DNA from: Bacteroidetes bacterium HGW-Bacteroidetes-3 | GTDB lineage: Bacteria > Bacteroidota > Bacteroidia > Flavobacteriales > Flavobacteriaceae | NCBI GenBank assembly: GCA_002842505.1 | Contig: PHDE01000002.1 | Coordinates: 1 to 64,000, forward strand | Reading direction: 5' to 3' | Length of the DNA stretch: 64,000 nucleotides | Translations under genes and position numbers: made by a program | Notes under the pieces: generated by a model | The model's database searches: none | Told to the model about the DNA's origin: nothing | What the model saw: only the letters and a program-made list of their open reading frames with translations | In this document: positions 1 to 64,000 of the stretch, piece by piece | Numbering within the stretch: position 1 is the first letter of the stretch | Layout: each line of letters begins with the position of its first letter

Positions 1-2
1 AA

Positions 3-275
3 GATCAATTCAATCTAAATTTGCAATTAACCGCAAAGAACCAAGGAAAATACGCAAGGAGCCTTTTTGTTTGATATTTGATTACGCTATTTTCAAAATT
101 CTAAAATCAAAAATCATAAATCGTAATTCATTTTGCGTTAGCGATTGAAGCGGAAATCCTGGCATTGCGATTTAGGATGCTTAGTAAAATATTGCTGCGC
201 TCTGAACGCAATGACAGATTGGAACGGAAAGCGCGACCTGAAAGGAAACGCCAACCAAAAAGGTCGGCAGGCCAA
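3..275 (+). repeat. Interspersed repeat family 2, copy 1
   Basis: Shares atcaattcaatc..aaatttgcaattaaccgcaaagaa, tttgattacgctattttcaaaat, aaatcaaaaatcataaatcgtaattcattttgcgttagcgattg and a terminal cgccaacc with the copy at 27473-27750. Confidence 0.8.
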
Positions 276-425
276 AAACAATTAAAAATGAATAATTTAA
301 AGTTGAAAGATTGTTTAAATGTGTGAATTTTGTAACTCTGATATGGAATTATGTAACAAAAGAATGCTTACTTCTGGTCACCTTTGCAACAAATAAATAT
401 GAATCACATTTAAAAACAATAAATT

Positions 426-695
426 ATGAAAGCACAAAAAGTTATTTTAGCAACATTAGCGAGCGCAGCCATCGGAGCAGCTTTAGGTATATTATTTGCC
501 CCTCAAAAAGGCGCAAAAACAAGAAAGAAAATTTCAAAAAAAGGCAATGAATATTTAGAAGAATTTGAAGAAAAATTTAATGAATTTGTTGATACGGCCA
601 CAAAGAAATTTGAAACTATGAAAGTTGATGCGTCTAAAATGGCTAAAACCAAAATAGCTGAAGTAGAGGAAGTTGTAGGTAAAGTCACTAAATAA
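426..695 (+). CDS. YtxH domain-containing protein
   Basis: Short protein, N-terminal AAIGAALGILFAPQKGAKTRKKI typical of YtxH/gas-vesicle-like proteins. Confidence 0.8.
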   Translation: MKAQKVILATLASAAIGAALGILFAPQKGAKTRKKISKKGNEYLEEFEEKFNEFVDTATKKFETMKVDASKMAKTKIAEVEEVVGKVTK

Positions 696-824
696 AAAAG
701 GCAATTGGTACATTAACTGACAAGTAATATTGCACTATTTCGCAAAATACTTGAACGTTGAAGCTGATGTTATAAAACAAATACCAATTCAGTAAAACAA
801 TGTTTTTTAATTCAATCCCAGATT

Positions 825-2756
825 ATGTTTTATATGGAAAAAGCAGAAGAAAAACGGGCAGCTGAATTGGTAATTGCCAATATAGAACTTGCCTTTCAAA
901 ACGAAGAGAAAGGGAAGCGGGCAGCTGAGTTAATTATTGCCAATATTGAACTTGCTTTTCAAAATGAAGAGAAAGAAAAACGTGCAGCAGAGTTAATTAT
1001 TGCCAACAAAGAATTGGCTTTTCAAAATGAAGAAAAAGAAAAGCGCGCCGCTGAATTGGTAATTGCCAATGAAGAACTGGCTTTTCAAAATAAAGTGAAA
1101 GAAAAAAGGGCGGCAGAATTGATTGTTGCCAATAAAGAGTTGGCTTTTCAAAATAGGGAAAAAGAAAGAAGGGCAGCAGAGTTAATTATTGCCAATGAAG
1201 AATTGGCATTTCAAAATAATGTGAAAGAAAAACGCGCGGCCGAATTGGTGATTGCCAATGAGGAACTTGCTTTTCAAAACGAAGAAAAAGAAAAACGTGC
1301 AGCTGAATTGGTAATTGCCAATGAGGAATTGGCATTTCAGAATGAAGTAAAAGAGAAACGCGCGGCTGAATTGGTGATTGCCAACGAAGAATTAGCGTTT
1401 CAAAACGAAGAAAAAGAAAAACGCGCGGCAGAATTGGTGATTGCCAATGCTGAACTTGCCTTTCAAAATGAGGTAAAAGAAAAACGTGCGGCCGAATTGG
1501 TGATTGCCAATAAGGAACTTGCTTTTCAAAATGAAGAGAAAGAAAAACGTGCGGCAGAATTGATTGTCGCCAAAGAACGTGCCGAAGAAAGCGATCGATT
1601 AAAATCGGCTTTTTTAGCCAATATGTCTCATGAAATCCGTACGCCAATGAACGGTATTTTGGGTTTTGCAGGTTTGCTGAACACACCAAATCTTACCGGT
1701 GAAAAACAACAAGAATATATCCGAATTATTGAGCATAGCGGAAAACGTATGCTCAATATCATTAATGATATTGTAAGCATTTCGAAAATAGAATCAGGAA
1801 TACTGGAAGTTAACGTCTCTGAATCTAATGTGAGTGAGCAACTGGAATATGTTTATGACCTTTTTAACACGGAAACTGAAAAAAAAGGGATTCAACTTTC
1901 TTTTAAAAATTCTATTTTGATTAAAGATTTTATCATAAAAACCGACAGTGAAAAACTCTTTGCAATACTGACAAATCTCGTGAAAAATGCCATCAAGTTT
2001 ACCTATGAAGGCACTATTGAATTTGGTTGCGTTAAAAAGGGGAAATTCCTTGAATTTTATGTTAAAGATTCGGGTGTTGGTATTCGCCAAGAACAGAAGA
2101 AACTCATTTTTGAACGGTTTAGGCAAGGAAGTGAATCGCTTAGCCGGAATTATGAAGGCGCAGGTTTGGGTTTGTCCATTTCAAAAGCTTATGTTGAATT
2201 GTTAGGCGGAAAAATTTGGGTTGAAAGCGAAGAAGACATTGGTTCTACATTTTATTTTACCATTCCGTTCTTTTCTGAACAAAATGAAATGCAGATTGTT
2301 GATAAAGGTGTTGTTGAATTAGAAGAAAAAAATCAGAACAAAGGCCTTAAAATATTAATTACCGAAGATGATGAAACAACTGAAAAGTTAATTGCCATAC
2401 AAATTAAAAAATATTCCAAAGAAGTTTTAATAGCCAGAAACGGACTGGATGCGGTACAAATTTGCCGCAACAATCCAGATTTAGACTTGATTTTGATGGA
2501 TATAAAAATGCCTGTAATGAATGGCTATGAAGCAACAAAGCAAATTAGGGAGTTTAACAAAAAAGTAATTATTGTTGCGCAAACAGCCTACGCGCTTTTG
2601 GGAGACAAAGAAAAATCGATAGAAACTGGATTTAATGACTTTATTTTCAAACCTTTTAAAAATGTCACATTTGCCGATTTAATGGAAAAGCATTTTAAAA
2701 ACATTGACCATAAAGCAATAAAAAATCAGGTCACAAAGTCGGCAAAAAAAAATTAG
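825..2756 (+). CDS. Hybrid histidine kinase (repetitive coiled coil - HisKA - HATPase_c - REC)
   Basis: MSHEIRTPMNGILGF H-box, N/G boxes (NLVKNAIKFT, GAGLGLSISKAYVELLGG), C-terminal REC (ILITEDDE..LILMDIKMPVMNG); N-terminus consists of 21-aa repeats. Confidence 0.93.
   Translation: MFYMEKAEEKRAAELVIANIELAFQNEEKGKRAAELIIANIELAFQNEEKEKRAAELIIANKELAFQNEEKEKRAAELVIANEELAFQNKVKEKRAAELIVANKELAFQNREKERRAAELIIANEELAFQNNVKEKRAAELVIANEELAFQNEEKEKRAAELVIANEELAFQNEVKEKRAAELVIANEELAFQNEEKEKRAAELVIANAELAFQNEVKEKRAAELVIANKELAFQNEEKEKRAAELIVAKERAEESDRLKSAFLANMSHEIRTPMNGILGFAGLLNTPNLTGEKQQEYIRIIEHSGKRMLNIINDIVSISKIESGILEVNVSESNVSEQLEYVYDLFNTETEKKGIQLSFKNSILIKDFIIKTDSEKLFAILTNLVKNAIKFTYEGTIEFGCVKKGKFLEFYVKDSGVGIRQEQKKLIFERFRQGSESLSRNYEGAGLGLSISKAYVELLGGKIWVESEEDIGSTFYFTIPFFSEQNEMQIVDKGVVELEEKNQNKGLKILITEDDETTEKLIAIQIKKYSKEVLIARNGLDAVQICRNNPDLDLILMDIKMPVMNGYEATKQIREFNKKVIIVAQTAYALLGDKEKSIETGFNDFIFKPFKNVTFADLMEKHFKNIDHKAIKNQVTKSAKKN
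855..1580 (+). repeat. Tandem 63-bp repeat, 11 full copies plus a partial, encoding RAAELVIANEELAFQNEEKEK
   Basis: RAAEL codons recur every 63 bp from 855 to 1548. Confidence 0.97.
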
Positions 2757-2774
2757 TCTAAAAGCAACCAATAT

Positions 2775-3116
2775 ATGGAAATTAAACCCAGTATATTTGA
2801 AACATTATTTGAAAAAGCGGAAACGTTTGGCAAAACAACCTATGAGATTTCAAAGCTCAAAGCCTTGGAAACAACAACCGTGGTGGCAACTTCTGTGGTG
2901 GCAAGAATAAGCGTTATTCTCATGATTTCTATGTTTCTGCTAGTTTTTAACATTGGCGTTGCTTTGTTTCTTGGAGAACTGCTAGGAAAGGTTTATTACG
3001 GATTTTTTATTGTGGCGGGATTTTACCTGATTGCCGGACTTATATTGCATTTTTTCCTTCATAAATGGATTGAAAAACCTTTGAGCAATTTAATTATTAC
3101 GCAAGCACTTAAATAA
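2775..3116 (+). CDS. Phage holin family/YqjE-like (Phage_holin_3_6) membrane protein
   Basis: Two hydrophobic helices in a ~113 aa protein next to YtxH/AI-2E genes. Confidence 0.65.
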   Translation: MEIKPSIFETLFEKAETFGKTTYEISKLKALETTTVVATSVVARISVILMISMFLLVFNIGVALFLGELLGKVYYGFFIVAGFYLIAGLILHFFLHKWIEKPLSNLIITQALK

Positions 3117-3124
3117 AACAATCT

Positions 3125-3532
3125 ATGGAACCAATTACAACACAACATGAATTGAGCGCTGCCATTCTTCGATTGGAGTACCAACAATCTGAAGACGGGA
3201 AAGCATTGAAAGAACAATTCCATTTGGCCTACAATAGTGTAAAGCCCGCGAATATTATCCTGGATACTTTAAAAAATTTAGGGGAATCGAGCATTATAAA
3301 AGACAATCTTTTTAATACATCCGTTGGTTTTGGCACTGGCTATCTTTCAAAAATGATTTTTCAGGGCGTTGTTAACAGTCCAATAAAAAAACTTCTCGGC
3401 TCGGCTTTAATGTTTGGCATCACAAATTTAGTGGCAAAAAATCCAGAAGGCATTAAAGCAATGGCCAGTAAAATTTTTAAACTTTTCGGAAACCATTCAA
3501 ATGAAGAAGACCAAGAACCTGAAACTTATTAA
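3125..3532 (+). CDS. Conserved hypothetical protein
   Basis: ORF tightly following 2775-3116. Confidence 0.7.
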   Translation: MEPITTQHELSAAILRLEYQQSEDGKALKEQFHLAYNSVKPANIILDTLKNLGESSIIKDNLFNTSVGFGTGYLSKMIFQGVVNSPIKKLLGSALMFGITNLVAKNPEGIKAMASKIFKLFGNHSNEEDQEPETY

Positions 3533-3554
3533 GCCAATAAAATATTTTCCTGAG

Positions 3555-4667
3555 ATGGATGCAAATAAAGATTTAAACTTTCCATTTTATATAAAGGCAA
3601 CGATTCTTTTAGTCGGACTTTTTGCATTTGTAAGTATGCTTTATATTGCACAGGAAATCATTGTGCCGCTCATTTTTTCGGTCATGATTGCCGTTTTGCT
3701 CCATCCAATTGTCAACTTTTTTGTTAGGATGAAAATAAATAGGGTAGTCGCCATTATTTTTACCTTATTTCTTACCGTTTTAATCACAGCCTCATTGGCA
3801 GCGCTAGTTTTTAGGCAGGCAAGCATTTTCGCGGAAACTTGGCCAGGTTTATTCGACAAGCTTTCCGCAACGTTTGATGATTTTACGCATTGGTGTTCTC
3901 GTTATTTTGATCTTAACCAATGGAAAGTAAATAGGTGGATAAAAACCGCTAAAACCGAATCGCTCACAATAAGCGGTGCAGATGTGGGCCAAACCATGTT
4001 TGCGGTTGGCAACGGCATTATGGTTATGCTGCTTATTCCGGTTTATGTCTTTATTTTGTTGTATTATAATAAACTTTTGATAGCGTTTATTCACAAGGTT
4101 TTTGCGAGCAGCGACCAAAAAAGAATCAGCAAAATTATTTCAGAAACCAAAACTGTAATTCAGCGGTATCTTGCCGGGCTCGTTATTGAAGCTATTATTG
4201 TGGGAATTTTAAACATTACGGCGCTGTTTGCGCTTGGCATTGAATATGCCATTTTGCTAGGCATTATCGGCGCATTGCTTAACGTTATCCCTTATATCGG
4301 TGGTTTGGTTGCCGTTGCATTGCCAATGGCGGTTGCTTTGGCCACAAAATCATCGGGCATGTACGCCTTTTATGTTCTGGGAATTTACTACATCATTCAA
4401 GTGATAGACAATAATTTAATTGTTCCTTTAATTGTATCTTCAAAAGTAAAAATCAATGCGCTTTTCGCAATCATAGTCGTTTTTGCGGGGAATGCATTGT
4501 GGGGAATCTCAGGAATGTTTTTGTCCATTCCGCTACTTGCTATCGTAAAAGTTATTTTTGATCACATAGAACCTTTAAAGCCTTGGGGATTTTTATTGGG
4601 CGACACCATGCCTGAAAATTCGATTATTAAACCAATCATTAAAAAAATCAAAAGCAAAATTTCATAA
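3555..4667 (+). CDS. AI-2E family transporter (PerM/YhhT-like permease)
   Basis: Multi-TM protein with GALLNVIPYIGGLVA motif; the ORF opens at 3501 but ATG at 3555 avoids overlap with the upstream gene. Confidence 0.88.
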   Translation: MDANKDLNFPFYIKATILLVGLFAFVSMLYIAQEIIVPLIFSVMIAVLLHPIVNFFVRMKINRVVAIIFTLFLTVLITASLAALVFRQASIFAETWPGLFDKLSATFDDFTHWCSRYFDLNQWKVNRWIKTAKTESLTISGADVGQTMFAVGNGIMVMLLIPVYVFILLYYNKLLIAFIHKVFASSDQKRISKIISETKTVIQRYLAGLVIEAIIVGILNITALFALGIEYAILLGIIGALLNVIPYIGGLVAVALPMAVALATKSSGMYAFYVLGIYYIIQVIDNNLIVPLIVSSKVKINALFAIIVVFAGNALWGISGMFLSIPLLAIVKVIFDHIEPLKPWGFLLGDTMPENSIIKPIIKKIKSKIS

Positions 4668-4681
4668 CTTCATTTAATTAT

Positions 4682-4900
4682 TTGGTTGGCGTTCCCCCGC
4701 CGAAAAGGCGGGGGCGGGCTTTCCGTTACAAACTTTTTTCGCCAAAAAGCTCAAAAAGGTTTTCCGCTGCAATCCCTAACGCGTATTGATTTACGATCTC
4801 TGATTTTTGATTTACGATTTTAAAATAGCGTAATAAAATGTCAACCAAAACAAAATTGCTCGTTGCGGTTAAATGCAAGTTTATATTGAATTGATTTTTT
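4682..4900 (-). repeat. Interspersed repeat family 2, copy 2 (reverse orientation)
   Basis: Reverse complement matches family 2: ggttggcgttccc, ctaacgcgtattgatttacgat, aaaatagcgtaa, ttgcggttaaatgcaagtttatattgaattgat. Confidence 0.75.
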
Positions 4901-5057
4901 ATAATTTTTTACTTGTTTTTTATCATAGAATACGCATCGATTTACGACAGAAAATTTACGACCTGCCCGCAGGTTTTAAAATTTAAAAAACACTAACAAC
5001 AAACAACCACTAACCAAAAACCAAAAAATCGTATATTCGCATTTGAAATCTAAAAGA

Positions 5058-6419
5058 ATGAAGTACGCTAAAAATATTTTGGAAACCATTGGAAACACGC
5101 CTTTGGTTAAATTAAATAAAATAGTTAAAGAAATTGACGCTTTGGTGTTGGCTAAAGTGGAAACATTTAATCCCGGAAATTCGGTAAAGGACAGGATGGC
5201 CGTTAAAATGATTGAAGATGCCGAAAAACAAGGAAAATTAAAGCCGGGAGGAACCATTATTGAAGGCACTTCCGGAAATACGGGAATGGGATTGGCTTTG
5301 GTGGCAATTATTAAAGGCTACAAACTTATATGCGTGATTAGCGATAAACAGTCCAAAGAAAAAATGGATATTTTAAGGGCGGTTGGCGCTGTGGTAGTTG
5401 TTTGTCCAACGAATGTTGGGCCCGATGATCCGCGTTCCTATTATTCTGTTTCAAAACGTTTGGCTAAAGAAACCCCAAATTCTTGGTATGTAAACCAATA
5501 CGACAATCCTTCAAATTCCTTGGCACATTATGAACAAACCGGACCCGAAATTTGGGAACAAACAGCGGGAAAAATCACTCATTTTGTTTCAGGGGTTGGC
5601 ACCGGTGGAACTATTTCAGGCGTTGGAAAATATTTAAAGGAAAAAAATCCTGCCATAAAAATATGGGGAATAGATACTTATGGCTCTGTTTTTAAAAAGT
5701 TCCACGAAACCGGAATTTTCGATGAAAATGAAATTTACCCTTATATCACCGAGGGCATTGGAGAAGATATTCTTCCTAAAAATGTGGATTTCAGCATTAT
5801 CGATGGATTTACCAAAGTTACCGATAAGGATGCGGCGGTATATACCCGTAAAATAGCGAAAGAAGAAGGTATTTTTGTTGGAAATTCAGCGGGTTCCGCA
5901 GTAAAAGGCTTATTGCAATTAAAAGAACATTTCAAAAAAGATGATGTGGTGGTGGTGCTTTTTCATGACCACGGCAGTCGATATGTGGCAAAAATATTTA
6001 ATGACGACTGGATGCGGGAACGCGGATTTTTGGACGATGAAAAAAAAGTTGCCATAGATTTAATCAGAGATCGATTAGATTCACCAATGATTACGGTAAA
6101 AACGGAAGAATTGGTGTCCCATGCCATTGATAGAATGCGCCATAACGACATTTCCCAGATACCGGTTACAGATGTAGACGGATTTGTGGGCTCTGTGGAC
6201 GAAAGTGATTTATTTCGCTTGTATTTTGACGATAAGGATATCGCCAACAAACCAATTAAAGAAGTGATGAGGGCACCTTTTCCAATCGTGAAAGGCGATA
6301 CGTCCATAGATCAAATTTCGAAGCTCATCAACAGAGATAATGGTGCTGTTTTGGTAGATTTGGGTGGCGATAAATTTCATATTATCACCAAACATGATGT
6401 AATAAGGGCAATTCAGTAA
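5058..6419 (+). CDS. PLP-dependent cystathionine beta-synthase-like enzyme with C-terminal CBS pair
   Basis: NPGNSVKDRMA, EGTSGNTGMGLA, GTGGTISGVGKYLKE; CBS domains in the C-terminal third; ATG at 5058 preferred over the upstream TTG. Confidence 0.92.
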   Translation: MKYAKNILETIGNTPLVKLNKIVKEIDALVLAKVETFNPGNSVKDRMAVKMIEDAEKQGKLKPGGTIIEGTSGNTGMGLALVAIIKGYKLICVISDKQSKEKMDILRAVGAVVVVCPTNVGPDDPRSYYSVSKRLAKETPNSWYVNQYDNPSNSLAHYEQTGPEIWEQTAGKITHFVSGVGTGGTISGVGKYLKEKNPAIKIWGIDTYGSVFKKFHETGIFDENEIYPYITEGIGEDILPKNVDFSIIDGFTKVTDKDAAVYTRKIAKEEGIFVGNSAGSAVKGLLQLKEHFKKDDVVVVLFHDHGSRYVAKIFNDDWMRERGFLDDEKKVAIDLIRDRLDSPMITVKTEELVSHAIDRMRHNDISQIPVTDVDGFVGSVDESDLFRLYFDDKDIANKPIKEVMRAPFPIVKGDTSIDQISKLINRDNGAVLVDLGGDKFHIITKHDVIRAIQ

Positions 6420-6489
6420 AGCCTTTTATAAAACCGAAAGACCAAAAAAATACCAGATTCAAGATACCAAATACCAGATTCAAAAAGAT

Positions 6490-6586
6490 ATGAAACGAGC
6501 ATAACAAATTTTGATACACACAGAAATGATTAATGGCGAACAGTCCCGAATTTTCGGGATTACCAATAAAAAATAAAATTTAACAG
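6490..6586 (+). repeat. ATGAAA-bounded element copy A (abuts start codon of 6587 CDS)
   Basis: ATGAAACGAGCATAACAAATTTTGATACAC...CAGTCCCGAATTTTCGGGATTACCAATAAAAAATAAAATTTAACAG then ATGAAA. Confidence 0.9.
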
Positions 6587-7528
6587 ATGAAAAAAATATT
6601 AGTTACCGGAGGTGCCGGATTTATTGGATCACATTTATGTGAGCGTTTATTGAATGAAGGCAACGAAGTCATTTGCCTTGACAATTATTTTTCAAGCAAC
6701 AAAAGCAATATTATTGGATTGACCTCAAATCCGTTTTTTGAGATGGTACGGCACGACATTACGCAACCATATTTTGCGGAAGTAGATGAAATTTACAATT
6801 TAGCTTGTCCGGCAAGCCCTATTTACTACCAGCACGATCCTATAAAAACGATACAAACTTCAGTAATGGGAGCCATCAATATGTTGGGTTTGGCAAAGCG
6901 GCTGAATGCGAAAATTTTGCAAGCAAGCACCAGTGAAGTCTATGGCGACCCTATTGTGCATCCCCAAAAAGAAGATTATTGGGGCAATGTAAACCCAATC
7001 GGTTTAAGGTCGTGTTATGATGAAGGCAAAAGATGCGCGGAAACCTTGTTTATGGATTATCACCATCAAAATAAAGTCGCCATTAAAATTATACGAATTT
7101 TCAATACCTACGGACCAAATATGAATGTAAACGACGGCAGGGTTGTTTCCAATTTTATAGTGCAGGCATTAAGAGGGGAAAATATTACCATTTATGGCGA
7201 CGGCTTGCAAACACGTTCTTTTCAATATGTGGATGATTTGGTGGAAGGAATGATTAGAATGATGAATGCCGATCCTAAATTTTTAGGTCCGGTGAATTTG
7301 GGAAATCCTAACGAGTTTACCATGTTACAGCTTGCCAAAACAATTATTGATTTAACAGGGTCATCTTCTAAAATTATTTTTATGCCTTTACCAAAAGACG
7401 ATCCAAAACAAAGACAGCCCAATATTGAACTTGCCAAAGAAAAATTAAATGGCTGGGAACCTAAAATTCAATTGGAAGAAGGACTTAAGAAGACGATTCT
7501 TTATTTTGATAAAATTTTAAATGATTGA
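6587..7528 (+). CDS. UDP-glucuronic acid decarboxylase / NAD-dependent epimerase
   Basis: [19 protein letters not shown], Yx3K-type [21 protein letters not shown]. Confidence 0.93.
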
Positions 7529-7657
7529 TAATTAAGTTAATAAGAAACAAATTTACAACAACTTTAAAAAGTTAAAGTAATCATTTTCATAATTATCGAG
7601 CGCATCCAAATTAAAGTTTATGGGAAACAGTTAATCTAACAATCTAACAATCCAACT

Positions 7658-8740
7658 ATCAAACCACTAAAGGTCATACAACTTATAGATTCTTTAAGCC
7701 CAGGAGGCGCTGAAATGATGGCGGTAAATATCGCCAATGCTTTGGCTGAAAATGGGGTGAAATCGCATTTATGCGCCACAAGGAAAGAAGGAAATTTAAA
7801 GACCAAAATAGAAGCAAATGTGCGGTATTTGTTTTTAAATAAAAAAAGTGTATTGGATTTAAAAGCTTTGGAAAAATTAGTTCAGTATATAAAATTGAAT
7901 GAAATAAGCATCATCCACGCACATGCAACCTCTTATTTTACGGCTTTTATAATTAAAGTATGGCTTCCAAAAGTAAATATCGTTTGGCATGATCATTATG
8001 GAAAAAGCGAAAATTTAAGCCTGCGTAAAAAATTTCCATTGACTTTTATTTCAAAAACTTTTAAATCGGTTATATCTGTAAACAGCAATTTGCATCAATG
8101 GGCAAAGCAAAATTTACATGCAAAACAGTACAAGTATTTGGCAAATTTTGCTTCATTCAATCCCGAAAATACAAAACTGACAAAATTGAATGGCTTAAAC
8201 GAAAAACGCATCGTGTGTGTGGCCAATCTAAGGCCGCAAAAAGACCATTTGAATCTGTTGAAAGCTTTTAAAATAGTACAAGGAAAGCATATTGGCTGGA
8301 CTTTGCATTTGGTGGGAATGGATTTGCATGATTCCTATTCCGAAGAAATAAAATATTATATTACCTCATATAATTTAAACGCTTCCGTATTTTTGTATGG
8401 AAGCTGCTCTGATATTCAGTATATTTTGGAACAGGCCACAATTGGAGTTTTGGCTTCAAAATCGGAGGGCCTTCCAGTGGCATTGCTGGAATACGGTTTG
8501 GCGAAATTGCCCGTAGTTGTTACGGATGTTGGTGAATGCGGCACAGTGGTCAGTAACATGGAAAGTGGGATAGTTGTGCCTCCAAATAATGCAAATAAAC
8601 TATCAGAAGCGCTTCTTTTTCTAATTGAAAATGAAAACCAACGAGCATTGTTCGGAGAAAATTTATATCATAAAGTGTGTTTAAATTACAGTCGAAATGC
8701 CTTTATAAACCAATTAACAGCAATATACAAGCTTGAATAA
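7658..8740 (+). CDS. Glycosyltransferase family 4 (start codon uncertain)
   Basis: First ATG is at 7715, but the in-frame upstream codons read KPLKVIQLIDSLSPGGAE, the usual GT4 N-terminus; C-terminal ASKSEGLPVALLEYGLAKLPVVVTDVGECGTVV. Confidence 0.85.
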   Translation: MKPLKVIQLIDSLSPGGAEMMAVNIANALAENGVKSHLCATRKEGNLKTKIEANVRYLFLNKKSVLDLKALEKLVQYIKLNEISIIHAHATSYFTAFIIKVWLPKVNIVWHDHYGKSENLSLRKKFPLTFISKTFKSVISVNSNLHQWAKQNLHAKQYKYLANFASFNPENTKLTKLNGLNEKRIVCVANLRPQKDHLNLLKAFKIVQGKHIGWTLHLVGMDLHDSYSEEIKYYITSYNLNASVFLYGSCSDIQYILEQATIGVLASKSEGLPVALLEYGLAKLPVVVTDVGECGTVVSNMESGIVVPPNNANKLSEALLFLIENENQRALFGENLYHKVCLNYSRNAFINQLTAIYKLE

Positions 8741-10076
8741 CAGCGCATCACATACCCGTTTAATTTTAGCCGTATTTCACTTGGCGTTGGGCGTACTTGT
8801 GCTTTCCGGATTGATTGCCAAGGCATATTCTATTTTAATTGTATTTTTTGGCGTATTGTATATCATCAGAAATAAAAATGAAAACAATGAGGCCATTCAC
8901 TGGAGTGCTTATTTGGTTGGAGCAGAAGTTTTATTTCGAATGGCGGGCGGCATGGTTTTTTATGAATTGCCCAAATATGCAGTATTGCTGTTTCTTTTTG
9001 TTGGATTGGTGGTGGAAAAAAGAAGCCACCACATTTCATTAAGTTTTCTCATTTATATATTGTTATTACTTGTAGGAATATCTTTTGTGGACATCCCGTT
9101 TAATGAATCCATCAGAAAAACCATCGCATTTAATTTAAGCGGACCCATATTGTTGGGGGTTTCCGCCATTTATTTTTACAGACGGCCTTTGGCGCTTTCA
9201 ACCATGATGGATATGTTGTTTTATATGGCATTGCCTATCATTTCAATGTTGTCTTTATTATATTTCAGAACACCTGACATACGTGAAATTTCATTTGGAG
9301 GAGGCGCAAGTTTTGAGGCTTCAGGAGGCTATGGACCCAACCAGGTGGCCACTATTCTCGGGGTGGGCGTGTTTATTGTGGCAGTGCACTTATTTCTTAA
9401 ACGCCGTATTTTCGCTCTTTTTAGTTTGGACATGTTTCTGTTTTCTTATTTGATATATAGGGGATTAATAACGCTTTCAAGAGGTGGGATGGTAACGGCA
9501 TTTTTGGCAGTTTCTTTATTTGCCTATTATTTTATCCTGTCAAGAGAAAATAAGATCCTAAATTTAGCGAAATACTCTGGATTGCTGGCGCTGTTTGGTT
9601 TTGCCTTATTCATGTACACATCTAATGCTACCGGCGGAATGCTCGAAAACAGGTATGCCAATAAAAATGCTGCGGGAACCACAAAATCAGATATCACTAC
9701 CGGAAGAGCCACTTTATTTGCTAGTGAGATAAGCGCTTTTTTAGACCATCCTTTTTTTGGCGTGGGCGTTGGTGGCGGAAAATTTTACAGAATGGAGGAA
9801 CTGGAAATTAGGGCCGCTTCCCATAATGAAATGGGCAGGTTAATTGGGGAACATGGGCTCGTTGGCATAGTAGCGCTGATGATTTTGTTGGTAGTGCCCA
9901 TTCGGCACATATTTAAACAACCTTATCTTGCACGTGCCTTTTTGGGTTCATTTTTAATATTTTGGTTTTTAACCATCAACCACTCCGCCATGCGAATCGC
10001 TTTTCCCGGATTTATTTATGGATTGAGCGTGGCGGTGATTGTGTTTAATAAAGAGGAGGAAGATGATGAGTTTTAA
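8733..10076 (+). CDS. O-antigen ligase/polymerase family membrane protein (Wzy/WaaL-like)
   Basis: Many TM segments; late GVGVGGGKFYRMEELEIRAASHNEMGRLIGEHGLVG loop typical of the O-antigen ligase superfamily; TTG start overlaps the upstream stop. Confidence 0.82.
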   Translation: MNNSASHTRLILAVFHLALGVLVLSGLIAKAYSILIVFFGVLYIIRNKNENNEAIHWSAYLVGAEVLFRMAGGMVFYELPKYAVLLFLFVGLVVEKRSHHISLSFLIYILLLLVGISFVDIPFNESIRKTIAFNLSGPILLGVSAIYFYRRPLALSTMMDMLFYMALPIISMLSLLYFRTPDIREISFGGGASFEASGGYGPNQVATILGVGVFIVAVHLFLKRRIFALFSLDMFLFSYLIYRGLITLSRGGMVTAFLAVSLFAYYFILSRENKILNLAKYSGLLALFGFALFMYTSNATGGMLENRYANKNAAGTTKSDITTGRATLFASEISAFLDHPFFGVGVGGGKFYRMEELEIRAASHNEMGRLIGEHGLVGIVALMILLVVPIRHIFKQPYLARAFLGSFLIFWFLTINHSAMRIAFPGFIYGLSVAVIVFNKEEEDDEF

Positions 10077-10136
10077 GTATAAGTTATATGTTATAAGTTA
10101 TAAGTTAAATGTTAAATGTTAAAAGTTAAAAACTTG

Positions 10137-10180
10137 ATCCCGCACGTGCGGGATGAAACTTGATCCCGCACGTGCGGGAT
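10137..10180. repeat. Two tandem copies of the perfect 18-bp palindrome ATCCCGCACGTGCGGGAT (26-bp spacing)
   Basis: Direct reading: 10137-10154 and 10163-10180. Confidence 0.95.
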
Positions 10181-10220
10181 GAAACCTGAAACAAGAAACC
10201 CGAAGCAAGAAACAAGAGAT

Positions 10221-11225
10221 TTGAAAAAAATAATCTACATAGGGAACAATTTGGCAAATATGAATCCGACGCCTTTAATACAACTTACTTTGTTGTTAAA
10301 AGCGAGCGGATTTGAAGTGCTGGTATATTCCGACAAAAAAAATAGGTTTTTACGTTTGTTGGAAATGTGTTTCGGAATTTTTAAAAATACCAATGCAAAT
10401 TATATATTAATTGATACTTACAGCACTTCCAATTTTTATTTTGCCCTAATAACTTCACAGTTGGCGCGTTTGTTTTCCATTAAATATATGCCCATTTTAC
10501 ACGGAGGCAATTTGGTGAAAAGGATTCGCGAAAATCCGCGGTTGTCAAAACTAATATTTAAAAATGCCGAAATAAATGTGTCGCCTTCACTATATTTACA
10601 AGAGGAATTTCAGAAAAAACAATTTAAAACTGTATTTATTCCGAATGCCATTGAAATTAAAAACTATTCCTTTAAAAAACGATCTGAATTTCAACCTAAA
10701 TTATTGTGGGTAAGGGCTTTCGATAAAATATACAATCCGTTAATGGCTGTTGAAGTATTGATATTGCTGAAAAAAAAATATCCAGAAGCACGTTTGTGTA
10801 TGGTTGGGGCGGACAAGGATGGTTCTTTAATTGAAGCAAAAAAAATGGCGAAACAGCAAGGTGTTTCAGATTCAATAGAATTTACCGGTTTGCTGTCGAA
10901 ACTGGACTGGATTAACAAATCGGCAGAATTTGATATTTTTATAAACACCACCAACATTGACAATATGCCGGTGAGCGTTATGGAAGCGATGGCTTTGGGT
11001 TTACCCGTTGTATCAACAAATGTGGGCGGATTGCCGTATTTAATTAACCATACAAAAAACGGCTTGTTAGTGGCTGAAAATAAGGTAAGTGAAATGGCTA
11101 AAGCCATTGAGCGTTTAATTGAAAATCCGGAGAAAGCAACAGAAATGACCATAAATGCAAGGGAAATGGTCAGTGAATTTGATATGGAGCTTGCTAAAAT
11201 AAAATGGATCAATCTCCTCAACTGA
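10221..11225 (+). CDS. Glycosyltransferase family 4
   Basis: IIYIGNNL..., NTTNIDNMPVSVMEAMALGLPVVSTNVGGLPYLI; TTG 10221 is a more plausible start than ATG 10179, which adds low-complexity MKPETRNPKQETRD. Confidence 0.85.
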   Translation: MKKIIYIGNNLANMNPTPLIQLTLLLKASGFEVLVYSDKKNRFLRLLEMCFGIFKNTNANYILIDTYSTSNFYFALITSQLARLFSIKYMPILHGGNLVKRIRENPRLSKLIFKNAEINVSPSLYLQEEFQKKQFKTVFIPNAIEIKNYSFKKRSEFQPKLLWVRAFDKIYNPLMAVEVLILLKKKYPEARLCMVGADKDGSLIEAKKMAKQQGVSDSIEFTGLLSKLDWINKSAEFDIFINTTNIDNMPVSVMEAMALGLPVVSTNVGGLPYLINHTKNGLLVAENKVSEMAKAIERLIENPEKATEMTINAREMVSEFDMELAKIKWINLLN

Positions 11226-12511
11226 TGTTCGAAAAACTAATTTTTAACATAGGGCAAAGGTTCAGAAATCCTTCCATAGCGTATTGGCTTCACTTTTTGA
11301 AAGCGAGCGAAAAATGGACTTCCGAAGAGCTTTTGGCATATCAGTTAAAAAAATTACAGGAACTGGTTGGGATTGCTTATGAAAATTCCGCTTATTATAA
11401 AAACAGCTTTGATGCAGCAGAAATAAAACCATCCGACATAAAATCATTGGAGGATCTTAAAAAACTGCCTATAATAACCAAAAATGACTTGCTGAATTAC
11501 AACAAAGAAATTCACACCAACCTTAAATACAGAAAAAATTTTCAGGCAAATACCTCGGGAACTTCCGGTGAATCTTTAAAATTCAACAGGGAAGAATCGG
11601 CAGATTCCTTTAACCGTGCTTCACTTTTTAGAGGCTATTCCTGGTACAATGTATATCCGTGGGAACTTAACGGCTATTTTTGGGGCTATAATTTTTCTGA
11701 AAAAGAGGAAATTAAAATAAGGATTTTGGACAGTTTGCAAAATCGTTTCAGGATCTTCAATTACCGAAAAGAATCCATCGATTTTTTTGCAAAAAAACTT
11801 AAAAATGCCAAATATCTGCACGGCTATTCTTCTATGATTTATGAAACGGCAAAAATAATCAACAGCCAAAATTTGGAGAAACCTGCAAACTTAAAAATGG
11901 TGAAAGGCACATCAGAAAAAATATTTGAAGCTTATCAGGAGGAAATTAAAAAGGCATTCGGACAAAAAATGATCAGTGAATATGGCGCCGCTGAAACGGG
12001 AATTATTGCTTTTGAATGTCCAAAAGGAAATATGCACCTCAATATGGAAGGCGTTATTGTGGAAGAAATCGACCACGAAATTGTGGTGACCAATTTACAA
12101 ATGCACGCTTTTCCAATCATTCGCTATAAATTGGGTGATTATATAAAGTTGGCGGCAAAAACCGCAACATGCGAATGCGGCATGCAACATTTTATCATTG
12201 AAGAAGTTACAGGCAGAATTGGGCAGACTGTTTATGGAAAAAATAATAAATATCCCAGCTTATATTTTTATTATATTTTTAAAAATTTAGCGTTAAAACA
12301 ATCGTTGTTATTGACCTATCAAGTGATTCAGGAAGAAAAAGGTAAATTAACTTTTTTGATAGAACAACCTTTGGATAGCAGGCAATTAATATCTTTGGAA
12401 AATGAAATTGAAGTGTATTTTAAAAATGATATGGAATTTACGATTGAGCATTCCCAAAATTTAACGGCGCAACATAAAAAACTAAAAAGTTTTATTTCTA
12501 ATATTGAATAA
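11204..12511 (+). CDS. CapK/PaaK-type phenylacetate-CoA ligase-like adenylate-forming protein
   Basis: NTSGTSGESLKFNRE, SEYGAAETGIIAFEC, TGRIGQTVYG. Confidence 0.85.
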   Translation: MDQSPQLMFEKLIFNIGQRFRNPSIAYWLHFLKASEKWTSEELLAYQLKKLQELVGIAYENSAYYKNSFDAAEIKPSDIKSLEDLKKLPIITKNDLLNYNKEIHTNLKYRKNFQANTSGTSGESLKFNREESADSFNRASLFRGYSWYNVYPWELNGYFWGYNFSEKEEIKIRILDSLQNRFRIFNYRKESIDFFAKKLKNAKYLHGYSSMIYETAKIINSQNLEKPANLKMVKGTSEKIFEAYQEEIKKAFGQKMISEYGAAETGIIAFECPKGNMHLNMEGVIVEEIDHEIVVTNLQMHAFPIIRYKLGDYIKLAAKTATCECGMQHFIIEEVTGRIGQTVYGKNNKYPSLYFYYIFKNLALKQSLLLTYQVIQEEKGKLTFLIEQPLDSRQLISLENEIEVYFKNDMEFTIEHSQNLTAQHKKLKSFISNIE

Positions 12512-13270
12512 ATGAATCCATCAGTTTCCATAATTACCGCTTGTTACAACGCAGCAGATTTTATTGAAGAAACCATTCAATCAGTACAAAATCAGTATTT
12601 TACGAACTGGGAATGGTTTATTGTTGATGATTTTTCTACAGACAATTCTGTTTCCATCATTGCGGAATATGCGAAAAATGATGCCCGAATTAAACTGTTG
12701 CCGCTTAAAAAAAACTCGGGTGCGGCCATCGCCAGAAATATGGGAATTGCCTTGACGAAAGGAAATTATATGACTTTCATTGACGCCGATGATGTGTGGA
12801 AACCGCAATTTTTAGCAGAGAATGTAGCCAGAATATCTAAAACAGAAGGTTTTTTATGTTCCTCTTATGAAATGTATGATGTAACCTTAAAACTAAAATT
12901 GGGGGAATTAATTGTGCCAAAATACGCAACCTATTCAGCCATTTTAAAAACGAACACCATTAGTTGTTTAACGGCATTTATTGATATTTCACGTTTGGGA
13001 AAGGAGTTTATGCCCGAAATTAAATACCGGCAGGATATGGGTTTGTGGTTAAAATACTTAAAAAAAATCAATAGGGTGGAAGGTATTCAAGAAAGTTTGG
13101 CCATTTACAGAATCAGAAAACAATCGCTTTCTAACAATAAAGTAAATTTATTGAAACACCAATGGTCATTTTATAGGGAATTTGCAAATTTATCCATTTT
13201 GCAGTCGTCGTATTATTTTACCCTTTGGATGTTTTACGGATCTAAAAAATACTGGTCGCTTAAAAAGTAG
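12512..13270 (+). CDS. Glycosyltransferase family 2
   Basis: VSIITACYNAADFIEETIQSV, FIDADDVWKPQFLA. Confidence 0.93.
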   Translation: MNPSVSIITACYNAADFIEETIQSVQNQYFTNWEWFIVDDFSTDNSVSIIAEYAKNDARIKLLPLKKNSGAAIARNMGIALTKGNYMTFIDADDVWKPQFLAENVARISKTEGFLCSSYEMYDVTLKLKLGELIVPKYATYSAILKTNTISCLTAFIDISRLGKEFMPEIKYRQDMGLWLKYLKKINRVEGIQESLAIYRIRKQSLSNNKVNLLKHQWSFYREFANLSILQSSYYFTLWMFYGSKKYWSLKK

Positions 13271-13297
13271 GGACAAGTCGCGACTTGTCCGTTCTAA
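13267..13297 (+). repeat. GTAG-headed REP-like palindrome, copy 1
   Basis: GTAG + GGACAAGTCGCGACTTGTCC (13271-13290, perfect) + GTTCTAA. Confidence 0.93.
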
Positions 13298-13526
13298 ATT
13301 TAAAAGTTTGCACGAAGGCGAAAATTTCCATAATAATTCATAAATTGTAAATCAATCCCGCAGCGCTTTGTTTCACGGAGTACAATCAAAGTGCAAAAAA
13401 CCAATAATTCATCACACAAAAAACAGCTGAATGGCAACAATTAATTTGAAAAATAAACGTTAGAACTTTGTAAAAAAAATAGCATAACTTTGAAATCTGA
13501 GTAAAAAACCCCAAAAACGATTTTAA

Positions 13527-14912
13527 ATGCACGCTGACAAATTTTATTTCAACATATCTGAACGCAGACTTTTTTTGCGTGTTCTTGATATCGCTTTTGT
13601 GGTGCTGGGTCTTTATGCAGTAAATAGGTTTTTTAAATTCGATTACTTTGATTTCTCAAATTCGAATAGTACTTTATGGATTTCCACGTTAATAATTTAC
13701 CTTATTATTTTTGGGGAAATTTTTGAAATGTATGATTTAAAAGTGGCCAGCGACAAATACTTAATTTTTAGAAGTGTTGTAATTACGGTGTTATTCACTA
13801 CTTTATTCTATGTTTTTACACCTGTTATATCGCCCATATTGCCTACAAACAGATTGCAGCTGGCGTATTTTTCCTTAACCTTGCTTTTCTCCATACTTGT
13901 AAACAGGATATTATACATCCAATTGATATTTTCACCCCGTTTTTTGAAAAATATTTTATTGATTGCAGATGCAGACCAGGTTGAGCGTTTGGTTGCGGCA
14001 ATTCAAAATAAAAGTGCAAACCACATTGTGGCTTATGTGTCGAATGACGCAATTGTTATAGATGGTAAAATTACTTATATTCCTGTTTCCGATGCCAATT
14101 TGTATGAAATTACCAAAGAGAAAAGCATTAATGAAATAGTTGTTTCTTCAAATAACTTAAAATTTATAAAGACTTCCTTAAACAATCAACTCGTTGCATT
14201 GTTTGAAAAAGGAATGGTGATCAGGAGTGCCGATAATTTTATTGAAGAAGAAACCTATCGAATTTCCGAAACACAATTAACGCCCGATTTTTACAATTAT
14301 TTTACCTTCAGCAAAAGCCATCAAAATAATTTATACTTGGCGTTTCGGCGGTTTATGGACGTGGTTTTTTCACTTTTCGGAATAATAGTTTTTCTGCTGC
14401 TGATCCCATTCGTTTTTATAGGCAATTTGATCGCAAATAAAGGTAAATTGTTTTACACACAAAAAAGAGTTGGGAAAGGCGGAAAGAAATTCAGGATTAT
14501 TAAATTTCGTACAATGGTTACAAATGCTGAGGAAAACGGCGCAGAATGGGCACAAAAAAATGACTGCAGGGTGACTGCTTTTGGCCGGATTCTAAGGAAA
14601 GCGAGAATTGATGAATTTCCGCAGTTTATCAATGTATTAAAAGGCGAAATGAGTTTGATCGGCCCTCGTCCGGAACGGCCGGAATTTGTGCGTGTACTGG
14701 AGCAAGATCTTCCTTTTTATGCCATTCGCCACGTGATAAAACCGGGATTGACAGGTTGGGCACAAGTTATGTATCCTTATGCGCATTCTGTGGAAGACCA
14801 GCATAAAAAATTAATGTACGACCTCTATTATATAAAGGAAAGAAATTTGGTGATGGATCTAAAGATCGTCATGAAAACCATCAGCACAGTTTTGTTTTTT
14901 AGGGGAACGTAG
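13527..14912 (+). CDS. Exopolysaccharide biosynthesis polyprenyl glycosylphosphotransferase
   Basis: N-terminal TM segments; C-terminal RRFMDVVFSLFG, KFRTMVTNAEENGAEWA, RKARIDEFPQFINVLKGEMSLIGPRPERPEFV. Confidence 0.95.
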   Translation: MHADKFYFNISERRLFLRVLDIAFVVLGLYAVNRFFKFDYFDFSNSNSTLWISTLIIYLIIFGEIFEMYDLKVASDKYLIFRSVVITVLFTTLFYVFTPVISPILPTNRLQLAYFSLTLLFSILVNRILYIQLIFSPRFLKNILLIADADQVERLVAAIQNKSANHIVAYVSNDAIVIDGKITYIPVSDANLYEITKEKSINEIVVSSNNLKFIKTSLNNQLVALFEKGMVIRSADNFIEEETYRISETQLTPDFYNYFTFSKSHQNNLYLAFRRFMDVVFSLFGIIVFLLLIPFVFIGNLIANKGKLFYTQKRVGKGGKKFRIIKFRTMVTNAEENGAEWAQKNDCRVTAFGRILRKARIDEFPQFINVLKGEMSLIGPRPERPEFVRVLEQDLPFYAIRHVIKPGLTGWAQVMYPYAHSVEDQHKKLMYDLYYIKERNLVMDLKIVMKTISTVLFFRGT

Positions 14913-14922
14913 GTTGGTAAAT

Positions 14923-14994
14923 GTTAAATGTTATTTGTTGATATGTTGATTTGTTAAGTCTACAACCAATCGCCAATATCATATAACATTTAAC
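14923..14994. repeat. 12-bp perfect inverted repeat GTTAAATGTTAT/ATAACATTTAAC within a degenerate ATATAAC-type array
   Basis: Arms 14923-14934 and 14983-14994. Confidence 0.85.
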
Positions 14995-15133
14995 GTATAA
15001 CAAGTTTTTATAAGATTTGTGCGACTTAAAAATCGGAGATTTTTTCAGACTTAGCAATGTTTTTATTGAATGTTTGTCTGTTTATACTAATCCGATTTGA
15101 GCATAAATTTTATGAGGTGTTTGGCTTTCGTGC

Positions 15134-15439
15134 TTATTTTATGTCTTTTTCTAATTTGTCCGGATTTTGTCTTGAATCAAAAACTGTGATAATTTCAATT
15201 TCTTTTTTATCAAAGTTAATTCTGTAATAGAAAGTTGTCTGTTTTGTTACAACACATTTAAAAAGTCCTTTAAACTCGGAAGATTGTAAACAACTTTCAG
15301 GTTGTTTAGAAATCTGGTCAATTTTAGAAGTTAGTTTTTTAATAAAATCATTACGAACTTTTAAATTCCAATTTTCCAGTAGGAAATCATTCAATTTTAA
15401 AAGTTTATTTTCAGCTAATTCTGATAAAAATACTTTCAT
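15134..15439 (-). CDS. Type II toxin, RelE/ParE family
   Basis: 101 aa: LSELAENKLLKLNDFLLENW..IDQISKQPESC..FYYRINFDKKEIEIITVFDSRQNP. Confidence 0.85.
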   Translation of the reverse strand: MKVFLSELAENKLLKLNDFLLENWNLKVRNDFIKKLTSKIDQISKQPESCLQSSEFKGLFKCVVTKQTTFYYRINFDKKEIEIITVFDSRQNPDKLEKDIK

Positions 15440-15663
15440 TAAGAAATCTTTTTCAAAAAGTCATTAAACTCAACTCTTTTTCCTTTATTTAGTTGCTTAA
15501 TACCTTTTTCAATTTCTTTTTGCTCAGATGCACTCAACTCATTCCAAAAATCGACTTTTTCCTTTTGAACAAACTCTGTGATTTTTTCAATGAATTTGTC
15601 ATTCTCAATGTTGAGAATCATTTTTAACAACTCTATTTTAGAAGTTCGAATATCCATATCCAT
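15439..15663 (-). CDS. Cognate antitoxin-like small protein
   Basis: 74 aa, upstream of and overlapping the toxin by 1 nt; acidic/helical. Confidence 0.75.
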   Translation of the reverse strand: MDMDIRTSKIELLKMILNIENDKFIEKITEFVQKEKVDFWNELSASEQKEIEKGIKQLNKGKRVEFNDFLKKIS

Positions 15664-15751
15664 AATTTATTAAATTCAAAGTTACAAAAAAATCAGATTA
15701 TAATAGAAAAGTAAAAATTTTTGTCCGTATGAAGCCTAACATATAATTTAG

Positions 15752-17338
15752 TTAAAATTCGCTGGTAAAGTGCAGTTTTACATTAGGATATTTATCCTGC
15801 GTCATTTGAATAGAAAATGCAGAGTCGGCCAAAAACACCAATTGTCCTTGTTTGTCGTGCGCCAGATAGCGTTGTTTTACGCGCTTAAATTCTTTGAATT
15901 CCTCGCTCTTCGGATTGACAGGTTCTACCCAGCAAGCCTTGTGAACGTTCAAAGGTTCGTAACTGCATTTTGCGCCGTATTCGTGTTCCAATCGGTATTG
16001 GATCACCTCATATTGCAGCGCGCCAACAGTTCCAATCACTTTTCTTCCATTTAATTCCAAGGTAAATAACTGCGCAACGCCTTCATCCATCAATTGGTCC
16101 AAACCTTTAAATAATTGTTTCGATTTCAACGGATCGGCATTGTTTACGTAACGGAAATGTTCCGGCGAGAAACTAGGCACGCCTTTAAAATTCAGCACTT
16201 CGCCTTCTGTTAAGGTATCGCCGATTTTAAAGTTTCCAGTGTCTGGAAGTCCAACTATATCTCCCGGAAATGATTCTTCCACAATTTCCTTTTTCTCTGC
16301 AAAAAAAGCATTCGGACTCGAAAATTTAAATTTTTTGTTCAATCGAACGTGTAAATAAGGCGCGTTTCTTTTAAAAGTTCCCGACACAATTTTAACGAAA
16401 GCCAAACGGTTTCTATGGTTGGGATCCATATTGGCGTGTATTTTAAAAACAAATCCGGTAAGCGTTTCTTCTTTTGAATCCACCAAACGGATATCGGCCA
16501 TTTTTGGTTGCGGCGATGGCGCAATTTCAATAAAGCAATCAAGCAATTCTTTTACCCCAAAATTATTTAAGGCCGAACCAAAAAATACAGGTTGCAATTC
16601 GCTGTTTAAATAGGCATTTTTATCAAATTCCGGATACACTTCGCGCAAAATATTTAATTCTTCACGCAAGTTATTGGCCCATTTTTCGCCAATAATCTTG
16701 TCCAGTTCCGGTGTTGAAATATCAGTCAGTTCAATCCCTTTGGAAACGGATTGTTTGTTGTCGCCCGAAAACAGGTTAATTTTCTTTTCGTAAATATTGT
16801 AAATGCCTTTAAAATCGTAACCCATTCCAATAGGAAAACTCAACGGCGTAACGGTCAGTCCCAGTTTTTGTTCCACTTCATCCAGCAAATCGAAAGCATC
16901 TTTTCCCTCGCGGTCCATTTTATTGATAAAAACAATGATGGGAATTTTGCGCATTCGGCAAACTTCCACCAGCTTTTCTGTTTGCTCTTCAACTCCTTTT
17001 GCCACGTCAATCACCACAATAACGCTGTCAACCGCAGTCAATGTCCTAAAAGTGTCCTCGGCAAAATCCTTGTGGCCGGGCGTGTCCAAAATATTAATTT
17101 TTTTGCCTTTGTAGTTAAAAGCCAATACAGATGTGGCCACAGAAATTCCCCTTTGGCGTTCAATTTCCATAAAATCGGAAGTGGCGCCTTTCTTTATTTT
17201 ATTGCTTTTTACGGCTCCTGCCTCTTGTATGGCGCCTCCAAAAAGCAATAATTTCTCTGTTAAGGTGGTTTTTCCCGCATCAGGATGTGAAATGATTCCA
17301 AAGGTGCGTCTGCGTTGTATTTCTTCTAAAAAAGTCAT
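15752..17338 (-). CDS. prfC: Peptide chain release factor 3
   Basis: RRRTFGIISHPDAGKTTLTEKLLLFGGAIQEAG; translational GTPase; ATG at 17338 (MTFLEEIQ) preferred over the TTG-extended start. Confidence 0.96.
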   Translation of the reverse strand: MTFLEEIQRRRTFGIISHPDAGKTTLTEKLLLFGGAIQEAGAVKSNKIKKGATSDFMEIERQRGISVATSVLAFNYKGKKINILDTPGHKDFAEDTFRTLTAVDSVIVVIDVAKGVEEQTEKLVEVCRMRKIPIIVFINKMDREGKDAFDLLDEVEQKLGLTVTPLSFPIGMGYDFKGIYNIYEKKINLFSGDNKQSVSKGIELTDISTPELDKIIGEKWANNLREELNILREVYPEFDKNAYLNSELQPVFFGSALNNFGVKELLDCFIEIAPSPQPKMADIRLVDSKEETLTGFVFKIHANMDPNHRNRLAFVKIVSGTFKRNAPYLHVRLNKKFKFSSPNAFFAEKKEIVEESFPGDIVGLPDTGNFKIGDTLTEGEVLNFKGVPSFSPEHFRYVNNADPLKSKQLFKGLDQLMDEGVAQLFTLELNGRKVIGTVGALQYEVIQYRLEHEYGAKCSYEPLNVHKACWVEPVNPKSEEFKEFKRVKQRYLAHDKQGQLVFLADSAFSIQMTQDKYPNVKLHFTSEF

Positions 17339-17458
17339 CACTAAAATTTTGAGGTGCAAATATATGGCTAATTACACGATTTGCCAATTAGAATTTTCAG
17401 CCGGTCAGGCCCTGATTTTATCAGGTTAAAATCGCAGTCCTCTAATAGAAATAAGATG

Positions 17459-17580
17459 TTGGGCGTTTCCGCCGAAAAGGCGGTCGGGTTTTCCGTTCCA
17501 AACTTTTTTCGCTAAAAAAGCTCAAAAAGGTTTTCACTGCAACCCCTAACGCGAATTGAATTAATAATTGATTTGGTTTT
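17459..17580 (-). repeat. Interspersed repeat family 2, copy 3 (truncated, reverse orientation)
   Basis: gggcgtttccgccgaaaaggcgg, ttttccgttccaaacttttttcgctaaaaaagctcaaaaaggttttcactgcaacccctaacgcgaattg. Confidence 0.75.
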
Positions 17581-17688
17581 ATAAATTAGTATCTGGTATC
17601 AAGTATCTAGTATCATGTATCTGGAATTTCCAAATCCCTATTCTCTAAGAACTCCTATAACTTTACCATTTAAGCTTTCAACTCAACT

Positions 17689-18135
17689 TCAATCCCTTAT
17701 TTTATCGAGCAAATTATTAAGTTGTGTCACTTCTTCCAGCGTTAAATGTTGCATTTTTTTATCGAGTTCCTTTTCTTGTACATCAATTTTGGCTAAATAA
17801 TCCAATCCAAGCTGACTTATTTGAATGTCTTTTTGCCTTCTGTCTTGTTTGCATTCTTTTCTCACCACCAGTTTTTTGGTCAGCATTCTGTCCACAACCC
17901 GGCTTATATCGGAGTTTTTGTCGAGCATCCTTTCCTTCAACAATCCAATACTTGAAACTTCTGGATATTGGCCTCTTAAAATGCGCAGCACATTAAATTG
18001 AGTAGGCGACAATTTGAGCGGTTTTATAATTTCAACCAATTGTTCCGAAAGATAATTGTGGGTAAAATGAATATTAACCCGCGCTTTCTGATACGCATTG
18101 TTGAAGTTGCTTTTTATTTCGTCCTGAATTTTCAT
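17689..18135 (-). CDS. MarR family transcriptional regulator
   Basis: LSPTQFNVLRILRGQYPEVSSIGLLKERML..DISRVVDRMLTKKLVVRKECKQDRRQKDIQIS winged helix. Confidence 0.92.
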   Translation of the reverse strand: MKIQDEIKSNFNNAYQKARVNIHFTHNYLSEQLVEIIKPLKLSPTQFNVLRILRGQYPEVSSIGLLKERMLDKNSDISRVVDRMLTKKLVVRKECKQDRRQKDIQISQLGLDYLAKIDVQEKELDKKMQHLTLEEVTQLNNLLDKIRD

Positions 18136-18166
18136 AAGCTATAAATTTGCATAAAAGTACAAAAAA

Positions 18167-18211
18167 GAACGTGTGAAAATCAATGGCTGACCAATCGAAA
18201 TTCACACGTTC
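18167..18211. terminator. Long-stem hairpin between the yceI-like and marR-like genes (arms GAACGTGTGAA/TTCACACGTTC)
   Basis: 11-bp perfect arms flanked by A/T runs on both sides. Confidence 0.7.
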
Positions 18212-18226
18212 CATAAAAAAAAGTCA

Positions 18227-18805
18227 TTAAATTTTTGCCAATTCCACTTTTGCGGTAATGGTCACTTCTTCGCCAATCATCAAGCTTCCTGCTTCCAAAA
18301 CGGAGTTGTATTTTAGGCCAAAATCGGTTCTGTTAATCACACCTGTAACTTTCAATCCAGCTTTTGTGTTTCCCCAAGGATCTTTGGTGGTTCCGCCATA
18401 AGTCATTGCCAACGTAATTTCTTTGGTAACTCCGTGCAAAGATAAATTTCCTTTTAAATTGTATTTTCCGGCTCCTGTTTTTTCAACAGAAGTACTTACA
18501 AAAGTCATTTTTGGATATTTTTCTGTCTCAAAAAAATCGGCGCCTCTTAAATGCCCGTCTCTTTTTTCATTGTCGGTGTTAACGCTGTTTACATCAACTG
18601 TAAAGTTAATTTTTGCATCAGAAAAGTCGTCTTTTGTAGTAACAATTGTACCTTCGTACTTAGAAAATATGCCTTCAACTTCAGAAATTACCATATGGTC
18701 TACAGCAAAACGAATTGAGCTATGAGATGGATCAATATTCCATGTAGTTTGTGCGCTAGCCAATGCAACGCTAAATAAGGCAATTACGATACTTAATTTT
18801 TTCAT
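18227..18805 (-). CDS. YceI family protein (secreted lipid-binding fold)
   Basis: Signal peptide; TTWNIDPSHSSIRFAVDHMVISEVEGIFSKYEGTI, LSLHGVTKEITLAMTYGG. Confidence 0.95.
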   Translation of the reverse strand: MKKLSIVIALFSVALASAQTTWNIDPSHSSIRFAVDHMVISEVEGIFSKYEGTIVTTKDDFSDAKINFTVDVNSVNTDNEKRDGHLRGADFFETEKYPKMTFVSTSVEKTGAGKYNLKGNLSLHGVTKEITLAMTYGGTTKDPWGNTKAGLKVTGVINRTDFGLKYNSVLEAGSLMIGEEVTITAKVELAKI

Positions 18806-18841
18806 GATTTAGATATTTTTATGTTGTTTATTAATTTGGGA

Positions 18842-18849
18842 CAAATATA
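18842..18849 (-). promoter_or_regulatory. Candidate -7 box TATATTTG of the yceI-like gene
   Basis: TAnnTTTG Bacteroidota consensus on the minus strand. Confidence 0.6.
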
Positions 18850-18860
18850 TGTCAAAACAT

Positions 18861-18878
18861 TATATGTTGCAACATATA
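18861..18878. promoter_or_regulatory. 18-bp perfect palindrome TATATGTTGCAACATATA, candidate MarR operator
   Basis: Lies 11 bp upstream of the -7 box, where the -33 element is expected. Confidence 0.65.
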
Positions 18879-18979
18879 TTTTAAATAATTTTAGTTAATT
18901 CTAATAAAAAAAATTTATAAATCTGATATTCAAACAATTATAAAGATTAAATTTAATTTTATTTACCGCCTAAAAAGTG

Positions 18980-18987
18980 TAAATTTG
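18980..18987 (+). promoter_or_regulatory. Candidate -7 box TAAATTTG upstream of idi
   Basis: TAnnTTTG 16 nt before the ATG. Confidence 0.55.
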
Positions 18988-19003
18988 CCATAATTAAAAG
19001 AGT

Positions 19004-19522
19004 ATGCAGGAAGAACAAGTCATATTGGTAAACGAGAAAGACGAAAAAATTGGTTTAATGCCAAAAATGGAGGCGCATGAAAAAGCGGTGCTTCACAGGG
19101 CGTTTTCAATTTTTGTGTTCAATGATAAAAATGAATTGTTGCTGCAGCAACGGGCAGCGCTTAAATACCATTCGCCTTTATTGTGGACAAACACTTGCTG
19201 CAGCCATCAGCGCGACGGAGAAGGAAATGTGGAAGCGGGGAAACGACGTTTGCAGGAAGAAATGGGTTTTGTGTGCGATTTGAAAGAAGTGACTTGGTTT
19301 ATTTACAAAGCGCCGTTCGACAATGGGTTGACGGAGCACGAACTAGATCATATCCTGATTGGTTATTACAATGAAAATCCGTTATTGAATAGGGAAGAAG
19401 TCGAAAATTTTAAATGGATGACCATTGAAGAAGTGAAAAACGATATGAAAAAACATCCTGAAATTTATACCGAATGGTTTAAAATCATTTTCGAGAAATA
19501 TTACAGTTTTATAAGTCATTAA
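19004..19522 (+). CDS. idi: Isopentenyl-diphosphate delta-isomerase (type I)
   Basis: NUDIX fold: WTNTCCSHQRDGE..AGKRRLQEEMGF, HELDHILIG. Confidence 0.95.
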   Translation: MQEEQVILVNEKDEKIGLMPKMEAHEKAVLHRAFSIFVFNDKNELLLQQRAALKYHSPLLWTNTCCSHQRDGEGNVEAGKRRLQEEMGFVCDLKEVTWFIYKAPFDNGLTEHELDHILIGYYNENPLLNREEVENFKWMTIEEVKNDMKKHPEIYTEWFKIIFEKYYSFISH

Positions 19523-19532
19523 TTAGCAACCT

Positions 19533-19943
19533 ATGAAAGTAACCGTAAACAGAATAGCACATTTTAATGCCGCGCACCGATTGTACAATGCAGATTGGAC
19601 CGATGCGAGGAACGCCAATGTTTTCGGCAAATGTGCCAATCCGCATTATCACGGACATAATTATGAGCTTATAGTTTCTGTTAAAGGTGAAATTCATCCA
19701 GAAACTGGTTTCGTGATGGATATGAAAATTTTGAAAAGTTTAATAGAAACAGAAATTGAAGAACAATTTGATCATAAAAATCTTAACGAAGAAGTTCGGG
19801 AATTCAAAACATTGAACCCGACCGCCGAAAATATTGCAGTGGTTATTTGGAACAAACTACGCCCAAAAATTGATAAAAAATTAGCGCTTTCCATAACGCT
19901 CTATGAAACATCAAGAAATTTCGTGACCTATTCCGGAGAATAA
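19533..19943 (+). CDS. queD: 6-carboxytetrahydropterin synthase family protein
   Basis: FNAAHRLYN..CANPHYHGHNYELIVSVKGE, FDHKNLNEE. Confidence 0.92.
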   Translation: MKVTVNRIAHFNAAHRLYNADWTDARNANVFGKCANPHYHGHNYELIVSVKGEIHPETGFVMDMKILKSLIETEIEEQFDHKNLNEEVREFKTLNPTAENIAVVIWNKLRPKIDKKLALSITLYETSRNFVTYSGE

Positions 19944-19948
19944 AAATA

Positions 19949-20038
19949 GTTATATGTTAAACGTTATTGGTTGATTTTAACATATAACATATAACATATA
20001 ACGTATAACGTATAACAAATAACATATAACAAATAACA
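19949..20038. repeat. 13-bp perfect inverted repeat GTTATATGTTAAA/TTTAACATATAAC followed by a degenerate ATATAAC/ACGTATAAC tandem array
   Basis: Arms 19949-19961 and 19976-19988; array to ~20038. Confidence 0.88.
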
Positions 20039-20042
20039 CAAT

Positions 20043-20252
20043 CTACTTGCCTTCTTTTTTACAAGTATTCATTCCGAAAATGGTGTAAAGCGGACAAAAA
20101 CTTACCAAGCTCGTTAGTAAGAAAATCAGCGCAAAAGCCAATAGTACTAAGGCAAGCGCGCCACTAATCATTTCTAAATAATACAAAACAGCAATTGCAA
20201 CCGCAATTAAAACGCGAACCAATTTATCTGCGGAACCCATATTTTTTTTCAT
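20043..20252 (-). CDS. DUF2892 (YgaP-like) membrane protein
   Basis: MKKNMGSADKLVRVLIAVAIAVLYY, CPLYTIFGMNTC. Confidence 0.85.
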   Translation of the reverse strand: MKKNMGSADKLVRVLIAVAIAVLYYLEMISGALALVLLAFALIFLLTSLVSFCPLYTIFGMNTCKKEGK

Positions 20253-20298
20253 TATTTAACTTTTTAAAATTAACAATGATTAAAGATAATAAAAAAAG

Positions 20299-20889
20299 CT
20301 ATTCTTTTTTGTTTTTATTCAACTCATCCTGCAGTCTTCTCATCGCTTTTTGTTCTCTTTCCAGTGCTTTTTCCTTGTAAATTGCAAATTCTTCCTCAGC
20401 CTGTTTTAGTGCCAGTTTGCTTTGTGTGGTGATGATGTTACTTTGTTTAAATTTGGTGATAAAATAAAGCAATCCACCAATTAACCCGACAATAATTAAA
20501 AAAATCAATGTTTTAAAAGTGGTTTTTTCAAACTGAATACCAAAAAGAGAAATGCTTTCTTTTTCAGATTTTAATTCGGAAATCACGGTTTCTGTTGAAG
20601 CCAGCTTAGTGTTTAAACTGTCAATAAGTTGTTTTTGGGAATTTACGATGCCTGAATTTTCCGAAATCTTCTTTTTTGAGGCTGAAAGTGAATCAATAAT
20701 ATTCGATTTTAATTTAAGGAGCCAAGAAGCTTTAATAACCTTATAATCCTGGTAATTATTTGATTCATCAACAAGATATTCAAACTGATTTTTTACGGAA
20801 CCGGTGTCAATAAATTTTTTTGGGCTTTGGCTAAAAATGTTTGTTGTCATAAAAAGTGCGGCCAACACCGTTAGTGCTATTTTGTTCAT
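20299..20889 (-). CDS. Conserved hypothetical protein with signal peptide, coiled coil and one TM
   Basis: ORF with SP, heptad-rich regions and a central TM. Confidence 0.7.
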   Translation of the reverse strand: MNKIALTVLAALFMTTNIFSQSPKKFIDTGSVKNQFEYLVDESNNYQDYKVIKASWLLKLKSNIIDSLSASKKKISENSGIVNSQKQLIDSLNTKLASTETVISELKSEKESISLFGIQFEKTTFKTLIFLIIVGLIGGLLYFITKFKQSNIITTQSKLALKQAEEEFAIYKEKALEREQKAMRRLQDELNKNKKE

Positions 20890-20927
20890 CTATATAAATT
20901 TCTTTGATTTCATAACGAACTAAAAAA

Positions 20928-21935
20928 CTACTTATTGTTATTAAAATATACTTCCAGTTCATTTAAATAAACTAGTTTTATATTTTCATCCAATAATGAA
21001 TATTGGAAAGAATTTTTGGCCAATTGGTAAAGATCAGCCTTAGAAAGATTTAAAGCTTTCTGTATTTCCATATAATTTTTATTCACCTGTCCGCCAAAAT
21101 AAGCGGGATCATCGGAATTTACCGTAACCTTTAAACCTAAATCCATCATTTTTTTCAAGGGATGGTTTTTTAAATCGTCCACCACGCGAAGCGCGGTATT
21201 TGAAAGCGGACAAACTGTCAACGCAATATCGCGTTTGATAATTTCCTTTACCAAGTCTTCATCTTGCAATGAATTGTTTCCATGGTCAATACGTTTAATG
21301 CCTAATAAATCTATGGCTTCCCAAACATATTCCGCAGCACCTTCTTCACCTGCGTGCGCCAAAGGAACATAGCCTTCTTTTACAGAAGCTTCAAATACAT
21401 TTTTAAATTTTGAAGGCGGATTTCCTTTTTCCGAAGAATCCAATCCAACAGCTTTAATTTTATCTTTAAACGGAAGCGACTGATTCAATGTTTTAAAAGC
21501 ATCTTCTTCACTTAAATGGCGCAAATAACTCATTATCAATAAGGAAGAAACTCCCAATTTTATTTTTGCGTCGTCGCAGGCTTTTGAAATACCGTTAATT
21601 ACCGTTTCAAAGGCAATGCCCCGGTCGGTATGCGTTTGAGGATCGAACATAATTTCGGTATGACGTACATTTTGGTCGGCGCATTTTTGCAGATAGCTGT
21701 AGGTTAAATCATAAAAATCCTGTTCGTTCACCAAAACGCCGGCGCCTTGATAATAAATATTTAAAAAATCCTGCAAACAATCAAATTTATAAGCTTTTTC
21801 AATTTCTTCAACAGAATTATAAGGTATGTCAATTTTGTTTCTTTGGGCTATTTTAAACATCAACTCTGGTTCAAAAGAACCTTCAATGTGTAAATGCAAT
21901 TCAGCCTTGGGCAATTTTTCTATAAATGTTTTCAT
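20928..21935 (-). CDS. add: Adenosine deaminase
   Basis: PKAELHLHIEGSFEPELMF, LAHAGEEG, IDHGNNSL, VTVNSDDPAYF. Confidence 0.95.
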   Translation of the reverse strand: MKTFIEKLPKAELHLHIEGSFEPELMFKIAQRNKIDIPYNSVEEIEKAYKFDCLQDFLNIYYQGAGVLVNEQDFYDLTYSYLQKCADQNVRHTEIMFDPQTHTDRGIAFETVINGISKACDDAKIKLGVSSLLIMSYLRHLSEEDAFKTLNQSLPFKDKIKAVGLDSSEKGNPPSKFKNVFEASVKEGYVPLAHAGEEGAAEYVWEAIDLLGIKRIDHGNNSLQDEDLVKEIIKRDIALTVCPLSNTALRVVDDLKNHPLKKMMDLGLKVTVNSDDPAYFGGQVNKNYMEIQKALNLSKADLYQLAKNSFQYSLLDENIKLVYLNELEVYFNNNK

Positions 21936-22066
21936 CTGTTTATATTTTATTTTTTATTGGTACAGCTGCTGCCTGCCTTCCGGCAGATAAACCTGCCTGC
22001 CGATAGGCAGATAAATTCGCTATTAATTATTCCTTCGTGTATCAAAATTTGTTATGCTCGTTTCAT
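21936..22066 (-). repeat. ATGAAA-bounded element copy B (abuts start codon of add)
   Basis: Reverse complement begins ATGAAACGAGCATAACAAATTTTGATACACGAAGGAATAATTAATAGCGAA and ends AATAAAATATAAACAG; CTGCCGG hairpin core. Confidence 0.9.
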
Positions 22067-22336
22067 ATTGCAAATTTACATAAATGAATATTTTTAATGG
22101 ATTTTTGTTTGAAAATTTATGAAACCTAAATTGCGCAAGTTTTTTAAATAGGCTATTTTTTACAAAAAAATGCCTTTAAAGGATATTGAATAGGCTAAAA
22201 AAGACATCGATAATTGTTAAGAGGTCTACTGAAAATTAAAAATTTATGTTAAAAAATAAAGAATATTTTGATTAATGCTACGATAATAAGGCATTTTCTT
22301 GTAAATTTGCAATCAAAATAAATCAATAAAAATTTT

Positions 22337-22603
22337 ATGGCAAGTATTAAAAATTTAAAAAAGGATATTAATTACGTTCTGGGAGATATTATAGAAGCGT
22401 GTTATACATGGGAATTGTACAATCCGAAAGCCGGTTCAGCAGGAACAGAAGCAATTATAGACGAAGCAATTGAATCATTTGATGTTTTAATTGAGAAAGT
22501 GAATGTTAAAAAAATTGAGGACAAAAAAGCTTATTTTAAGGCTATTAATTTAGAATTGGAAAAAACAGCCCATAATTTAATTGAAAAAGTAAATAAACTT
22601 TAG
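22337..22603 (+). CDS. Small conserved hypothetical protein
   Basis: 88 aa, clean ORF with A-rich start context. Confidence 0.65.
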   Translation: MASIKNLKKDINYVLGDIIEACYTWELYNPKAGSAGTEAIIDEAIESFDVLIEKVNVKKIEDKKAYFKAINLELEKTAHNLIEKVNKL

Positions 22604-22723
22604 TTTTTAATTAACATATTATTAAGGTCATTTTATAAAAAAAATGAAATTTATTGTTTAAATTCACACAATAATTAACGTATTACAACGTTCTTTAATT
22701 ACCAACTAAAAACCTATTAATTT

Positions 22724-22936
22724 ATGGCAAGAGCAATGTTTGAGTACACAAAAACCATACTCGAAAAAGTCAGTTTTAATAAAGAGTTATTTAAAAAGGA
22801 ATTGGAAAAAGCAGTAAACAGATTACTGCCTTATGAAATAAAGGAATTGTACTATTGGCTAAAGGAGTTCACGGTAAATAAACCAGAACTTCAATTATGT
22901 TTGGTCTTAGTGGAAAATAAAAAAAGGAGCTTTTAA
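22724..22936 (+). CDS. Small hypothetical protein
   Basis: 70 aa ORF; C-terminal codons lie inside the terminator hairpin. Confidence 0.6.
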   Translation: MARAMFEYTKTILEKVSFNKELFKKELEKAVNRLLPYEIKELYYWLKEFTVNKPELQLCLVLVENKKRSF

Positions 22937-22942
22937 GCTCCT
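22920..22942. terminator. Bidirectional terminator GGAGCTT-TT-AAGCTCC flanked by A and T runs
   Basis: Perfect 7-bp stem between convergent genes; both stop codons lie in it. Confidence 0.88.
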
Positions 22943-23877
22943 TTTTTTTGTAGCGGACTAATTATTTTCACGTCATTAAAGGCAATAACGCCTCTTATAA
23001 CACTGTCTATCACATTTTTAAGGGTTTCAATCAATTGAATTTTTAATTGGGACTTATGGTAAATTAAGCTAATTTCCCTTGCAGGAACCGGCGCATTAAA
23101 TGGGCGTAAGTACATATTTTCTTTCTCAGACAAATCCAATGTTTGTAAATATGGCAATAAAGTCATTCCCAAATTTTCTTTGGCCAATTTAATTAAAGTG
23201 TCGAAACTGCCGCTCTGAATTTGAAAATGTTGATTTTTATGGCCAATGGCACTGCACAAATTAATAATATTTTCTTTAAAACAATGGCCGTCCTCCAACA
23301 ATAAAATATCCTCAATTTGTAAATCTTCCACAGCAAGTGTTTTGTTTTTAAACAGCCGGTGTTCGGCAGGCACAAATCCAACAAAAGGCTCATAATATAA
23401 AACACGTTCCTTAATTTGGTCATTTTCCAGCGGTGTGGCCGCAATAGCTACATCAATATGTCCGTCGGCTAATTTTTTTATGATTTCTTCCGTGGTAATT
23501 TCTTCAATTTTTAAATTTACTTTCGGATATTTTTTAATAAAAGTTTTTAAGAATAGCGGAAGCAATGTAGGCATTACCGTAGGAATAATTCCCAACCTAA
23601 AATCGCCGCCAATAAATCCTTTTTGCTGGTCAATAATATCGTTGATGCGATTGCTTTCATCGACAATAATTTTTGCCTGTTCTATAATTTTTTTGCCCAC
23701 TTCTGTAAGTTGAATGGGTTTTTTGTTTCTGTTAAAAATTTGTGTGTCAAATTCTTCCTCCAATTTTTGTATTTGCATACTCAAAGTTGGCTGCGTAACA
23801 AAACAATGTTTGGATGCAGTTGTGAAATTTTTGTATTCTGCCACTGCCAAAACATATTTCAACTGGGTGATTGTCAT
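22933..23877 (-). CDS. oxyR: LysR-family OxyR-like hydrogen-peroxide regulator
   Basis: MTITQLKYVLAVAEYKNFTTASKHCFVTQPTLSMQIQKLEEEF; EDGHCFKENIINLC cysteine pair; divergent from dps. Confidence 0.88.
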   Translation of the reverse strand: MTITQLKYVLAVAEYKNFTTASKHCFVTQPTLSMQIQKLEEEFDTQIFNRNKKPIQLTEVGKKIIEQAKIIVDESNRINDIIDQQKGFIGGDFRLGIIPTVMPTLLPLFLKTFIKKYPKVNLKIEEITTEEIIKKLADGHIDVAIAATPLENDQIKERVLYYEPFVGFVPAEHRLFKNKTLAVEDLQIEDILLLEDGHCFKENIINLCSAIGHKNQHFQIQSGSFDTLIKLAKENLGMTLLPYLQTLDLSEKENMYLRPFNAPVPAREISLIYHKSQLKIQLIETLKNVIDSVIRGVIAFNDVKIISPLQKKGA

Positions 23878-23879
23878 AA

Positions 23880-23918
23880 CTATCAATATTTATGATAAAG
23901 ATATTAAAACTATCAATA
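23880..23918. promoter_or_regulatory. Direct repeat CTATCAATA spaced 30 bp in the oxyR-dps intergenic region
   Basis: Copies at 23880-23888 and 23910-23918. Confidence 0.5.
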
Positions 23919-23995
23919 AAGATTATGTTTAATCCGATTTATTTTTTCTGAAATTTGCAGTAATAAAAAATTGAATAAATAAAAAAACGAAGAGT

Positions 23996-24466
23996 ATGAA
24001 CACAACAAGTATTGGATTAAACAAAGAAAGAGCAAAAGATTTAAGCAAAAGTTTAAATGTTTTATTGGCAAATTTTCAAGTGTATTATCAAAATTTAAGA
24101 GGCTTGCATTGGAATATCAAAGGAAAATCCTTTTTTGAATTGCATGTGAAATATGAAGAGTTTTATACCGATTCGCAAATCAAAATTGATTTAATAGCGG
24201 AACGTATTCTAACATTAGGAGGAACGCCGTTGCATACATTTCAGGAATACACAGAATTGTCCAAAGTGGCAGTTGGCAAAAATATAACCACTGGTGAGCA
24301 AGGAGTGCAATTGATTGTAAATTCTTTAACGGTACTTTTAAACCTAGAAAGAAATATTTTAAATGAATCTGCGGAAGCAAATGATGAAGGAACCAACGCA
24401 ATGATGAGTGATTTAATTGCGGAACAGGAAAAAACTATGTGGATGTTGAATGCTTGGTTGAATTAA
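23996..24466 (+). CDS. dps: Dps/ferritin-like DNA-binding protein
   Basis: LNVLLANFQVYYQNLRGLHWNIKGKSFFELHVKYEEFYTD, IAERILTLGGTPLHT. Confidence 0.95.
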   Translation: MNTTSIGLNKERAKDLSKSLNVLLANFQVYYQNLRGLHWNIKGKSFFELHVKYEEFYTDSQIKIDLIAERILTLGGTPLHTFQEYTELSKVAVGKNITTGEQGVQLIVNSLTVLLNLERNILNESAEANDEGTNAMMSDLIAEQEKTMWMLNAWLN

Positions 24467-24536
24467 AAAAGCTGGAAGTCTGATGACGGAAGTCCGAAGT
24501 TCATCGCATGAAATTCTGAATGTCTGTTGAATTAAA

Positions 24537-24567
24537 GTAGGGACAGGTCGCGACCTGTCCGTTCTAA
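24537..24567 (+). repeat. GTAG-headed REP-like palindrome, copy 2
   Basis: GTAG + GGACAGGTCGCGACCTGTCC (24541-24560) + GTTCTAA. Confidence 0.93.
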
Positions 24568-24642
24568 TTAGTTTCAAGTTTAAAAAAAATTGGTTGTTAA
24601 AAATAAGAAATAGGCTTGAATCACTAATTATAATTGCAGTTT

Positions 24643-24673
24643 TCAATTTTTTGAAAACTGCAATTTTTTTTAT
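24643..24673. terminator. Terminator hairpin TTGCAGTTTTCAA..TTGAAAACTGCAA + T-run
   Basis: Long perfect stem followed by TTTTTTTT. Confidence 0.85.
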
Positions 24674-24703
24674 ATTAAATTGACTGTACTATTAAATCAA
24701 CGG

Positions 24704-24874
24704 TAATATATAAGGAAAAGTAAATGTAGTAAACAATTGATTATTACCACATTAGTCTTTTATCTTTTTTCTATATTCTTTCGTCTGGTTAATATGTAAG
24801 GAAAAGAAAATGGGATAGACAACTGATTTCTATCACAATAATCTTTTATCTTTATTCTATATTCTTTCGTCTCG
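24704..24874. repeat. Imperfect tandem duplication, period 86 bp
   Basis: taaggaaaag at 24711/24797 and tctatattctttcgtct at 24770/24856. Confidence 0.9.
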
Positions 24875-25687
24875 TTAATAGATATCCCAAAAAGTACGTT
24901 GCTTGTCCAGTTCTTCTTCCTGTTTTTTATATTCCGCCACTGAAACAACTTTTAAAAATGAAGGATGTTGTTCAATGCCAAACTCAATTTTTTTAACAAT
25001 TTCATCAACAGTGTCATTTTCATAATCAATATCAATGGGCTGTTTAATCACCATAGATTGCAACACATTTCGTTTTTTTATCAGCAGTCCCTTTTTGTCA
25101 TAAGCGCGTCTAAAGCCATCAATAACAATTGGAATCACAATAGGCTTGCAGGTTTTTATAATGTGTGCTGTACCGCGCCTGATTGGTTTAAAAGGTTTGG
25201 TGGTTCCCTGAGGAAAGGTAATTACCCAACCGTCATCCAATGCTTTTTTAATATTGCTGATATCCGACATTTTTACTTGCCTGTTTACATTTTCTCCGGC
25301 ACTTCTCCAGGTTCTTTCTATGGAAACAGAGCCTACATAGGCGAATATTTTTGGCAACAAACCCGATTTCATGGTTTCTGATGCGGCGACATAGTAGATA
25401 TTAAGTTTCGGATTCCAGATATAACCAATGTTTTTTAAAGAATCGACCCTTCCTTTTAATGAAGCATTAAAAACGTGGTACATGGCGGCAACATCGGCAA
25501 AATAGGTTTGGTGGTTGGAAACAAACAATACATTTGTAGGAGGAAGATCCCTAATGATTTCTGAACCTTCAATTTGCAGTTGGTTAAATCGTCTGTACCT
25601 TCCGTGAGAAACAACGCCAATAATTCTGACGAGCCATTTTTTGACAAATAAAATATGTCCGAATGGATTTCTTTTAAAAATTGGCAT
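24875..25687 (-). CDS. 1-acyl-sn-glycerol-3-phosphate acyltransferase (PlsC family)
   Basis: FVSNHQTYFADV (HX4D-like), FPQGTTKPFKPIRRGTAH. Confidence 0.85.
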   Translation of the reverse strand: MPIFKRNPFGHILFVKKWLVRIIGVVSHGRYRRFNQLQIEGSEIIRDLPPTNVLFVSNHQTYFADVAAMYHVFNASLKGRVDSLKNIGYIWNPKLNIYYVAASETMKSGLLPKIFAYVGSVSIERTWRSAGENVNRQVKMSDISNIKKALDDGWVITFPQGTTKPFKPIRRGTAHIIKTCKPIVIPIVIDGFRRAYDKKGLLIKKRNVLQSMVIKQPIDIDYENDTVDEIVKKIEFGIEQHPSFLKVVSVAEYKKQEEELDKQRTFWDIY

Positions 25688-25734
25688 TTAGGTGGTTTAG
25701 TTTTGAATGAAAAGCAAATTTAATAAAAAATAAA

Positions 25735-26367
25735 TTAAATTTCTTTTAATAACACTTTGATTTCGTTTAGCATCATGGCAGTTGCTCCCCAAACAATACA
25801 ATTACTAAGGTTGAAACATGGAACAAGTATATTTTTGGCATAAGAAGTGGAGACAATAGTGGTTGAAAAAGCATTTTCATTTAACAGATCTTCCAGCAAA
25901 ACCGGTATATTTTCTTCAACTTCCTCATTCTTTGTAAAGTTTGGCGTATAGTTAAGAAACCCTAAAAACGGCGTAACCATAAAATTGCTCGGCGGAATGA
26001 AAACATCGGTCATTTGCTTGAAAATTTGCACGTCATCTGGCTTAATTCCAACTTCTTCCTGAGCTTCCCGTAAAGCGGTTTTTTCCAGTGAATTATCGTC
26101 GCTATCAAACTTTCCTCCGGGAAAACTAATTTGTGAGGCGTGGGTTCCGTTATAGGTTGCGCGCAATGTCAGCAAAAAGCAGGTTTTTTCTTGTGAATTC
26201 GGATAAAACATTGCCAGAACTGCCGCTTTTTTTGCGTTTTTTGCATCAATAAATTCTTGTGAATATTTTTTTCTGAATTTTGGCGCCAATTCAAACTGCG
26301 CCTCTAATCCGCCAAGAGAAATACCTGAAAGTTTTGAAATGCTATTTTTGAAGTCCTTAAATTCCAT
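25735..26367 (-). CDS. NUDIX hydrolase, CoA pyrophosphatase-like
   Basis: SFPGGKFDSDDNSLEKTALREAQEEVGI NUDIX box. Confidence 0.9.
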   Translation of the reverse strand: MEFKDFKNSISKLSGISLGGLEAQFELAPKFRKKYSQEFIDAKNAKKAAVLAMFYPNSQEKTCFLLTLRATYNGTHASQISFPGGKFDSDDNSLEKTALREAQEEVGIKPDDVQIFKQMTDVFIPPSNFMVTPFLGFLNYTPNFTKNEEVEENIPVLLEDLLNENAFSTTIVSTSYAKNILVPCFNLSNCIVWGATAMMLNEIKVLLKEI

Positions 26368-26444
26368 GGTTTTATTGATATTGGCATAAAATTATAATAG
26401 AAAAACGCCTAGGCAAAAGCATTAATATAATTTATCGTTAAGGG

Positions 26445-27188
26445 CTATTTGTTATTAAATTTAGCGGCCATCGCGGCGCCAATAATACCCGCATCATTTT
26501 CAGCTTGTGCAGGTGCAATTGGCGTATCAATCTCAATTTTATGGATAAATTTATGGACTCTTTTGCTAGCGCCTCCACCAATGATAATAAGGTCGGGCGA
26601 CATAATAAAATTTAAGTGGCTAAAATATTTATGCAGTCTTTTCCCCCATTTTTTCTGGCTTAATTTTTCTCTTTTGCGGGCAGAATCTGCGGCATAGATT
26701 TCAAAGCTTTCACCATGTCTGTTTAATAAATGCCCAAATTCCGTATTGGGCAATAATTTTCCGTCTAAAAATACTGCCGATCCAATTCCTGTTCCCAGTG
26801 TAATCATAATTACGACCCCATTTTTATCTTTTCCTGCACCAAAGTTCATTTCTGCAATTCCGGCTGCATCAGCGTCATTTACAACGGTAAATTTATTTCC
26901 GGCGGTGTTTTTAAAAAGTTCGCCAACGTTTATCCCTTTCCAATCTTCGTGTAGGTTTCCTCCGGAAAGACATATTCCGTTTTTAAGCAATGCTGGGAAT
27001 CCGCAACCAACGGAACCTTCCCAATGAAAGTGTTTCACTAATTTTTTAATAACATTGGCAATTGCATCGGGCGTGGCTGGCCTTGGAGTGGGAATTCTTT
27101 TTCTGTCGGCAGAAAGTTCGCCTGTTTCAACATTGACTATTGCGGCTTTTATGCCTGTTCCTCCAACATCAATACCCAATATTTCCAT
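26445..27188 (-). CDS. ppgK: ROK-family polyphosphate glucokinase
   Basis: [41 protein letters not shown]. Confidence 0.88.
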
Positions 27189-27472
27189 AGTGTTTAATAA
27201 GATTTCAAGTTAAAACAACAATGTTATTGAAAATATATTAAATAAAAAACGATACTTGTTATTTTTTATCATTGTTGGGTGATAAAAATACCATAAATAA
27301 ACGAAATATAGAATTGAAAGACTTTTAACCTAGAAAGAGCCCTAAAAATTATAAATTATAAATTTTGGATTTTGAATTGGCTGGAGGACAATTTTCATCT
27401 CGAAAAAGCGGGATTCATTTTTAATTCTATTTGCATATTATATGATAAAAACCAAGTGAAAAAATATAAAAA

Positions 27473-27750
27473 ATCAATTCAATCTTAAATTTGCAATTAA
27501 CCGCAAAGAAATTTTGTTTGACATTTGATTACGCTATTTTCAAAATCGTAAATCAAAAATCATAAATCGTAATTCATTTTGCGTTAGCGATTGCTGCCCT
27601 TCGGCTACCGCTCAGGATAAATTCATATTTTTTTGAGGCTTTTTTGCCGATAAAAAGATTGTAACGAAAAGCGCTACCACTTTTTTGGAGGTTGTCCCGC
27701 CAAAAAAAAGTGGGAACGCCAACCGAAAAGGCAGGCAGGCCCAAAACGGC
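27473..27750 (+). repeat. Interspersed repeat family 2, copy 4
   Basis: Near-identical start and middle to copy 1; ends cgccaaccgaaaaggcaggcaggcc. Confidence 0.85.
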
Positions 27751-27875
27751 ATTTTTATAATTTTATTTTTTTGAATTTTGCCACTTTGTGCAAATAAATA
27801 AAAACAAAATTTTATTTCTAAAAATTATTAGTATTTTTGCCGCTCAAATCAACTAAACGCACAAAAGTTCTTTAA

Positions 27876-28814
27876 ATGATAAATAGACGACATATTAGAA
27901 TAAAAGTAATGCAATCGGTTTACGCATTGCTGCAGTCTAAAAGTGATAACCTTAAAAAAGAAGAAGATTTTTTATACACAAGTATAGAAAAAATGTACGA
28001 TTTGTACGCACTAATGCTTCGTTTGCTTGTGGAAGTTAAGAATATGGAAAAGAAACATATTGAAATTTCTGGCAAAAAGTTTTTAGCCACTTCCCAAGAT
28101 TTAAATCCGAATTTTAAATTTATTAACAACGAAATTTTCAAATTATTGGAAGAAAGCGTTTCGTTGAATACTTATTTGGAAGATAATAAACTAAATTATT
28201 GGAGTTTGGACAATGAATATGTCCACGAAATTTTGACCTTAGTAAAACAAAGCGACCTTTATGCTTCATATATGGCATCTGGTAAATGTTCTTTTGAAGA
28301 GGACAGGGAATTTGTGGTTGCAATGTTTAAAAGTGTGGTGGCGCCAAATGAAAAATTGGCAGAATATTTTGAAGATAAAACCATAAGTTGGGTTGATGAT
28401 ATTCCTTTTGTGAATACTTGGATTGTAAAATCGTTGAACCAATTAAAACCCAAACATACTTTTTTATTGGGGAATTTATATAAAGATGACGACGACAAGA
28501 AATTTGTGGTGGATTTATTCAGAAAAGTGGTGTTGAACCATAAAGAGTTTGAAAAGGAAATTGAAAATAAAACGCCAAACTGGGACACTGACCGTATTGC
28601 CGAAATTGATATGATATTGATTAAAATGGCCATAAGCGAATTTTTAAAATTTCCTTCAATTCCAACAAGCGTTACCATTAATGAATATATTGAAATTGCA
28701 AAGGATTATTCTTCGGAAAAGAGCAGTTTCTTCATAAATGGCGTTATTGATAAAATTTTAAAAGATTTTACCGCATCAAAAAGATTGAATAAAATAGGAC
28801 GAGGATTGATGTAA
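27876..28814 (+). CDS. nusB: Transcription antitermination protein NusB
   Basis: MINRRHIRIKVMQSVYALLQSK..; C-terminal FLKFPSIPTSVTINEYIEIAKDYSSEKSSFFINGVIDKI. Confidence 0.95.
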   Translation: MINRRHIRIKVMQSVYALLQSKSDNLKKEEDFLYTSIEKMYDLYALMLRLLVEVKNMEKKHIEISGKKFLATSQDLNPNFKFINNEIFKLLEESVSLNTYLEDNKLNYWSLDNEYVHEILTLVKQSDLYASYMASGKCSFEEDREFVVAMFKSVVAPNEKLAEYFEDKTISWVDDIPFVNTWIVKSLNQLKPKHTFLLGNLYKDDDDKKFVVDLFRKVVLNHKEFEKEIENKTPNWDTDRIAEIDMILIKMAISEFLKFPSIPTSVTINEYIEIAKDYSSEKSSFFINGVIDKILKDFTASKRLNKIGRGLM

Positions 28815-28845
28815 TTTTATATTTTTACAAAAAAAACCAAAAACC

Positions 28846-29298
28846 ATGAGAAAATACAGTATTTTAGGAATTGTTTTGTTGAGTTTGGCATTTGTTGCCT
28901 GCAAAGACAACGCAACATCAAAAATTGATGCAACAAATTTAGAAACTGCAAAAGAAAGAGATGCAAAAATTAGTTTAGGCAGTGCAATTATTGCATTTGA
29001 TAAAACGGAGTACGATTTTGGAACCATTAATGAAGGTGATGTTGTTGATGGTGCATTTACAGTTTCCAATAAAGGAAAAACAGATTTAATAATTACTGAC
29101 GCATCTGCATCTTGCGGCTGCACGGTTCCTGAATGGCCAAAAGATGCCATTAAGCCGGGAGATTCTGCCATCGTAAAATTCTCATTTAATTCAAGGGGAA
29201 AAACAGGCAAACAAAGCAAAACAATTACGTTAAAAACCAACACGGAAAATGTTACAGAAACTTTGCGTATTGCAGGAACCGTAACACCAAAAAGTTAG
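28846..29298 (+). CDS. DUF1573 lipoprotein
   Basis: Lipobox FVAC; ASCGCTVPEWPKDAIKPGDSAIVKFSFNSRGKTGKQSKTI. Confidence 0.9.
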   Translation: MRKYSILGIVLLSLAFVACKDNATSKIDATNLETAKERDAKISLGSAIIAFDKTEYDFGTINEGDVVDGAFTVSNKGKTDLIITDASASCGCTVPEWPKDAIKPGDSAIVKFSFNSRGKTGKQSKTITLKTNTENVTETLRIAGTVTPKS

Positions 29299-29331
29299 TT
29301 AAAAAATAAATTTAACAATAAATAAAATATA

Positions 29332-29649
29332 ATGTATACAACTATAGCTTTACAGAGTGCCAGTTCATTAACAAGCATGCTTCCTTTCTTATTAATGTTT
29401 GTGGTGATTTATCTTTTTATGATCAGACCGCAAATAAAACGCCAAAAAAATGAAAAAAAGTTTCAAACTTCTATTTCAAAAGGCAATAAAGTGGTTATGA
29501 GCAGCGGTATTCACGGCAAAATTGTTGATATTGTTGACAGTGACAATACCGTAATAATTGAAACTGGGGCAGGAAAAATTAAATTTGAACGCTCAGCCAT
29601 TTCAATGGAGCTCAGCAAAAAATACCAAGTGCCCGAAGAAATTAAATAA
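29332..29649 (+). CDS. yajC: Preprotein translocase subunit YajC
   Basis: MFVVIYLFMIRPQIKRQKNEKKF, GNKVVMSSGIHGKIVDI. Confidence 0.95.
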   Translation: MYTTIALQSASSLTSMLPFLLMFVVIYLFMIRPQIKRQKNEKKFQTSISKGNKVVMSSGIHGKIVDIVDSDNTVIIETGAGKIKFERSAISMELSKKYQVPEEIK

Positions 29650-29663
29650 TTTTGAAGACGTAT

Positions 29664-29694
29664 TAAAAAAGTGAGTTTTATGGCTCACTTTTTT
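29664..29694 (+). terminator. Terminator after yajC (AAGTGAG..GCTCACTT + T7)
   Basis: Stem-loop followed by T-run. Confidence 0.85.
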
Positions 29695-29721
29695 TGTACC
29701 TTTAATTGTTAAATTTCAAAA

Positions 29722-29827
29722 ATGAAACGAGCCTAACAAATTTTGATACATGGGAATGATTAATAGCGAACCTACCTGCCGGAAGGCAGGCAGCAGCTGT
29801 TACCGCTAAAAAATAAAATTTAAACAG
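29722..29827 (+). repeat. ATGAAA-bounded element copy C1 (tandem with C2)
   Basis: ATGAAACGAGCCTAACAAATTTTGATAC ... AAATAAAATTTAAACAG, then ATGAAACGAGCC of C2. Confidence 0.92.
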
Positions 29828-29941
29828 ATGAAACGAGCCTAACAAATTTTGATACACAAGGGAATGATTAATAGCGAATTTATCTGCCGGAAGGCAGGCA
29901 GCAGCTGTACCAATAAAAAATAAAAAATAAAATATAAACAG
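29828..29941 (+). repeat. ATGAAA-bounded element copy C2 (abuts start codon of YbbR-like gene)
   Basis: ATGAAACGAGCCTAACAAATTTTGATACACAAGGGAATGATTAATAGCGAA ... ATATAAACAG then ATGAAA. Confidence 0.92.
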
Positions 29942-30910
29942 ATGAAAACAAAAACAGCGTCTGCCATCAGATCACTAAAAAATAATAGAAAGATCAAAAT
30001 TTTTTTATTTTTTTTGGTTTTGTCGTCTTTAATTTGGATGCTGATTGAATTGTCTAAAACCTATGTTACAACGGTTGCTTTTAACGTAGAATACACAAAT
30101 TTATCGAAAGGCAAGCTGGTGCAAAAAAAACCAGTTTCAACATTGGAACTGACCATAAAGGGCCAAGGATTCACTTTGTTGAAATATAAAGCCAAGAAAC
30201 ATAAAATACTCTTAAACCTAAATAATATTTCTAAATTAAATTCAGATACCTATATATTGCCAAATAAACAAATTACCCAATTAAATTCCCAATTTACCAA
30301 TGGAATAGAAGTTGTTGCAGTGTTAAAAGACACCATATTTATTGAATTGGGCCACGCAATTTCAAAAAGAGTACCGGTAATTCCTAATCTTGAAATTCAC
30401 TATAAAGCTGGGTATAATTTGGTGGAGAAATTGATAATTTCGCCTGATACGGTTCTTGTTACAGGTGCTAAAAAATTTATTGATTCAATTACGAGACTGG
30501 AAACCAGTCTGTTAAAATTGGATAATGTCTATGAGAATATTGAAATGGTGCTAGATTTAAAATCGCCTTTTAAAAAGAACCAAATAATTATTTCAACCAA
30601 CAAAGTTAAAATTTTCGGGAAAGTCGATAAATTTACAGAAGGCACTTTCAAAATTCCGGCAACCATTATCAATGTTCCTGAAGGTGTTAAAGTAATTACT
30701 TTTCCCAAAGAAATTGAAGTGATTTATCAGGCCGGACTTTCAAATTTCAGTAAAATCACCAAAAATGACCTTTCGGTTGTTTTCGATTACAAGCAGTATG
30801 AAAAAGATTCTTTGATTACCTATTTAACGCCGGTAATACTTCAAAAAAGTGATTATATATATTCATTAAAAATAAATCCTCCACAATTGGAATTTTTAAT
30901 TCAAAAATGA
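29942..30910 (+). CDS. YbbR-like domain-containing protein
   Basis: N-terminal TM, repetitive YbbR-type beta domains, position between yajC and coaE. Confidence 0.85.
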   Translation: MKTKTASAIRSLKNNRKIKIFLFFLVLSSLIWMLIELSKTYVTTVAFNVEYTNLSKGKLVQKKPVSTLELTIKGQGFTLLKYKAKKHKILLNLNNISKLNSDTYILPNKQITQLNSQFTNGIEVVAVLKDTIFIELGHAISKRVPVIPNLEIHYKAGYNLVEKLIISPDTVLVTGAKKFIDSITRLETSLLKLDNVYENIEMVLDLKSPFKKNQIIISTNKVKIFGKVDKFTEGTFKIPATIINVPEGVKVITFPKEIEVIYQAGLSNFSKITKNDLSVVFDYKQYEKDSLITYLTPVILQKSDYIYSLKINPPQLEFLIQK

Positions 30911-31052
30911 AACGAGCATTACCAATTTTGACACATGAAGGAATGATTAATGGCGAACCTACCTGCCGGCAGGCAGGTTTATCTACCGGTAGGCAGGTTT
31001 ACCTACCGACAGGCAGGCAGCATCTGTACCAATAAAAAATAAATAATAACAG
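30907..31052 (+). repeat. ATGAAA-bounded element copy D (abuts start codon of coaE)
   Basis: ATGAAACGAGCATTACCAATTTTGACACATGAAGGAATGATTAATGGCGAA, three CTGCC/TACCGG hairpin units, AATAATAACAG then ATGAAA. Confidence 0.9.
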
Positions 31053-31643
31053 ATGAAAATAATTGGATTGACAGGTGGCATTGGAAGCGGAAAAAGCACT
31101 GTTTTGGAGCTTTTTGCTGCACTTGGCGCAACAACTTATGTTGCTGACCTTGAAGCTAAAAAATTAATGAATTCCGACGAGGAATTAAAGAGTCAAATCA
31201 AAAAATTATTTGGTGTCAATGCTTATGTTAATGGGGAATTGAACAGAATATATATTGCATCGATTGTTTTTGGCAATGAAGAAAAATTAAATGCTTTAAA
31301 TGCTTTGGTTCATCCTAAAGTTCGAGAAGATTTTCAACATTATATTAAAGAAACAAATGCTGATTTCGTAATTTATGAAACGGCTATTTTATTTGAAAGC
31401 GGCAGCGATAAATTTTGCGATTATATCATCACTGTTTTGTCGGGTTTTGAAGATAAAATAAGCAGAATTATGAAACGGGACAAAACTTCCAGGGAACAAA
31501 TTTTGGAACGAATGAAACATCAGTCAACAGATGATTTAAATATAAAAAATTCAGACTTTGTGATCAGAAACAACAATTTTGAGGACACAAAAAATCAGGT
31601 ATTAACTATTTTTGAGTTAATTAATGCTTTAGAAAATAAATAA
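31053..31643 (+). CDS. coaE: Dephospho-CoA kinase
   Basis: MKIIGLTGGIGSGKSTVLELFAALG. Confidence 0.95.
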   Translation: MKIIGLTGGIGSGKSTVLELFAALGATTYVADLEAKKLMNSDEELKSQIKKLFGVNAYVNGELNRIYIASIVFGNEEKLNALNALVHPKVREDFQHYIKETNADFVIYETAILFESGSDKFCDYIITVLSGFEDKISRIMKRDKTSREQILERMKHQSTDDLNIKNSDFVIRNNNFEDTKNQVLTIFELINALENK

Positions 31644-31723
31644 ATATTTTCTTAAAAAATTGTTAAAAAAATAATTTATATGTTAATCTACGTTAAATAA
31701 CAATGAATATAGTGTTAAACGTG

Positions 31724-31731
31724 TAAATTTG
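31724..31731 (+). promoter_or_regulatory. Candidate -7 box TAAATTTG 4 nt before the histidine kinase ATG
   Basis: TAnnTTTG consensus. Confidence 0.5.
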
Positions 31732-31735
31732 GGCG

Positions 31736-33304
31736 ATGAGGAAAAGGATTTTTGCGCTTATCGTTATTTTAATGAGTATTGCCTTAATAGGCATTATTTC
31801 AGTGCAGGTATTTTGGATAAAAAATACGGTACAGATAACGGAAGAACAATTTTCGGCAAATGTTAAGTTTGCTTTGGCAAAAGTTTCGGACGACATAAAA
31901 CAACGTGAGTTTAACGACTTTTATTTTAAAGTGGCGGAACTTTACAAGGATGGTGAAAAATTAAAGGAATCTGATGTCAGAAAATTTATTTATGAAAAAA
32001 TAGACACCACCAATAATGAAAAATTCACTTATTCCCAAAACATTATTGAGTCAAATTATAAAGTGCCGACAGCGTTCTTTGAAAATGATACCGTAAACTT
32101 TAAAGAAATTTTTAGTGAAGAGGAAATAGTTGTTGTAAAAGACCATGTTTTGGACAACAAGGCCGGCACAATGAATGCACCAGAAGAGCGTTATGTTAAA
32201 GTTGGAAGGTTTGAAGGAGCCGAAAAAAGCTATTTAGAACGTCAATTTGATATTTTTACCAGTAAACTTCCTGTTCACAGAAGAGTAAGCAACAGAGAAA
32301 TTTCGTTTAGGTTGGCCAACGAGCTTAATTCAAAAGGAATTAGCACCGATTTTAAATATGGCATTTACAGCAATGGTTTGGCTACCCAGGTAAAATCGGG
32401 TTATTTCAGAAAAGAAGTTGGCAAAAGCTATATGGTTCCAATGTTTGCCGATGCTGAAGGAAACAGTAATTATCAACTGTATGTTACTTTTCCTGAAAAG
32501 AAAAATTATATATTAGCTTCCATTTCTAAAATTTTGACGTTGTCTGTTTTCTTTATTCTGATTATTATTTTAGCGTTTGTAAGTGCTTTGTATCAGTTAA
32601 TTAAGCAAAAACAGATTTCTGAAATTAAAACGGATTTCATCAACAATATGACACACGAATTTAAAACACCCATCGCAACCATAAATTTAGCGTTGGATGC
32701 CATTAAAAATCCGAAAGTCATCGGCGACCAAGAAAAAGTGATGCGGTATGTAAAAATGATTCGCGAGGAGAATAAACGAATGAATGCGCAAGTTGAAAAT
32801 GTATTGAGGATTTCCAAACTTGAAAAAAATCAGTTGGATGTAAAAAAAGAAAAAGTTGACGTTCACGACTTAATAATTGAAGCTGTAACGCACGTAGATT
32901 TACTGGTTAAAGATAAAGGCGGCTATATTAAAACGAAATTTAATGCAAAATCAACAGGGATTTTAGCCGACCATTTTCATTTTACCAACGTGATTGTGAA
33001 TATATTGGACAATGCCATAAAATATTCTGAAGATGCGCCAAAAATTGACATTTCGACTGAAAATACTGCCAAAGAAATTATTATTAAAGTAAAAGACCAG
33101 GGAATTGGCATGGTTAAAAATGTTCAAAAAAATGTTTTTAAGAAATTTTACAGAGAAGAAAGAGGAAATATACACAATGTGAAAGGCCATGGATTAGGGC
33201 TTGCATACGTGAAAAAAATTGTTGAAATTCATCAAGGCGAAGTTTATGTGGAAAGTGAGAAAGGTATTGGAAGCACTTTCACCATTAAACTGCCTTTAAT
33301 TTAA
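31736..33304 (+). CDS. Membrane sensor histidine kinase
   Basis: Two TM, NNMTHEFKTPIATINLALDAI H-box, HGLGLAYVKKIVEIHQG. Confidence 0.95.
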   Translation: MRKRIFALIVILMSIALIGIISVQVFWIKNTVQITEEQFSANVKFALAKVSDDIKQREFNDFYFKVAELYKDGEKLKESDVRKFIYEKIDTTNNEKFTYSQNIIESNYKVPTAFFENDTVNFKEIFSEEEIVVVKDHVLDNKAGTMNAPEERYVKVGRFEGAEKSYLERQFDIFTSKLPVHRRVSNREISFRLANELNSKGISTDFKYGIYSNGLATQVKSGYFRKEVGKSYMVPMFADAEGNSNYQLYVTFPEKKNYILASISKILTLSVFFILIIILAFVSALYQLIKQKQISEIKTDFINNMTHEFKTPIATINLALDAIKNPKVIGDQEKVMRYVKMIREENKRMNAQVENVLRISKLEKNQLDVKKEKVDVHDLIIEAVTHVDLLVKDKGGYIKTKFNAKSTGILADHFHFTNVIVNILDNAIKYSEDAPKIDISTENTAKEIIIKVKDQGIGMVKNVQKNVFKKFYREERGNIHNVKGHGLGLAYVKKIVEIHQGEVYVESEKGIGSTFTIKLPLI

Positions 33305-33314
33305 AATAAAAAAC

Positions 33315-34013
33315 ATGGAAAATAATAGAATTTTATTGGTGGAAGACGATCCTAATTTTGGGACTGTCCTAAAAGATTATTTGTCATTAAATGATTATAA
33401 AGTGACGTTGGCCAAAGATGGTCTTGAAGGTTTAATCATGTTTAAAAACGATGATTTCGACCTTTGTATTTTAGATGTTATGATGCCCAGAAAAGATGGT
33501 TTTTCATTGGCAAAAGACATTAGGGCAACAAATACGGAAGTGCCAATTATATTTTTAACGGCCAGAACCATGAAAGAAGATGTGTTGAAAGGCTATCAGT
33601 CGGGAGCGGATGATTATTTAAATAAACCGTTTGACTCTGAAGTTTTGTTGTATAAAATTAAAGCCATTATGCAACGTAAAGAAACGGAGCAAACTATTGA
33701 AGAAGATGTTTTTGAATATAAAATCGGAAAATTTGAGTTCAATTCAAAACTGCGCCATTTGTCATACAATGGGGGTGAAATTCAAAAACTTTCCCCAAAA
33801 GAAAGCAAGTTGTTAAAATTGTTGGCTACCCATAAAAATGATTTGATGCCGCGCGAATTGGCGCTGACCAAAATTTGGAGAGATGACAATTACTTTACTT
33901 CAAGAAGCATGGATGTTTATATCGCAAAACTTCGAAAATATTTAAAACCTGATCCAAATGTGGAGATTTTAAATATTCATGGGGAAGGATTTAGGTTATT
34001 AGAAAAATCATAA
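33315..34013 (+). CDS. OmpR-family response regulator
   Basis: ILLVEDDPNFG..LCILDVMMPRKDGF..K; C-terminal winged helix. Confidence 0.95.
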   Translation: MENNRILLVEDDPNFGTVLKDYLSLNDYKVTLAKDGLEGLIMFKNDDFDLCILDVMMPRKDGFSLAKDIRATNTEVPIIFLTARTMKEDVLKGYQSGADDYLNKPFDSEVLLYKIKAIMQRKETEQTIEEDVFEYKIGKFEFNSKLRHLSYNGGEIQKLSPKESKLLKLLATHKNDLMPRELALTKIWRDDNYFTSRSMDVYIAKLRKYLKPDPNVEILNIHGEGFRLLEKS

Positions 34014-34023
34014 AAAAATCCTA

Positions 34024-34052
34024 CATTTGTTTATTCATAACATAAACAAATG
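34024..34052. promoter_or_regulatory. 11-bp perfect inverted repeat CATTTGTTTAT-N7-ATAAACAAATG spanning -7 box and start codon
   Basis: TACATTTG (34022-34029) overlaps the left arm; ATG 34050-34052 is in the right arm. Confidence 0.7.
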
Positions 34053-34673
34053 GCAGAGTTAATTAAAATATACAATGAAAATCCGAATGAACGTGAAATA
34101 GACAAAGTTGTCAAGGTTTTGCAAAAAGGCGGATTGATCATTTACCCAACGGATACTGTTTATGGTTTAGGCTGTGACATTACCAACACAAAAGCCATGG
34201 AAAAAGTGGCGCAACTAAAAGGCTTAAAACTGGAAAAGGCTAATTTTTCATTTATTTGCTATGATTTAAGCAATTTGTCCGATTATGTAAAGCAAATTGA
34301 TACACCAGCCTATAAAATACTAAAAAAGGCATTGCCTGGGCCTTATACTTTTATTTTGCCGTCGAGCACCAATTTGCCAAAAGCCTTCAAAAATAAAAAA
34401 ACGGTGGGCATTCGTATTCCGGACAATAATATTATCAGGGAATTGGTGAAAAAATTGGGAAATCCAATAGTTTCCACTTCTATTTATGATGAAGATGATT
34501 TGTTGGAATATACCACAGATCCCGAATTGATATTTGAAAAATGGGAAAATAAAGTGGATATTGTGATTGATGGCGGTTACGGAAGCAATATTCCGTCAAC
34601 CATTGTTGATTTATCTGAAGGTGAAATCACTATTTTACGCGAAGGACTGGGAAGTGTCGAAGCCTTATTTTAG
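34050..34673 (+). CDS. L-threonylcarbamoyladenylate synthase family (Sua5/YciO/YrdC)
   Basis: [39 protein letters not shown]. Confidence 0.93.
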
Positions 34674-35669
34674 CAGCTCTTTATATTTTTTTTTGCCCAA
34701 TACAAAATACTGCCAAACAATACTTTTTATTATATAATAATCCGCTGTTTTGGCGGATTTTTTTCTTTTATGAAGCATTTTAGGTAAATATTTATAAAAA
34801 CTGAAATGCGCTTTTATAATTGCCAGAAAATGCGCTGGCCGCAATTCCATTAAAAATTTTATGCCTGCAAATGCATCAAGTACAAGTCGGGCTAAAATGA
34901 TGGGAATTAATTTATTTTTAGGTAAATTTTTCACCAAACTAAACAAACTGTTTCTGAAATTTAAAAATGTTTTTGTGGGATTTGCTTCTTTTAAGGTGGC
35001 GCCACCAACGTGATATACCGTTGAAGAACCAACATATTTAATTGTTTTGGATAAATTTTTGGCCCGCCAGCACAAATCTATTTCTTCCTGATGCGCAAAA
35101 TAATCTTCATCAAAACCATTTAGTTCTTGAAAAACTGCCGAACGAATAAAAAAACAAGCGCCCGATGCCCAAAATATTTCAGTTTCATCGTTGTATTGAT
35201 TTGCATCTGTTTCTAAGGCTGAAAAAATTCTTCCACGGCAAAACGGATAACCGTATTTGTCAATAAATCCACCCGCTGCGCCGGCATATTCAAACTTGCT
35301 TTTATTTTTAAAGTCCAGTATTTTTGGCTGGACAATCGCTGTATTTGGTTCCTTCTCAAAAGCTGAAATAACAGGATTTAGCCAGCCTTCCGTGACTTCG
35401 ATATCGGAATTTACCAAGGCGTAAACATCAGCTTCTACGTGCCTTAAAGCGTCGTTATATCCTTTTGCAAATCCGCCGTTTTGTTCATTTAGCACGATTT
35501 TAACCTGCGGAAAATTTTGTTTTACAAAAGCAACAGAATCGTCAGTGGAAGCATTGTCCGCCACATAAATTTCCACATTTTCAAAATTGCTGTATTTTAC
35601 GATGGAAGGAAGAAATTTTTCCAGCAGTTGCTTTCCGTTCCAGTTTAATATGACGATGGCTATTTTCAA
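34665..35669 (-). CDS. Glycosyltransferase family 2
   Basis: [35 protein letters not shown] start at 35669 overlaps the upstream stop. Confidence 0.9.
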
Positions 35670-36223
35670 TCTTGTTTTAAAAATGCTTTTGAAATTGTTA
35701 GATAGATAAGATTTAAGACAATAATAAAAAATGTAATTATTGCGAAAATCCATTTTAATGTGGTAAAAGTAGCGGTAATATTGCAAATATTTTCCAATTT
35801 TTCAGGATATTTTAGGAGCATTGCCACAATTCCTAAATTTTCTAAAATATCAAACCAACTAATTAAAAGCGGAACAAAACTTAGGTAAATTAAATTTTTA
35901 AGCCGATTAATTTTAAGCAGAATTAAGATCATAAATGCATAAGTAAAACCATAAATAACGGCATAAGGAAAATCAATAAATATTTCGGATAATTTATAGG
36001 TATTTCTGCCTTCTTCGCCTAAATTTTCAAAAAATGTATAAGCAAACTCTGGTGAATAGGAAAATTTCAGGTCTAAAATAGATTTTTCCACAACTGATTT
36101 ATCCGATAATAATTTGGAAGATTTATAAAATAAAATAAGATTGAACAACACAATTAGAATGACACCAACAAAGCAGTTTCTTTTGGTTGCGTATTTTTCT
36201 AAAATGATAAAAAAGGACTTCAC
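35666..36223 (-). CDS. Hypothetical multi-TM membrane protein
   Basis: Four predicted hydrophobic segments; between hydrolase and GT2. Confidence 0.75.
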   Translation of the reverse strand: MKSFFIILEKYATKRNCFVGVILIVLFNLILFYKSSKLLSDKSVVEKSILDLKFSYSPEFAYTFFENLGEEGRNTYKLSEIFIDFPYAVIYGFTYAFMILILLKINRLKNLIYLSFVPLLISWFDILENLGIVAMLLKYPEKLENICNITATFTTLKWIFAIITFFIIVLNLIYLTISKAFLKQD

Positions 36224-37485
36224 TAATTGGTTTTTGTAAAGGTTTTGCTAACTATTTTCCAGCCATCTTTTGATTTTAAAGCTGTTAAATAATCAATATA
36301 TGATTTGTCTTTATATTTAAATTCTGTCTTAAAAACAGCAATATTATTGGTAATGTCACCCTCTAAAATTTTGGTTTCAACTTCTTGGCTGCCATCAGTT
36401 TTTACGGCATTTAAGTAATTTTCAAGAGAAATTGTCACTATTTCGTCGTTTGAAATTGTTTGGAGGATTGCATTTTCAGAAAAAGCGCTTTGTAATTTTT
36501 GCAATTCGGCATTTCTTCTTCCTTCAAAATAATTTACGATTGTTTTTTCTGCAATTTCATAGTCATTTTCCTTTGTCAAAAAATCCCTTAGCACTTTATT
36601 GTATGTTTCTGAAGCATTTATATAGGGAAAATGGCCTTCATTGTGAAAAGTGAAAACTTCGGCATTGGCATACAATTCCTTAATTTCTTTTTGCAATTTT
36701 GGTTGAATAAGCGGATCATTATCGGATTCTATGATTAACTTCGGAATGCGTTTTGTGTTATAACTATCAGAAAATGCGGTAAATTTATCAATAACAATAT
36801 AATACCTATTTATAAACTGTTCTTTGCTAAACGGTAAACTAACCAAAAAAGCCTTCAACAAAGGTGAATTTTTTGCGGCGGGAACAATTTCTTCATTTAA
36901 TTTTTTTTCACCCAGTTTTGAGATGATTATTTCAGGTAAATAGGGAATTACTTTACCCTTAGTTTCATTTTCTTTGGCAATTAAATTATTTGGAGGAAAG
37001 GTGTTTCCAAAAACAGCTTTTTCAATTCTGGAAGGAATTGTGTTCACCAAATATTGCGCAATATAACCGCCCATTGAAGTGCCTACAGCATAAAATTTGT
37101 CGACTTTTTCTGCTTCCAAAATTTTAAAAATTCCTTCTGAAGCTTTTTCAAGGGAATTGATGCTTGCCGGAAGCGTGTAGCTAATTACTTTATAATCTTT
37201 TTCAAAGGCAATAATTTGTTGCCACCATAAATCATAAGATCCGCCCATTCCGTGAATAAAAAAAATGGTTTTATTCCCATTTCCGCCAGCATAATAATTC
37301 CAACTAACGCCGTCAACAACAATTTCTTTAGTTGCTCTCGATTTAAATTCTTTAAGGTTTTGGGCCGGTTTATCATTGTTGACATACAACTTAAAAAAAT
37401 CGGATTTGGATGCCGGAATAAAATAAAGCACCAACACTATTAAAAATAAAATCAGGGCACTTATTTTAAAATATTTTTTTTTCAT
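36223..37485 (-). CDS. Alpha/beta hydrolase with C-terminal NTF2/SnoaL-like (lumazine-binding-like) domain
   Basis: IFFIHGMGGSYDLW, AVGTSMGGYIAQYLV, NEGHFPYINA; C-terminal VNYFEGRRNAELQKLQSAF...GWKIVSKTF. Confidence 0.85.
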   Translation of the reverse strand: MKKKYFKISALILFLIVLVLYFIPASKSDFFKLYVNNDKPAQNLKEFKSRATKEIVVDGVSWNYYAGGNGNKTIFFIHGMGGSYDLWWQQIIAFEKDYKVISYTLPASINSLEKASEGIFKILEAEKVDKFYAVGTSMGGYIAQYLVNTIPSRIEKAVFGNTFPPNNLIAKENETKGKVIPYLPEIIISKLGEKKLNEEIVPAAKNSPLLKAFLVSLPFSKEQFINRYYIVIDKFTAFSDSYNTKRIPKLIIESDNDPLIQPKLQKEIKELYANAEVFTFHNEGHFPYINASETYNKVLRDFLTKENDYEIAEKTIVNYFEGRRNAELQKLQSAFSENAILQTISNDEIVTISLENYLNAVKTDGSQEVETKILEGDITNNIAVFKTEFKYKDKSYIDYLTALKSKDGWKIVSKTFTKTN

Positions 37486-37583
37486 CTGTTTAAATTTTAT
37501 TTTTGAACGGTAATCCCGAAAATTCGGGACTGTTCGCTATTAATCATTCCCTTGTGTATCAAAATTTGTTATGTTCGTTTCAT
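37486..37583 (-). repeat. ATGAAA-bounded element copy E (abuts start codon of the hydrolase)
   Basis: Reverse complement ATGAAACGAACATAACAAATTTTGATACACAAGGGAATGATTAATAGCGAACAGTCCCGAATTTTCGGGATTACC..AAATTTAAACAG. Confidence 0.92.
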
Positions 37584-37586
37584 TTC

Positions 37587-38033
37587 TTAAAAATTATAAT
37601 TTGGAATCGTATCTAAAAAAACGTATTGTTCATTTTCTGTATCCATATAACAGTAAAAGTGATTTAAACCGTTGGTGACAATGAGGTAATTGGCTTCCAA
37701 TTTTAAATTATAGCGCGCAATTTGGTCAAAAACATCTTGCGATATTTTTATGGAAGGCGCTTTGCATTCCACAATAATATGCGGATTTCCATCGGGGTTA
37801 AAAACCAGTATGTCAGTACGTTTGGTCAATTTATTGACAGTTACTTTTTTTTCAATGGCAATAAGTGAAATCGGATAGTTTTTTGCTGATATTAAATAAT
37901 GGACAATATGTTGGCGCACCCATTCTTCCGGCGTCAGCACCACATATTTTTTTCGTACAATATCAAAAATAAAATACTTATTTTCGCTACTTTTGATTTT
38001 GAACGGATATGTGGGTAAATTCAGTGGCTGCAT
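37587..38033 (-). CDS. HsdR N-terminal-domain (type I restriction enzyme R-like) nuclease-fold protein
   Basis: RTDILVFNPDGNPHIIVECKAPSIKISQDVFDQIARYN. Confidence 0.85.
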   Translation of the reverse strand: MQPLNLPTYPFKIKSSENKYFIFDIVRKKYVVLTPEEWVRQHIVHYLISAKNYPISLIAIEKKVTVNKLTKRTDILVFNPDGNPHIIVECKAPSIKISQDVFDQIARYNLKLEANYLIVTNGLNHFYCYMDTENEQYVFLDTIPNYNF

Positions 38034-38062
38034 TCAACAAAAATGCTAATTTTTTTTTATAA

Positions 38063-39067
38063 ATGAGTGATATAACCAAAATAGTTTCAGACATACAAAA
38101 CGGAAATATTAAGCCCATTTATTTTTTAATGGGCGATGAGCCGTATTATATTGATAAAATTTCTGAATATATTGAAAAGAATGTGCTTTCCGAAGAAGAA
38201 AAAGGATTCAACCAAATGGTTTTGTATGGAAGGGATGCGACTGTGGAAGATTTAATTGACAACGCAAAACGCTATCCGATGATGGCTGATAGGCAAGTGG
38301 TTGTTGTGAAGGAAGCGCAGGATTTATCAAGAACTATTGAAAATTTGGCCTCGTATGCTGAAAATCCGCAACCTTCCACAGTTTTGGTTATTTGCTACAA
38401 GTACAAAACCATTGACAAGCGAAAAAAATTATACAAAGCAATACAAAAATGCGGATTGGTTTATGAAAGCAAAAAACTTTATGAAAATCAGGTTGCCGAT
38501 TGGATTAGAAGGGTTTTGGCGGGAAAAAATTATAAAATAGACACCAAAGCAACCTTAATGTTGGTGGAATTTTTGGGCAACGATTTAAGTAAAATCAGCA
38601 ATGAACTTGATAAATTGATGATTGTTCTTCCTCAAAACTCAACCATAACGCCAAAAGCTATTGAAGAAAATATAGGGATTAGCAAGGATTATAACAATTT
38701 TGAATTGCGAAAAGCAGTTGGTGAAAGAAATGTATTGGGCGCTAACAGAATTATCAACCATTTTGCGCAAAACCAAAAAGCAAATCCGATTGTTGTGACC
38801 ATTTCACTATTGAACGCTTTTTTTACGCAGCTATTAATTTACCATAGTTTAAACGATAAATCTAGCAATAGCGTGGCCAAGGCTTTGGGCATAAATCCGT
38901 TTTTTGTTTCAGATTATACGTCGGCGGCAAAAAATTATCCGATGCGAAAAGTTTCACAAGTAATCGGATTGTTGCGTGATGCCGACTTAAAAAGTAAAGG
39001 TGTTGGCGCAAATGCCTTGCCGGCGGGAGATATTTTGAAGGAGCTGCTGTTTAAAATTATTCACTAA
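38063..39067 (+). CDS. holA: DNA polymerase III subunit delta
   Basis: PIYFLMGDEPYYIDKISEYIEK..NQMVLYGRD. Confidence 0.92.
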   Translation: MSDITKIVSDIQNGNIKPIYFLMGDEPYYIDKISEYIEKNVLSEEEKGFNQMVLYGRDATVEDLIDNAKRYPMMADRQVVVVKEAQDLSRTIENLASYAENPQPSTVLVICYKYKTIDKRKKLYKAIQKCGLVYESKKLYENQVADWIRRVLAGKNYKIDTKATLMLVEFLGNDLSKISNELDKLMIVLPQNSTITPKAIEENIGISKDYNNFELRKAVGERNVLGANRIINHFAQNQKANPIVVTISLLNAFFTQLLIYHSLNDKSSNSVAKALGINPFFVSDYTSAAKNYPMRKVSQVIGLLRDADLKSKGVGANALPAGDILKELLFKIIH

Positions 39068-39142
39068 TTTTTTTAGTAAATCAGTTTACAGTATCAGTTT
39101 GCAGAAATGTTTAAGTACTGAAAACTGCGACTGCTTACTCAG

Positions 39143-40168
39143 TTACTTATCAACCATAATCCTATTTTCCCTATTCGCTATTTCCCAGGCGGTAAAAAAC
39201 ACCAATTGGGTTCTTTTTGCCAATAATTCATAATTAATTTTATCAGGCGTATCGCTTATGCGGTGGTAATTTTCGTGGGTTCCGTTGAAGTAAAAAATGA
39301 CAGGAATATTATTTTTCGCAAAATTGTAATGGTCAGATCGGTAATAAAAACGATTAGGATCACTGTCTAAATTGTAGGTATAGTCAAATTTTAGTTTTGT
39401 AAACTTATTATTGATTTCTTCTGATAAAAGGTGCAATTCGGTGCTTAGTTTATCGGAGCCAATTAAATAAATATAGTTTGGTTCGTTTTCGTGGGAGGCA
39501 TCTGTGCGTCCTATCATATCAATATTTAAGTCGACAATTGTATTTTCAAGAGGAAAAACAGGAAAATTTACATAATATTTAGAGCCGAGCAATCCTTTTT
39601 CTTCTCCCGTAACATGTAAAAACAAGATAGAGCGTTTTGGTCCGTTTCCTTCTTCCACGGCTTTTTGAAAAGCTTCGGCAATTGCCATCACAGCGACAGT
39701 TCCTGAACCATCATCATCGGCGCCGTTATAAATTTCTCCATCTTTATCCATTCCAAGATGGTCGTAATGCGCAGAAATCACTAAAATTTCATCAGGAAAT
39801 TCAGAACCTTTGATAAAGGCAAGCACATTTTCGGATGGTTTTAAATTGGCTCTTAAATATTCCGAAGAAATTGTTTGAAAATAGTTATTTCCGCCCAAAG
39901 GAGAAGCAATATTTCTTTCCACATAAAAATCTTTAATGTACTCGGCCGCCAATTTTTGTCCGGACTCACCCGTATTTCTTCCTTCAAATTCATCCGAAGC
40001 AATGATATACAAATGTGTTTTTAAATCGGCTTCCGTAATTCCGGCAGCAAATTTTTGCGCCAATTTTCCTGTAATTTCAACAGATTCAGCTGCTTGCGCA
40101 ACAACAGTATTGTGAAAGCCAAAACTAAACAGCACGATAATTATGGCGGTAAAAATATTTTTTATCAT
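39143..40168 (-). CDS. M28 family metallopeptidase
   Basis: VISAHYDHLGMDKDGEIYNGADDDGSGTVAVM, HVTGEEKGLLGSKYYV. Confidence 0.93.
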   Translation of the reverse strand: MIKNIFTAIIIVLFSFGFHNTVVAQAAESVEITGKLAQKFAAGITEADLKTHLYIIASDEFEGRNTGESGQKLAAEYIKDFYVERNIASPLGGNNYFQTISSEYLRANLKPSENVLAFIKGSEFPDEILVISAHYDHLGMDKDGEIYNGADDDGSGTVAVMAIAEAFQKAVEEGNGPKRSILFLHVTGEEKGLLGSKYYVNFPVFPLENTIVDLNIDMIGRTDASHENEPNYIYLIGSDKLSTELHLLSEEINNKFTKLKFDYTYNLDSDPNRFYYRSDHYNFAKNNIPVIFYFNGTHENYHRISDTPDKINYELLAKRTQLVFFTAWEIANRENRIMVDK

Positions 40169-40202
40169 TTTATGAATCTAAATCTTCTCAAATATATCAA
40201 AA

Positions 40203-41000
40203 TTAGTAGGAATTAGAGACCGTAAATTGTTTTAAAGTTTTGTTAAAGCTGATCAAATCAGATTCAAAAAGTTGGTCCAGACAATTGTTTTCTATCAAAT
40301 TTTCGGTGATATCAGCCATAAAGTTTGACGGTGTCATCAACCACAAAATATCGGCGAGTTGCAAAGCCAAATTTATTTCGTGGGTAGAAACAATAATAGT
40401 TTTATGAAAATCTTTGGCCAATTTTTTCAACAAAGCGAATGTTTCAATGGTATGGTGAATGTCTAAATGCGCCGTTGGCTCGTCTAAAATAATAATATTG
40501 GTATTTTGTGCCAACGCTCTGGCAATTAACACTTTTTGAAGCTGGCCGTCACTTAACTCATAGTATTTTGAGTTGATTAAATGTTTGGTGTTGGTTTGTT
40601 CAAAAGCGGTGTCGATAAATTTTAAATCCGTTTCGGATAAATTTCCAACCCAATTGGTGTAAGGCTGCCTTCCCAAAGCAACCAATTCATAAACCGTTAA
40701 ATTGCTTTCTGGTAAATGCTCGGTCAAAACCAAACTGAGCGATTTCGCCAAATCAAGGCTATTTAAGGTTTTTAAGTTGTTGTTATTGATGAAAATTTCA
40801 CCGCTTAAAGCCGGCTGAACTTTGGTTAACGTCCGTAATAAAGTCGATTTCCCTATGCCGTTTTTCCCTAACAAACACACCAATTTCCCTTCACCCAATT
40901 CAATATTTAAGTTTGAGGCAATGGTGTTTACCTTCTTCTTGGAAGCGTAACCAATGCTTAAATTGGTGGTTTTAATAATATGTTTTTGAGGATTTTCCAC
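40203..41000 (-). CDS. ABC transporter ATP-binding protein (FecE-like)
   Basis: LLGKNGIGKSTLLRTL Walker A, LSDGQLQKVLIARALAQ, IIILDEPTAHLD. Confidence 0.93.
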   Translation of the reverse strand: MENPQKHIIKTTNLSIGYASKKKVNTIASNLNIELGEGKLVCLLGKNGIGKSTLLRTLTKVQPALSGEIFINNNNLKTLNSLDLAKSLSLVLTEHLPESNLTVYELVALGRQPYTNWVGNLSETDLKFIDTAFEQTNTKHLINSKYYELSDGQLQKVLIARALAQNTNIIILDEPTAHLDIHHTIETFALLKKLAKDFHKTIIVSTHEINLALQLADILWLMTPSNFMADITENLIENNCLDQLFESDLISFNKTLKQFTVSNSY

Positions 41001-42035
41001 TTAATAAGTTGTTTTTCGTTTTCTGACCAATAACCAAATAATGATAGGCGCGCCAAATAATGAAGTTATGGCGTTAATGGGCAACGTATATTCGCTGGTT
41101 GGCAATTGGGCAATGCTGTCGCAAATAAGCATAATAATGGCACCGCTTATGGCAACTGCGGGAACCAATATTTTATGGTTTGAAGTACTGAAAAGCAGTT
41201 TTGTCAAATGAGGCACCGCCAAGCCAATAAAGGCAATTGGTCCGCTAAAAGCCGTAATAACGCCCGTTAATAAGCTGGTGGAAATTAAGGTAATACTTCT
41301 TGTTCGTTTCACGTTTACGCCCATACTTTTTGCATAATTTTCGCCTAAAAGCAGACTATTTAAAGGTTTTATGATGAAAATTACAAAGGTAATTCCTATT
41401 AAAAATACTACCAAAAGCACTAAAATTTCATTCCAGCTTAAATTGCCCAAACTGCCAAAACTCCAAAATAAATATTGTTGCAACTGATTGGCGCTGCTGA
41501 AATAGGCTAGGACGCTTATTACCGAAGCTGTTAAACTTCCAAACATCAACCCGATAATTAAGATAGACATCGTATTTCTCACTTTTACGGCCGCCAACAT
41601 GACGGCCGAAAGCACTAAAAAAGCACCTAGACTTGCTGCAATGGCGTGTCCCCAACTGCTAAACGCAAAACTGGCTATAGTTCCGCCAAATAAAGAAGCG
41701 CCCAAAATTAAAATGGCCACGCCCAAGCTTGCGCCCGAACTTATGCCCAAAACATAAGGGCCGGCTAACGGATTCCTAAAAAGGGTTTGCATCAACAAGC
41801 CGCTAATCGACAATCCGGAACCTACAATTATCGCCGTAATTGCTTTTGGCAACCTGTAATCAAGCGCTATTGATTTCCACGATTCTTTTTCAACTTCGCC
41901 ATTCATAAAAGCCAGAAACAGTTGTTTTAAGGGAATATAAACCGAGCCCAAACTTATGTTTAAAATAAAAATAAGCAGGAGCACAACGGCCAAAATAATA
42001 AATGTGTTTCTGTATGATTTTGTTGGATTTACCAA
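41001..42035 (-). CDS. FecCD family ABC transporter permease
   Basis: [47 protein letters not shown]. Confidence 0.95.
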
Positions 42036-42616
42036 GTGTACTCTTTTAAAAATGTAACTAATTTTTCAATTGCTTTTCCGCGATGGCTGATGTTGCCTTT
42101 TTCATTCATTGTCATTTCCGCAAAAGAAGTTTTAAAACCATCGGGCATAAAAATAGGATCGTAGCCAAATCCGCTGTCACCCCGTTTTTCTGTCAATATT
42201 ATTCCTTTGCACACACCTTCAAATATAAACTGTTTTCCTTGAATATTTAGGGCGATTGCGGTTTTAAATTGCGCTTTCCGGTTTGGATTATTTTCGAGGT
42301 TTTTCAACAATTTCGCCATATTTGCTTCAGCATTATTGTCTTCACCTGCATAACGCGCCGAATAAACGCCGGGTTCGTTATTTAAAGCGATAACTTCCAG
42401 TCCGGTATCATCGGCAAAACAATCCAGTCCGTATTTCTCAGTAACATATTTTGCCTTTAAAATGGCATTTCCAACCAAATTATCGGCAGTTTCCGGGATT
42501 TCTTCAACACAATTGATATCAGCCAAACTCACTAGCTCAAAATTTGTGAGCATTGCCTGAACTTCTTTGAGTTTGTTTTGATTATTTGTGGCGAAAACCA
42601 GTTTTAATTTATTCAT
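42029..42616 (-). CDS. rdgB: RdgB/HAM1 family non-canonical purine NTP pyrophosphatase
   Basis: [51 protein letters not shown]. Confidence 0.95.
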
Positions 42617-43082
42617 GGTGGTATGGTTCGTTTTTTAAAATAGTGTAAGCCCTATACAACTGTTCAACAACAAACAATCGAATCATTTGATGCGAAAAAG
42701 TCATTTTCGATAACGATATTTTTCCTTGAGCCTGTTTGTAAACGGCTTCTGAAAATCCGTACGGACCGCCAATAACCAACACCAATTGTTTTGCGCCCGA
42801 ATTCATTTTTTTTTGAAGGTAATCAGAAAAAGTGACAGAGTCAAATTGGGGTCCTTTTTCATCCAGCAAAATTAATACGTCTGTTGGTGCTAATTTTTTC
42901 AGGATTAATTCGCCCTCTTTTTCTTTTTGCTGTATTTCACTTAGGTTTTTTACATTTTTAATATCGGGAATTACTTCAATTTCAAAATTAATATAATGCT
43001 TCAGCCTGTTTTGATACGCTTCAATTAATGTATGTAAATTTTTATCATCGGTTTTGCCGATGGCGACTAATTTTATTTTCAT
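42609..43082 (-). CDS. rlmH: 23S rRNA (pseudouridine1915-N3)-methyltransferase RlmH
   Basis: [29 protein letters not shown]-like, [22 protein letters not shown]. Confidence 0.95.
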
Positions 43083-43160
43083 TCGGTAAATATAAAAAGA
43101 ATTAAAGATGAATTTTTTGAAAATAAAAAAGTTATTTTTGTTTGTTAATAGACAAATCCA

Positions 43161-44018
43161 ATGATTTCACAAAAACAATTTGAAAAAGAACTTGATATTA
43201 TTATTTCCAATGCCATTAGGGAAGATGTTGGAGAGGGCGATCACAGCTCGTTGGCCTGCATCCCAAAAGAGGCAAAAGGCAAAGCAAAATTACTGGTTAA
43301 AGAAGCTGGAATTATTGCTGGCGTTGAAATGGCAAAAAAAATATTTAGTTATGTAGATGCCGATTTAAAAGTGGAAACATTCATAAACGACGGCGAAAGC
43401 GTAAAATATGGCGATGTGGTTTTTTTTGTTGAAGGAAGCTCTCAATCCATTTTAAAATCAGAACGCCTGGTGCTGAACGTAATGCAGCGAATGAGTGCCA
43501 TAGCCACAAAAACAAAAGAATTCGCCAAATTATTGGAAGGCACAAAAACCAAGATTTTAGACACCAGAAAAACCACTCCGGGCATTAGGGCCATAGAAAA
43601 ATGGGCGGTAAAAATTGGCGGTGGCGAAAATCACAGATTCGCATTGTATGATATGATTATGTTAAAAGACAATCATATCGATTTTGCCGGCGGTGTTTCA
43701 AAAGCCATTGAAAAAACAAAACACTATTTAGAAGTCAATAAGCTGGATTTAAAAATTATTGTTGAAGCTAGAAGCCTTGAAGAAATAAAGGAAATATTGA
43801 AACACGAAGGTATTCACCGAATTTTAATTGATAATTTTGATTTTGGGGAAACTAAAAAAGCGGTTCAATTAATTGGCGACAAATGCCAAACTGAATCATC
43901 AGGCGGCATTAATTTGGAAAGCGCCAGAAAGTATGCCGAATGTGGCGTAGATTTTGTTTCATCAGGCGCTTTAACACATTCTGTGTATAATATGGATTTG
44001 AGTTTAAAAGCGTTTTAA
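43161..44018 (+). CDS. nadC: Nicotinate-nucleotide diphosphorylase (carboxylating)
   Basis: EDVGEGDHSSLAC, NVMQRMSAIAT, ILDTRKTTPGIRAIEKWAVKIGGGENHR. Confidence 0.96.
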   Translation: MISQKQFEKELDIIISNAIREDVGEGDHSSLACIPKEAKGKAKLLVKEAGIIAGVEMAKKIFSYVDADLKVETFINDGESVKYGDVVFFVEGSSQSILKSERLVLNVMQRMSAIATKTKEFAKLLEGTKTKILDTRKTTPGIRAIEKWAVKIGGGENHRFALYDMIMLKDNHIDFAGGVSKAIEKTKHYLEVNKLDLKIIVEARSLEEIKEILKHEGIHRILIDNFDFGETKKAVQLIGDKCQTESSGGINLESARKYAECGVDFVSSGALTHSVYNMDLSLKAF

Positions 44019-44029
44019 TAGTTCGTAAA

Positions 44030-44093
44030 GTAGGGACAGGTCGCGACCTGTCCTTTCAAAAAGTAGGGACAAGTCGCGACTTGTCCGTTCTAA
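44030..44093 (+). repeat. GTAG-headed REP-like palindromes, copies 3 and 4 in tandem
   Basis: GTAG 44030 + GGACAGGTCGCGACCTGTCC (44034-44053); GTAG 44063 + GGACAAGTCGCGACTTGTCC (44067-44086) + GTTCTAA. Confidence 0.95.
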
Positions 44094-44154
44094 AAGTTAA
44101 AATTTGAAAATCATAAATCGTAAATCCAAAAACTCTTTTGAATCTTTAAAATAA

Positions 44155-45120
44155 ATGAGAAAACGCACTAAAGGCATCTTAAGTAAAATTAGAAAATTAA
44201 AGTGGATTATCAAGCTTGGAAAAAACGTTAAGGTTCCGGGTTTAAAGGGTATGTCTGTTTATGAGGTGCTTAAATTATATGTTTTGGGCATTATAAAAGG
44301 AGCGTTAACATCACGCGCCGGCGGAATTTCTTTTAGTTTTTTTATGGCCTTGTTCCCATTTTTATTATTTATCCTTTCTTTAATTCCGTATGTTCCAATT
44401 GATGGATTTCAGCAGGATTTTTTAATTATGATTGAAAGGATATTGCCTCCAAATACGGCCGATTCTTTTCAGTCAGTCATTAATGATATTGTAAATAATA
44501 AATATAGTGGATTGCTTTCATTCGGATTTATTGCCTCCATTTTTTTGATGGCCAACGGCGTAAGTGCCATTTTTGCCGGATTCGAATATTCCTACCATGT
44601 GATAGAAATGCGCAACATTTTACGCCAATATTTTATCTCGATGCTCATTGCAATAATATTGTCGTTAATTTTAGTGATAATCGTTGCAGTTTCTGTTTAT
44701 TTTGAGATTGGAATAAACGATTTAAAGGCGCACGGGTGGCTGGAAGATGATGTTTTTTGGATTGAAAAGGGAAGGTATTTTTTGTTGGTGGCTCTTATAT
44801 TTGTTTCAGTATCAGTATTGTATAAATATGGTTCAAAGGATGTAAAACACAAATCTTTTTTTACGCCGGGAGCTATTTTAACAACCATCTTAACTTTGTT
44901 GATGTTTAAATTATTCGCCATATATGTGCTAAAATTTGCTACTTATAATCAGCTTTATGGTTCCATTGGCACTTTGTTGGTGTTAATGCTTTTTGTTTGG
45001 CTAAACGCCATCATATTATTGTTGGGTTTCGAGTTGAATGCAAGTATCAATAGGTTGAGAAAAAATTATTTAAAAGAATTGAAAGAAAAAGAATTGAAAG
45101 CAAAATTAATTAAAGAATGA
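44155..45120 (+). CDS. YihY/virulence factor BrkB family protein
   Basis: [19 protein letters not shown]; six [48 protein letters not shown]. Confidence 0.9.
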
Positions 45121-45860
45121 AAATTATAGCAATGATTCCTGCTCGTTTTGAAGCAAGCCGATTTCCGGGAAAATTAATGAAAGATTTGGCCGGAAAAACG
45201 GTTATTTTAAGAACTTATGAAGCCACGAAAAACACGACTTTATTTGACGAAGTTTATGTGGTAACGGACAGCAATATTATTTTTGATGAGATTGTTTCCA
45301 ACGGAGGAAAAGCCATTAAAAGTAAAAAAGAGCACGAATCCGGAAGCGACAGAATTGCTGAAGCTGTTGAAAATATGGAGGTTGATATTGTTGTGAATGT
45401 TCAGGGCGATGAACCTTTTACGCAAAAAGAGCCGCTTTTAAAATTATTGGAAGTTTTTAATCAAGATGCCAAAAATGAAATTGACATCGCTTCCTTAATG
45501 TTAAAAATGAATGACAAAGCTGAAATTAACAATCCGAACAATGTGAAAGTGGTCACTGACGAAGCAAATTTTGCCATGTATTTTTCGCGTTCGCCAATTC
45601 CTTACCCAAGAGATGAATCTTTTGCCGTTTATTTTAAACATATCGGAATTTATGCCTTCAGAAAAAAAGCTTTGCTAAAATTTACTAAATTGCCAATGAA
45701 TAGGCTGGAAGCTGCCGAAAAATTGGAAAACCTTCGATTTTTGGCAAACGGACTAAAAGTGAAAATGGTAGAAACTGATCAAATGGCCATCGGTATTGAT
45801 ACACCCGAAGATTTGGAAAAAGCAAATGCCATTTTTAAAAGCAGCAATAACATCTATTGA
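45117..45860 (+). CDS. kdsB: 3-deoxy-manno-octulosonate cytidylyltransferase
   Basis: [31 protein letters not shown]. Confidence 0.95.
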
Positions 45861-45902
45861 TTAGAAATTAACAAATAACAAATAACATCTAACATTTAAA
45901 CA

Positions 45903-46379
45903 ATGAGTTACATCAAAAGACAGCCAAAAGATTTTATGAAATCGTTACAATTTATTCACTTTTCCTTTTTATTTTTCGTGGTCATTTTTGCCGCGTATGT
46001 CGCTTTAGATGCCGGAGACCAATTATTTTTCACGTATCAGGAAGATAAAATGTTTTTATATATGGCCATCCTGATTTCATTTATAGGCAATTTATCGAGT
46101 AAATACTTATATGCCAAACTATTAAAACAAATAACAGCCGATAGCAGCTTAGCGCAAAAAGCGACTAAATACAGCACGGCACATATTTTTAGGATTGCCA
46201 TGTTGGAGTTTCCCGCATTGATGTGCATTATTTTTGTGATGGAATCCAACAATATTTTTTACTTTATTTTAGTTGGTGTATTGGTTTTAATGATTCTTTC
46301 GCTTTATCCAACCAAATATAAATTTGCCAATGAAGTTCCTTTGTCGGCAAAAGAAAAATCAATGTTGGAAAACCTTTAA
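45903..46379 (+). CDS. Conserved hypothetical membrane protein
   Basis: Four TM segments between kdsB and hisS. Confidence 0.75.
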   Translation: MSYIKRQPKDFMKSLQFIHFSFLFFVVIFAAYVALDAGDQLFFTYQEDKMFLYMAILISFIGNLSSKYLYAKLLKQITADSSLAQKATKYSTAHIFRIAMLEFPALMCIIFVMESNNIFYFILVGVLVLMILSLYPTKYKFANEVPLSAKEKSMLENL

Positions 46380-46422
46380 ATAGTTTTTTAATTTTTAGAT
46401 ATTTGCAAACTAATTTTTATAG

Positions 46423-47799
46423 ATGGCACAAAAACCAAGCATACCAAAAGGAACACGCGATTTTTCGCCTTCCGAAGTGGCTAAAAGAAACTATATATTT
46501 TCAACCATAAAACAAGTTTTTGAAACCTACGGATTTCAGCCTATAGAAACGCCAAGTTTTGAAAATTCTGAAACCTTAATGGGAAAATATGGGGAAGAAG
46601 GCGATAGGTTGATTTTTAAAATATTGAATTCGGGAGATTATTTAAACAAGGTTGATGAGACTTTGCTTCAAACCAAAGACAGTTTAGAAATTACCTCAAA
46701 AATCTCAGAAAAAGCCTTGCGTTACGACTTAACAGTGCCTTTTGCGCGTTATGTGGTTCAGCACCAAAATGAAATTGAATTTCCTTTTAAACGCTACCAA
46801 ATGCAGCCTGTTTGGCGCGCTGATCGTCCGCAAAAAGGGCGTTTTAGGGAATTTTACCAATGCGATGCCGATGTGGTTGGAAGCAAAAGTTTGTGGCAGG
46901 AAATTGAATTTGTGCAATTGTACGATGCTGTTTTCAGCAAGTTAAATTTAACAGGAACCACCATTAAATTAAACAACCGTAAAATATTGGCGGGTTTTGC
47001 TGAAATTATTGGGGCTCAAGATAAATTAATCGATTTTACGGTGGCGCTCGATAAATTGGATAAAATTGGTGCCGATGGCGTTGCCAAAGAAATGACGGAA
47101 AAAGGCATTTCTGAACAAGCCATTGAAAAAGTAAAACCTTTATTCAACTTTAAAGGAAGCAATCAAGATAAATTAAATCAGTTGCAGGTTTTATTAACCG
47201 AATCAAAAGAAGGCACCAATGGCGTGGAAGATTTGCGTTTTGTGGTTGATAATGTTGAAAAATTCGGACTGGAGTCGGCTAATTTGGTGATTGATGTTAC
47301 CTTGGCGCGCGGATTGAATTATTACACCGGCGCCATTTATGAAGTTTCGGCTCCTGAAGGCGTAAATATGGGATCTATTGGCGGAGGCGGAAGATATGAT
47401 GATTTAACTGGAATTTTCGGTTTAAATGATATGAGCGGCGTTGGTATTTCTTTCGGATTAGATAGAATTTATTTGGTATTGGAAGAATTAAATTTATTCA
47501 ATACTTTGGAGCTTCCGAAACCAAAAGTGTTGTTTGTTAATTTTGGTGATGAAGAAGCTGCTTTTTGTATGAAAGCTTTGGTAGCACTAAGAAGAAACAA
47601 TATAAAATCGGAATTGTATCCAGACAGCGCTAAATTGAAAAAGCAAATGAATTATGCCAATAAAAGAGAAATTCCTTTCGTTGTCATGGTTGGATCTTCA
47701 GAAATAGAAAACAATACGTACACTTTAAAAAATATGCAAAGCGGAGAACAGCAAGTTTGCAGTTTAAAAGAATTAATTAGAATCACCGCCCAACTTTAA
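46423..47799 (+). CDS. hisS: Histidine--tRNA ligase
   Basis: KPSIPKGTRDFSPSE, RYDLTVPFARYV, GSIGGGGRYDDLTG. Confidence 0.96.
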   Translation: MAQKPSIPKGTRDFSPSEVAKRNYIFSTIKQVFETYGFQPIETPSFENSETLMGKYGEEGDRLIFKILNSGDYLNKVDETLLQTKDSLEITSKISEKALRYDLTVPFARYVVQHQNEIEFPFKRYQMQPVWRADRPQKGRFREFYQCDADVVGSKSLWQEIEFVQLYDAVFSKLNLTGTTIKLNNRKILAGFAEIIGAQDKLIDFTVALDKLDKIGADGVAKEMTEKGISEQAIEKVKPLFNFKGSNQDKLNQLQVLLTESKEGTNGVEDLRFVVDNVEKFGLESANLVIDVTLARGLNYYTGAIYEVSAPEGVNMGSIGGGGRYDDLTGIFGLNDMSGVGISFGLDRIYLVLEELNLFNTLELPKPKVLFVNFGDEEAAFCMKALVALRRNNIKSELYPDSAKLKKQMNYANKREIPFVVMVGSSEIENNTYTLKNMQSGEQQVCSLKELIRITAQL

Positions 47800-47855
47800 A
47801 ATAATTTGTAAATTTGCCCTTCAATGAACAAAAAATGTTTGAAGGTAAAAACATA

Positions 47856-48530
47856 ATGACAAATAGAATAGATGAAATGGGAGATGATCACGTAGGATCA
47901 TCTGCTAAAACGCCTTTGAGAGCTGATGCTTTTGATATTTCAGACCAGGAAAAAATAGCGCGCATTCAAGAAAGCGTAAAAGATATTTTGATTACTTTAG
48001 GGATGGATTTGGAAGACGACAGTTTAAAGGGAACTCCAAAAAGAGTGGCGAAAGCATTTGTAAATGAAATTTTTGGCGGATTAAATCCGGCAAACAAACC
48101 AAAATTATCGACTTTCGACAATAATTATAAATACGGTGAAATGTTGGTGGAAAAAAACATTGTTGTTTATTCCACTTGCGAACATCATTTATTGCCAATA
48201 GTTGGCAGAGCGCATGTAGCTTACATTTCTAACGGAAATGTTATAGGTTTGTCCAAAATGAATCGTATTGTGGATTATTTTGCAAAACGGCCACAAGTTC
48301 AGGAGCGTTTGACCATGCAAGTAGTTCAATCTTTACAAGAAGCATTGGGAACCGAAGACGTGGCTTGTGTGATTGATGCCAAACATTTGTGCGTAAATTC
48401 ACGTGGCGTTCGCGATATTGACAGCAGTACCGTAACATCAGAGTTTGGCGGAAAATTCAAGGACGAAAATGTTCGTCGCGAATTTTTGGATTACATAAAA
48501 ATGGATACCGATTTTGAAGGAATCGAATAA
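47856..48530 (+). CDS. folE: GTP cyclohydrolase I
   Basis: GTPKRVAKAFVNEIFGGL, YSTCEHHLLPIVGRAHVAYI; ATG 47856 preferred over the upstream-extended start. Confidence 0.95.
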   Translation: MTNRIDEMGDDHVGSSAKTPLRADAFDISDQEKIARIQESVKDILITLGMDLEDDSLKGTPKRVAKAFVNEIFGGLNPANKPKLSTFDNNYKYGEMLVEKNIVVYSTCEHHLLPIVGRAHVAYISNGNVIGLSKMNRIVDYFAKRPQVQERLTMQVVQSLQEALGTEDVACVIDAKHLCVNSRGVRDIDSSTVTSEFGGKFKDENVRREFLDYIKMDTDFEGIE

Positions 48531-48556
48531 ATAATTTCAATCATATCAATAAAAAA

Positions 48557-48582
48557 AGCATCCAATTGGGTGCTTTTTTTTT
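48557..48582 (+). terminator. Terminator after folE (AGCATCC-AATT-GGGTGCT + T-run)
   Basis: Stem-loop + TTTTTTTTT. Confidence 0.85.
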
Positions 48583-48717
48583 GACGCTAAACATTTTTTT
48601 GATTTTAAAAAATGGATTGGCAAAAATGGCAACAGTTTATGGCCTAAATATATTTATGAACAAGTTTATTGTCATAACTTTGTTTTACTATTTCAAAAAT
48701 TAATAAAATTTAAGAAT

Positions 48718-49281
48718 ATGGATTTTAAAGTTGGAGACAAAATTGCTGTTATTGATGATGTTATAAGGGGAAAAGTTATTGGCGTTCATCCGAATAAAAT
48801 TATAGTTGAAGACAAGGACGGATTTTCTTATGAATACGAGCCGAAAGAATTGGTCATTATCAGAGAAAGCCAAAAAGAGCTCTCAAAATTCAGTGATATT
48901 GACAATGATTATCTATCCGAAAAAATTAATGAAACTTCTTCGAAGAAAAATGCGCCAAAATTTAAAACCAACTTAAAGCCAGATAAGTTGCCGCCCATGG
49001 AAGTTGATTTACACATCAATCAGTTAACGGCTTCAACAAAAGGAATGGACAATTATGATATGCTTACGCTTCAATTGGAAACCGCCAAACATAAATTGGA
49101 ATTTGCCATTAAAAACAGGATTCCGAAGATTGTGTTTATTCATGGAAAAGGTGCCGGAGTCCTAAAAATAGAATTGGAATATTTGTTTAAAAAATACAAT
49201 GTATATTGGAATGATGCCTCCTTTCAAAAATATGGCTTGGGCGCCACAGAAGTCAGCATCTATCAAAATCCCAAAAATTAG
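48718..49281 (+). CDS. Smr-domain protein (MutS2-like C-terminal domain, stand-alone)
   Basis: MEVDLHINQL..NRIPKIVFIHGKGAGVLKIELEYLFKKY. Confidence 0.88.
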   Translation: MDFKVGDKIAVIDDVIRGKVIGVHPNKIIVEDKDGFSYEYEPKELVIIRESQKELSKFSDIDNDYLSEKINETSSKKNAPKFKTNLKPDKLPPMEVDLHINQLTASTKGMDNYDMLTLQLETAKHKLEFAIKNRIPKIVFIHGKGAGVLKIELEYLFKKYNVYWNDASFQKYGLGATEVSIYQNPKN

Positions 49282-49763
49282 TTTTTGACAGAAAATATTC
49301 CAAAATCAAAATTTTCAAAGAAAATTCGATCTTTGCCGTCATTAAACGATAATTTTGAAATGGTAATTTCGTGTTTATAGCCGGTTACTACACTATTGGC
49401 CAAAACTTCCGAAGTTATAATATTTACAGTTCCGCCATCGGCTACAAGTTCTTTTATAATTTTAGGCTCCAAAGGCGGAATCGCTTGGCAAAAATAAGTT
49501 GCTCCAATTCCCTTGTCAAAAATACGATAGGTTCCGGTAACAGTAGCTGAAAAAGGAAGAGACTGTGTTTTTTCCACAGTTCCAATGGCTATTTTTGGAA
49601 GTGTTAAAACCAAAACTTCGGTACTGTTAGTGCTTGTAATATATAAAACAAATTCCCCGCAACTATTCACTTTTTCGTTAAATATAAAGGAAGGAACACT
49701 AAAATCGCCATCGCTGCAAGCATTTAAGGTTAACGCTAAAAAGAGTATCAAAAGTTTTTTCAT
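49278..49763 (-). CDS. Hypothetical lipoprotein
   Basis: LFLALTLNACSDG lipobox. Confidence 0.75.
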   Translation of the reverse strand: MKKLLILFLALTLNACSDGDFSVPSFIFNEKVNSCGEFVLYITSTNSTEVLVLTLPKIAIGTVEKTQSLPFSATVTGTYRIFDKGIGATYFCQAIPPLEPKIIKELVADGGTVNIITSEVLANSVVTGYKHEITISKLSFNDGKDRIFFENFDFGIFSVKN

Positions 49764-49861
49764 CTGTTTAAATTTTATTTTTTGGCGGTAATCCCGAAAA
49801 TTCGGGACTGTTCGCCATTAATCATTCCTTCGTGTATCAAAATTTGTTATGCTCGTTTCAT
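49764..49861 (-). repeat. ATGAAA-bounded element copy F (abuts start codon of the lipoprotein)
   Basis: Reverse complement ATGAAACGAGCATAACAAATTTTGATACACGAAGGAATGATTAATGGCGAACAGTCCCGAATTTTCGGGATTACC..AAATTTAAACAG. Confidence 0.92.
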
Positions 49862-49945
49862 AAGGTATAATTTCAACGCAAAAATAATAGTTTTAGGCAA
49901 GTTAACGTTAATTGAAACCAACTATTTTAATTACTTTTGCTTTTA

Positions 49946-51082
49946 ATGAAAACGATATACTTAGATAACGCTGCCACCACACCAATATTACCGGAAGTAA
50001 TTGTCGCAGTTTCAAATGCTATGGCCAATGTTTACGGGAATCCGTCGTCAATTCATCACATTGGGCGAAAGGCGAAATCTTTGGTTGAAACGGCCCGTAA
50101 AAATATTGCGAAACATTTTAATGCTTCTGCCCAGGAAATTGTTTTTACTGCCGGCGGAAGTGAAGCCGACAATTTAATACTAAGAAATGCCGTTACCAAT
50201 TTAGGCGTTACCACCATTATTTCATCCAAAATTGAGCATCATGCGGTTTTGCATACAATAGAAAACCTCCAAAAGGATTTCGAAATTGTTGTAAAATATG
50301 TTGATTTAGATGAAGCCGGCAACGTAAATTTTTTACATTTAGAACAGCTGCTGCAAGAATCTGATGAGAAAAAATTGGTGAGTTTGATGCATGTAAATAA
50401 TGAAATTGGCAATATCCTAAACCTAAAAAAAGTTTCGGAATTGTGTGTGGCCAACAATGCGTTGTTTCATTCTGATGCGGTGCAGGGCGTTGGACATTTT
50501 AAAATTGATGTAAAAGAAATTCCAATTGATTTTTTTGTGGCAAGCGCGCATAAATTTCACGGGCCGAAAGGGGTTGGATTTGCTTATATAAAAAGAGGAT
50601 TCGGGATTCATCCAATTTTGCACGGAGGCGAGCAGGAGCGAGGTGCCAGAGCCGGCACAGAAAATGTGCACAGCATTTTAGGAATGGAAAAAGCGTTGGA
50701 AATTGCTTGTTTGAATATGCTGAAAGAATCGGATTACATTCAAAAACTTAAAAATTATTTTATAAATGAATTGAAGCAAAATTTTAAGGGAATTGAATTT
50801 AACGGAATGTCGGAAAGCGAAACTGACAGCAGTTACACCATTTTAAACGTTCGTTTCCCAAAAGATTACGCGATGTTGCTTTTTAATTTAGATTTAAAAG
50901 GCATTGCAGTTTCGGGAGGAAGCGCTTGCCAAAGCGGAAGCAATCAAGGTTCGCATGTGTTGCATGAAATTTTATCTGAAAAAGAAGCCGCAAAAACTTC
51001 GGTACGATTTTCGTTCAGCAAATTCAACACGATTGAAGAGTTAGATGTTGTTATTCAAACTTTAATAAAACTGATAAATTAA
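49946..51082 (+). CDS. Cysteine desulfurase family protein
   Basis: IYLDNAATTPILPEV, SAHKFHGPKGVGFAYI, GGSACQSGS; ATG at 49946. Confidence 0.94.
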   Translation: MKTIYLDNAATTPILPEVIVAVSNAMANVYGNPSSIHHIGRKAKSLVETARKNIAKHFNASAQEIVFTAGGSEADNLILRNAVTNLGVTTIISSKIEHHAVLHTIENLQKDFEIVVKYVDLDEAGNVNFLHLEQLLQESDEKKLVSLMHVNNEIGNILNLKKVSELCVANNALFHSDAVQGVGHFKIDVKEIPIDFFVASAHKFHGPKGVGFAYIKRGFGIHPILHGGEQERGARAGTENVHSILGMEKALEIACLNMLKESDYIQKLKNYFINELKQNFKGIEFNGMSESETDSSYTILNVRFPKDYAMLLFNLDLKGIAVSGGSACQSGSNQGSHVLHEILSEKEAAKTSVRFSFSKFNTIEELDVVIQTLIKLIN

Positions 51083-52051
51083 ATGATCAATTATCCTATA
51101 AAATTTCATCCGATTTTAAAAGAAAAAATTTGGGGAGGAACTAAATTAGTCACCAAGCTCCATAAAAAATCGACCTTAAAAAATATTGGTGAAAGTTGGG
51201 AACTGTCAGATGTTGAAGATAATATTTCAGTGGTTTCAAACGGAATATTGAAAGGTAAAACCTTGCGTGAGTTGCTGGAAACCTATAAAAATGAGTTGAT
51301 TGGCGTAAATAATTATAGCCGTTTTGGAAACAATTTTCCCTTATTGATAAAATTTATTGATGCAAAAGAGGATTTGTCCGTTCAGGTACATCCAAATGAT
51401 GAGATTGCCAAAAAATTGCACAATTCTTTTGGAAAAACAGAAATGTGGTACATAATGCAAGCTGATGCCGGTTCAAAACTTATTGTGGGTTTTAGTAAAG
51501 AAATTACGCCCGACCAATATTTAAATTATGTGTCCGAAAATAAAATAGCTTCAATTTTAAACTATGAAAATGTAAAAGCAGGCGATGCCTTTTTTATTGA
51601 GCCTGGAACGGTTCATACCATTGGCGCAGGTATTTTGCTGGCTGAAATTCAACAAACTTCCGATATTACCTATAGAATTTTTGATTGGGATAGGGTAGAT
51701 GATAAAGGAAATCCGAGAGAATTACATACAGATTTGGCTATGGAAGCCATCAATTTTAAGGATAAAATCAGGGCAAAACACCAATATTCCACCTATATAA
51801 ATTCATTAAATACAATCGTAAAATGCGAGTATTTTATAACTAATTTTATTCATGTGGTTGGAGAAAAGGAATTGGATTATGTTGAATCAGACTCTTTTGT
51901 AATTTTTATGTGTGTTCAGGGAAATGCGACAATTATAATGGGTGAATTTTTTGAAAACCTAAACTTTGGTGAAATAGTGTTAATTCCTGCAACTGCCGAA
52001 AAAGTGGTTATAGCCTCAAAAAATTGTAAATTGTTGGAAGTAACGGTTTAA
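51083..52051 (+). CDS. manA: Mannose-6-phosphate isomerase, class I
   Basis: LSVQVHPNDEIAKKLH..GKTEMWYIM, FIEPGTVHTIGAGILLAEIQQTSDITYRIFDW. Confidence 0.92.
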   Translation: MINYPIKFHPILKEKIWGGTKLVTKLHKKSTLKNIGESWELSDVEDNISVVSNGILKGKTLRELLETYKNELIGVNNYSRFGNNFPLLIKFIDAKEDLSVQVHPNDEIAKKLHNSFGKTEMWYIMQADAGSKLIVGFSKEITPDQYLNYVSENKIASILNYENVKAGDAFFIEPGTVHTIGAGILLAEIQQTSDITYRIFDWDRVDDKGNPRELHTDLAMEAINFKDKIRAKHQYSTYINSLNTIVKCEYFITNFIHVVGEKELDYVESDSFVIFMCVQGNATIIMGEFFENLNFGEIVLIPATAEKVVIASKNCKLLEVTV

Positions 52052-53049
52052 ATGACATTCACTTCAATTTCAAGCGCAATCTTGAAAATTTTCATCACTT
52101 TTTGCTGAATTTTTTGCGCCAAACCATAAATATCTTTCCCGCTGGCGTTGTTATAATTCACCAAAACCAATGCTTGCTTTTCGTGTACGCCCGCATCTCC
52201 AAAACGTTTTCCTTTAAAGCCGCATTGTTCAATCAACCAACCGGCAGGAATTTTAATTTCATTTTCAGAAATCACATAATGCGGAATTTCGGGATATTTT
52301 TTGGTTAATTCTTTAAATAAATTTGAAGTAATTACCGGGTTTTTAAAAAAGCTGCCGCTGTTGCCAATTTTTTTTGGATCAGGAAGTTTGCTTTGTCTGA
52401 TGGCAATTACAGCATCAGCAATTTCTTTGATGGTAGGATTTTCTTTATTGAGCAATAAATCTTTAATGGCTCCGTACGAAATATTGATTTTATGATTTTT
52501 TTTGGTAAGTTTAAAGGTAACATTCGTAATAATGTACTTTCCTTTTAACTCATTTTTAAAAACAGAATTTCGATAGCCAAAATTGCAATCGGCATTCGTG
52601 AAAATTTTTGTTTTGCCCGTATCAATGTCAATCGCTTCCAATTGCTTAAAAACATCCTTAATTTCAACGCCATAAGCACCAATATTTTGAATAGGGGATG
52701 TACCGACATTTCCAGGAATTAAAGCCAAATTTTCCAATCCTCCATAGTTTTGTGAAACGCACCAAAGCACCAATTCATGCCAATTTTCACCGGCTTCGGC
52801 AGTTATTAAAACGGTATCAGCATCAAAATCATTTACAATAATTCCTTTTGTGTTTAAATGGATTACCAATTTTTCCACATCGTTAATAAGCAAAATATTG
52901 CTTCCGCCGCCCAACAAAAAAATATCCTTTTCTGAAGCGATGATTTCTTTTAAATCTTTATTGGAATTCACCAAAACAAAACGTTTGGCATTTGCTTGAA
53001 TGCCAAACGTGTTATAAGGTTTTAAGGATATGTTTTGTTGAATTTCCAA
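52048..53049 (-). CDS. murB: UDP-N-acetylmuramate dehydrogenase
   Basis: NTFGIQANAK, LGGGSNIL, IPGNVGTSPIQNIGAYGVE, NSGSFFKNPV. Confidence 0.95.
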   Translation of the reverse strand: MEIQQNISLKPYNTFGIQANAKRFVLVNSNKDLKEIIASEKDIFLLGGGSNILLINDVEKLVIHLNTKGIIVNDFDADTVLITAEAGENWHELVLWCVSQNYGGLENLALIPGNVGTSPIQNIGAYGVEIKDVFKQLEAIDIDTGKTKIFTNADCNFGYRNSVFKNELKGKYIITNVTFKLTKKNHKINISYGAIKDLLLNKENPTIKEIADAVIAIRQSKLPDPKKIGNSGSFFKNPVITSNLFKELTKKYPEIPHYVISENEIKIPAGWLIEQCGFKGKRFGDAGVHEKQALVLVNYNNASGKDIYGLAQKIQQKVMKIFKIALEIEVNVI

Positions 53050-54243
53050 CTATTTATTGTTGTATTTTTTAATGGCTGCTTTCAATATTTCCACAGAACG
53101 AACAAGATCTTCTTTTTTGAGCACATAAGCAATCCGAACTTGCTTTGTGCCAATTCCTTTGGTTGAATAAAATCCGGCTGCAGGCGCCACCATCACAGTT
53201 TGGTTGTTTAGGTTAAAATCTTCCAACAGCCATTGCGCAAATTTGTCGGCATCATCCACAGGAAGTTCCGCAACGCAATAAAAAGCGCCTTTTGGTTTGG
53301 CAACTTTAACGCCTTCAATTTTTGTTAACTCAGCAATTAAAATATCTCTTCTTGCTTTATATTCAACAATAACTTCATCAAAATAAGATTGTGGCGTTTC
53401 CAAAGCAGCTTCACTTGCAATTTGCGCAAATGTTGGCGGACTTAAGCGTGCCTGTGCAAATTTTAAAACGGTACTGATGATTTCCTTGTTTTTAGATACC
53501 AAACAGCCGATTCGTGCGCCACACATACTATAACGTTTTGATACAGAGTCAATAACAATTGCATGATTGTCCAATCCAAATCCGCTTAAAACCGAATGAT
53601 GCACTTCATTGTCGTAAACAAATTCCCTGTAAACCTCATCGGAAATTAAAAATAAATCGTGTTTTTTTACAATTTCAGCCAGTTTTTGAATTTCATCTTT
53701 GGAATATAAATAACCGGTCGGATTGTTGGGATTGCAAATTAAAATGGCTTTGGTTTTTGAAGAAATCAATTTTTCAAATTCCTCCATTGGAGGCAAGGCA
53801 AAATTATCTTCAATTTTTGAAATTACAGGAACTATAGTCACGCCAGACGCTGTTGAAAAACCCAGGTAATTTGCATAAAATGGTTCAGGAATAATAATTT
53901 CATCACCCGGATCGGCAATGCTTCCCATAGTGAACAATAAGGCCTCAGAACCACCAGTGGTAACAATAATTTCATCAGAAGTTACGGGGATATTCCTTTT
54001 TGTATAATAGTTTGCAATCTTTTGTCGATATGCCTCAGAACCTTCAGAACGGCTGTATTCAAGCACTTTAACAGTATTGTTTTTTACGGCTTCAAGGGCA
54101 ACTTCTGGGGTTTTTATATCTGGCTGGCCAATGTTTAAATGAAAAACTTCAATTCCTCTTTTTTTGGCATCTTCAGCATAAGGAACCAATTTTCTGATGG
54201 GTGATTCAGGCATATTTACGCCTTTGGTAGATATTTTTGGCAT
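53050..54243 (-). CDS. Pyridoxal phosphate-dependent aminotransferase (class I/II)
   Basis: HLNIGQPDIKTP, NPNNPTGYLYS, SVSKRYSMCGARIGCLV. Confidence 0.93.
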   Translation of the reverse strand: MPKISTKGVNMPESPIRKLVPYAEDAKKRGIEVFHLNIGQPDIKTPEVALEAVKNNTVKVLEYSRSEGSEAYRQKIANYYTKRNIPVTSDEIIVTTGGSEALLFTMGSIADPGDEIIIPEPFYANYLGFSTASGVTIVPVISKIEDNFALPPMEEFEKLISSKTKAILICNPNNPTGYLYSKDEIQKLAEIVKKHDLFLISDEVYREFVYDNEVHHSVLSGFGLDNHAIVIDSVSKRYSMCGARIGCLVSKNKEIISTVLKFAQARLSPPTFAQIASEAALETPQSYFDEVIVEYKARRDILIAELTKIEGVKVAKPKGAFYCVAELPVDDADKFAQWLLEDFNLNNQTVMVAPAAGFYSTKGIGTKQVRIAYVLKKEDLVRSVEILKAAIKKYNNK

Positions 54244-54397
54244 TGTTTATTTTAAATAATATTTGAAACACAAAATTGCGAAATTAAATTTAAAATTCTC
54301 AGCTTTTATAGTGATTTGTTGAGATTAAAATTTTCATAAAAGTTATGTTATAATTTGGCGTTTTTGTAACTTAACAAAAATTTAATGGGAAAATATT

Positions 54398-55741
54398 TTG
54401 AATTCTTTTTTTAAAACTGTTATCTTTTCGGTTATTCTCTTGTTTGTCTGGACAAAAGCCTTTTCTCAAGGGAGTTTTCAGTTTGGCAATGCTTCGGAAA
54501 GGCAATCTATTTCTTTTAAGTTGTTAAATAATTTAATTGTATTTCCCATTGAAGTTAACGGCCGGCCGTTGAATTTTATATTAGATTCTGGCGTTGGCGC
54601 AACGCTGTTATTCAATTTAAACAGCAAAGATTCTGTACTGTTACACAATATGGCAAAAATCAAATTGCAGGGATTGGGAAGTGAAGAATCTGTGGAAGCC
54701 ATATTATCAAAAGGCAACCTATTTACTTTTGGAAATATTAGGGGTTTTAACCAAAGTTTATATTTGATAATGGACGATAGTTTTGATTTGTCCTCGAGGC
54801 TTGGGATTACCGTTCATGGAATTATTGGCTATGAAATTTTAAAGGATTTTGTTGTTGATATCAATTATGGCACAAAACGGATCAACTTTTACAATCCGGA
54901 TAATTACAGACATAAAGTTTGTAAAAAATGTGAAACTTATGATTTAGAGTTATTTAAGCTGAAACCTTATGTAAATGTTGGCGTAAAAATAGACTCGGGC
55001 TCAACTGAAATTATTCCGGTTAAACTGTTAATCGATTCCGGCGGAAGTGACGCTTTGTGGCTGTTTGAAAATAGCCATCCTAACATTTTGGCTCCAAAAA
55101 AATATTTTAATGATTTTTTGGGAGAAGGTTTAAGTGGTTCAGTTCATGGAAAAAGAACATTTATTAATTCTTTGGTGATTGGTAAGTTCGAATTTAAAAA
55201 CCCAACAGTTTCATTTCCTGATGAGTCATCAATTTCCTATGCGCGACAATTTGAAGAAAGAAATGGCAGTTTGGGTGCCTCGGTTTTAAAACGTTTTAAT
55301 GTTATTTTTGATTATAAGAACAAAAAAATCACTTTAAAAAAAGGAAGCTATTTTAAAGAGCCTTTCAGGTATAATATGAGTGGCATTGAGCTTGTTTATA
55401 ACGGAAAACAATTAATAAGAGAACAAAATTTTACTTCAAGTAGGTTAACAGACGTGAAAACCGATGATAAAAATACCGTAATATTGGATTATAATTATAA
55501 ATATACCTTTAAACCTTCCTACAAAATTCATCATTTACGTGCAGATTCTCCAGCATACAATGCCGGATTATTGGAAGGAGACATCGTAATTAAAATCAAT
55601 GGAAAGTTTACGTATGAATTGCCATTGGATGAAATTATCGGAAAATTTTTTCAGAAGGAAAACAGCAAAATTTCATTGGTTGTTGAAAGAAACGGAAAAG
55701 ATTATGAATACCATTTCTATTTAAAAGATATGCTGAAATAA
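54398..55741 (+). CDS. Retropepsin-like aspartyl protease with C-terminal PDZ domain
   Basis: NFILDSGVGATLLF, LLIDSGGSDALWLF, ADSPAYNAGLLEGDIVIKINGKFTYEL. Confidence 0.88.
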   Translation: MNSFFKTVIFSVILLFVWTKAFSQGSFQFGNASERQSISFKLLNNLIVFPIEVNGRPLNFILDSGVGATLLFNLNSKDSVLLHNMAKIKLQGLGSEESVEAILSKGNLFTFGNIRGFNQSLYLIMDDSFDLSSRLGITVHGIIGYEILKDFVVDINYGTKRINFYNPDNYRHKVCKKCETYDLELFKLKPYVNVGVKIDSGSTEIIPVKLLIDSGGSDALWLFENSHPNILAPKKYFNDFLGEGLSGSVHGKRTFINSLVIGKFEFKNPTVSFPDESSISYARQFEERNGSLGASVLKRFNVIFDYKNKKITLKKGSYFKEPFRYNMSGIELVYNGKQLIREQNFTSSRLTDVKTDDKNTVILDYNYKYTFKPSYKIHHLRADSPAYNAGLLEGDIVIKINGKFTYELPLDEIIGKFFQKENSKISLVVERNGKDYEYHFYLKDMLK

Positions 55742-55775
55742 AAAAAAAGACCTTCATCATTGAAGGTCTTTTTAA
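55742..55775. terminator. Bidirectional terminator AAAGACCTTCA-TCA-TTGAAGGTCTTT
   Basis: Long stem with flanking A and T runs between convergent genes. Confidence 0.9.
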
Positions 55776-55796
55776 ATTCATTAAACTGTTTTTTTA

Positions 55797-56219
55797 TTAA
55801 TTAACGGGAGTTTCCGGTTTTAAAACAATTCCTTTAATCTGTAAAGTTTTAACGTTTTCATCTGCATTAGAATAAACAGTTACCGTTTTTGAAAAACCTC
55901 CAGGTCTATTGGTGTCATATTTAACTTCAATTTCGCCGCTTTGTCCTGGCATAATTGGTTCTGACGGTTTTTTTGGAACCGTGCATCCACAACTCGATTT
56001 AACATCGGAAATCACTAAAGGCGATTTTCCGGTATTTTTAAATTTGAAAGTGCGAACACCGTTTGCATTCAATTCAATTTTACCGTAATCGATAACATCA
56101 GTAACAAACTCAAATGCAGGTGCATTTGAATCTTTAGGTTTTTCAGTTACTTGTTTTTCTTGGGCATTCATGGTGAATGTTAAAAACCCTATAACAAACA
56201 TTGTGATAATTTTTCTCAT
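55797..56219 (-). CDS. DUF1573 domain protein
   Basis: SSCGCTVPKKPSEPIMPGQSGEIEVKYDTNRPGGFSKTVTV; paralogue of 28846-29298. Confidence 0.9.
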   Translation of the reverse strand: MRKIITMFVIGFLTFTMNAQEKQVTEKPKDSNAPAFEFVTDVIDYGKIELNANGVRTFKFKNTGKSPLVISDVKSSCGCTVPKKPSEPIMPGQSGEIEVKYDTNRPGGFSKTVTVYSNADENVKTLQIKGIVLKPETPVN

Positions 56220-56295
56220 AATTTTTATGTTTAAAAATGTAAAGTTAGTACTTTTTTTATGTTTTCAAAATATTTTATGATATGTCATATAATTG

Positions 56296-56303
56296 TACAT
56301 TTG
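56296..56303 (+). promoter_or_regulatory. Candidate -7 box TACATTTG upstream of valS
   Basis: TAnnTTTG 28 nt before the ATG. Confidence 0.55.
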
Positions 56304-56331
56304 CGAATTGTATTACAAATAATATACCAAA

Positions 56332-58965
56332 ATGAGTTTAGCCACAAAATATAGCCCTAAAGAAATAGAAAATAAATGGTATAACTACTGGATGAAGAAC
56401 AATTATTTTCATTCAACACCAAATAATAAAGAACCGTACACCATCGTAATTCCGCCGCCAAACGTAACAGGCGTTTTGCATATGGGACATATGTTGAACA
56501 ATACCATTCAGGATGTGTTGATTAGAAGAGCCAGATTGAAAGGTTTCAACGCCTGTTGGGTTCCGGGAACAGACCACGCTTCCATTGCAACGGAAGCTAA
56601 AGTTGTTGCTAAATTGAAAGAACAAGGAATTCAGAAATCGGACTTAACGCGTGAAGAATTTTTAAAACACGCTTGGGAATGGACAGATGAACACGGCGGC
56701 ATAATTTTGGAACAGCTAAAAAAATTGGGCGCTTCCTGCGATTGGGAACGCACAAAATTCACAATGGACGAAGATTTAAGCGAATCTGTCATTAAGGTTT
56801 TCATCGATTTATATAAAAAAGGGCTTATTTATCGCGGTTACAGGATGGTAAACTGGGATCCTTCCGCAAAAACGACCTTGTCGGACGAAGAAGTTATTTA
56901 TGAAGAAAAAGCCGGCAATCTATATTATTTAAAATACAAAATTGAAGGCAGTAACGATTTTTTAACCATCGCAACCACGCGTCCGGAAACTATTTTTGGA
57001 GATACTGCAATATGTATCAATCCTAATGATCCGCGTTTTGCGCATTTAAAAGGTAAAAAAGCCATTGTTCCCATTGCAAATAGAATAATTCCCATCATTG
57101 AAGATGAGTATGTGGATATTGAATTTGGAACGGGTTGTTTAAAAGTGACACCTGCTCACGATCCAAATGATAAAGTATTGGGTGAAAAACATCAGTTGGA
57201 AGTGGTAGATATTTTTAACGACGACGCTTCCTTAAATTCCTTCGGATTGCATTATGAAGGAAAAGATCGCTTTGTGGTTCGGAAGGAAATTACCAAAGAA
57301 CTCGAAAGTATTGGCAGTTTGGCCAAAATTGAATCTTATATTCATAAAGTGGGAACTTCAGAAAGAACGAAGGAAGTTATTGAACCAAAAATTTCTGCAC
57401 AATGGTTTTTAAAAATGGACACCATTGTGAAACCAGCATTAAAAGCGGTTTTGGAAGATGAGGAAATTCATTTTTTTCCAAAACATTATAACAGCACTTA
57501 TCGTCATTGGTTGGAAAATATCAGGGATTGGAATATCTCGCGCCAGCTTTGGTGGGGACACCGAATTCCGGCTTATTTTTATGGTGATGGCGTAAACGAT
57601 TTTGTAGTGGCTACAACAATGGAAGAAGCGGTGAAATTGGCTTCTGAAATTGTCGGTAAAAAGTTAACTGCAAGTGACATTACACAAGATCCTGACGCGT
57701 TAGATACTTGGTTTTCTTCTTGGTTGTGGCCGATTTCTGTTTTTGATGGAATTAGATATCCAGACAATGAGGAAATTAATTATTATTATCCAACCAACGA
57801 TTTGGTGACCGGACCGGATATTATTTTCTTTTGGGTGGCACGTATGATTTTTGCAGGTTATGAATTCAGAAACGAAAAACCTTTTACCAATGTTTATTTT
57901 ACGGGAATTGTGCGTGATAAACAAGGAAGAAAAATGTCGAAATCCTTAGGAAATTCTCCAGATCCTATTGAATTAATCGAAAAATTTGGTGCAGATGGCG
58001 TTCGTGTTGGAATGTTGTTGTGTTCCGCAGCCGGAAATGACTTGTTGTTTGATGAAGAATTAGTTGCTCAAGGACGAAATTTCTCCAATAAAATTTGGAA
58101 TTCTTTCCGTTTAATTAAAGGATGGGAAGTGTCAGAAACCATAGAACAACCAAAAGCTGCCAAAGTGGCCATTGAATGGTACAATTCGAAATTTCAACAA
58201 GCGCTTGGCGAACTTGAAAAATCGTTTGAACAATATCGCATCAGTGAAGCATTGATGATTACCTATAAACTTATATGGGACGATTTTTCCTCTTGGTTTT
58301 TGGAAATGGTGAAACCCGAATATCAACAGCCAATTGACGCCAAAACATACAATTCGGTGGTTGGTTTCTTGGAAGATAACCTAAAAATATTGCATCCTTT
58401 TATGCCATTTTTATCAGAAGAAATTTGGCAAGACATTACAAAAAGAGCGCCTGAAGAAGCGTTGATTATTGCAGAATATCCAAATTTTACGTCGGTAAAC
58501 GAAGACTTGATAAACGACTTTAAATTTGCTTCAGAAGTAATTTCCGGAATAAGAACCATCAGAAAAGATCGAAATATTGCCTTTAAATATTCTATTGATC
58601 TTTTGGTGATCAACAATGAAAATGCAACTAATTATTTTGATTCGGTGATTGAAAAAATGGGAAATATTGCTTCTTTGACGTATGTTTCAGAAAAGGTGGA
58701 AGGCGCTTTAAGTTACCGCGTAAAATCAAATGAGTATTTTATTCCGATGGAAGCTGAAATCAATGTGGAAGAGGAAAAAGCCAAATTATTGGAAGAATTA
58801 AAGTATACTGAAGGTTTTTTGCAGTCGGTTCAAAAGAAGTTGAGCAATGAACGTTTTGTGAGCAGCGCACCGGAACAAGTTATTGCAAACGAACGCAACA
58901 AAGAAGCTGATGCGTTGGCTAAAATTGAAATGATAAAAGCAAGTTTAAAAAGTCTGAAAGCCTGA
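56332..58965 (+). CDS. valS: Valine--tRNA ligase
   Basis: [33 protein letters not shown]. Confidence 0.97.
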
Positions 58966-58998
58966 AGTTTGAAGGTTTATGGCTGAAAGAAATAATAA

Positions 58999-59034
58999 AA
59001 AAACTCCCTATAAAATTTGCTATAAGGAGTTTTT
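58999..59034. terminator. Hairpin between convergent valS and clpB (AAACTCC..GGAGTTT)
   Basis: Imperfect long stem with flanking A/T runs. Confidence 0.75.
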
Positions 59035-59039
59035 ATAAT

Positions 59040-61640
59040 TTAAATGGTTTTTTCTTTGTTTCTGAACACAATTTTATCATCAAAAGCATCTAGCAAAATA
59101 TAGCTGTCCGCTGTTATTTTGCCTGCCAAAATTTCCTTGGACAATTCATTCAACACTTCTTTTTGAATCACGCGTTTTACGGGTCTCGCCCCAAATTGAG
59201 GATCATAGCCTTTATTTGCCAAAGCTTCAATAACATCTTCGGAAAAATCGATATGAATGTCTTTTGTCAACAGCATTTTAGCCAGCGCATCCAATTGGAT
59301 TTTAACAATTTGGTGAATTTCTGCCTTATTTAGCGGTGTAAACATAATAATTTCATCAATTCTGTTCAAAAATTCAGGCCTGATGGTTTGTTTTAACAAT
59401 ACTAAAACCTCTGCTTTTGTAGCTTCAACAACCAAATCGCGCTTAGCCATGTCCATATTTTCAAATCGTTCCTGAATTATGGTCGATCCCATATTCGAAG
59501 TCATAATGATAATGGTGTTCTTAAAATCGGCGACTCGTCCTTTATTGTCCGTTAATCTTCCTTCATCCAACACCTGCAACAAAATATTAAAGGTGTCGGG
59601 ATGCGCTTTTTCAATTTCATCCAATAAAATTACGGAGTACGGTTTTCTTCGAACAGCTTCTGTTAATTGCCCGCCTTCTTCATAACCAACATATCCAGGA
59701 GGCGCACCCACCAATCGGCTCACGGCGTGACGTTCCTGGTATTCGCTCATATCAATGCGCGTTAATGAATTTTCGGAATCGAACAAATATTCCGCCAAAG
59801 CTTTCGCCAATTCCGTTTTACCAACACCGGTTGTTCCCAAAAACAGGAATGTTCCCAGCGGTTTTTTAGTATCTTGCAATCCGGCTCTGGAACGTCTAAC
59901 AGCATCAGCAACAGCGCTTATTGCTTCTTCCTGTCCAACAACTCTTTCGTGCAATTCATCTTCTAAATGAAGCAGTTTTTCACGCTCGCTCTGCAACATT
60001 TTTGTCACCGGAATTCCGGTCCATTTTGCCACAATTTCAGCTATATCATCGCGGGTAACTTCTTCCTTTATTAAAGCAGAATCTTGATTTTCAGCCAATT
60101 CCTTTTGAAGCTTTTCTAAGGTATCTTGTTCTTCCTTAATTTTCCCGTAGCGAATTTCGGCAACTTTTCCATAATCGCCTTCACGTTCGGCACGTTCGGC
60201 TTCCAATTTATAATTTTCTATGGCTTCTTTACTTGTTTGTGCTTTATCTACCAAATCTTTTTCACTGACCCATTTCGCATTTATTTCGTTGCGTTTTTCT
60301 TTTAAATTGGCGACTTCTTCTTTCAGGCTCGCTAATTTTTTTTCATCCTTTTCGCGTTTAATGGCTTCAATCTCAATTTCAATCTGCATAATTTTGCGAT
60401 CCAAAACATCCAATTCCTCAGGTTTTGAATTTATTTCCATGCGCAATTTGGCCGCCGCTTCATCCATTAAATCGATGGCTTTATCGGGTAAAAATCGGTT
60501 TGAAATATAGCGTTGCGAAAGTTCCACGGCGGCAATAATGGCATCATCTTTAATCTGCACTTTATGATGATTTTCATATTTTTCTTTGATTCCACGCAAA
60601 ATTGAAATGGCACTTTCTGTATCAGGTTCATTCACAATTACCTTTTGAAACCGGCGTTCCAGCGCTTTGTCTTTTTCAAAATATTTTTGATATTCATCTA
60701 ACGTGGTGGCGCCAATCGCCCTTAATTCGCCTCTTGCCAAAGCAGGTTTTAAAATATTTGCGGCATCCATGGCACCTTGTCCGCCGCCGGCACCAACCAA
60801 GGTATGAATTTCATCAATAAATAAAATTATTTCCCCATTGGAAGAGGTGACTTCTTTAATCACCGATTTTAAACGTTCCTCAAATTCTCCTTTGTACTTT
60901 GCGCCTGCAATTAATGCACCCATATCCAAGGAATAAACTTGTTTGTCTTTTAAATTTTCAGGAATGTCGCCTTTTATAATTCTATGCGCCAAGCCTTCCG
61001 CAATGGCGGTTTTTCCGGTTCCTGGTTCGCCAACAAGCATCGGGTTGTTTTTGGTTCTTCTCGATAAAATTTGCAGAATTCTTCTAATTTCTTCATCGCG
61101 GCCAATAACAGGATCTAATTTTCCGTCTTTGGCCAACTGGTTTAAATTGCGCGCATATTTATTGAGTGAATTATAAGTTTCTTCGGCGCTTTGAGAAGTT
61201 ACTGAACTTCCTTTACGCAATTCTAAAATGGCTGAGGTTAAGTTTTTTTCCGTTACGCTCTGATCTTTCAGAATTTGTGAAGTGGTGTCTTTTGTGTTTA
61301 AAATCGCCAACAATAAATGCTCAATGGCCACATATTCATCTTTCATTTTTTTTGCTTCAATGGCTGCCGTATTTAACATTTTTGAAGCGTTTCCAGAGAG
61401 TGAAATTTCACCGCCAGTTACTTTGGCATAACTATCCAAAGTTTTGTCTATCAAGCTTTTCAACAAATCTATATTTAAACCTATCTTTTTAAAAATAAAA
61501 GGAACCACATTTTCATCCACTTCAAAAATGGCTTTTAAAATGTGTGAATTTTCTATTTGTTGGTGTCCGTAACTTTGCGCAATTTGTTGGGCTTGTTGCA
61601 CGGCTTCCTGCGTTTTTATTGTAAATTTATTAAAGTCCAT
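59040..61640 (-). CDS. clpB: ATP-dependent chaperone ClpB
   Basis: MDFNKFTIKTQEAVQQAQ start at 61640; two AAA+ domains (GEPGTGKTAIAEGLA, GTTGVGKTELAKALA), central coiled coil. Confidence 0.97.
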   Translation of the reverse strand: MDFNKFTIKTQEAVQQAQQIAQSYGHQQIENSHILKAIFEVDENVVPFIFKKIGLNIDLLKSLIDKTLDSYAKVTGGEISLSGNASKMLNTAAIEAKKMKDEYVAIEHLLLAILNTKDTTSQILKDQSVTEKNLTSAILELRKGSSVTSQSAEETYNSLNKYARNLNQLAKDGKLDPVIGRDEEIRRILQILSRRTKNNPMLVGEPGTGKTAIAEGLAHRIIKGDIPENLKDKQVYSLDMGALIAGAKYKGEFEERLKSVIKEVTSSNGEIILFIDEIHTLVGAGGGQGAMDAANILKPALARGELRAIGATTLDEYQKYFEKDKALERRFQKVIVNEPDTESAISILRGIKEKYENHHKVQIKDDAIIAAVELSQRYISNRFLPDKAIDLMDEAAAKLRMEINSKPEELDVLDRKIMQIEIEIEAIKREKDEKKLASLKEEVANLKEKRNEINAKWVSEKDLVDKAQTSKEAIENYKLEAERAEREGDYGKVAEIRYGKIKEEQDTLEKLQKELAENQDSALIKEEVTRDDIAEIVAKWTGIPVTKMLQSEREKLLHLEDELHERVVGQEEAISAVADAVRRSRAGLQDTKKPLGTFLFLGTTGVGKTELAKALAEYLFDSENSLTRIDMSEYQERHAVSRLVGAPPGYVGYEEGGQLTEAVRRKPYSVILLDEIEKAHPDTFNILLQVLDEGRLTDNKGRVADFKNTIIIMTSNMGSTIIQERFENMDMAKRDLVVEATKAEVLVLLKQTIRPEFLNRIDEIIMFTPLNKAEIHQIVKIQLDALAKMLLTKDIHIDFSEDVIEALANKGYDPQFGARPVKRVIQKEVLNELSKEILAGKITADSYILLDAFDDKIVFRNKEKTI

Positions 61641-61750
61641 AACATTTAATTTAATTGTAGTTATATTGTTGGCTGTCAAAGAATATTCCACTTCAATAAA
61701 GCTCTTTAAATAAGCCAATTTGTCGTATAAATTTAATATTGTAACGACAT

Positions 61751-61782
61751 TTTGTCTTTTAAGTAAGTTATCGTTAAATTTG
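61751..61782 (+). promoter_or_regulatory. Candidate promoter: -33 TTTG (61751-61754), 20-bp spacer, -7 TAAATTTG (61775-61782)
   Basis: Match to the Bacteroidota TTTG/TAnnTTTG architecture. Confidence 0.7.
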
Positions 61783-61806
61783 CAGTCTAAAGATAAAACA
61801 ATTAAA

Positions 61807-62202
61807 ATGGGATTATTCGATAATTTTTTTAAAGGTGCCGATAAAGAGGAAAATAGCATAAAAATAAATTGGGTGGCTTTAACTGACAAAGCACAATTGG
61901 AAGAAATATTAAAAATTTCGATGACCAAACCAGTTTTAATTTTTAAACACAGCACAAGATGCGGCATTAGCAGAATGGTGCTTAAAAATTTTGAAAGCGA
62001 TTATGACATTCCGGAAACGGAAATAGATATGTATTTTTTAGATTTGTTGGAATATAGAACCCTGTCCCAAGATATCTCTGAAAAATTTAAGGTGATGCAC
62101 CAATCTCCACAAGTTTTGGTAATAAAAAACGGTAAGGCAATTTATAACGATTCCCATCATTCCATAACGGTTGAAGCCATAAAAGAGGTTATGGTCAAGT
62201 AA
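61807..62202 (+). CDS. ytxJ: Bacillithiol system redox-active protein YtxJ
   Basis: PVLIFKHSTRCGISRMVLKNFESDY, SPQVLVIKNGKAIYNDSHHSI; ATG 61807 (MGLFDNFF). Confidence 0.88.
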   Translation: MGLFDNFFKGADKEENSIKINWVALTDKAQLEEILKISMTKPVLIFKHSTRCGISRMVLKNFESDYDIPETEIDMYFLDLLEYRTLSQDISEKFKVMHQSPQVLVIKNGKAIYNDSHHSITVEAIKEVMVK

Positions 62203-62213
62203 AAAAAGTAATT

Positions 62214-63404
62214 TTATTTAAAATTATTTGAGGTAATAATATATTTAATCTTCTGTTTTAAATCTTCGCCGCTGTCGTAAATCATTTGTTCATTGCTTGG
62301 AAACGGAACATATTTATAATTCAATAAATCCAAATAATTTTGGTCCAAAGCATTTTTATCGCCACGGTAAGTCGCGTAATTGTGCTCAAAATTAAAGCCG
62401 CTTTCTATGGGAAAAGATTTGATTAGCTGATTGTTTTTTAGATCAAAATAAGTCATTTGCCCAATTATTTGAACAGATTTATATTGAGTGTTTTGGTATA
62501 AAGTGCTTTTTATTGTTTTAAAGTTATCGACTTTAATATTATTTCCCAAACTGTCTTTTACGGCATTTCCTTTGCTGTCTTGGAGATATTTCCATCCGTC
62601 TTTTACCTGTTTTTCCTGCACTATTTGTTTTTCTCGGATTTGCTCAGGAGAAATATTAATTTCCCTTAAATTTAATGCTATATCGAAATCATAATTTATT
62701 TGCGGCTGTTTATTGTTGTGATAAACCGTCCAAAGATTGTTTAATTGATAGGTGTCAAAATTCAATAAATCATCTTCTAGCCTTATCGGAATCACCTTAT
62801 CTGTTTGGTTTTGAATAAAAACATACACATAATCCGTTCCTTTATTGTGTGCTTCTTTCAATAAAATCTGCGAATCTTTATATTTCGGATTGATGTTGTT
62901 TAGATAAATTAAATCATCGTAGATATTTCTGAAATCATTTTTATTTTTAGCCGTAACCAGCGATTTTTTTGCGTTTTCATATAAATAGTTGGAAAGTTTG
63001 TCTTTGCTGTTCAAGATTTCATTTGAATAATCATTAAATTGAAATTTGGCATTTCTGCCATTTTTCAGCATTGGCAATGGAAGCAATGGCTTGATGAGTT
63101 CTTGCCTTTTATTTAAGTTTGCGTAAATGGTATAAATACTTTCTAAATTGGCTGGATTTCCATCCTTTTTGAGGAACTTTATTTTTTCAAGGTCTCTGTC
63201 GGTTGCTTTTGCGTAGGCTTCTTCCAACATAAACACATAAGGCTGATTGCTTTTTTTACCCTTGTTGCTTCTCAAGTTTTTAACGGCAGTTTGTATTGCT
63301 TCATCATAATTGCCATAATTAATGGCTTCCTGCGTTTTTTTAACGCCGCTGCAACCAAAAAATGTAATTGATAATATTAATAAAAAGAGTAATTGTTTTT
63401 TCAT
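62214..63404 (-). CDS. Hypothetical lipoprotein
   Basis: MKKQLLFLLILSITFFGCSG lipobox; long soluble domain. Confidence 0.78.
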   Translation of the reverse strand: MKKQLLFLLILSITFFGCSGVKKTQEAINYGNYDEAIQTAVKNLRSNKGKKSNQPYVFMLEEAYAKATDRDLEKIKFLKKDGNPANLESIYTIYANLNKRQELIKPLLPLPMLKNGRNAKFQFNDYSNEILNSKDKLSNYLYENAKKSLVTAKNKNDFRNIYDDLIYLNNINPKYKDSQILLKEAHNKGTDYVYVFIQNQTDKVIPIRLEDDLLNFDTYQLNNLWTVYHNNKQPQINYDFDIALNLREINISPEQIREKQIVQEKQVKDGWKYLQDSKGNAVKDSLGNNIKVDNFKTIKSTLYQNTQYKSVQIIGQMTYFDLKNNQLIKSFPIESGFNFEHNYATYRGDKNALDQNYLDLLNYKYVPFPSNEQMIYDSGEDLKQKIKYIITSNNFK

Positions 63405-63556
63405 ATTGATTTAATACCAAATTGATTTATAATTTAGTCCAAAAACAGCCCTGATATAATGCCGATATAGTGTGAAAATAGTGCAATTTATTGGACTATA
63501 TTGAACACATAATCGGTATAAGTTTTACAGGGTCAAGAATTTGTTGTCAAAAATAA

Positions 63557-63597
63557 CCAAAAAAGCCCAAAAATATATTTTTTTGGGCTTTTTTTGA
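63557..63597. terminator. Hairpin AAAAAGCCCAAAAA..TTTTTGGGCTTTTTT between the two minus-strand genes
   Basis: Stem-loop with flanking A and T runs. Confidence 0.85.
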
Positions 63598-63620
63598 CAA
63601 TCAATTTATGCTGTTCTTTC

Positions 63621-64000
63621 TTATTTTTTTAATTTAATTGCCGGCATTATTTTGCCGGTACATTTTCCAAAACCAATTCGGACCGTATCATTTTTGCAAT
63701 AGCCTCTAATAATAACATTATCTCCATCGTTAAAAAATGTTCGTGTTGTTCCGTCTTTTAAAGTGATGGGTTCTTTTCCTCCCCAAGTTAGTTCCAACAT
63801 AGAACCATAACTATTTTTTGTTGGACCCGAAATGGTGCCGCTTCCCATTAAATCTCCTGCTCTCACATTGCATCCGTTGCTGGTGTGATGCGCCAATTGT
63901 TGCGCCATTGTCCAGTATAAATAGTTGAAATTTGTTTCGGTCAATAAATTTAAATCTCCATTTTCGGTTTCAACAGCTGCCTGAAGTTTTATGTCGTAAC
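63621..64000 (-). CDS. Fumarylacetoacetase (C-terminal part; gene continues beyond window)
   Basis: LTETNFNYLYWTMAQQLAHHTSNGCNVRAGDLMGSGTISGPTKNSYGSMLELTWGG; frame open to the window edge (YDIKLQAAVETENGDLNLL). Confidence 0.9.
   Translation of the reverse strand, partial: YDIKLQAAVETENGDLNLLTETNFNYLYWTMAQQLAHHTSNGCNVRAGDLMGSGTISGPTKNSYGSMLELTWGGKEPITLKDGTTRTFFNDGDNVIIRGYCKNDTVRIGFGKCTGKIMPAIKLKK

Follow-up and report, generated by a model that had tools for sequence, protein, structure and literature searches.

How do unrelated genes in one bacterial genome come to share a leader that ends exactly at the start codon? This question is raised by a window of 64,000 nucleotides, the whole stretch of DNA analysed here, from Bacteroidetes bacterium HGW-Bacteroidetes-3 (contig PHDE01000002.1). 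An earlier note on this window had described a family of short elements bounded by ATGAAA and suggested that they insert at, or duplicate, this hexamer and deliver a new translation-start context. We have compared these loci with related genomes, with the remainder of the genome and with other genomes of the same family and class.

Element copies in the window and empty sites in congeners

All seven copies of the earlier note could be recovered at exactly the positions given there (Table 1). Each of them starts with ATGAAACGARC, the 5' motif being exact in six of the seven, and directly abuts an ATGAAA at the other end (7/7), with junctions reading exactly ...ACAG/ATGAAA (a slash marks a junction). 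The 3' junction motif, with up to three mismatches allowed, was present five times in the window, as against 0.03 times expected from shuffling. One correction concerns the copies at 6490 (TTTAACAG) and 30907 (AATAACAG), whose tails are shorter than previously given.

Table 1. Positions of the element copies, and of the paired segments of copy E, in the window
Feature	Position	Strand	Length (bp)	Context or basis
Copy A	6490..6586	+	97	before UXS-type NAD epimerase gene 6587-7528; palindrome core TCCCGAATTTTCGGGA
Copy B	21936..22066	-	131	before adenosine deaminase (add) gene 20928-21935
Copy C	29722..29827	+	106	outer unit of tandem pair before YbbR-like gene
Copy D	29828..29941	+	114	inner unit; abuts ATGAAA start of YbbR-like gene 29942-30910
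Copy E	30907..31052	+	146	between ybbR and coaE; ybbR stop TGA (30908-30910) inside the element's 5' ATGAAA
Copy E internal box CATCTGT	31021..31027	+		sequence; box/3'-end covariation across relatives
ACAGATG, copy E 3' end and coaE start codon	31049..31055	+		complementary to the box; sequence, covariation
Copy F	37486..37583	-	98	before alpha/beta hydrolase gene 36223-37485
Copy G	49764..49861	-	98	before lipoprotein-like gene 49278-49763

The window shares synteny with two congeners, G048 and G272, at ~67-79% identity, and diverged element copies occur in both of them. For five of the six target genes, an ortholog in a sister species had a single ATGAAA without the element (coaE and the hydrolase gene in G048; ybbR, the lipoprotein gene and add in G272), whereas the epimerase ortholog was not located. 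The add ortholog in G048 begins with ATGCAA and also lacks the element. Flanks match closely in the hydrolase comparison (upstream near-identical in G048) and at ybbR/coaE, and the remaining comparisons are based on the orthology of the genes and the position of their starts. The ybbR/coaE boundary is ...TTCAAAA/ATGAAA-CGAGC...ACAG-ATGAAA/ATAATTGG in the window and ...ATACAAAA/ATGAAA/ATTGTAGG in G048, where the ybbR stop TGA lies within the ATGAAA of coaE. In the window, this stop is still within the 5' ATGAAA and coaE begins at the 3' ATGAAA. Thus, insertion split the ATGA stop/start overlap and left an ATGAAA on either side.

The empty sites show insertion and not ancestry, and the outcome in which the sequence is ancestral to each gene's leader did not occur. 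Leaders that are ancestral, alike by chance and devoid of mobility would fit a constant position at start codons only, but they are refuted by the empty orthologous sites, and the tandem arrays and within-genome amplification described below also speak against them; we consider this explanation hardly credible. The proposal that the element inserts at ATGAAA, is flanked by this motif at either end and gives the gene a new start context is therefore supported by empty sites and junctions, and we are highly confident that the element is mobile and targets ATGAAA.

Copy number, target motif and start codons

A motif search of the complete 3.55-Mb draft assembly (270 contigs) yielded ~150 copies: the 5' motif AACAAATTTTGATAC gave 151 matches with at most one mismatch (three for the reversed-pattern control), and the 3' junction AAACAGATGAAA gave 141 (none for the control). 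Many contigs terminate within a copy. Own-genome statistics refer to 1.13 Mb of stretches, mostly picked for holding copies, in which 117 complete units could be parsed, 27 of them running into another unit. With nested palindromes excluded, the element has a length of ~80-100 bp, or roughly 90 bases. Similarity among copies reached 95-100% within a genome as against 78% between genomes, and the nearest neighbour came from the same genome in 36 of 72 cases (4.6 expected). One copy (L048, from 16382 on the + strand to the contig end) has its core replaced by longer repeats (GCTCGTCTGCGACGAGTACC) and is possibly a nested insertion.

The preference for ATGAAA extended to the genome, in which 84 of 90 gene-side ends were exactly ATGAAA; copies indifferent to this motif, the outcome contrary to the earlier note, did not appear. 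Judging by base composition around own-genome copies, ATGAA(A) and A-richness are the only conserved features of the target. That the abutting ATGAAA is the start codon of a gene was true of most copies, whereas the rest abut a non-start ATGAAA and a few lie inside apparent coding sequence. An ORF of at least 60 aa follows 56 of the 76 testable copies in the own genome (~74%) and 97 of 104 in other genomes (93%). On gene calls that are simple ORF picks, the non-coding ATGAAA of the own genome comprised 219 starts and 210 others, as compared with 46 and 8 among element targets, and seven further targets were in predicted coding sequence. One copy (L065, ~5062-5220, + strand) appears to interrupt, in sense, a coding sequence reading ETLKRAVIRSLEIIGEAT, which may be HepT/DUF86-like.

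The enrichment at starts exceeds pure motif targeting unless selection removes the other copies. We read the bias as motif targeting plus selection, an intrinsic start preference being a possible alternative source, and the target is supported as the DNA motif ATGAA(A) and not the start codon as such. A start preference together with sense orientation would also be produced if the element RNA recognised AUGAAA in mRNA near starts and a reverse transcriptase copied it into DNA. The enrichment beyond other non-coding ATGAAA and the sense orientation of L065, the clearest intragenic insertion, would agree with such a route, but intragenic cases are too few, the same bias can be obtained by selection, and neither a reverse transcriptase or ribozyme core nor an Rfam match was seen; we regard it as very improbable. 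The observation that the element always points into the gene was correct, but it is not an independent property, because the target itself is asymmetric. Insertion at ATGAAA stands, whereas its duplication may not be the rule: at ATGAAT targets the 5' copy was still ATGAAA (4/4), which suggests that the 5' hexamer is borne by the element. Two copies with matched odd pairs (one TTGAAA/TTGAAA and one CTGAAA/CTGAAA) do look like target duplications.

Distribution of the family and a hairpin across the junction

A sequence-only model detected the element in 111 of the 400 family genomes, which represent 80 of 238 genera; copy counts per genome are floors because only ~10 candidates were scored in each. 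In the class sample, 25 of 395 genomes carried it, including eleven further families (as labelled in the database), some on a single weak match. The only named carrier was a Lutibacter MAG with one copy (the contig scan was run largely at gap 30-42 and the actual gap is ~27). The layout was constant: ATGAAA(C)GAGC(C)ATG - variable - ATGATTAWTRGCGA - CATNTG - A-rich - CAN'/ATGAAA. Searches of phage, plasmid and viral-contig sequences gave no element match. Downstream genes were unrelated: among 166 proteins, orthologs recurred across genera in only four cases, which by visual inspection of the N-termini are ferrochelatase-, coaD-, bcp- and purN-like genes. Within a genus, the same site before a dihydroorotase-like gene was retained in three g14 genomes. 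We also considered a small protein, as MKRALQILTHKGMINGEQ... is in frame in some copies, and rejected it as a conserved function: the reading frame is not preserved, with a stop at codon 5 in the majority of own-genome copies and at codon 3 or 6 in the majority of relatives. In G048, some copies (L144 and L145) contain an intact small ORF (MKRARQILTHKGMINGEQHLLPLKNKN) that is in frame and stops shortly before the gene, and their palindrome inserts preserve its frame.

Among 80 sequences, the strongest covarying column pair consisted of the variable base of the internal box and the base before the ATG. The corresponding helix, CATNTG : CAN'ATG, joins the internal box to the element 3' end and the ATG of the gene. 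In a 106-sequence alignment, its central pair was G-C in 76 cases, C-G in 19 and A-T in 6, with 3 of 105 unpaired; covariation of the box/3'-end pair was 0.142 versus 0.044 for shuffled data (0/500), and 96.7% of the cells of the 6-bp helix could pair, versus 2-58% in slid registers. This hairpin spans the element/gene junction and covers the start codon. RNAalifold on 16 sequences revealed no conserved structure, and no conserved subterminal hairpin of 20-25 nt emerged from RNAalifold or single-strand DNA folds. A helix between the 5' CATG and the internal box was considered and dropped, as these positions did not covary.

The variable hairpin core of the earlier note needs to be qualified: palindromes are present, but they are mostly secondary, interrupting or replacing the conserved short box. 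They comprise 20-bp CCTGCCGGCAGG units and TCCCGAATTTTCGGGA, both located mostly within element copies in the own genome (44 of 66 TCCCGAATTTTCGGGA matches were inside parsed copies, both strands counted). The box was kept in 46 plain copies and in most of the 24 copies with CCTGCCGGCAGG inserts, and it was lost in 47 copies with TCCCGAATTTTCGGGA (TCCCGA palindrome); thus, pairing may not be essential. On average, the AUG was predicted to be unpaired with a probability of 0.22 in copies with the box and 0.46 in the TCCCGA class. Identical copies were found only among those that keep the box and are free of palindromes, which also had the closest nearest neighbours in the own genome.

An AUG-containing hairpin under covarying constraint raises the question of host-serving translational control, in which the hairpin would sequester the start codon until a factor or condition opens it, the element having been amplified once and then kept for regulation. 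The higher proportion at ORF starts elsewhere (93%) than in the recently amplified own genome (74%), by which start copies seem to be the ones retained, and the same-site retention within a genus would be in line with such a role. However, the downstream genes have no functional theme and almost no recurrence across genera, the box has been lost in many own-genome copies, and regulation would explain why copies are kept, though neither their precise insertion nor the tandem arrays. We therefore consider it unlikely as the overall explanation. It is conceivable, though rather doubtful in our opinion, that one hairpin serves both insertion, in which the box would pair across the junction with the target ATG, and start-codon masking in mRNA, and that this class-wide start-codon-homing family has a mode of target recognition not yet described.

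Candidate transposase and comparison with known systems

We give about an even chance to the reading that this is a non-autonomous mobile element that homes to ATGAAA and whose movement is probably brought about in trans by a single-strand transposase of the Y1 (IS200/IS605-like) kind. Insertion takes place immediately 5' of ATGAA(A), and the element itself opens with ATGAAA; afterwards, the upstream sequence still meets ATGAAA and the gene still begins with it. Start codons thus survive insertion because the element carries the start motif, and each copy already in place offers a new target, which accounts for the tandem arrays. Transposition would proceed as single-stranded DNA and would depend on a Y1 HUH transposase (IS200/IS605 or REP type) supplied in trans. 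TTTCAT, as read on the bottom strand, would be the flanking cleavage site and would also end the element, and the internal ATG boxes could pair with both sites, by analogy with the guide sequences that set cleavage in IS200/IS605 Y1 HUH elements (PMC6006769). The host gene would receive a new A-rich initiation region, and its AUG could be masked by the hairpin, with a possible effect on translation.

A Y1_Tnp match was present in 66 of 111 genomes with the element and in 93 of 289 without it (OR 3.1, p 8e-7, a statistic that ignores phylogeny and shared ancestry). For DDE_Tnp_1, the association was lower (OR 1.6, p 0.08) and was absent within Y1 strata. The comparison drew on a control of 371 genomes (apparently G000-G370). 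On the other hand, 45 of the 111 carriers had no Y1_Tnp match, including finished genomes with several copies, no element lay within ~1.5 kb of the 17 Y1 genes examined, and neither a long autonomous version nor a linked Y1 gene was found. Because of these carriers, and because no examined Y1 gene had a copy nearby, movement by a Y1 transposase is a tentative proposal to which we give somewhat less than an even chance. Four Y1 transposase genes (L031-L034, on G000 contigs C214, C54, C71 and C205) each lie amid different palindromic repeats (for example, CCCACGGTTTAAACCGTGGG and GGACAGGTCGCGACCTGTCC), which are unlike the element.

Another host or element recombinase, such as a tyrosine or serine recombinase with an ATGAAA crossover core, would account for the identical ATGAAA on both sides, the matched TTGAAA and CTGAAA pairs, and the many carriers in which Y1 is absent. 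However, a one-sided target of six bases is short for tyrosine and serine recombinases, the 5' side stays ATGAAA at ATGAAT targets, and the statistical link is specific to Y1. Such an enzyme appears improbable to us.

Usual mobile elements break their targets, whereas the present element persists in gene starts because it brings the start motif itself. Unrelated genes receive an identical new initiation region, which amounts to a natural replicated test of the effect of a portable 5' leader on translation, in a bacterial group mostly without Shine-Dalgarno sites (PMC3155529). There are also consequences for gene-start annotation and assembly in carrier genomes, and a defined question is posed, that is, which enzyme recognises ATGAAA.

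No description of the element was found in the open full-text literature; subscription papers and ISfinder were outside the search, and we therefore regard the family as undescribed only provisionally. Rfam gave no element match at the gathering score, only weak chance matches. A resemblance to attC/integron sites (GCCTAAC at the 5' end) was dropped because the matching 3' half is missing. Non-autonomous IS200/IS605 elements (PMC6006769) are similar in being short, without terminal inverted repeats and with a one-sided, fixed short target that sets the orientation, and in having internal boxes complementary to the junctions. In contrast to them, the present element has neither classical subterminal hairpins nor a linked transposase, its target is the start-codon hexamer, and its complementarity crosses the junction into the element end. 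The pairing of the box with the element end and ATG covaries, which alone does not show a guide function. REP sequences, which together with the TAACTGA repeats (below) come nearest among reported phenomena and whose movement is ascribed to a Y1 protein (RAYT) acting in trans, likewise form many short extragenic copies, but they are palindromes of 20-40 bp with a GTAG or CGTC tag and are not bound to start codons (PMC3733652, PMC8266576), whereas the element is ~90 bp, start-codon-bound and without a linked RAYT; no conserved GTAG/CGTC tag or palindrome was found in the element alignments, and no element copy lay near the 17 Y1 genes. MITEs are also small, non-autonomous and of high copy number, but the element shows no general target-site duplication and its ends (CGAGC... 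and ...AAACAS) do not form inverted repeats. Flavo-1 RNA (RF01705), a structured RNA, scored above the gathering score in the same window (130-242, +; 4708-4788, -; 17478-17560, -), but it differs in sequence and places and is unrelated to the element. Finally, the TAACTGA direct repeats of Beggiatoaceae and some Bacteroidetes, heptamer arrays of unknown origin upstream of start codons (PMC4679880), are also found in many copies just upstream of the starts of unrelated genes, whereas the element is a structured 90-bp unit with exact ATGAAA junctions.

Follow-up and report, generated by a model that had tools for sequence, protein, structure and literature searches.

Introduction

What are the short palindromes that recur on one strand of this stretch of Flavobacteriaceae DNA, and what placed them there? 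The window, by which we mean the whole 64,000-nucleotide stretch of DNA analysed here (contig C145, positions 1-64000), comes from a Lutibacter-like member of the Flavobacteriaceae, the congeners of which are mostly named Lutibacter in public records; one of them, G005, is a public record labelled 'Gelidibacter Bin2_9'. The genome amounts to 3.55 Mb in 270 contigs and is 99.9% complete, in a draft assembly with an estimated contamination of 3.95%. An initial annotation of the window had described four GTAG-headed palindromes and likened them to the REP sequences that RAYT (REP-associated tyrosine) transposases mobilise in Proteobacteria. Here we follow these repeats through the genome, the genus and the phylum.

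Results

Four palindromes in the window

Exact matches to GTAGGGACARGTCGCGACYTGTCC lie at 13267, 24537, 44030 and 44063, all on the forward strand, just where the initial annotation had seen GTAG followed by a 20-bp palindrome; the expectation for this pattern in the window, from 100 dinucleotide-preserving shuffles, is 0. The four copies are as follows.

13267..13294, + strand: REP copy, A-T variant, GTAG-GGACAAGTCGCGACTTGTCC-GTTC; missing from the orthologous gaps that could be read in relatives
24537..24564, + strand: REP copy, G-C variant, GTAG-GGACAGGTCGCGACCTGTCC-GTTC; missing from the orthologous gaps that could be read in relatives
44030..44057, + strand: REP copy, G-C variant, ending in TTTC and not in GTTC; first member of a tandem pair in direct orientation; missing from the orthologous gaps that could be read in relatives
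44063..44090, + strand: REP copy, A-T variant, ending in GTTC; second member of that tandem pair; missing from the orthologous gaps that could be read in relatives

The copy at 13267 overlaps the end of an ORF (12512-13270), whose stop codon is the TAG of the foot (13268-13270). That at 24537 sits between ORFs 23996-24466 and 24875-25687, and the 44030 copy, with a spacing of 33 bp to its tandem partner, between ORFs 43161-44018 and 44155-45120. The GTTCTAA tail reported for three of the four copies is present as described, and TTTCAAA follows the copy at 44030. The uniform strand is a property of the window and does not extend to the contig: a fifth copy just past the window (C145:69846, L038), with one mismatch, has the opposite orientation. 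An Rfam scan of the window left the palindromes unmatched and found only Flavo-1 RNAs (RF01705), with three matches above the gathering score at 130-242 (+), 4708-4788 (-) and 17478-17560 (-). The window also holds, at 24690-24880, a second dispersed repeat of about 105 bp, which has at least a dozen further copies in the genome and several in the congener G002; it shares part of its span with an 86-bp unit repeated in tandem (24704-24880) and does not belong to this REP family.

A 28-nt repeat with two defined ends

The initial annotation had proposed a genome-wide count as a check, and the palindrome proves abundant, with 60 copies at up to two mismatches against 0 for a reversed-pattern control. 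Alignment of 53 distinct copies in GTAG orientation delimits a unit of 28 nt, GTAG-20-bp palindrome-GTWC, with sharp boundaries, all columns outside these 28 positions carrying at most 0.45 bit. The unit first described, GTAG plus palindrome, thus had both of its parts right and stopped short of the conserved 3' GTWC. The foot columns hold G in 50, T in 53, A in 50 and G in 41 of the 53 copies, the palindrome is nearly invariant (perfect in 37), and the 3' positions +1 to +4 hold G (39), T (43), T or A (28 and 19) and C (43), this last C being far over background (p = 1e-30). GTAG, whose conservation was also to be checked, is exact in 38 of the 53 copies and in 37 of the 47 dispersed ones, far above base composition. 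The two variants with pairing-preserving changes were recovered genome-wide, stem positions 6 and 15 being G-C in 45 copies, A-T in six, G/T in one and T/C in one (Fisher p = 3e-7). As single-stranded DNA the element is predicted to fold as a hairpin, with 8 bp in the stem and CGCG in the loop (z about -4). No T-run follows the hairpin in the aligned copies, where the 3' flank consists of GTWC and then A-rich sequence.

Most copies stand singly; inverted pairs (REPINs) were sought among the genome copies and none was found, and one of the 53 copies is double-footed. The tandem pair at 44030/44063 is genuine and not unique, being one of five close groups, all in direct orientation with spacings of 31-51 bp (the others lie on C156, C176 and C247, with a triple on C268). 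An identity as REPIN or BIME was rejected, the unit not being an inverted pair and the close groups all being direct.

Gene context was taken from crude ORF calls, by which 83% of the same DNA is coding. The copies fall into co-directional gaps (26), convergent gaps (13), divergent gaps (6), 'genic' positions (6) and contig ends (2), so that 45 of the 51 placed copies are intergenic against 17% non-coding DNA; four of the six 'genic' copies lie on ORFs of merely 88-92 codons, which are likely false. Within the co-directional gaps, 19 of the 26 copies are oriented with the genes. In seven of the 39 GTAG-footed copies, including that at 13267, the foot's TAG terminates an upstream frame of at least 169 codons; the others, beyond the window, are at loci L003, L028, L029, L031, L035 and L036. 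Any effects on the host, for instance the provision of stop codons to upstream genes, would be secondary.

A single RAYT gene in the genome

The window has no RAYT gene, as had been noted, and a distant one or a different mechanism had been proposed. A search of the genome with PF01797 gives four Y1 proteins, none on the window contig. Three of them (on C214, C54 and C71) match the NCBIfam IS200 family above its cut-off, and the surrounding DNA read for each of them, 6-12 kb, showed no copy of the palindrome. The fourth, at C205:7468-8052(-) (L023), is the genome's only RAYT by family model and motif. It matches PF01797 at that model's cut-off; its score of 52.2 bits against NF047646 (REP_Tyr_transpos), the sole NCBIfam family that it matches at E <= 0.001, is under the equivalog cut-off of 80 bits, and the protein is therefore assigned by homology and context and not as that equivalog. 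Its sole PDB sequence match is 4ER8, a TnpA-REP. A structure search, run with a model whose confidence is modest (pLDDT 67), gave nothing but Y1 transposases at E < 0.001, including 4ER8. The protein carries the motifs NHIH and YIKRNP; N106 H107 x H109 and Y175 I176 x x N179 are invariant in seven RAYT sequences, while the P of YIxxNP is not.

The C205 gene proved to be flanked by the repeat, a further check that had been suggested: two REPs precede it at distances of about 160 and about 310 bp, and the gene itself contains, in frame, a decayed REP with 4 mismatches. Relatives likewise have REPs upstream of the gene and within it; in most of those read the internal one is exact and encodes GTGRDLSV. 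In the structure model of the C205 protein, the REP-encoded stretch falls within a low-confidence segment (45-72). Upstream REPs together with an in-frame internal REP are the signature of TnpA-REP subclass 2.4, and judged by this signature and its motifs the C205 RAYT is of this Cyanobacteria/Bacteroidetes type and not proteobacterial. The original reading, RAYT-mobilised REPs with a proteobacterial hallmark, is thus upheld as to REPs with a RAYT and revised as to the kind of RAYT, which moreover lies in a CRISPR-Cas locus. A dN/dS of about 0.10 against G002 and G023, at a dS near 1.1, indicates that the gene is under purifying selection; the RAYT of G005 is frame-broken toward its C-terminus.

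Pairing of repeat and transposase across genomes

The RAYT carriers in the genus (G000, which is the genome of the window, G002, G005 and G023) hold 51, 32, 9 and 35 copies, respectively, at up to one mismatch. Among the 21 RAYT-less congeners, 16 have no copy, four (G004, G009, G014 and G015) have 2-3 each and one (G001) has 12; the copies in these last five need RAYT gene loss or decayed remnants. At all three window sites the copy is absent from the orthologous gaps of relatives where both flanks could be placed. The flanking DNA there is about 72-88% identical to that of the relatives, and a base-exact empty site, attempted at these three loci, could not be drawn, the intergenic DNA being too diverged.

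Since a scan for the exact stem is biased to genomes with an identical stem, the pairing claim uses a phylum sample of 396 genomes searched with a RAYT profile regardless of REPs, 140 of which matched. In the loci read, close RAYTs mostly adjoin this stem (L186-L189, L291-L294 and L297), which is not nearby at L295 and L296; more distant RAYTs are accompanied by different palindromes that also begin with GTAG, such as GGACAACTCATGAGTTGTCC (six copies), AGACAACGCATGCGTTGTCT (six) and GGGCAATTCATGAATTGCCC (four). This is the pattern described for other bacteria, in which every RAYT has a REP type of its own (PMC6006769).

Among the matches listed for the 26-mer GTAG-palindrome-GT are Lutibacter, Flavobacterium, Pontibacter, Winogradskyella and others, and also records labelled Uhrbacteria, Roizmanbacteria, Gracilibacteria, Omnitrophota and Nitrospinota. 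A RAYT of this family was found in 10 of 12 such stem-bearing genomes searched, which were chosen by the identical stem and hold from 1 to 93 copies. Binning errors may explain some of the candidate-phylum records, and less easily one Roizmanbacteria record that is a chromosome record. The same or nearly the same stem stands beside related RAYTs at L274 (G043, Omnitrophota), L276 (G041, Roizmanbacteria) and L277 (G042, Uhrbacteria). Candidate-phylum loci with stem and RAYT suggest that RAYT-REP pairs have been transferred between phyla.

A RAYT gene beside cas1-cas2

On C205 (L023, 6260-8052) the RAYT gene, unexpectedly, faces cas2, which is preceded by cas1, and a few bases separate the two stop codons. 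The tail-to-tail arrangement recurs in Lutibacter, Flavobacterium, Xanthomarina and others.

Loci with a RAYT tail-to-tail to cas2: L023, L184, L186, L136, L137, L156, L272, L291-L295, L330, L339, L344

Such cas2-linked RAYTs make up 17 of the 49 rows examined, 14 of them within 12 bp of cas2; measured between the ends of the two frames, the distances run from -8 to 57 bp. A single clade of 20 rows, with support 100/99, contains all 17. The L184 locus, read whole, has the order cas9> - CRISPR array - REP array - RAYT> <cas2 <cas1; at L405, cas9, array, cas2 and cas1 follow in that order without a RAYT. On C204 (L022, 3402-3805), three REPs lie just upstream of cas9 in units about 190 bp apart, and they have flanking sequence in common with the REPs beside the C205 RAYT. 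C204, with cas9, and C205, with RAYT-cas2-cas1, probably belong to a single CRISPR-Cas locus that is divided between them at the array.

In 80 Flavobacteriaceae genomes with Cas1, the RAYT is in place in 6 of the 28 closest Cas1 rows, a lower bound given that in some loci the contig breaks off right after cas2, and in none of the 52 others. The Cas1 tree requires seven changes of the RAYT-link label, at least four of them on supported branches, and the RAYT and Cas1 distance matrices correlate only moderately (Mantel r 0.53), so that gains, losses or exchanges must have occurred repeatedly. On these grounds we rejected a single origin followed by strictly joint inheritance of RAYT and cas2, despite the single RAYT clade. 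The RAYT is a recurrent but optional neighbour of cas1-cas2, and a partial literature search found no published mention of this link. Hitchhiking of the RAYT beside cas2 is likelier than a functional link to CRISPR adaptation. That this RAYT clade has come to function within the type II CRISPR-Cas systems of Flavobacteriaceae, aiding spacer acquisition or array upkeep, seems to us unlikely; such a recruitment would draw on a single-strand nuclease activity of the RAYT, its tail-to-tail position with cas2 and the REPs between RAYT and CRISPR array.

Discussion

Our analysis makes it highly probable that the palindromes are non-autonomous single REPs spread by the C205 RAYT, a TnpA-REP of subclass 2.4. 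This reading draws on the 60 copies against a control of 0, the exact edges, the hairpin, the REPs at the RAYT gene, the pairing in genus and phylum, the dN/dS and the empty orthologous sites. REP mobility would follow by analogy with the characterised REP transposases of E. coli, Stenotrophomonas and Marinomonas (PMC8266576). Like these enzymes, the RAYT would bind the GTAG hairpin as single-stranded DNA, use its catalytic tyrosine to cut close to the foot and rejoin the REP elsewhere, and most copies would survive in gaps after genes.

The same placement would be expected if the palindromes were immobile gene-end signals, either intrinsic terminators or stabilisers of mRNA 3' ends: most copies follow genes, those in co-directional gaps largely share the genes' orientation, and seven supply a stop codon. 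Effects of this kind may be real as side effects. However, the hairpin lacks a T-run after it, on which ground the intrinsic terminator was rejected, six copies lie between divergent genes, the relatives' orthologous gaps lack copies, copy number tracks the RAYT, and further copies of the stem occur both beside the RAYT gene and within it; as the primary explanation, gene-end signals are very improbable. We consider it still harder to believe that the mover is one of the three IS200-like transposases on C214, C54 and C71 rather than the C205 RAYT. They share the Y1 fold and the genome with it, but they score above the IS200 cut-off and have no palindrome in the DNA read around them, whereas the C205 RAYT is surrounded by copies. 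Near invariance and dyad symmetry would also suit a binding site that selection maintains at fixed positions for a chromosomal protein (nucleoid, repair or restriction-type), yet the asymmetric GTAG and GTWC ends are conserved as strongly as parts of the palindrome, the places differ between congeners and 16 congeners have none, and to this last explanation we give almost no credence.

The REP family and its RAYT are a known kind of system, here with a new family member. Subclass 2.4 and its REPs were described by Quentin et al. 2018 (PMC6006769) and equal group 4 of Bertels et al. The present pair resembles them in the NH[IFV]H and Y-I-x-x-N-P motifs, the length of about 194 aa, the occurrence in Bacteroidetes, the GTAG foot and the REPs around the gene and in frame within it. 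It differs in a 3' end of GTWC that is not the reverse complement of the foot, in a stem base of G-C, G-C and A-T where subclass 2.4 has three G-C pairs, and in a RAYT gene that abuts cas2. The accessible part of Di Nocera et al. 2013 (PMC3733652) describes GTAG REPs of other prokaryotes as 20-40 bp long, intergenic and with GTAG at one end; our repeats agree with these in the palindrome, the GTAG end and the intergenic location, mostly in co-directional and convergent gaps, and neither a Flavobacteriaceae family nor this stem is described in that part. A text search of the literature examined here for the 20-mer palindrome found no paper. As with the Pseudomonas REPINs (Bertels and Rainey 2011, PMC3116915), the elements are non-autonomous and RAYT-dependent, with one RAYT per REP type; the REPINs are inverted pairs, whereas here the copies are mostly single and the five close groups all direct.

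In the literature examined we found no biochemistry on the Bacteroidetes-type RAYT subclass, for which this genome offers a REP family with both ends defined (28 nt) and a single identified RAYT. The presence of the 26-mer in Bacteroidota and in genomes with candidate-phylum labels, mostly with related RAYTs, opens the idea of spread between phyla to testing. Specialists should find the CRISPR-linked RAYT clade of most interest, and the linkage of these genes to cas2 bears on the question of why single RAYT genes persist so long in bacteria.
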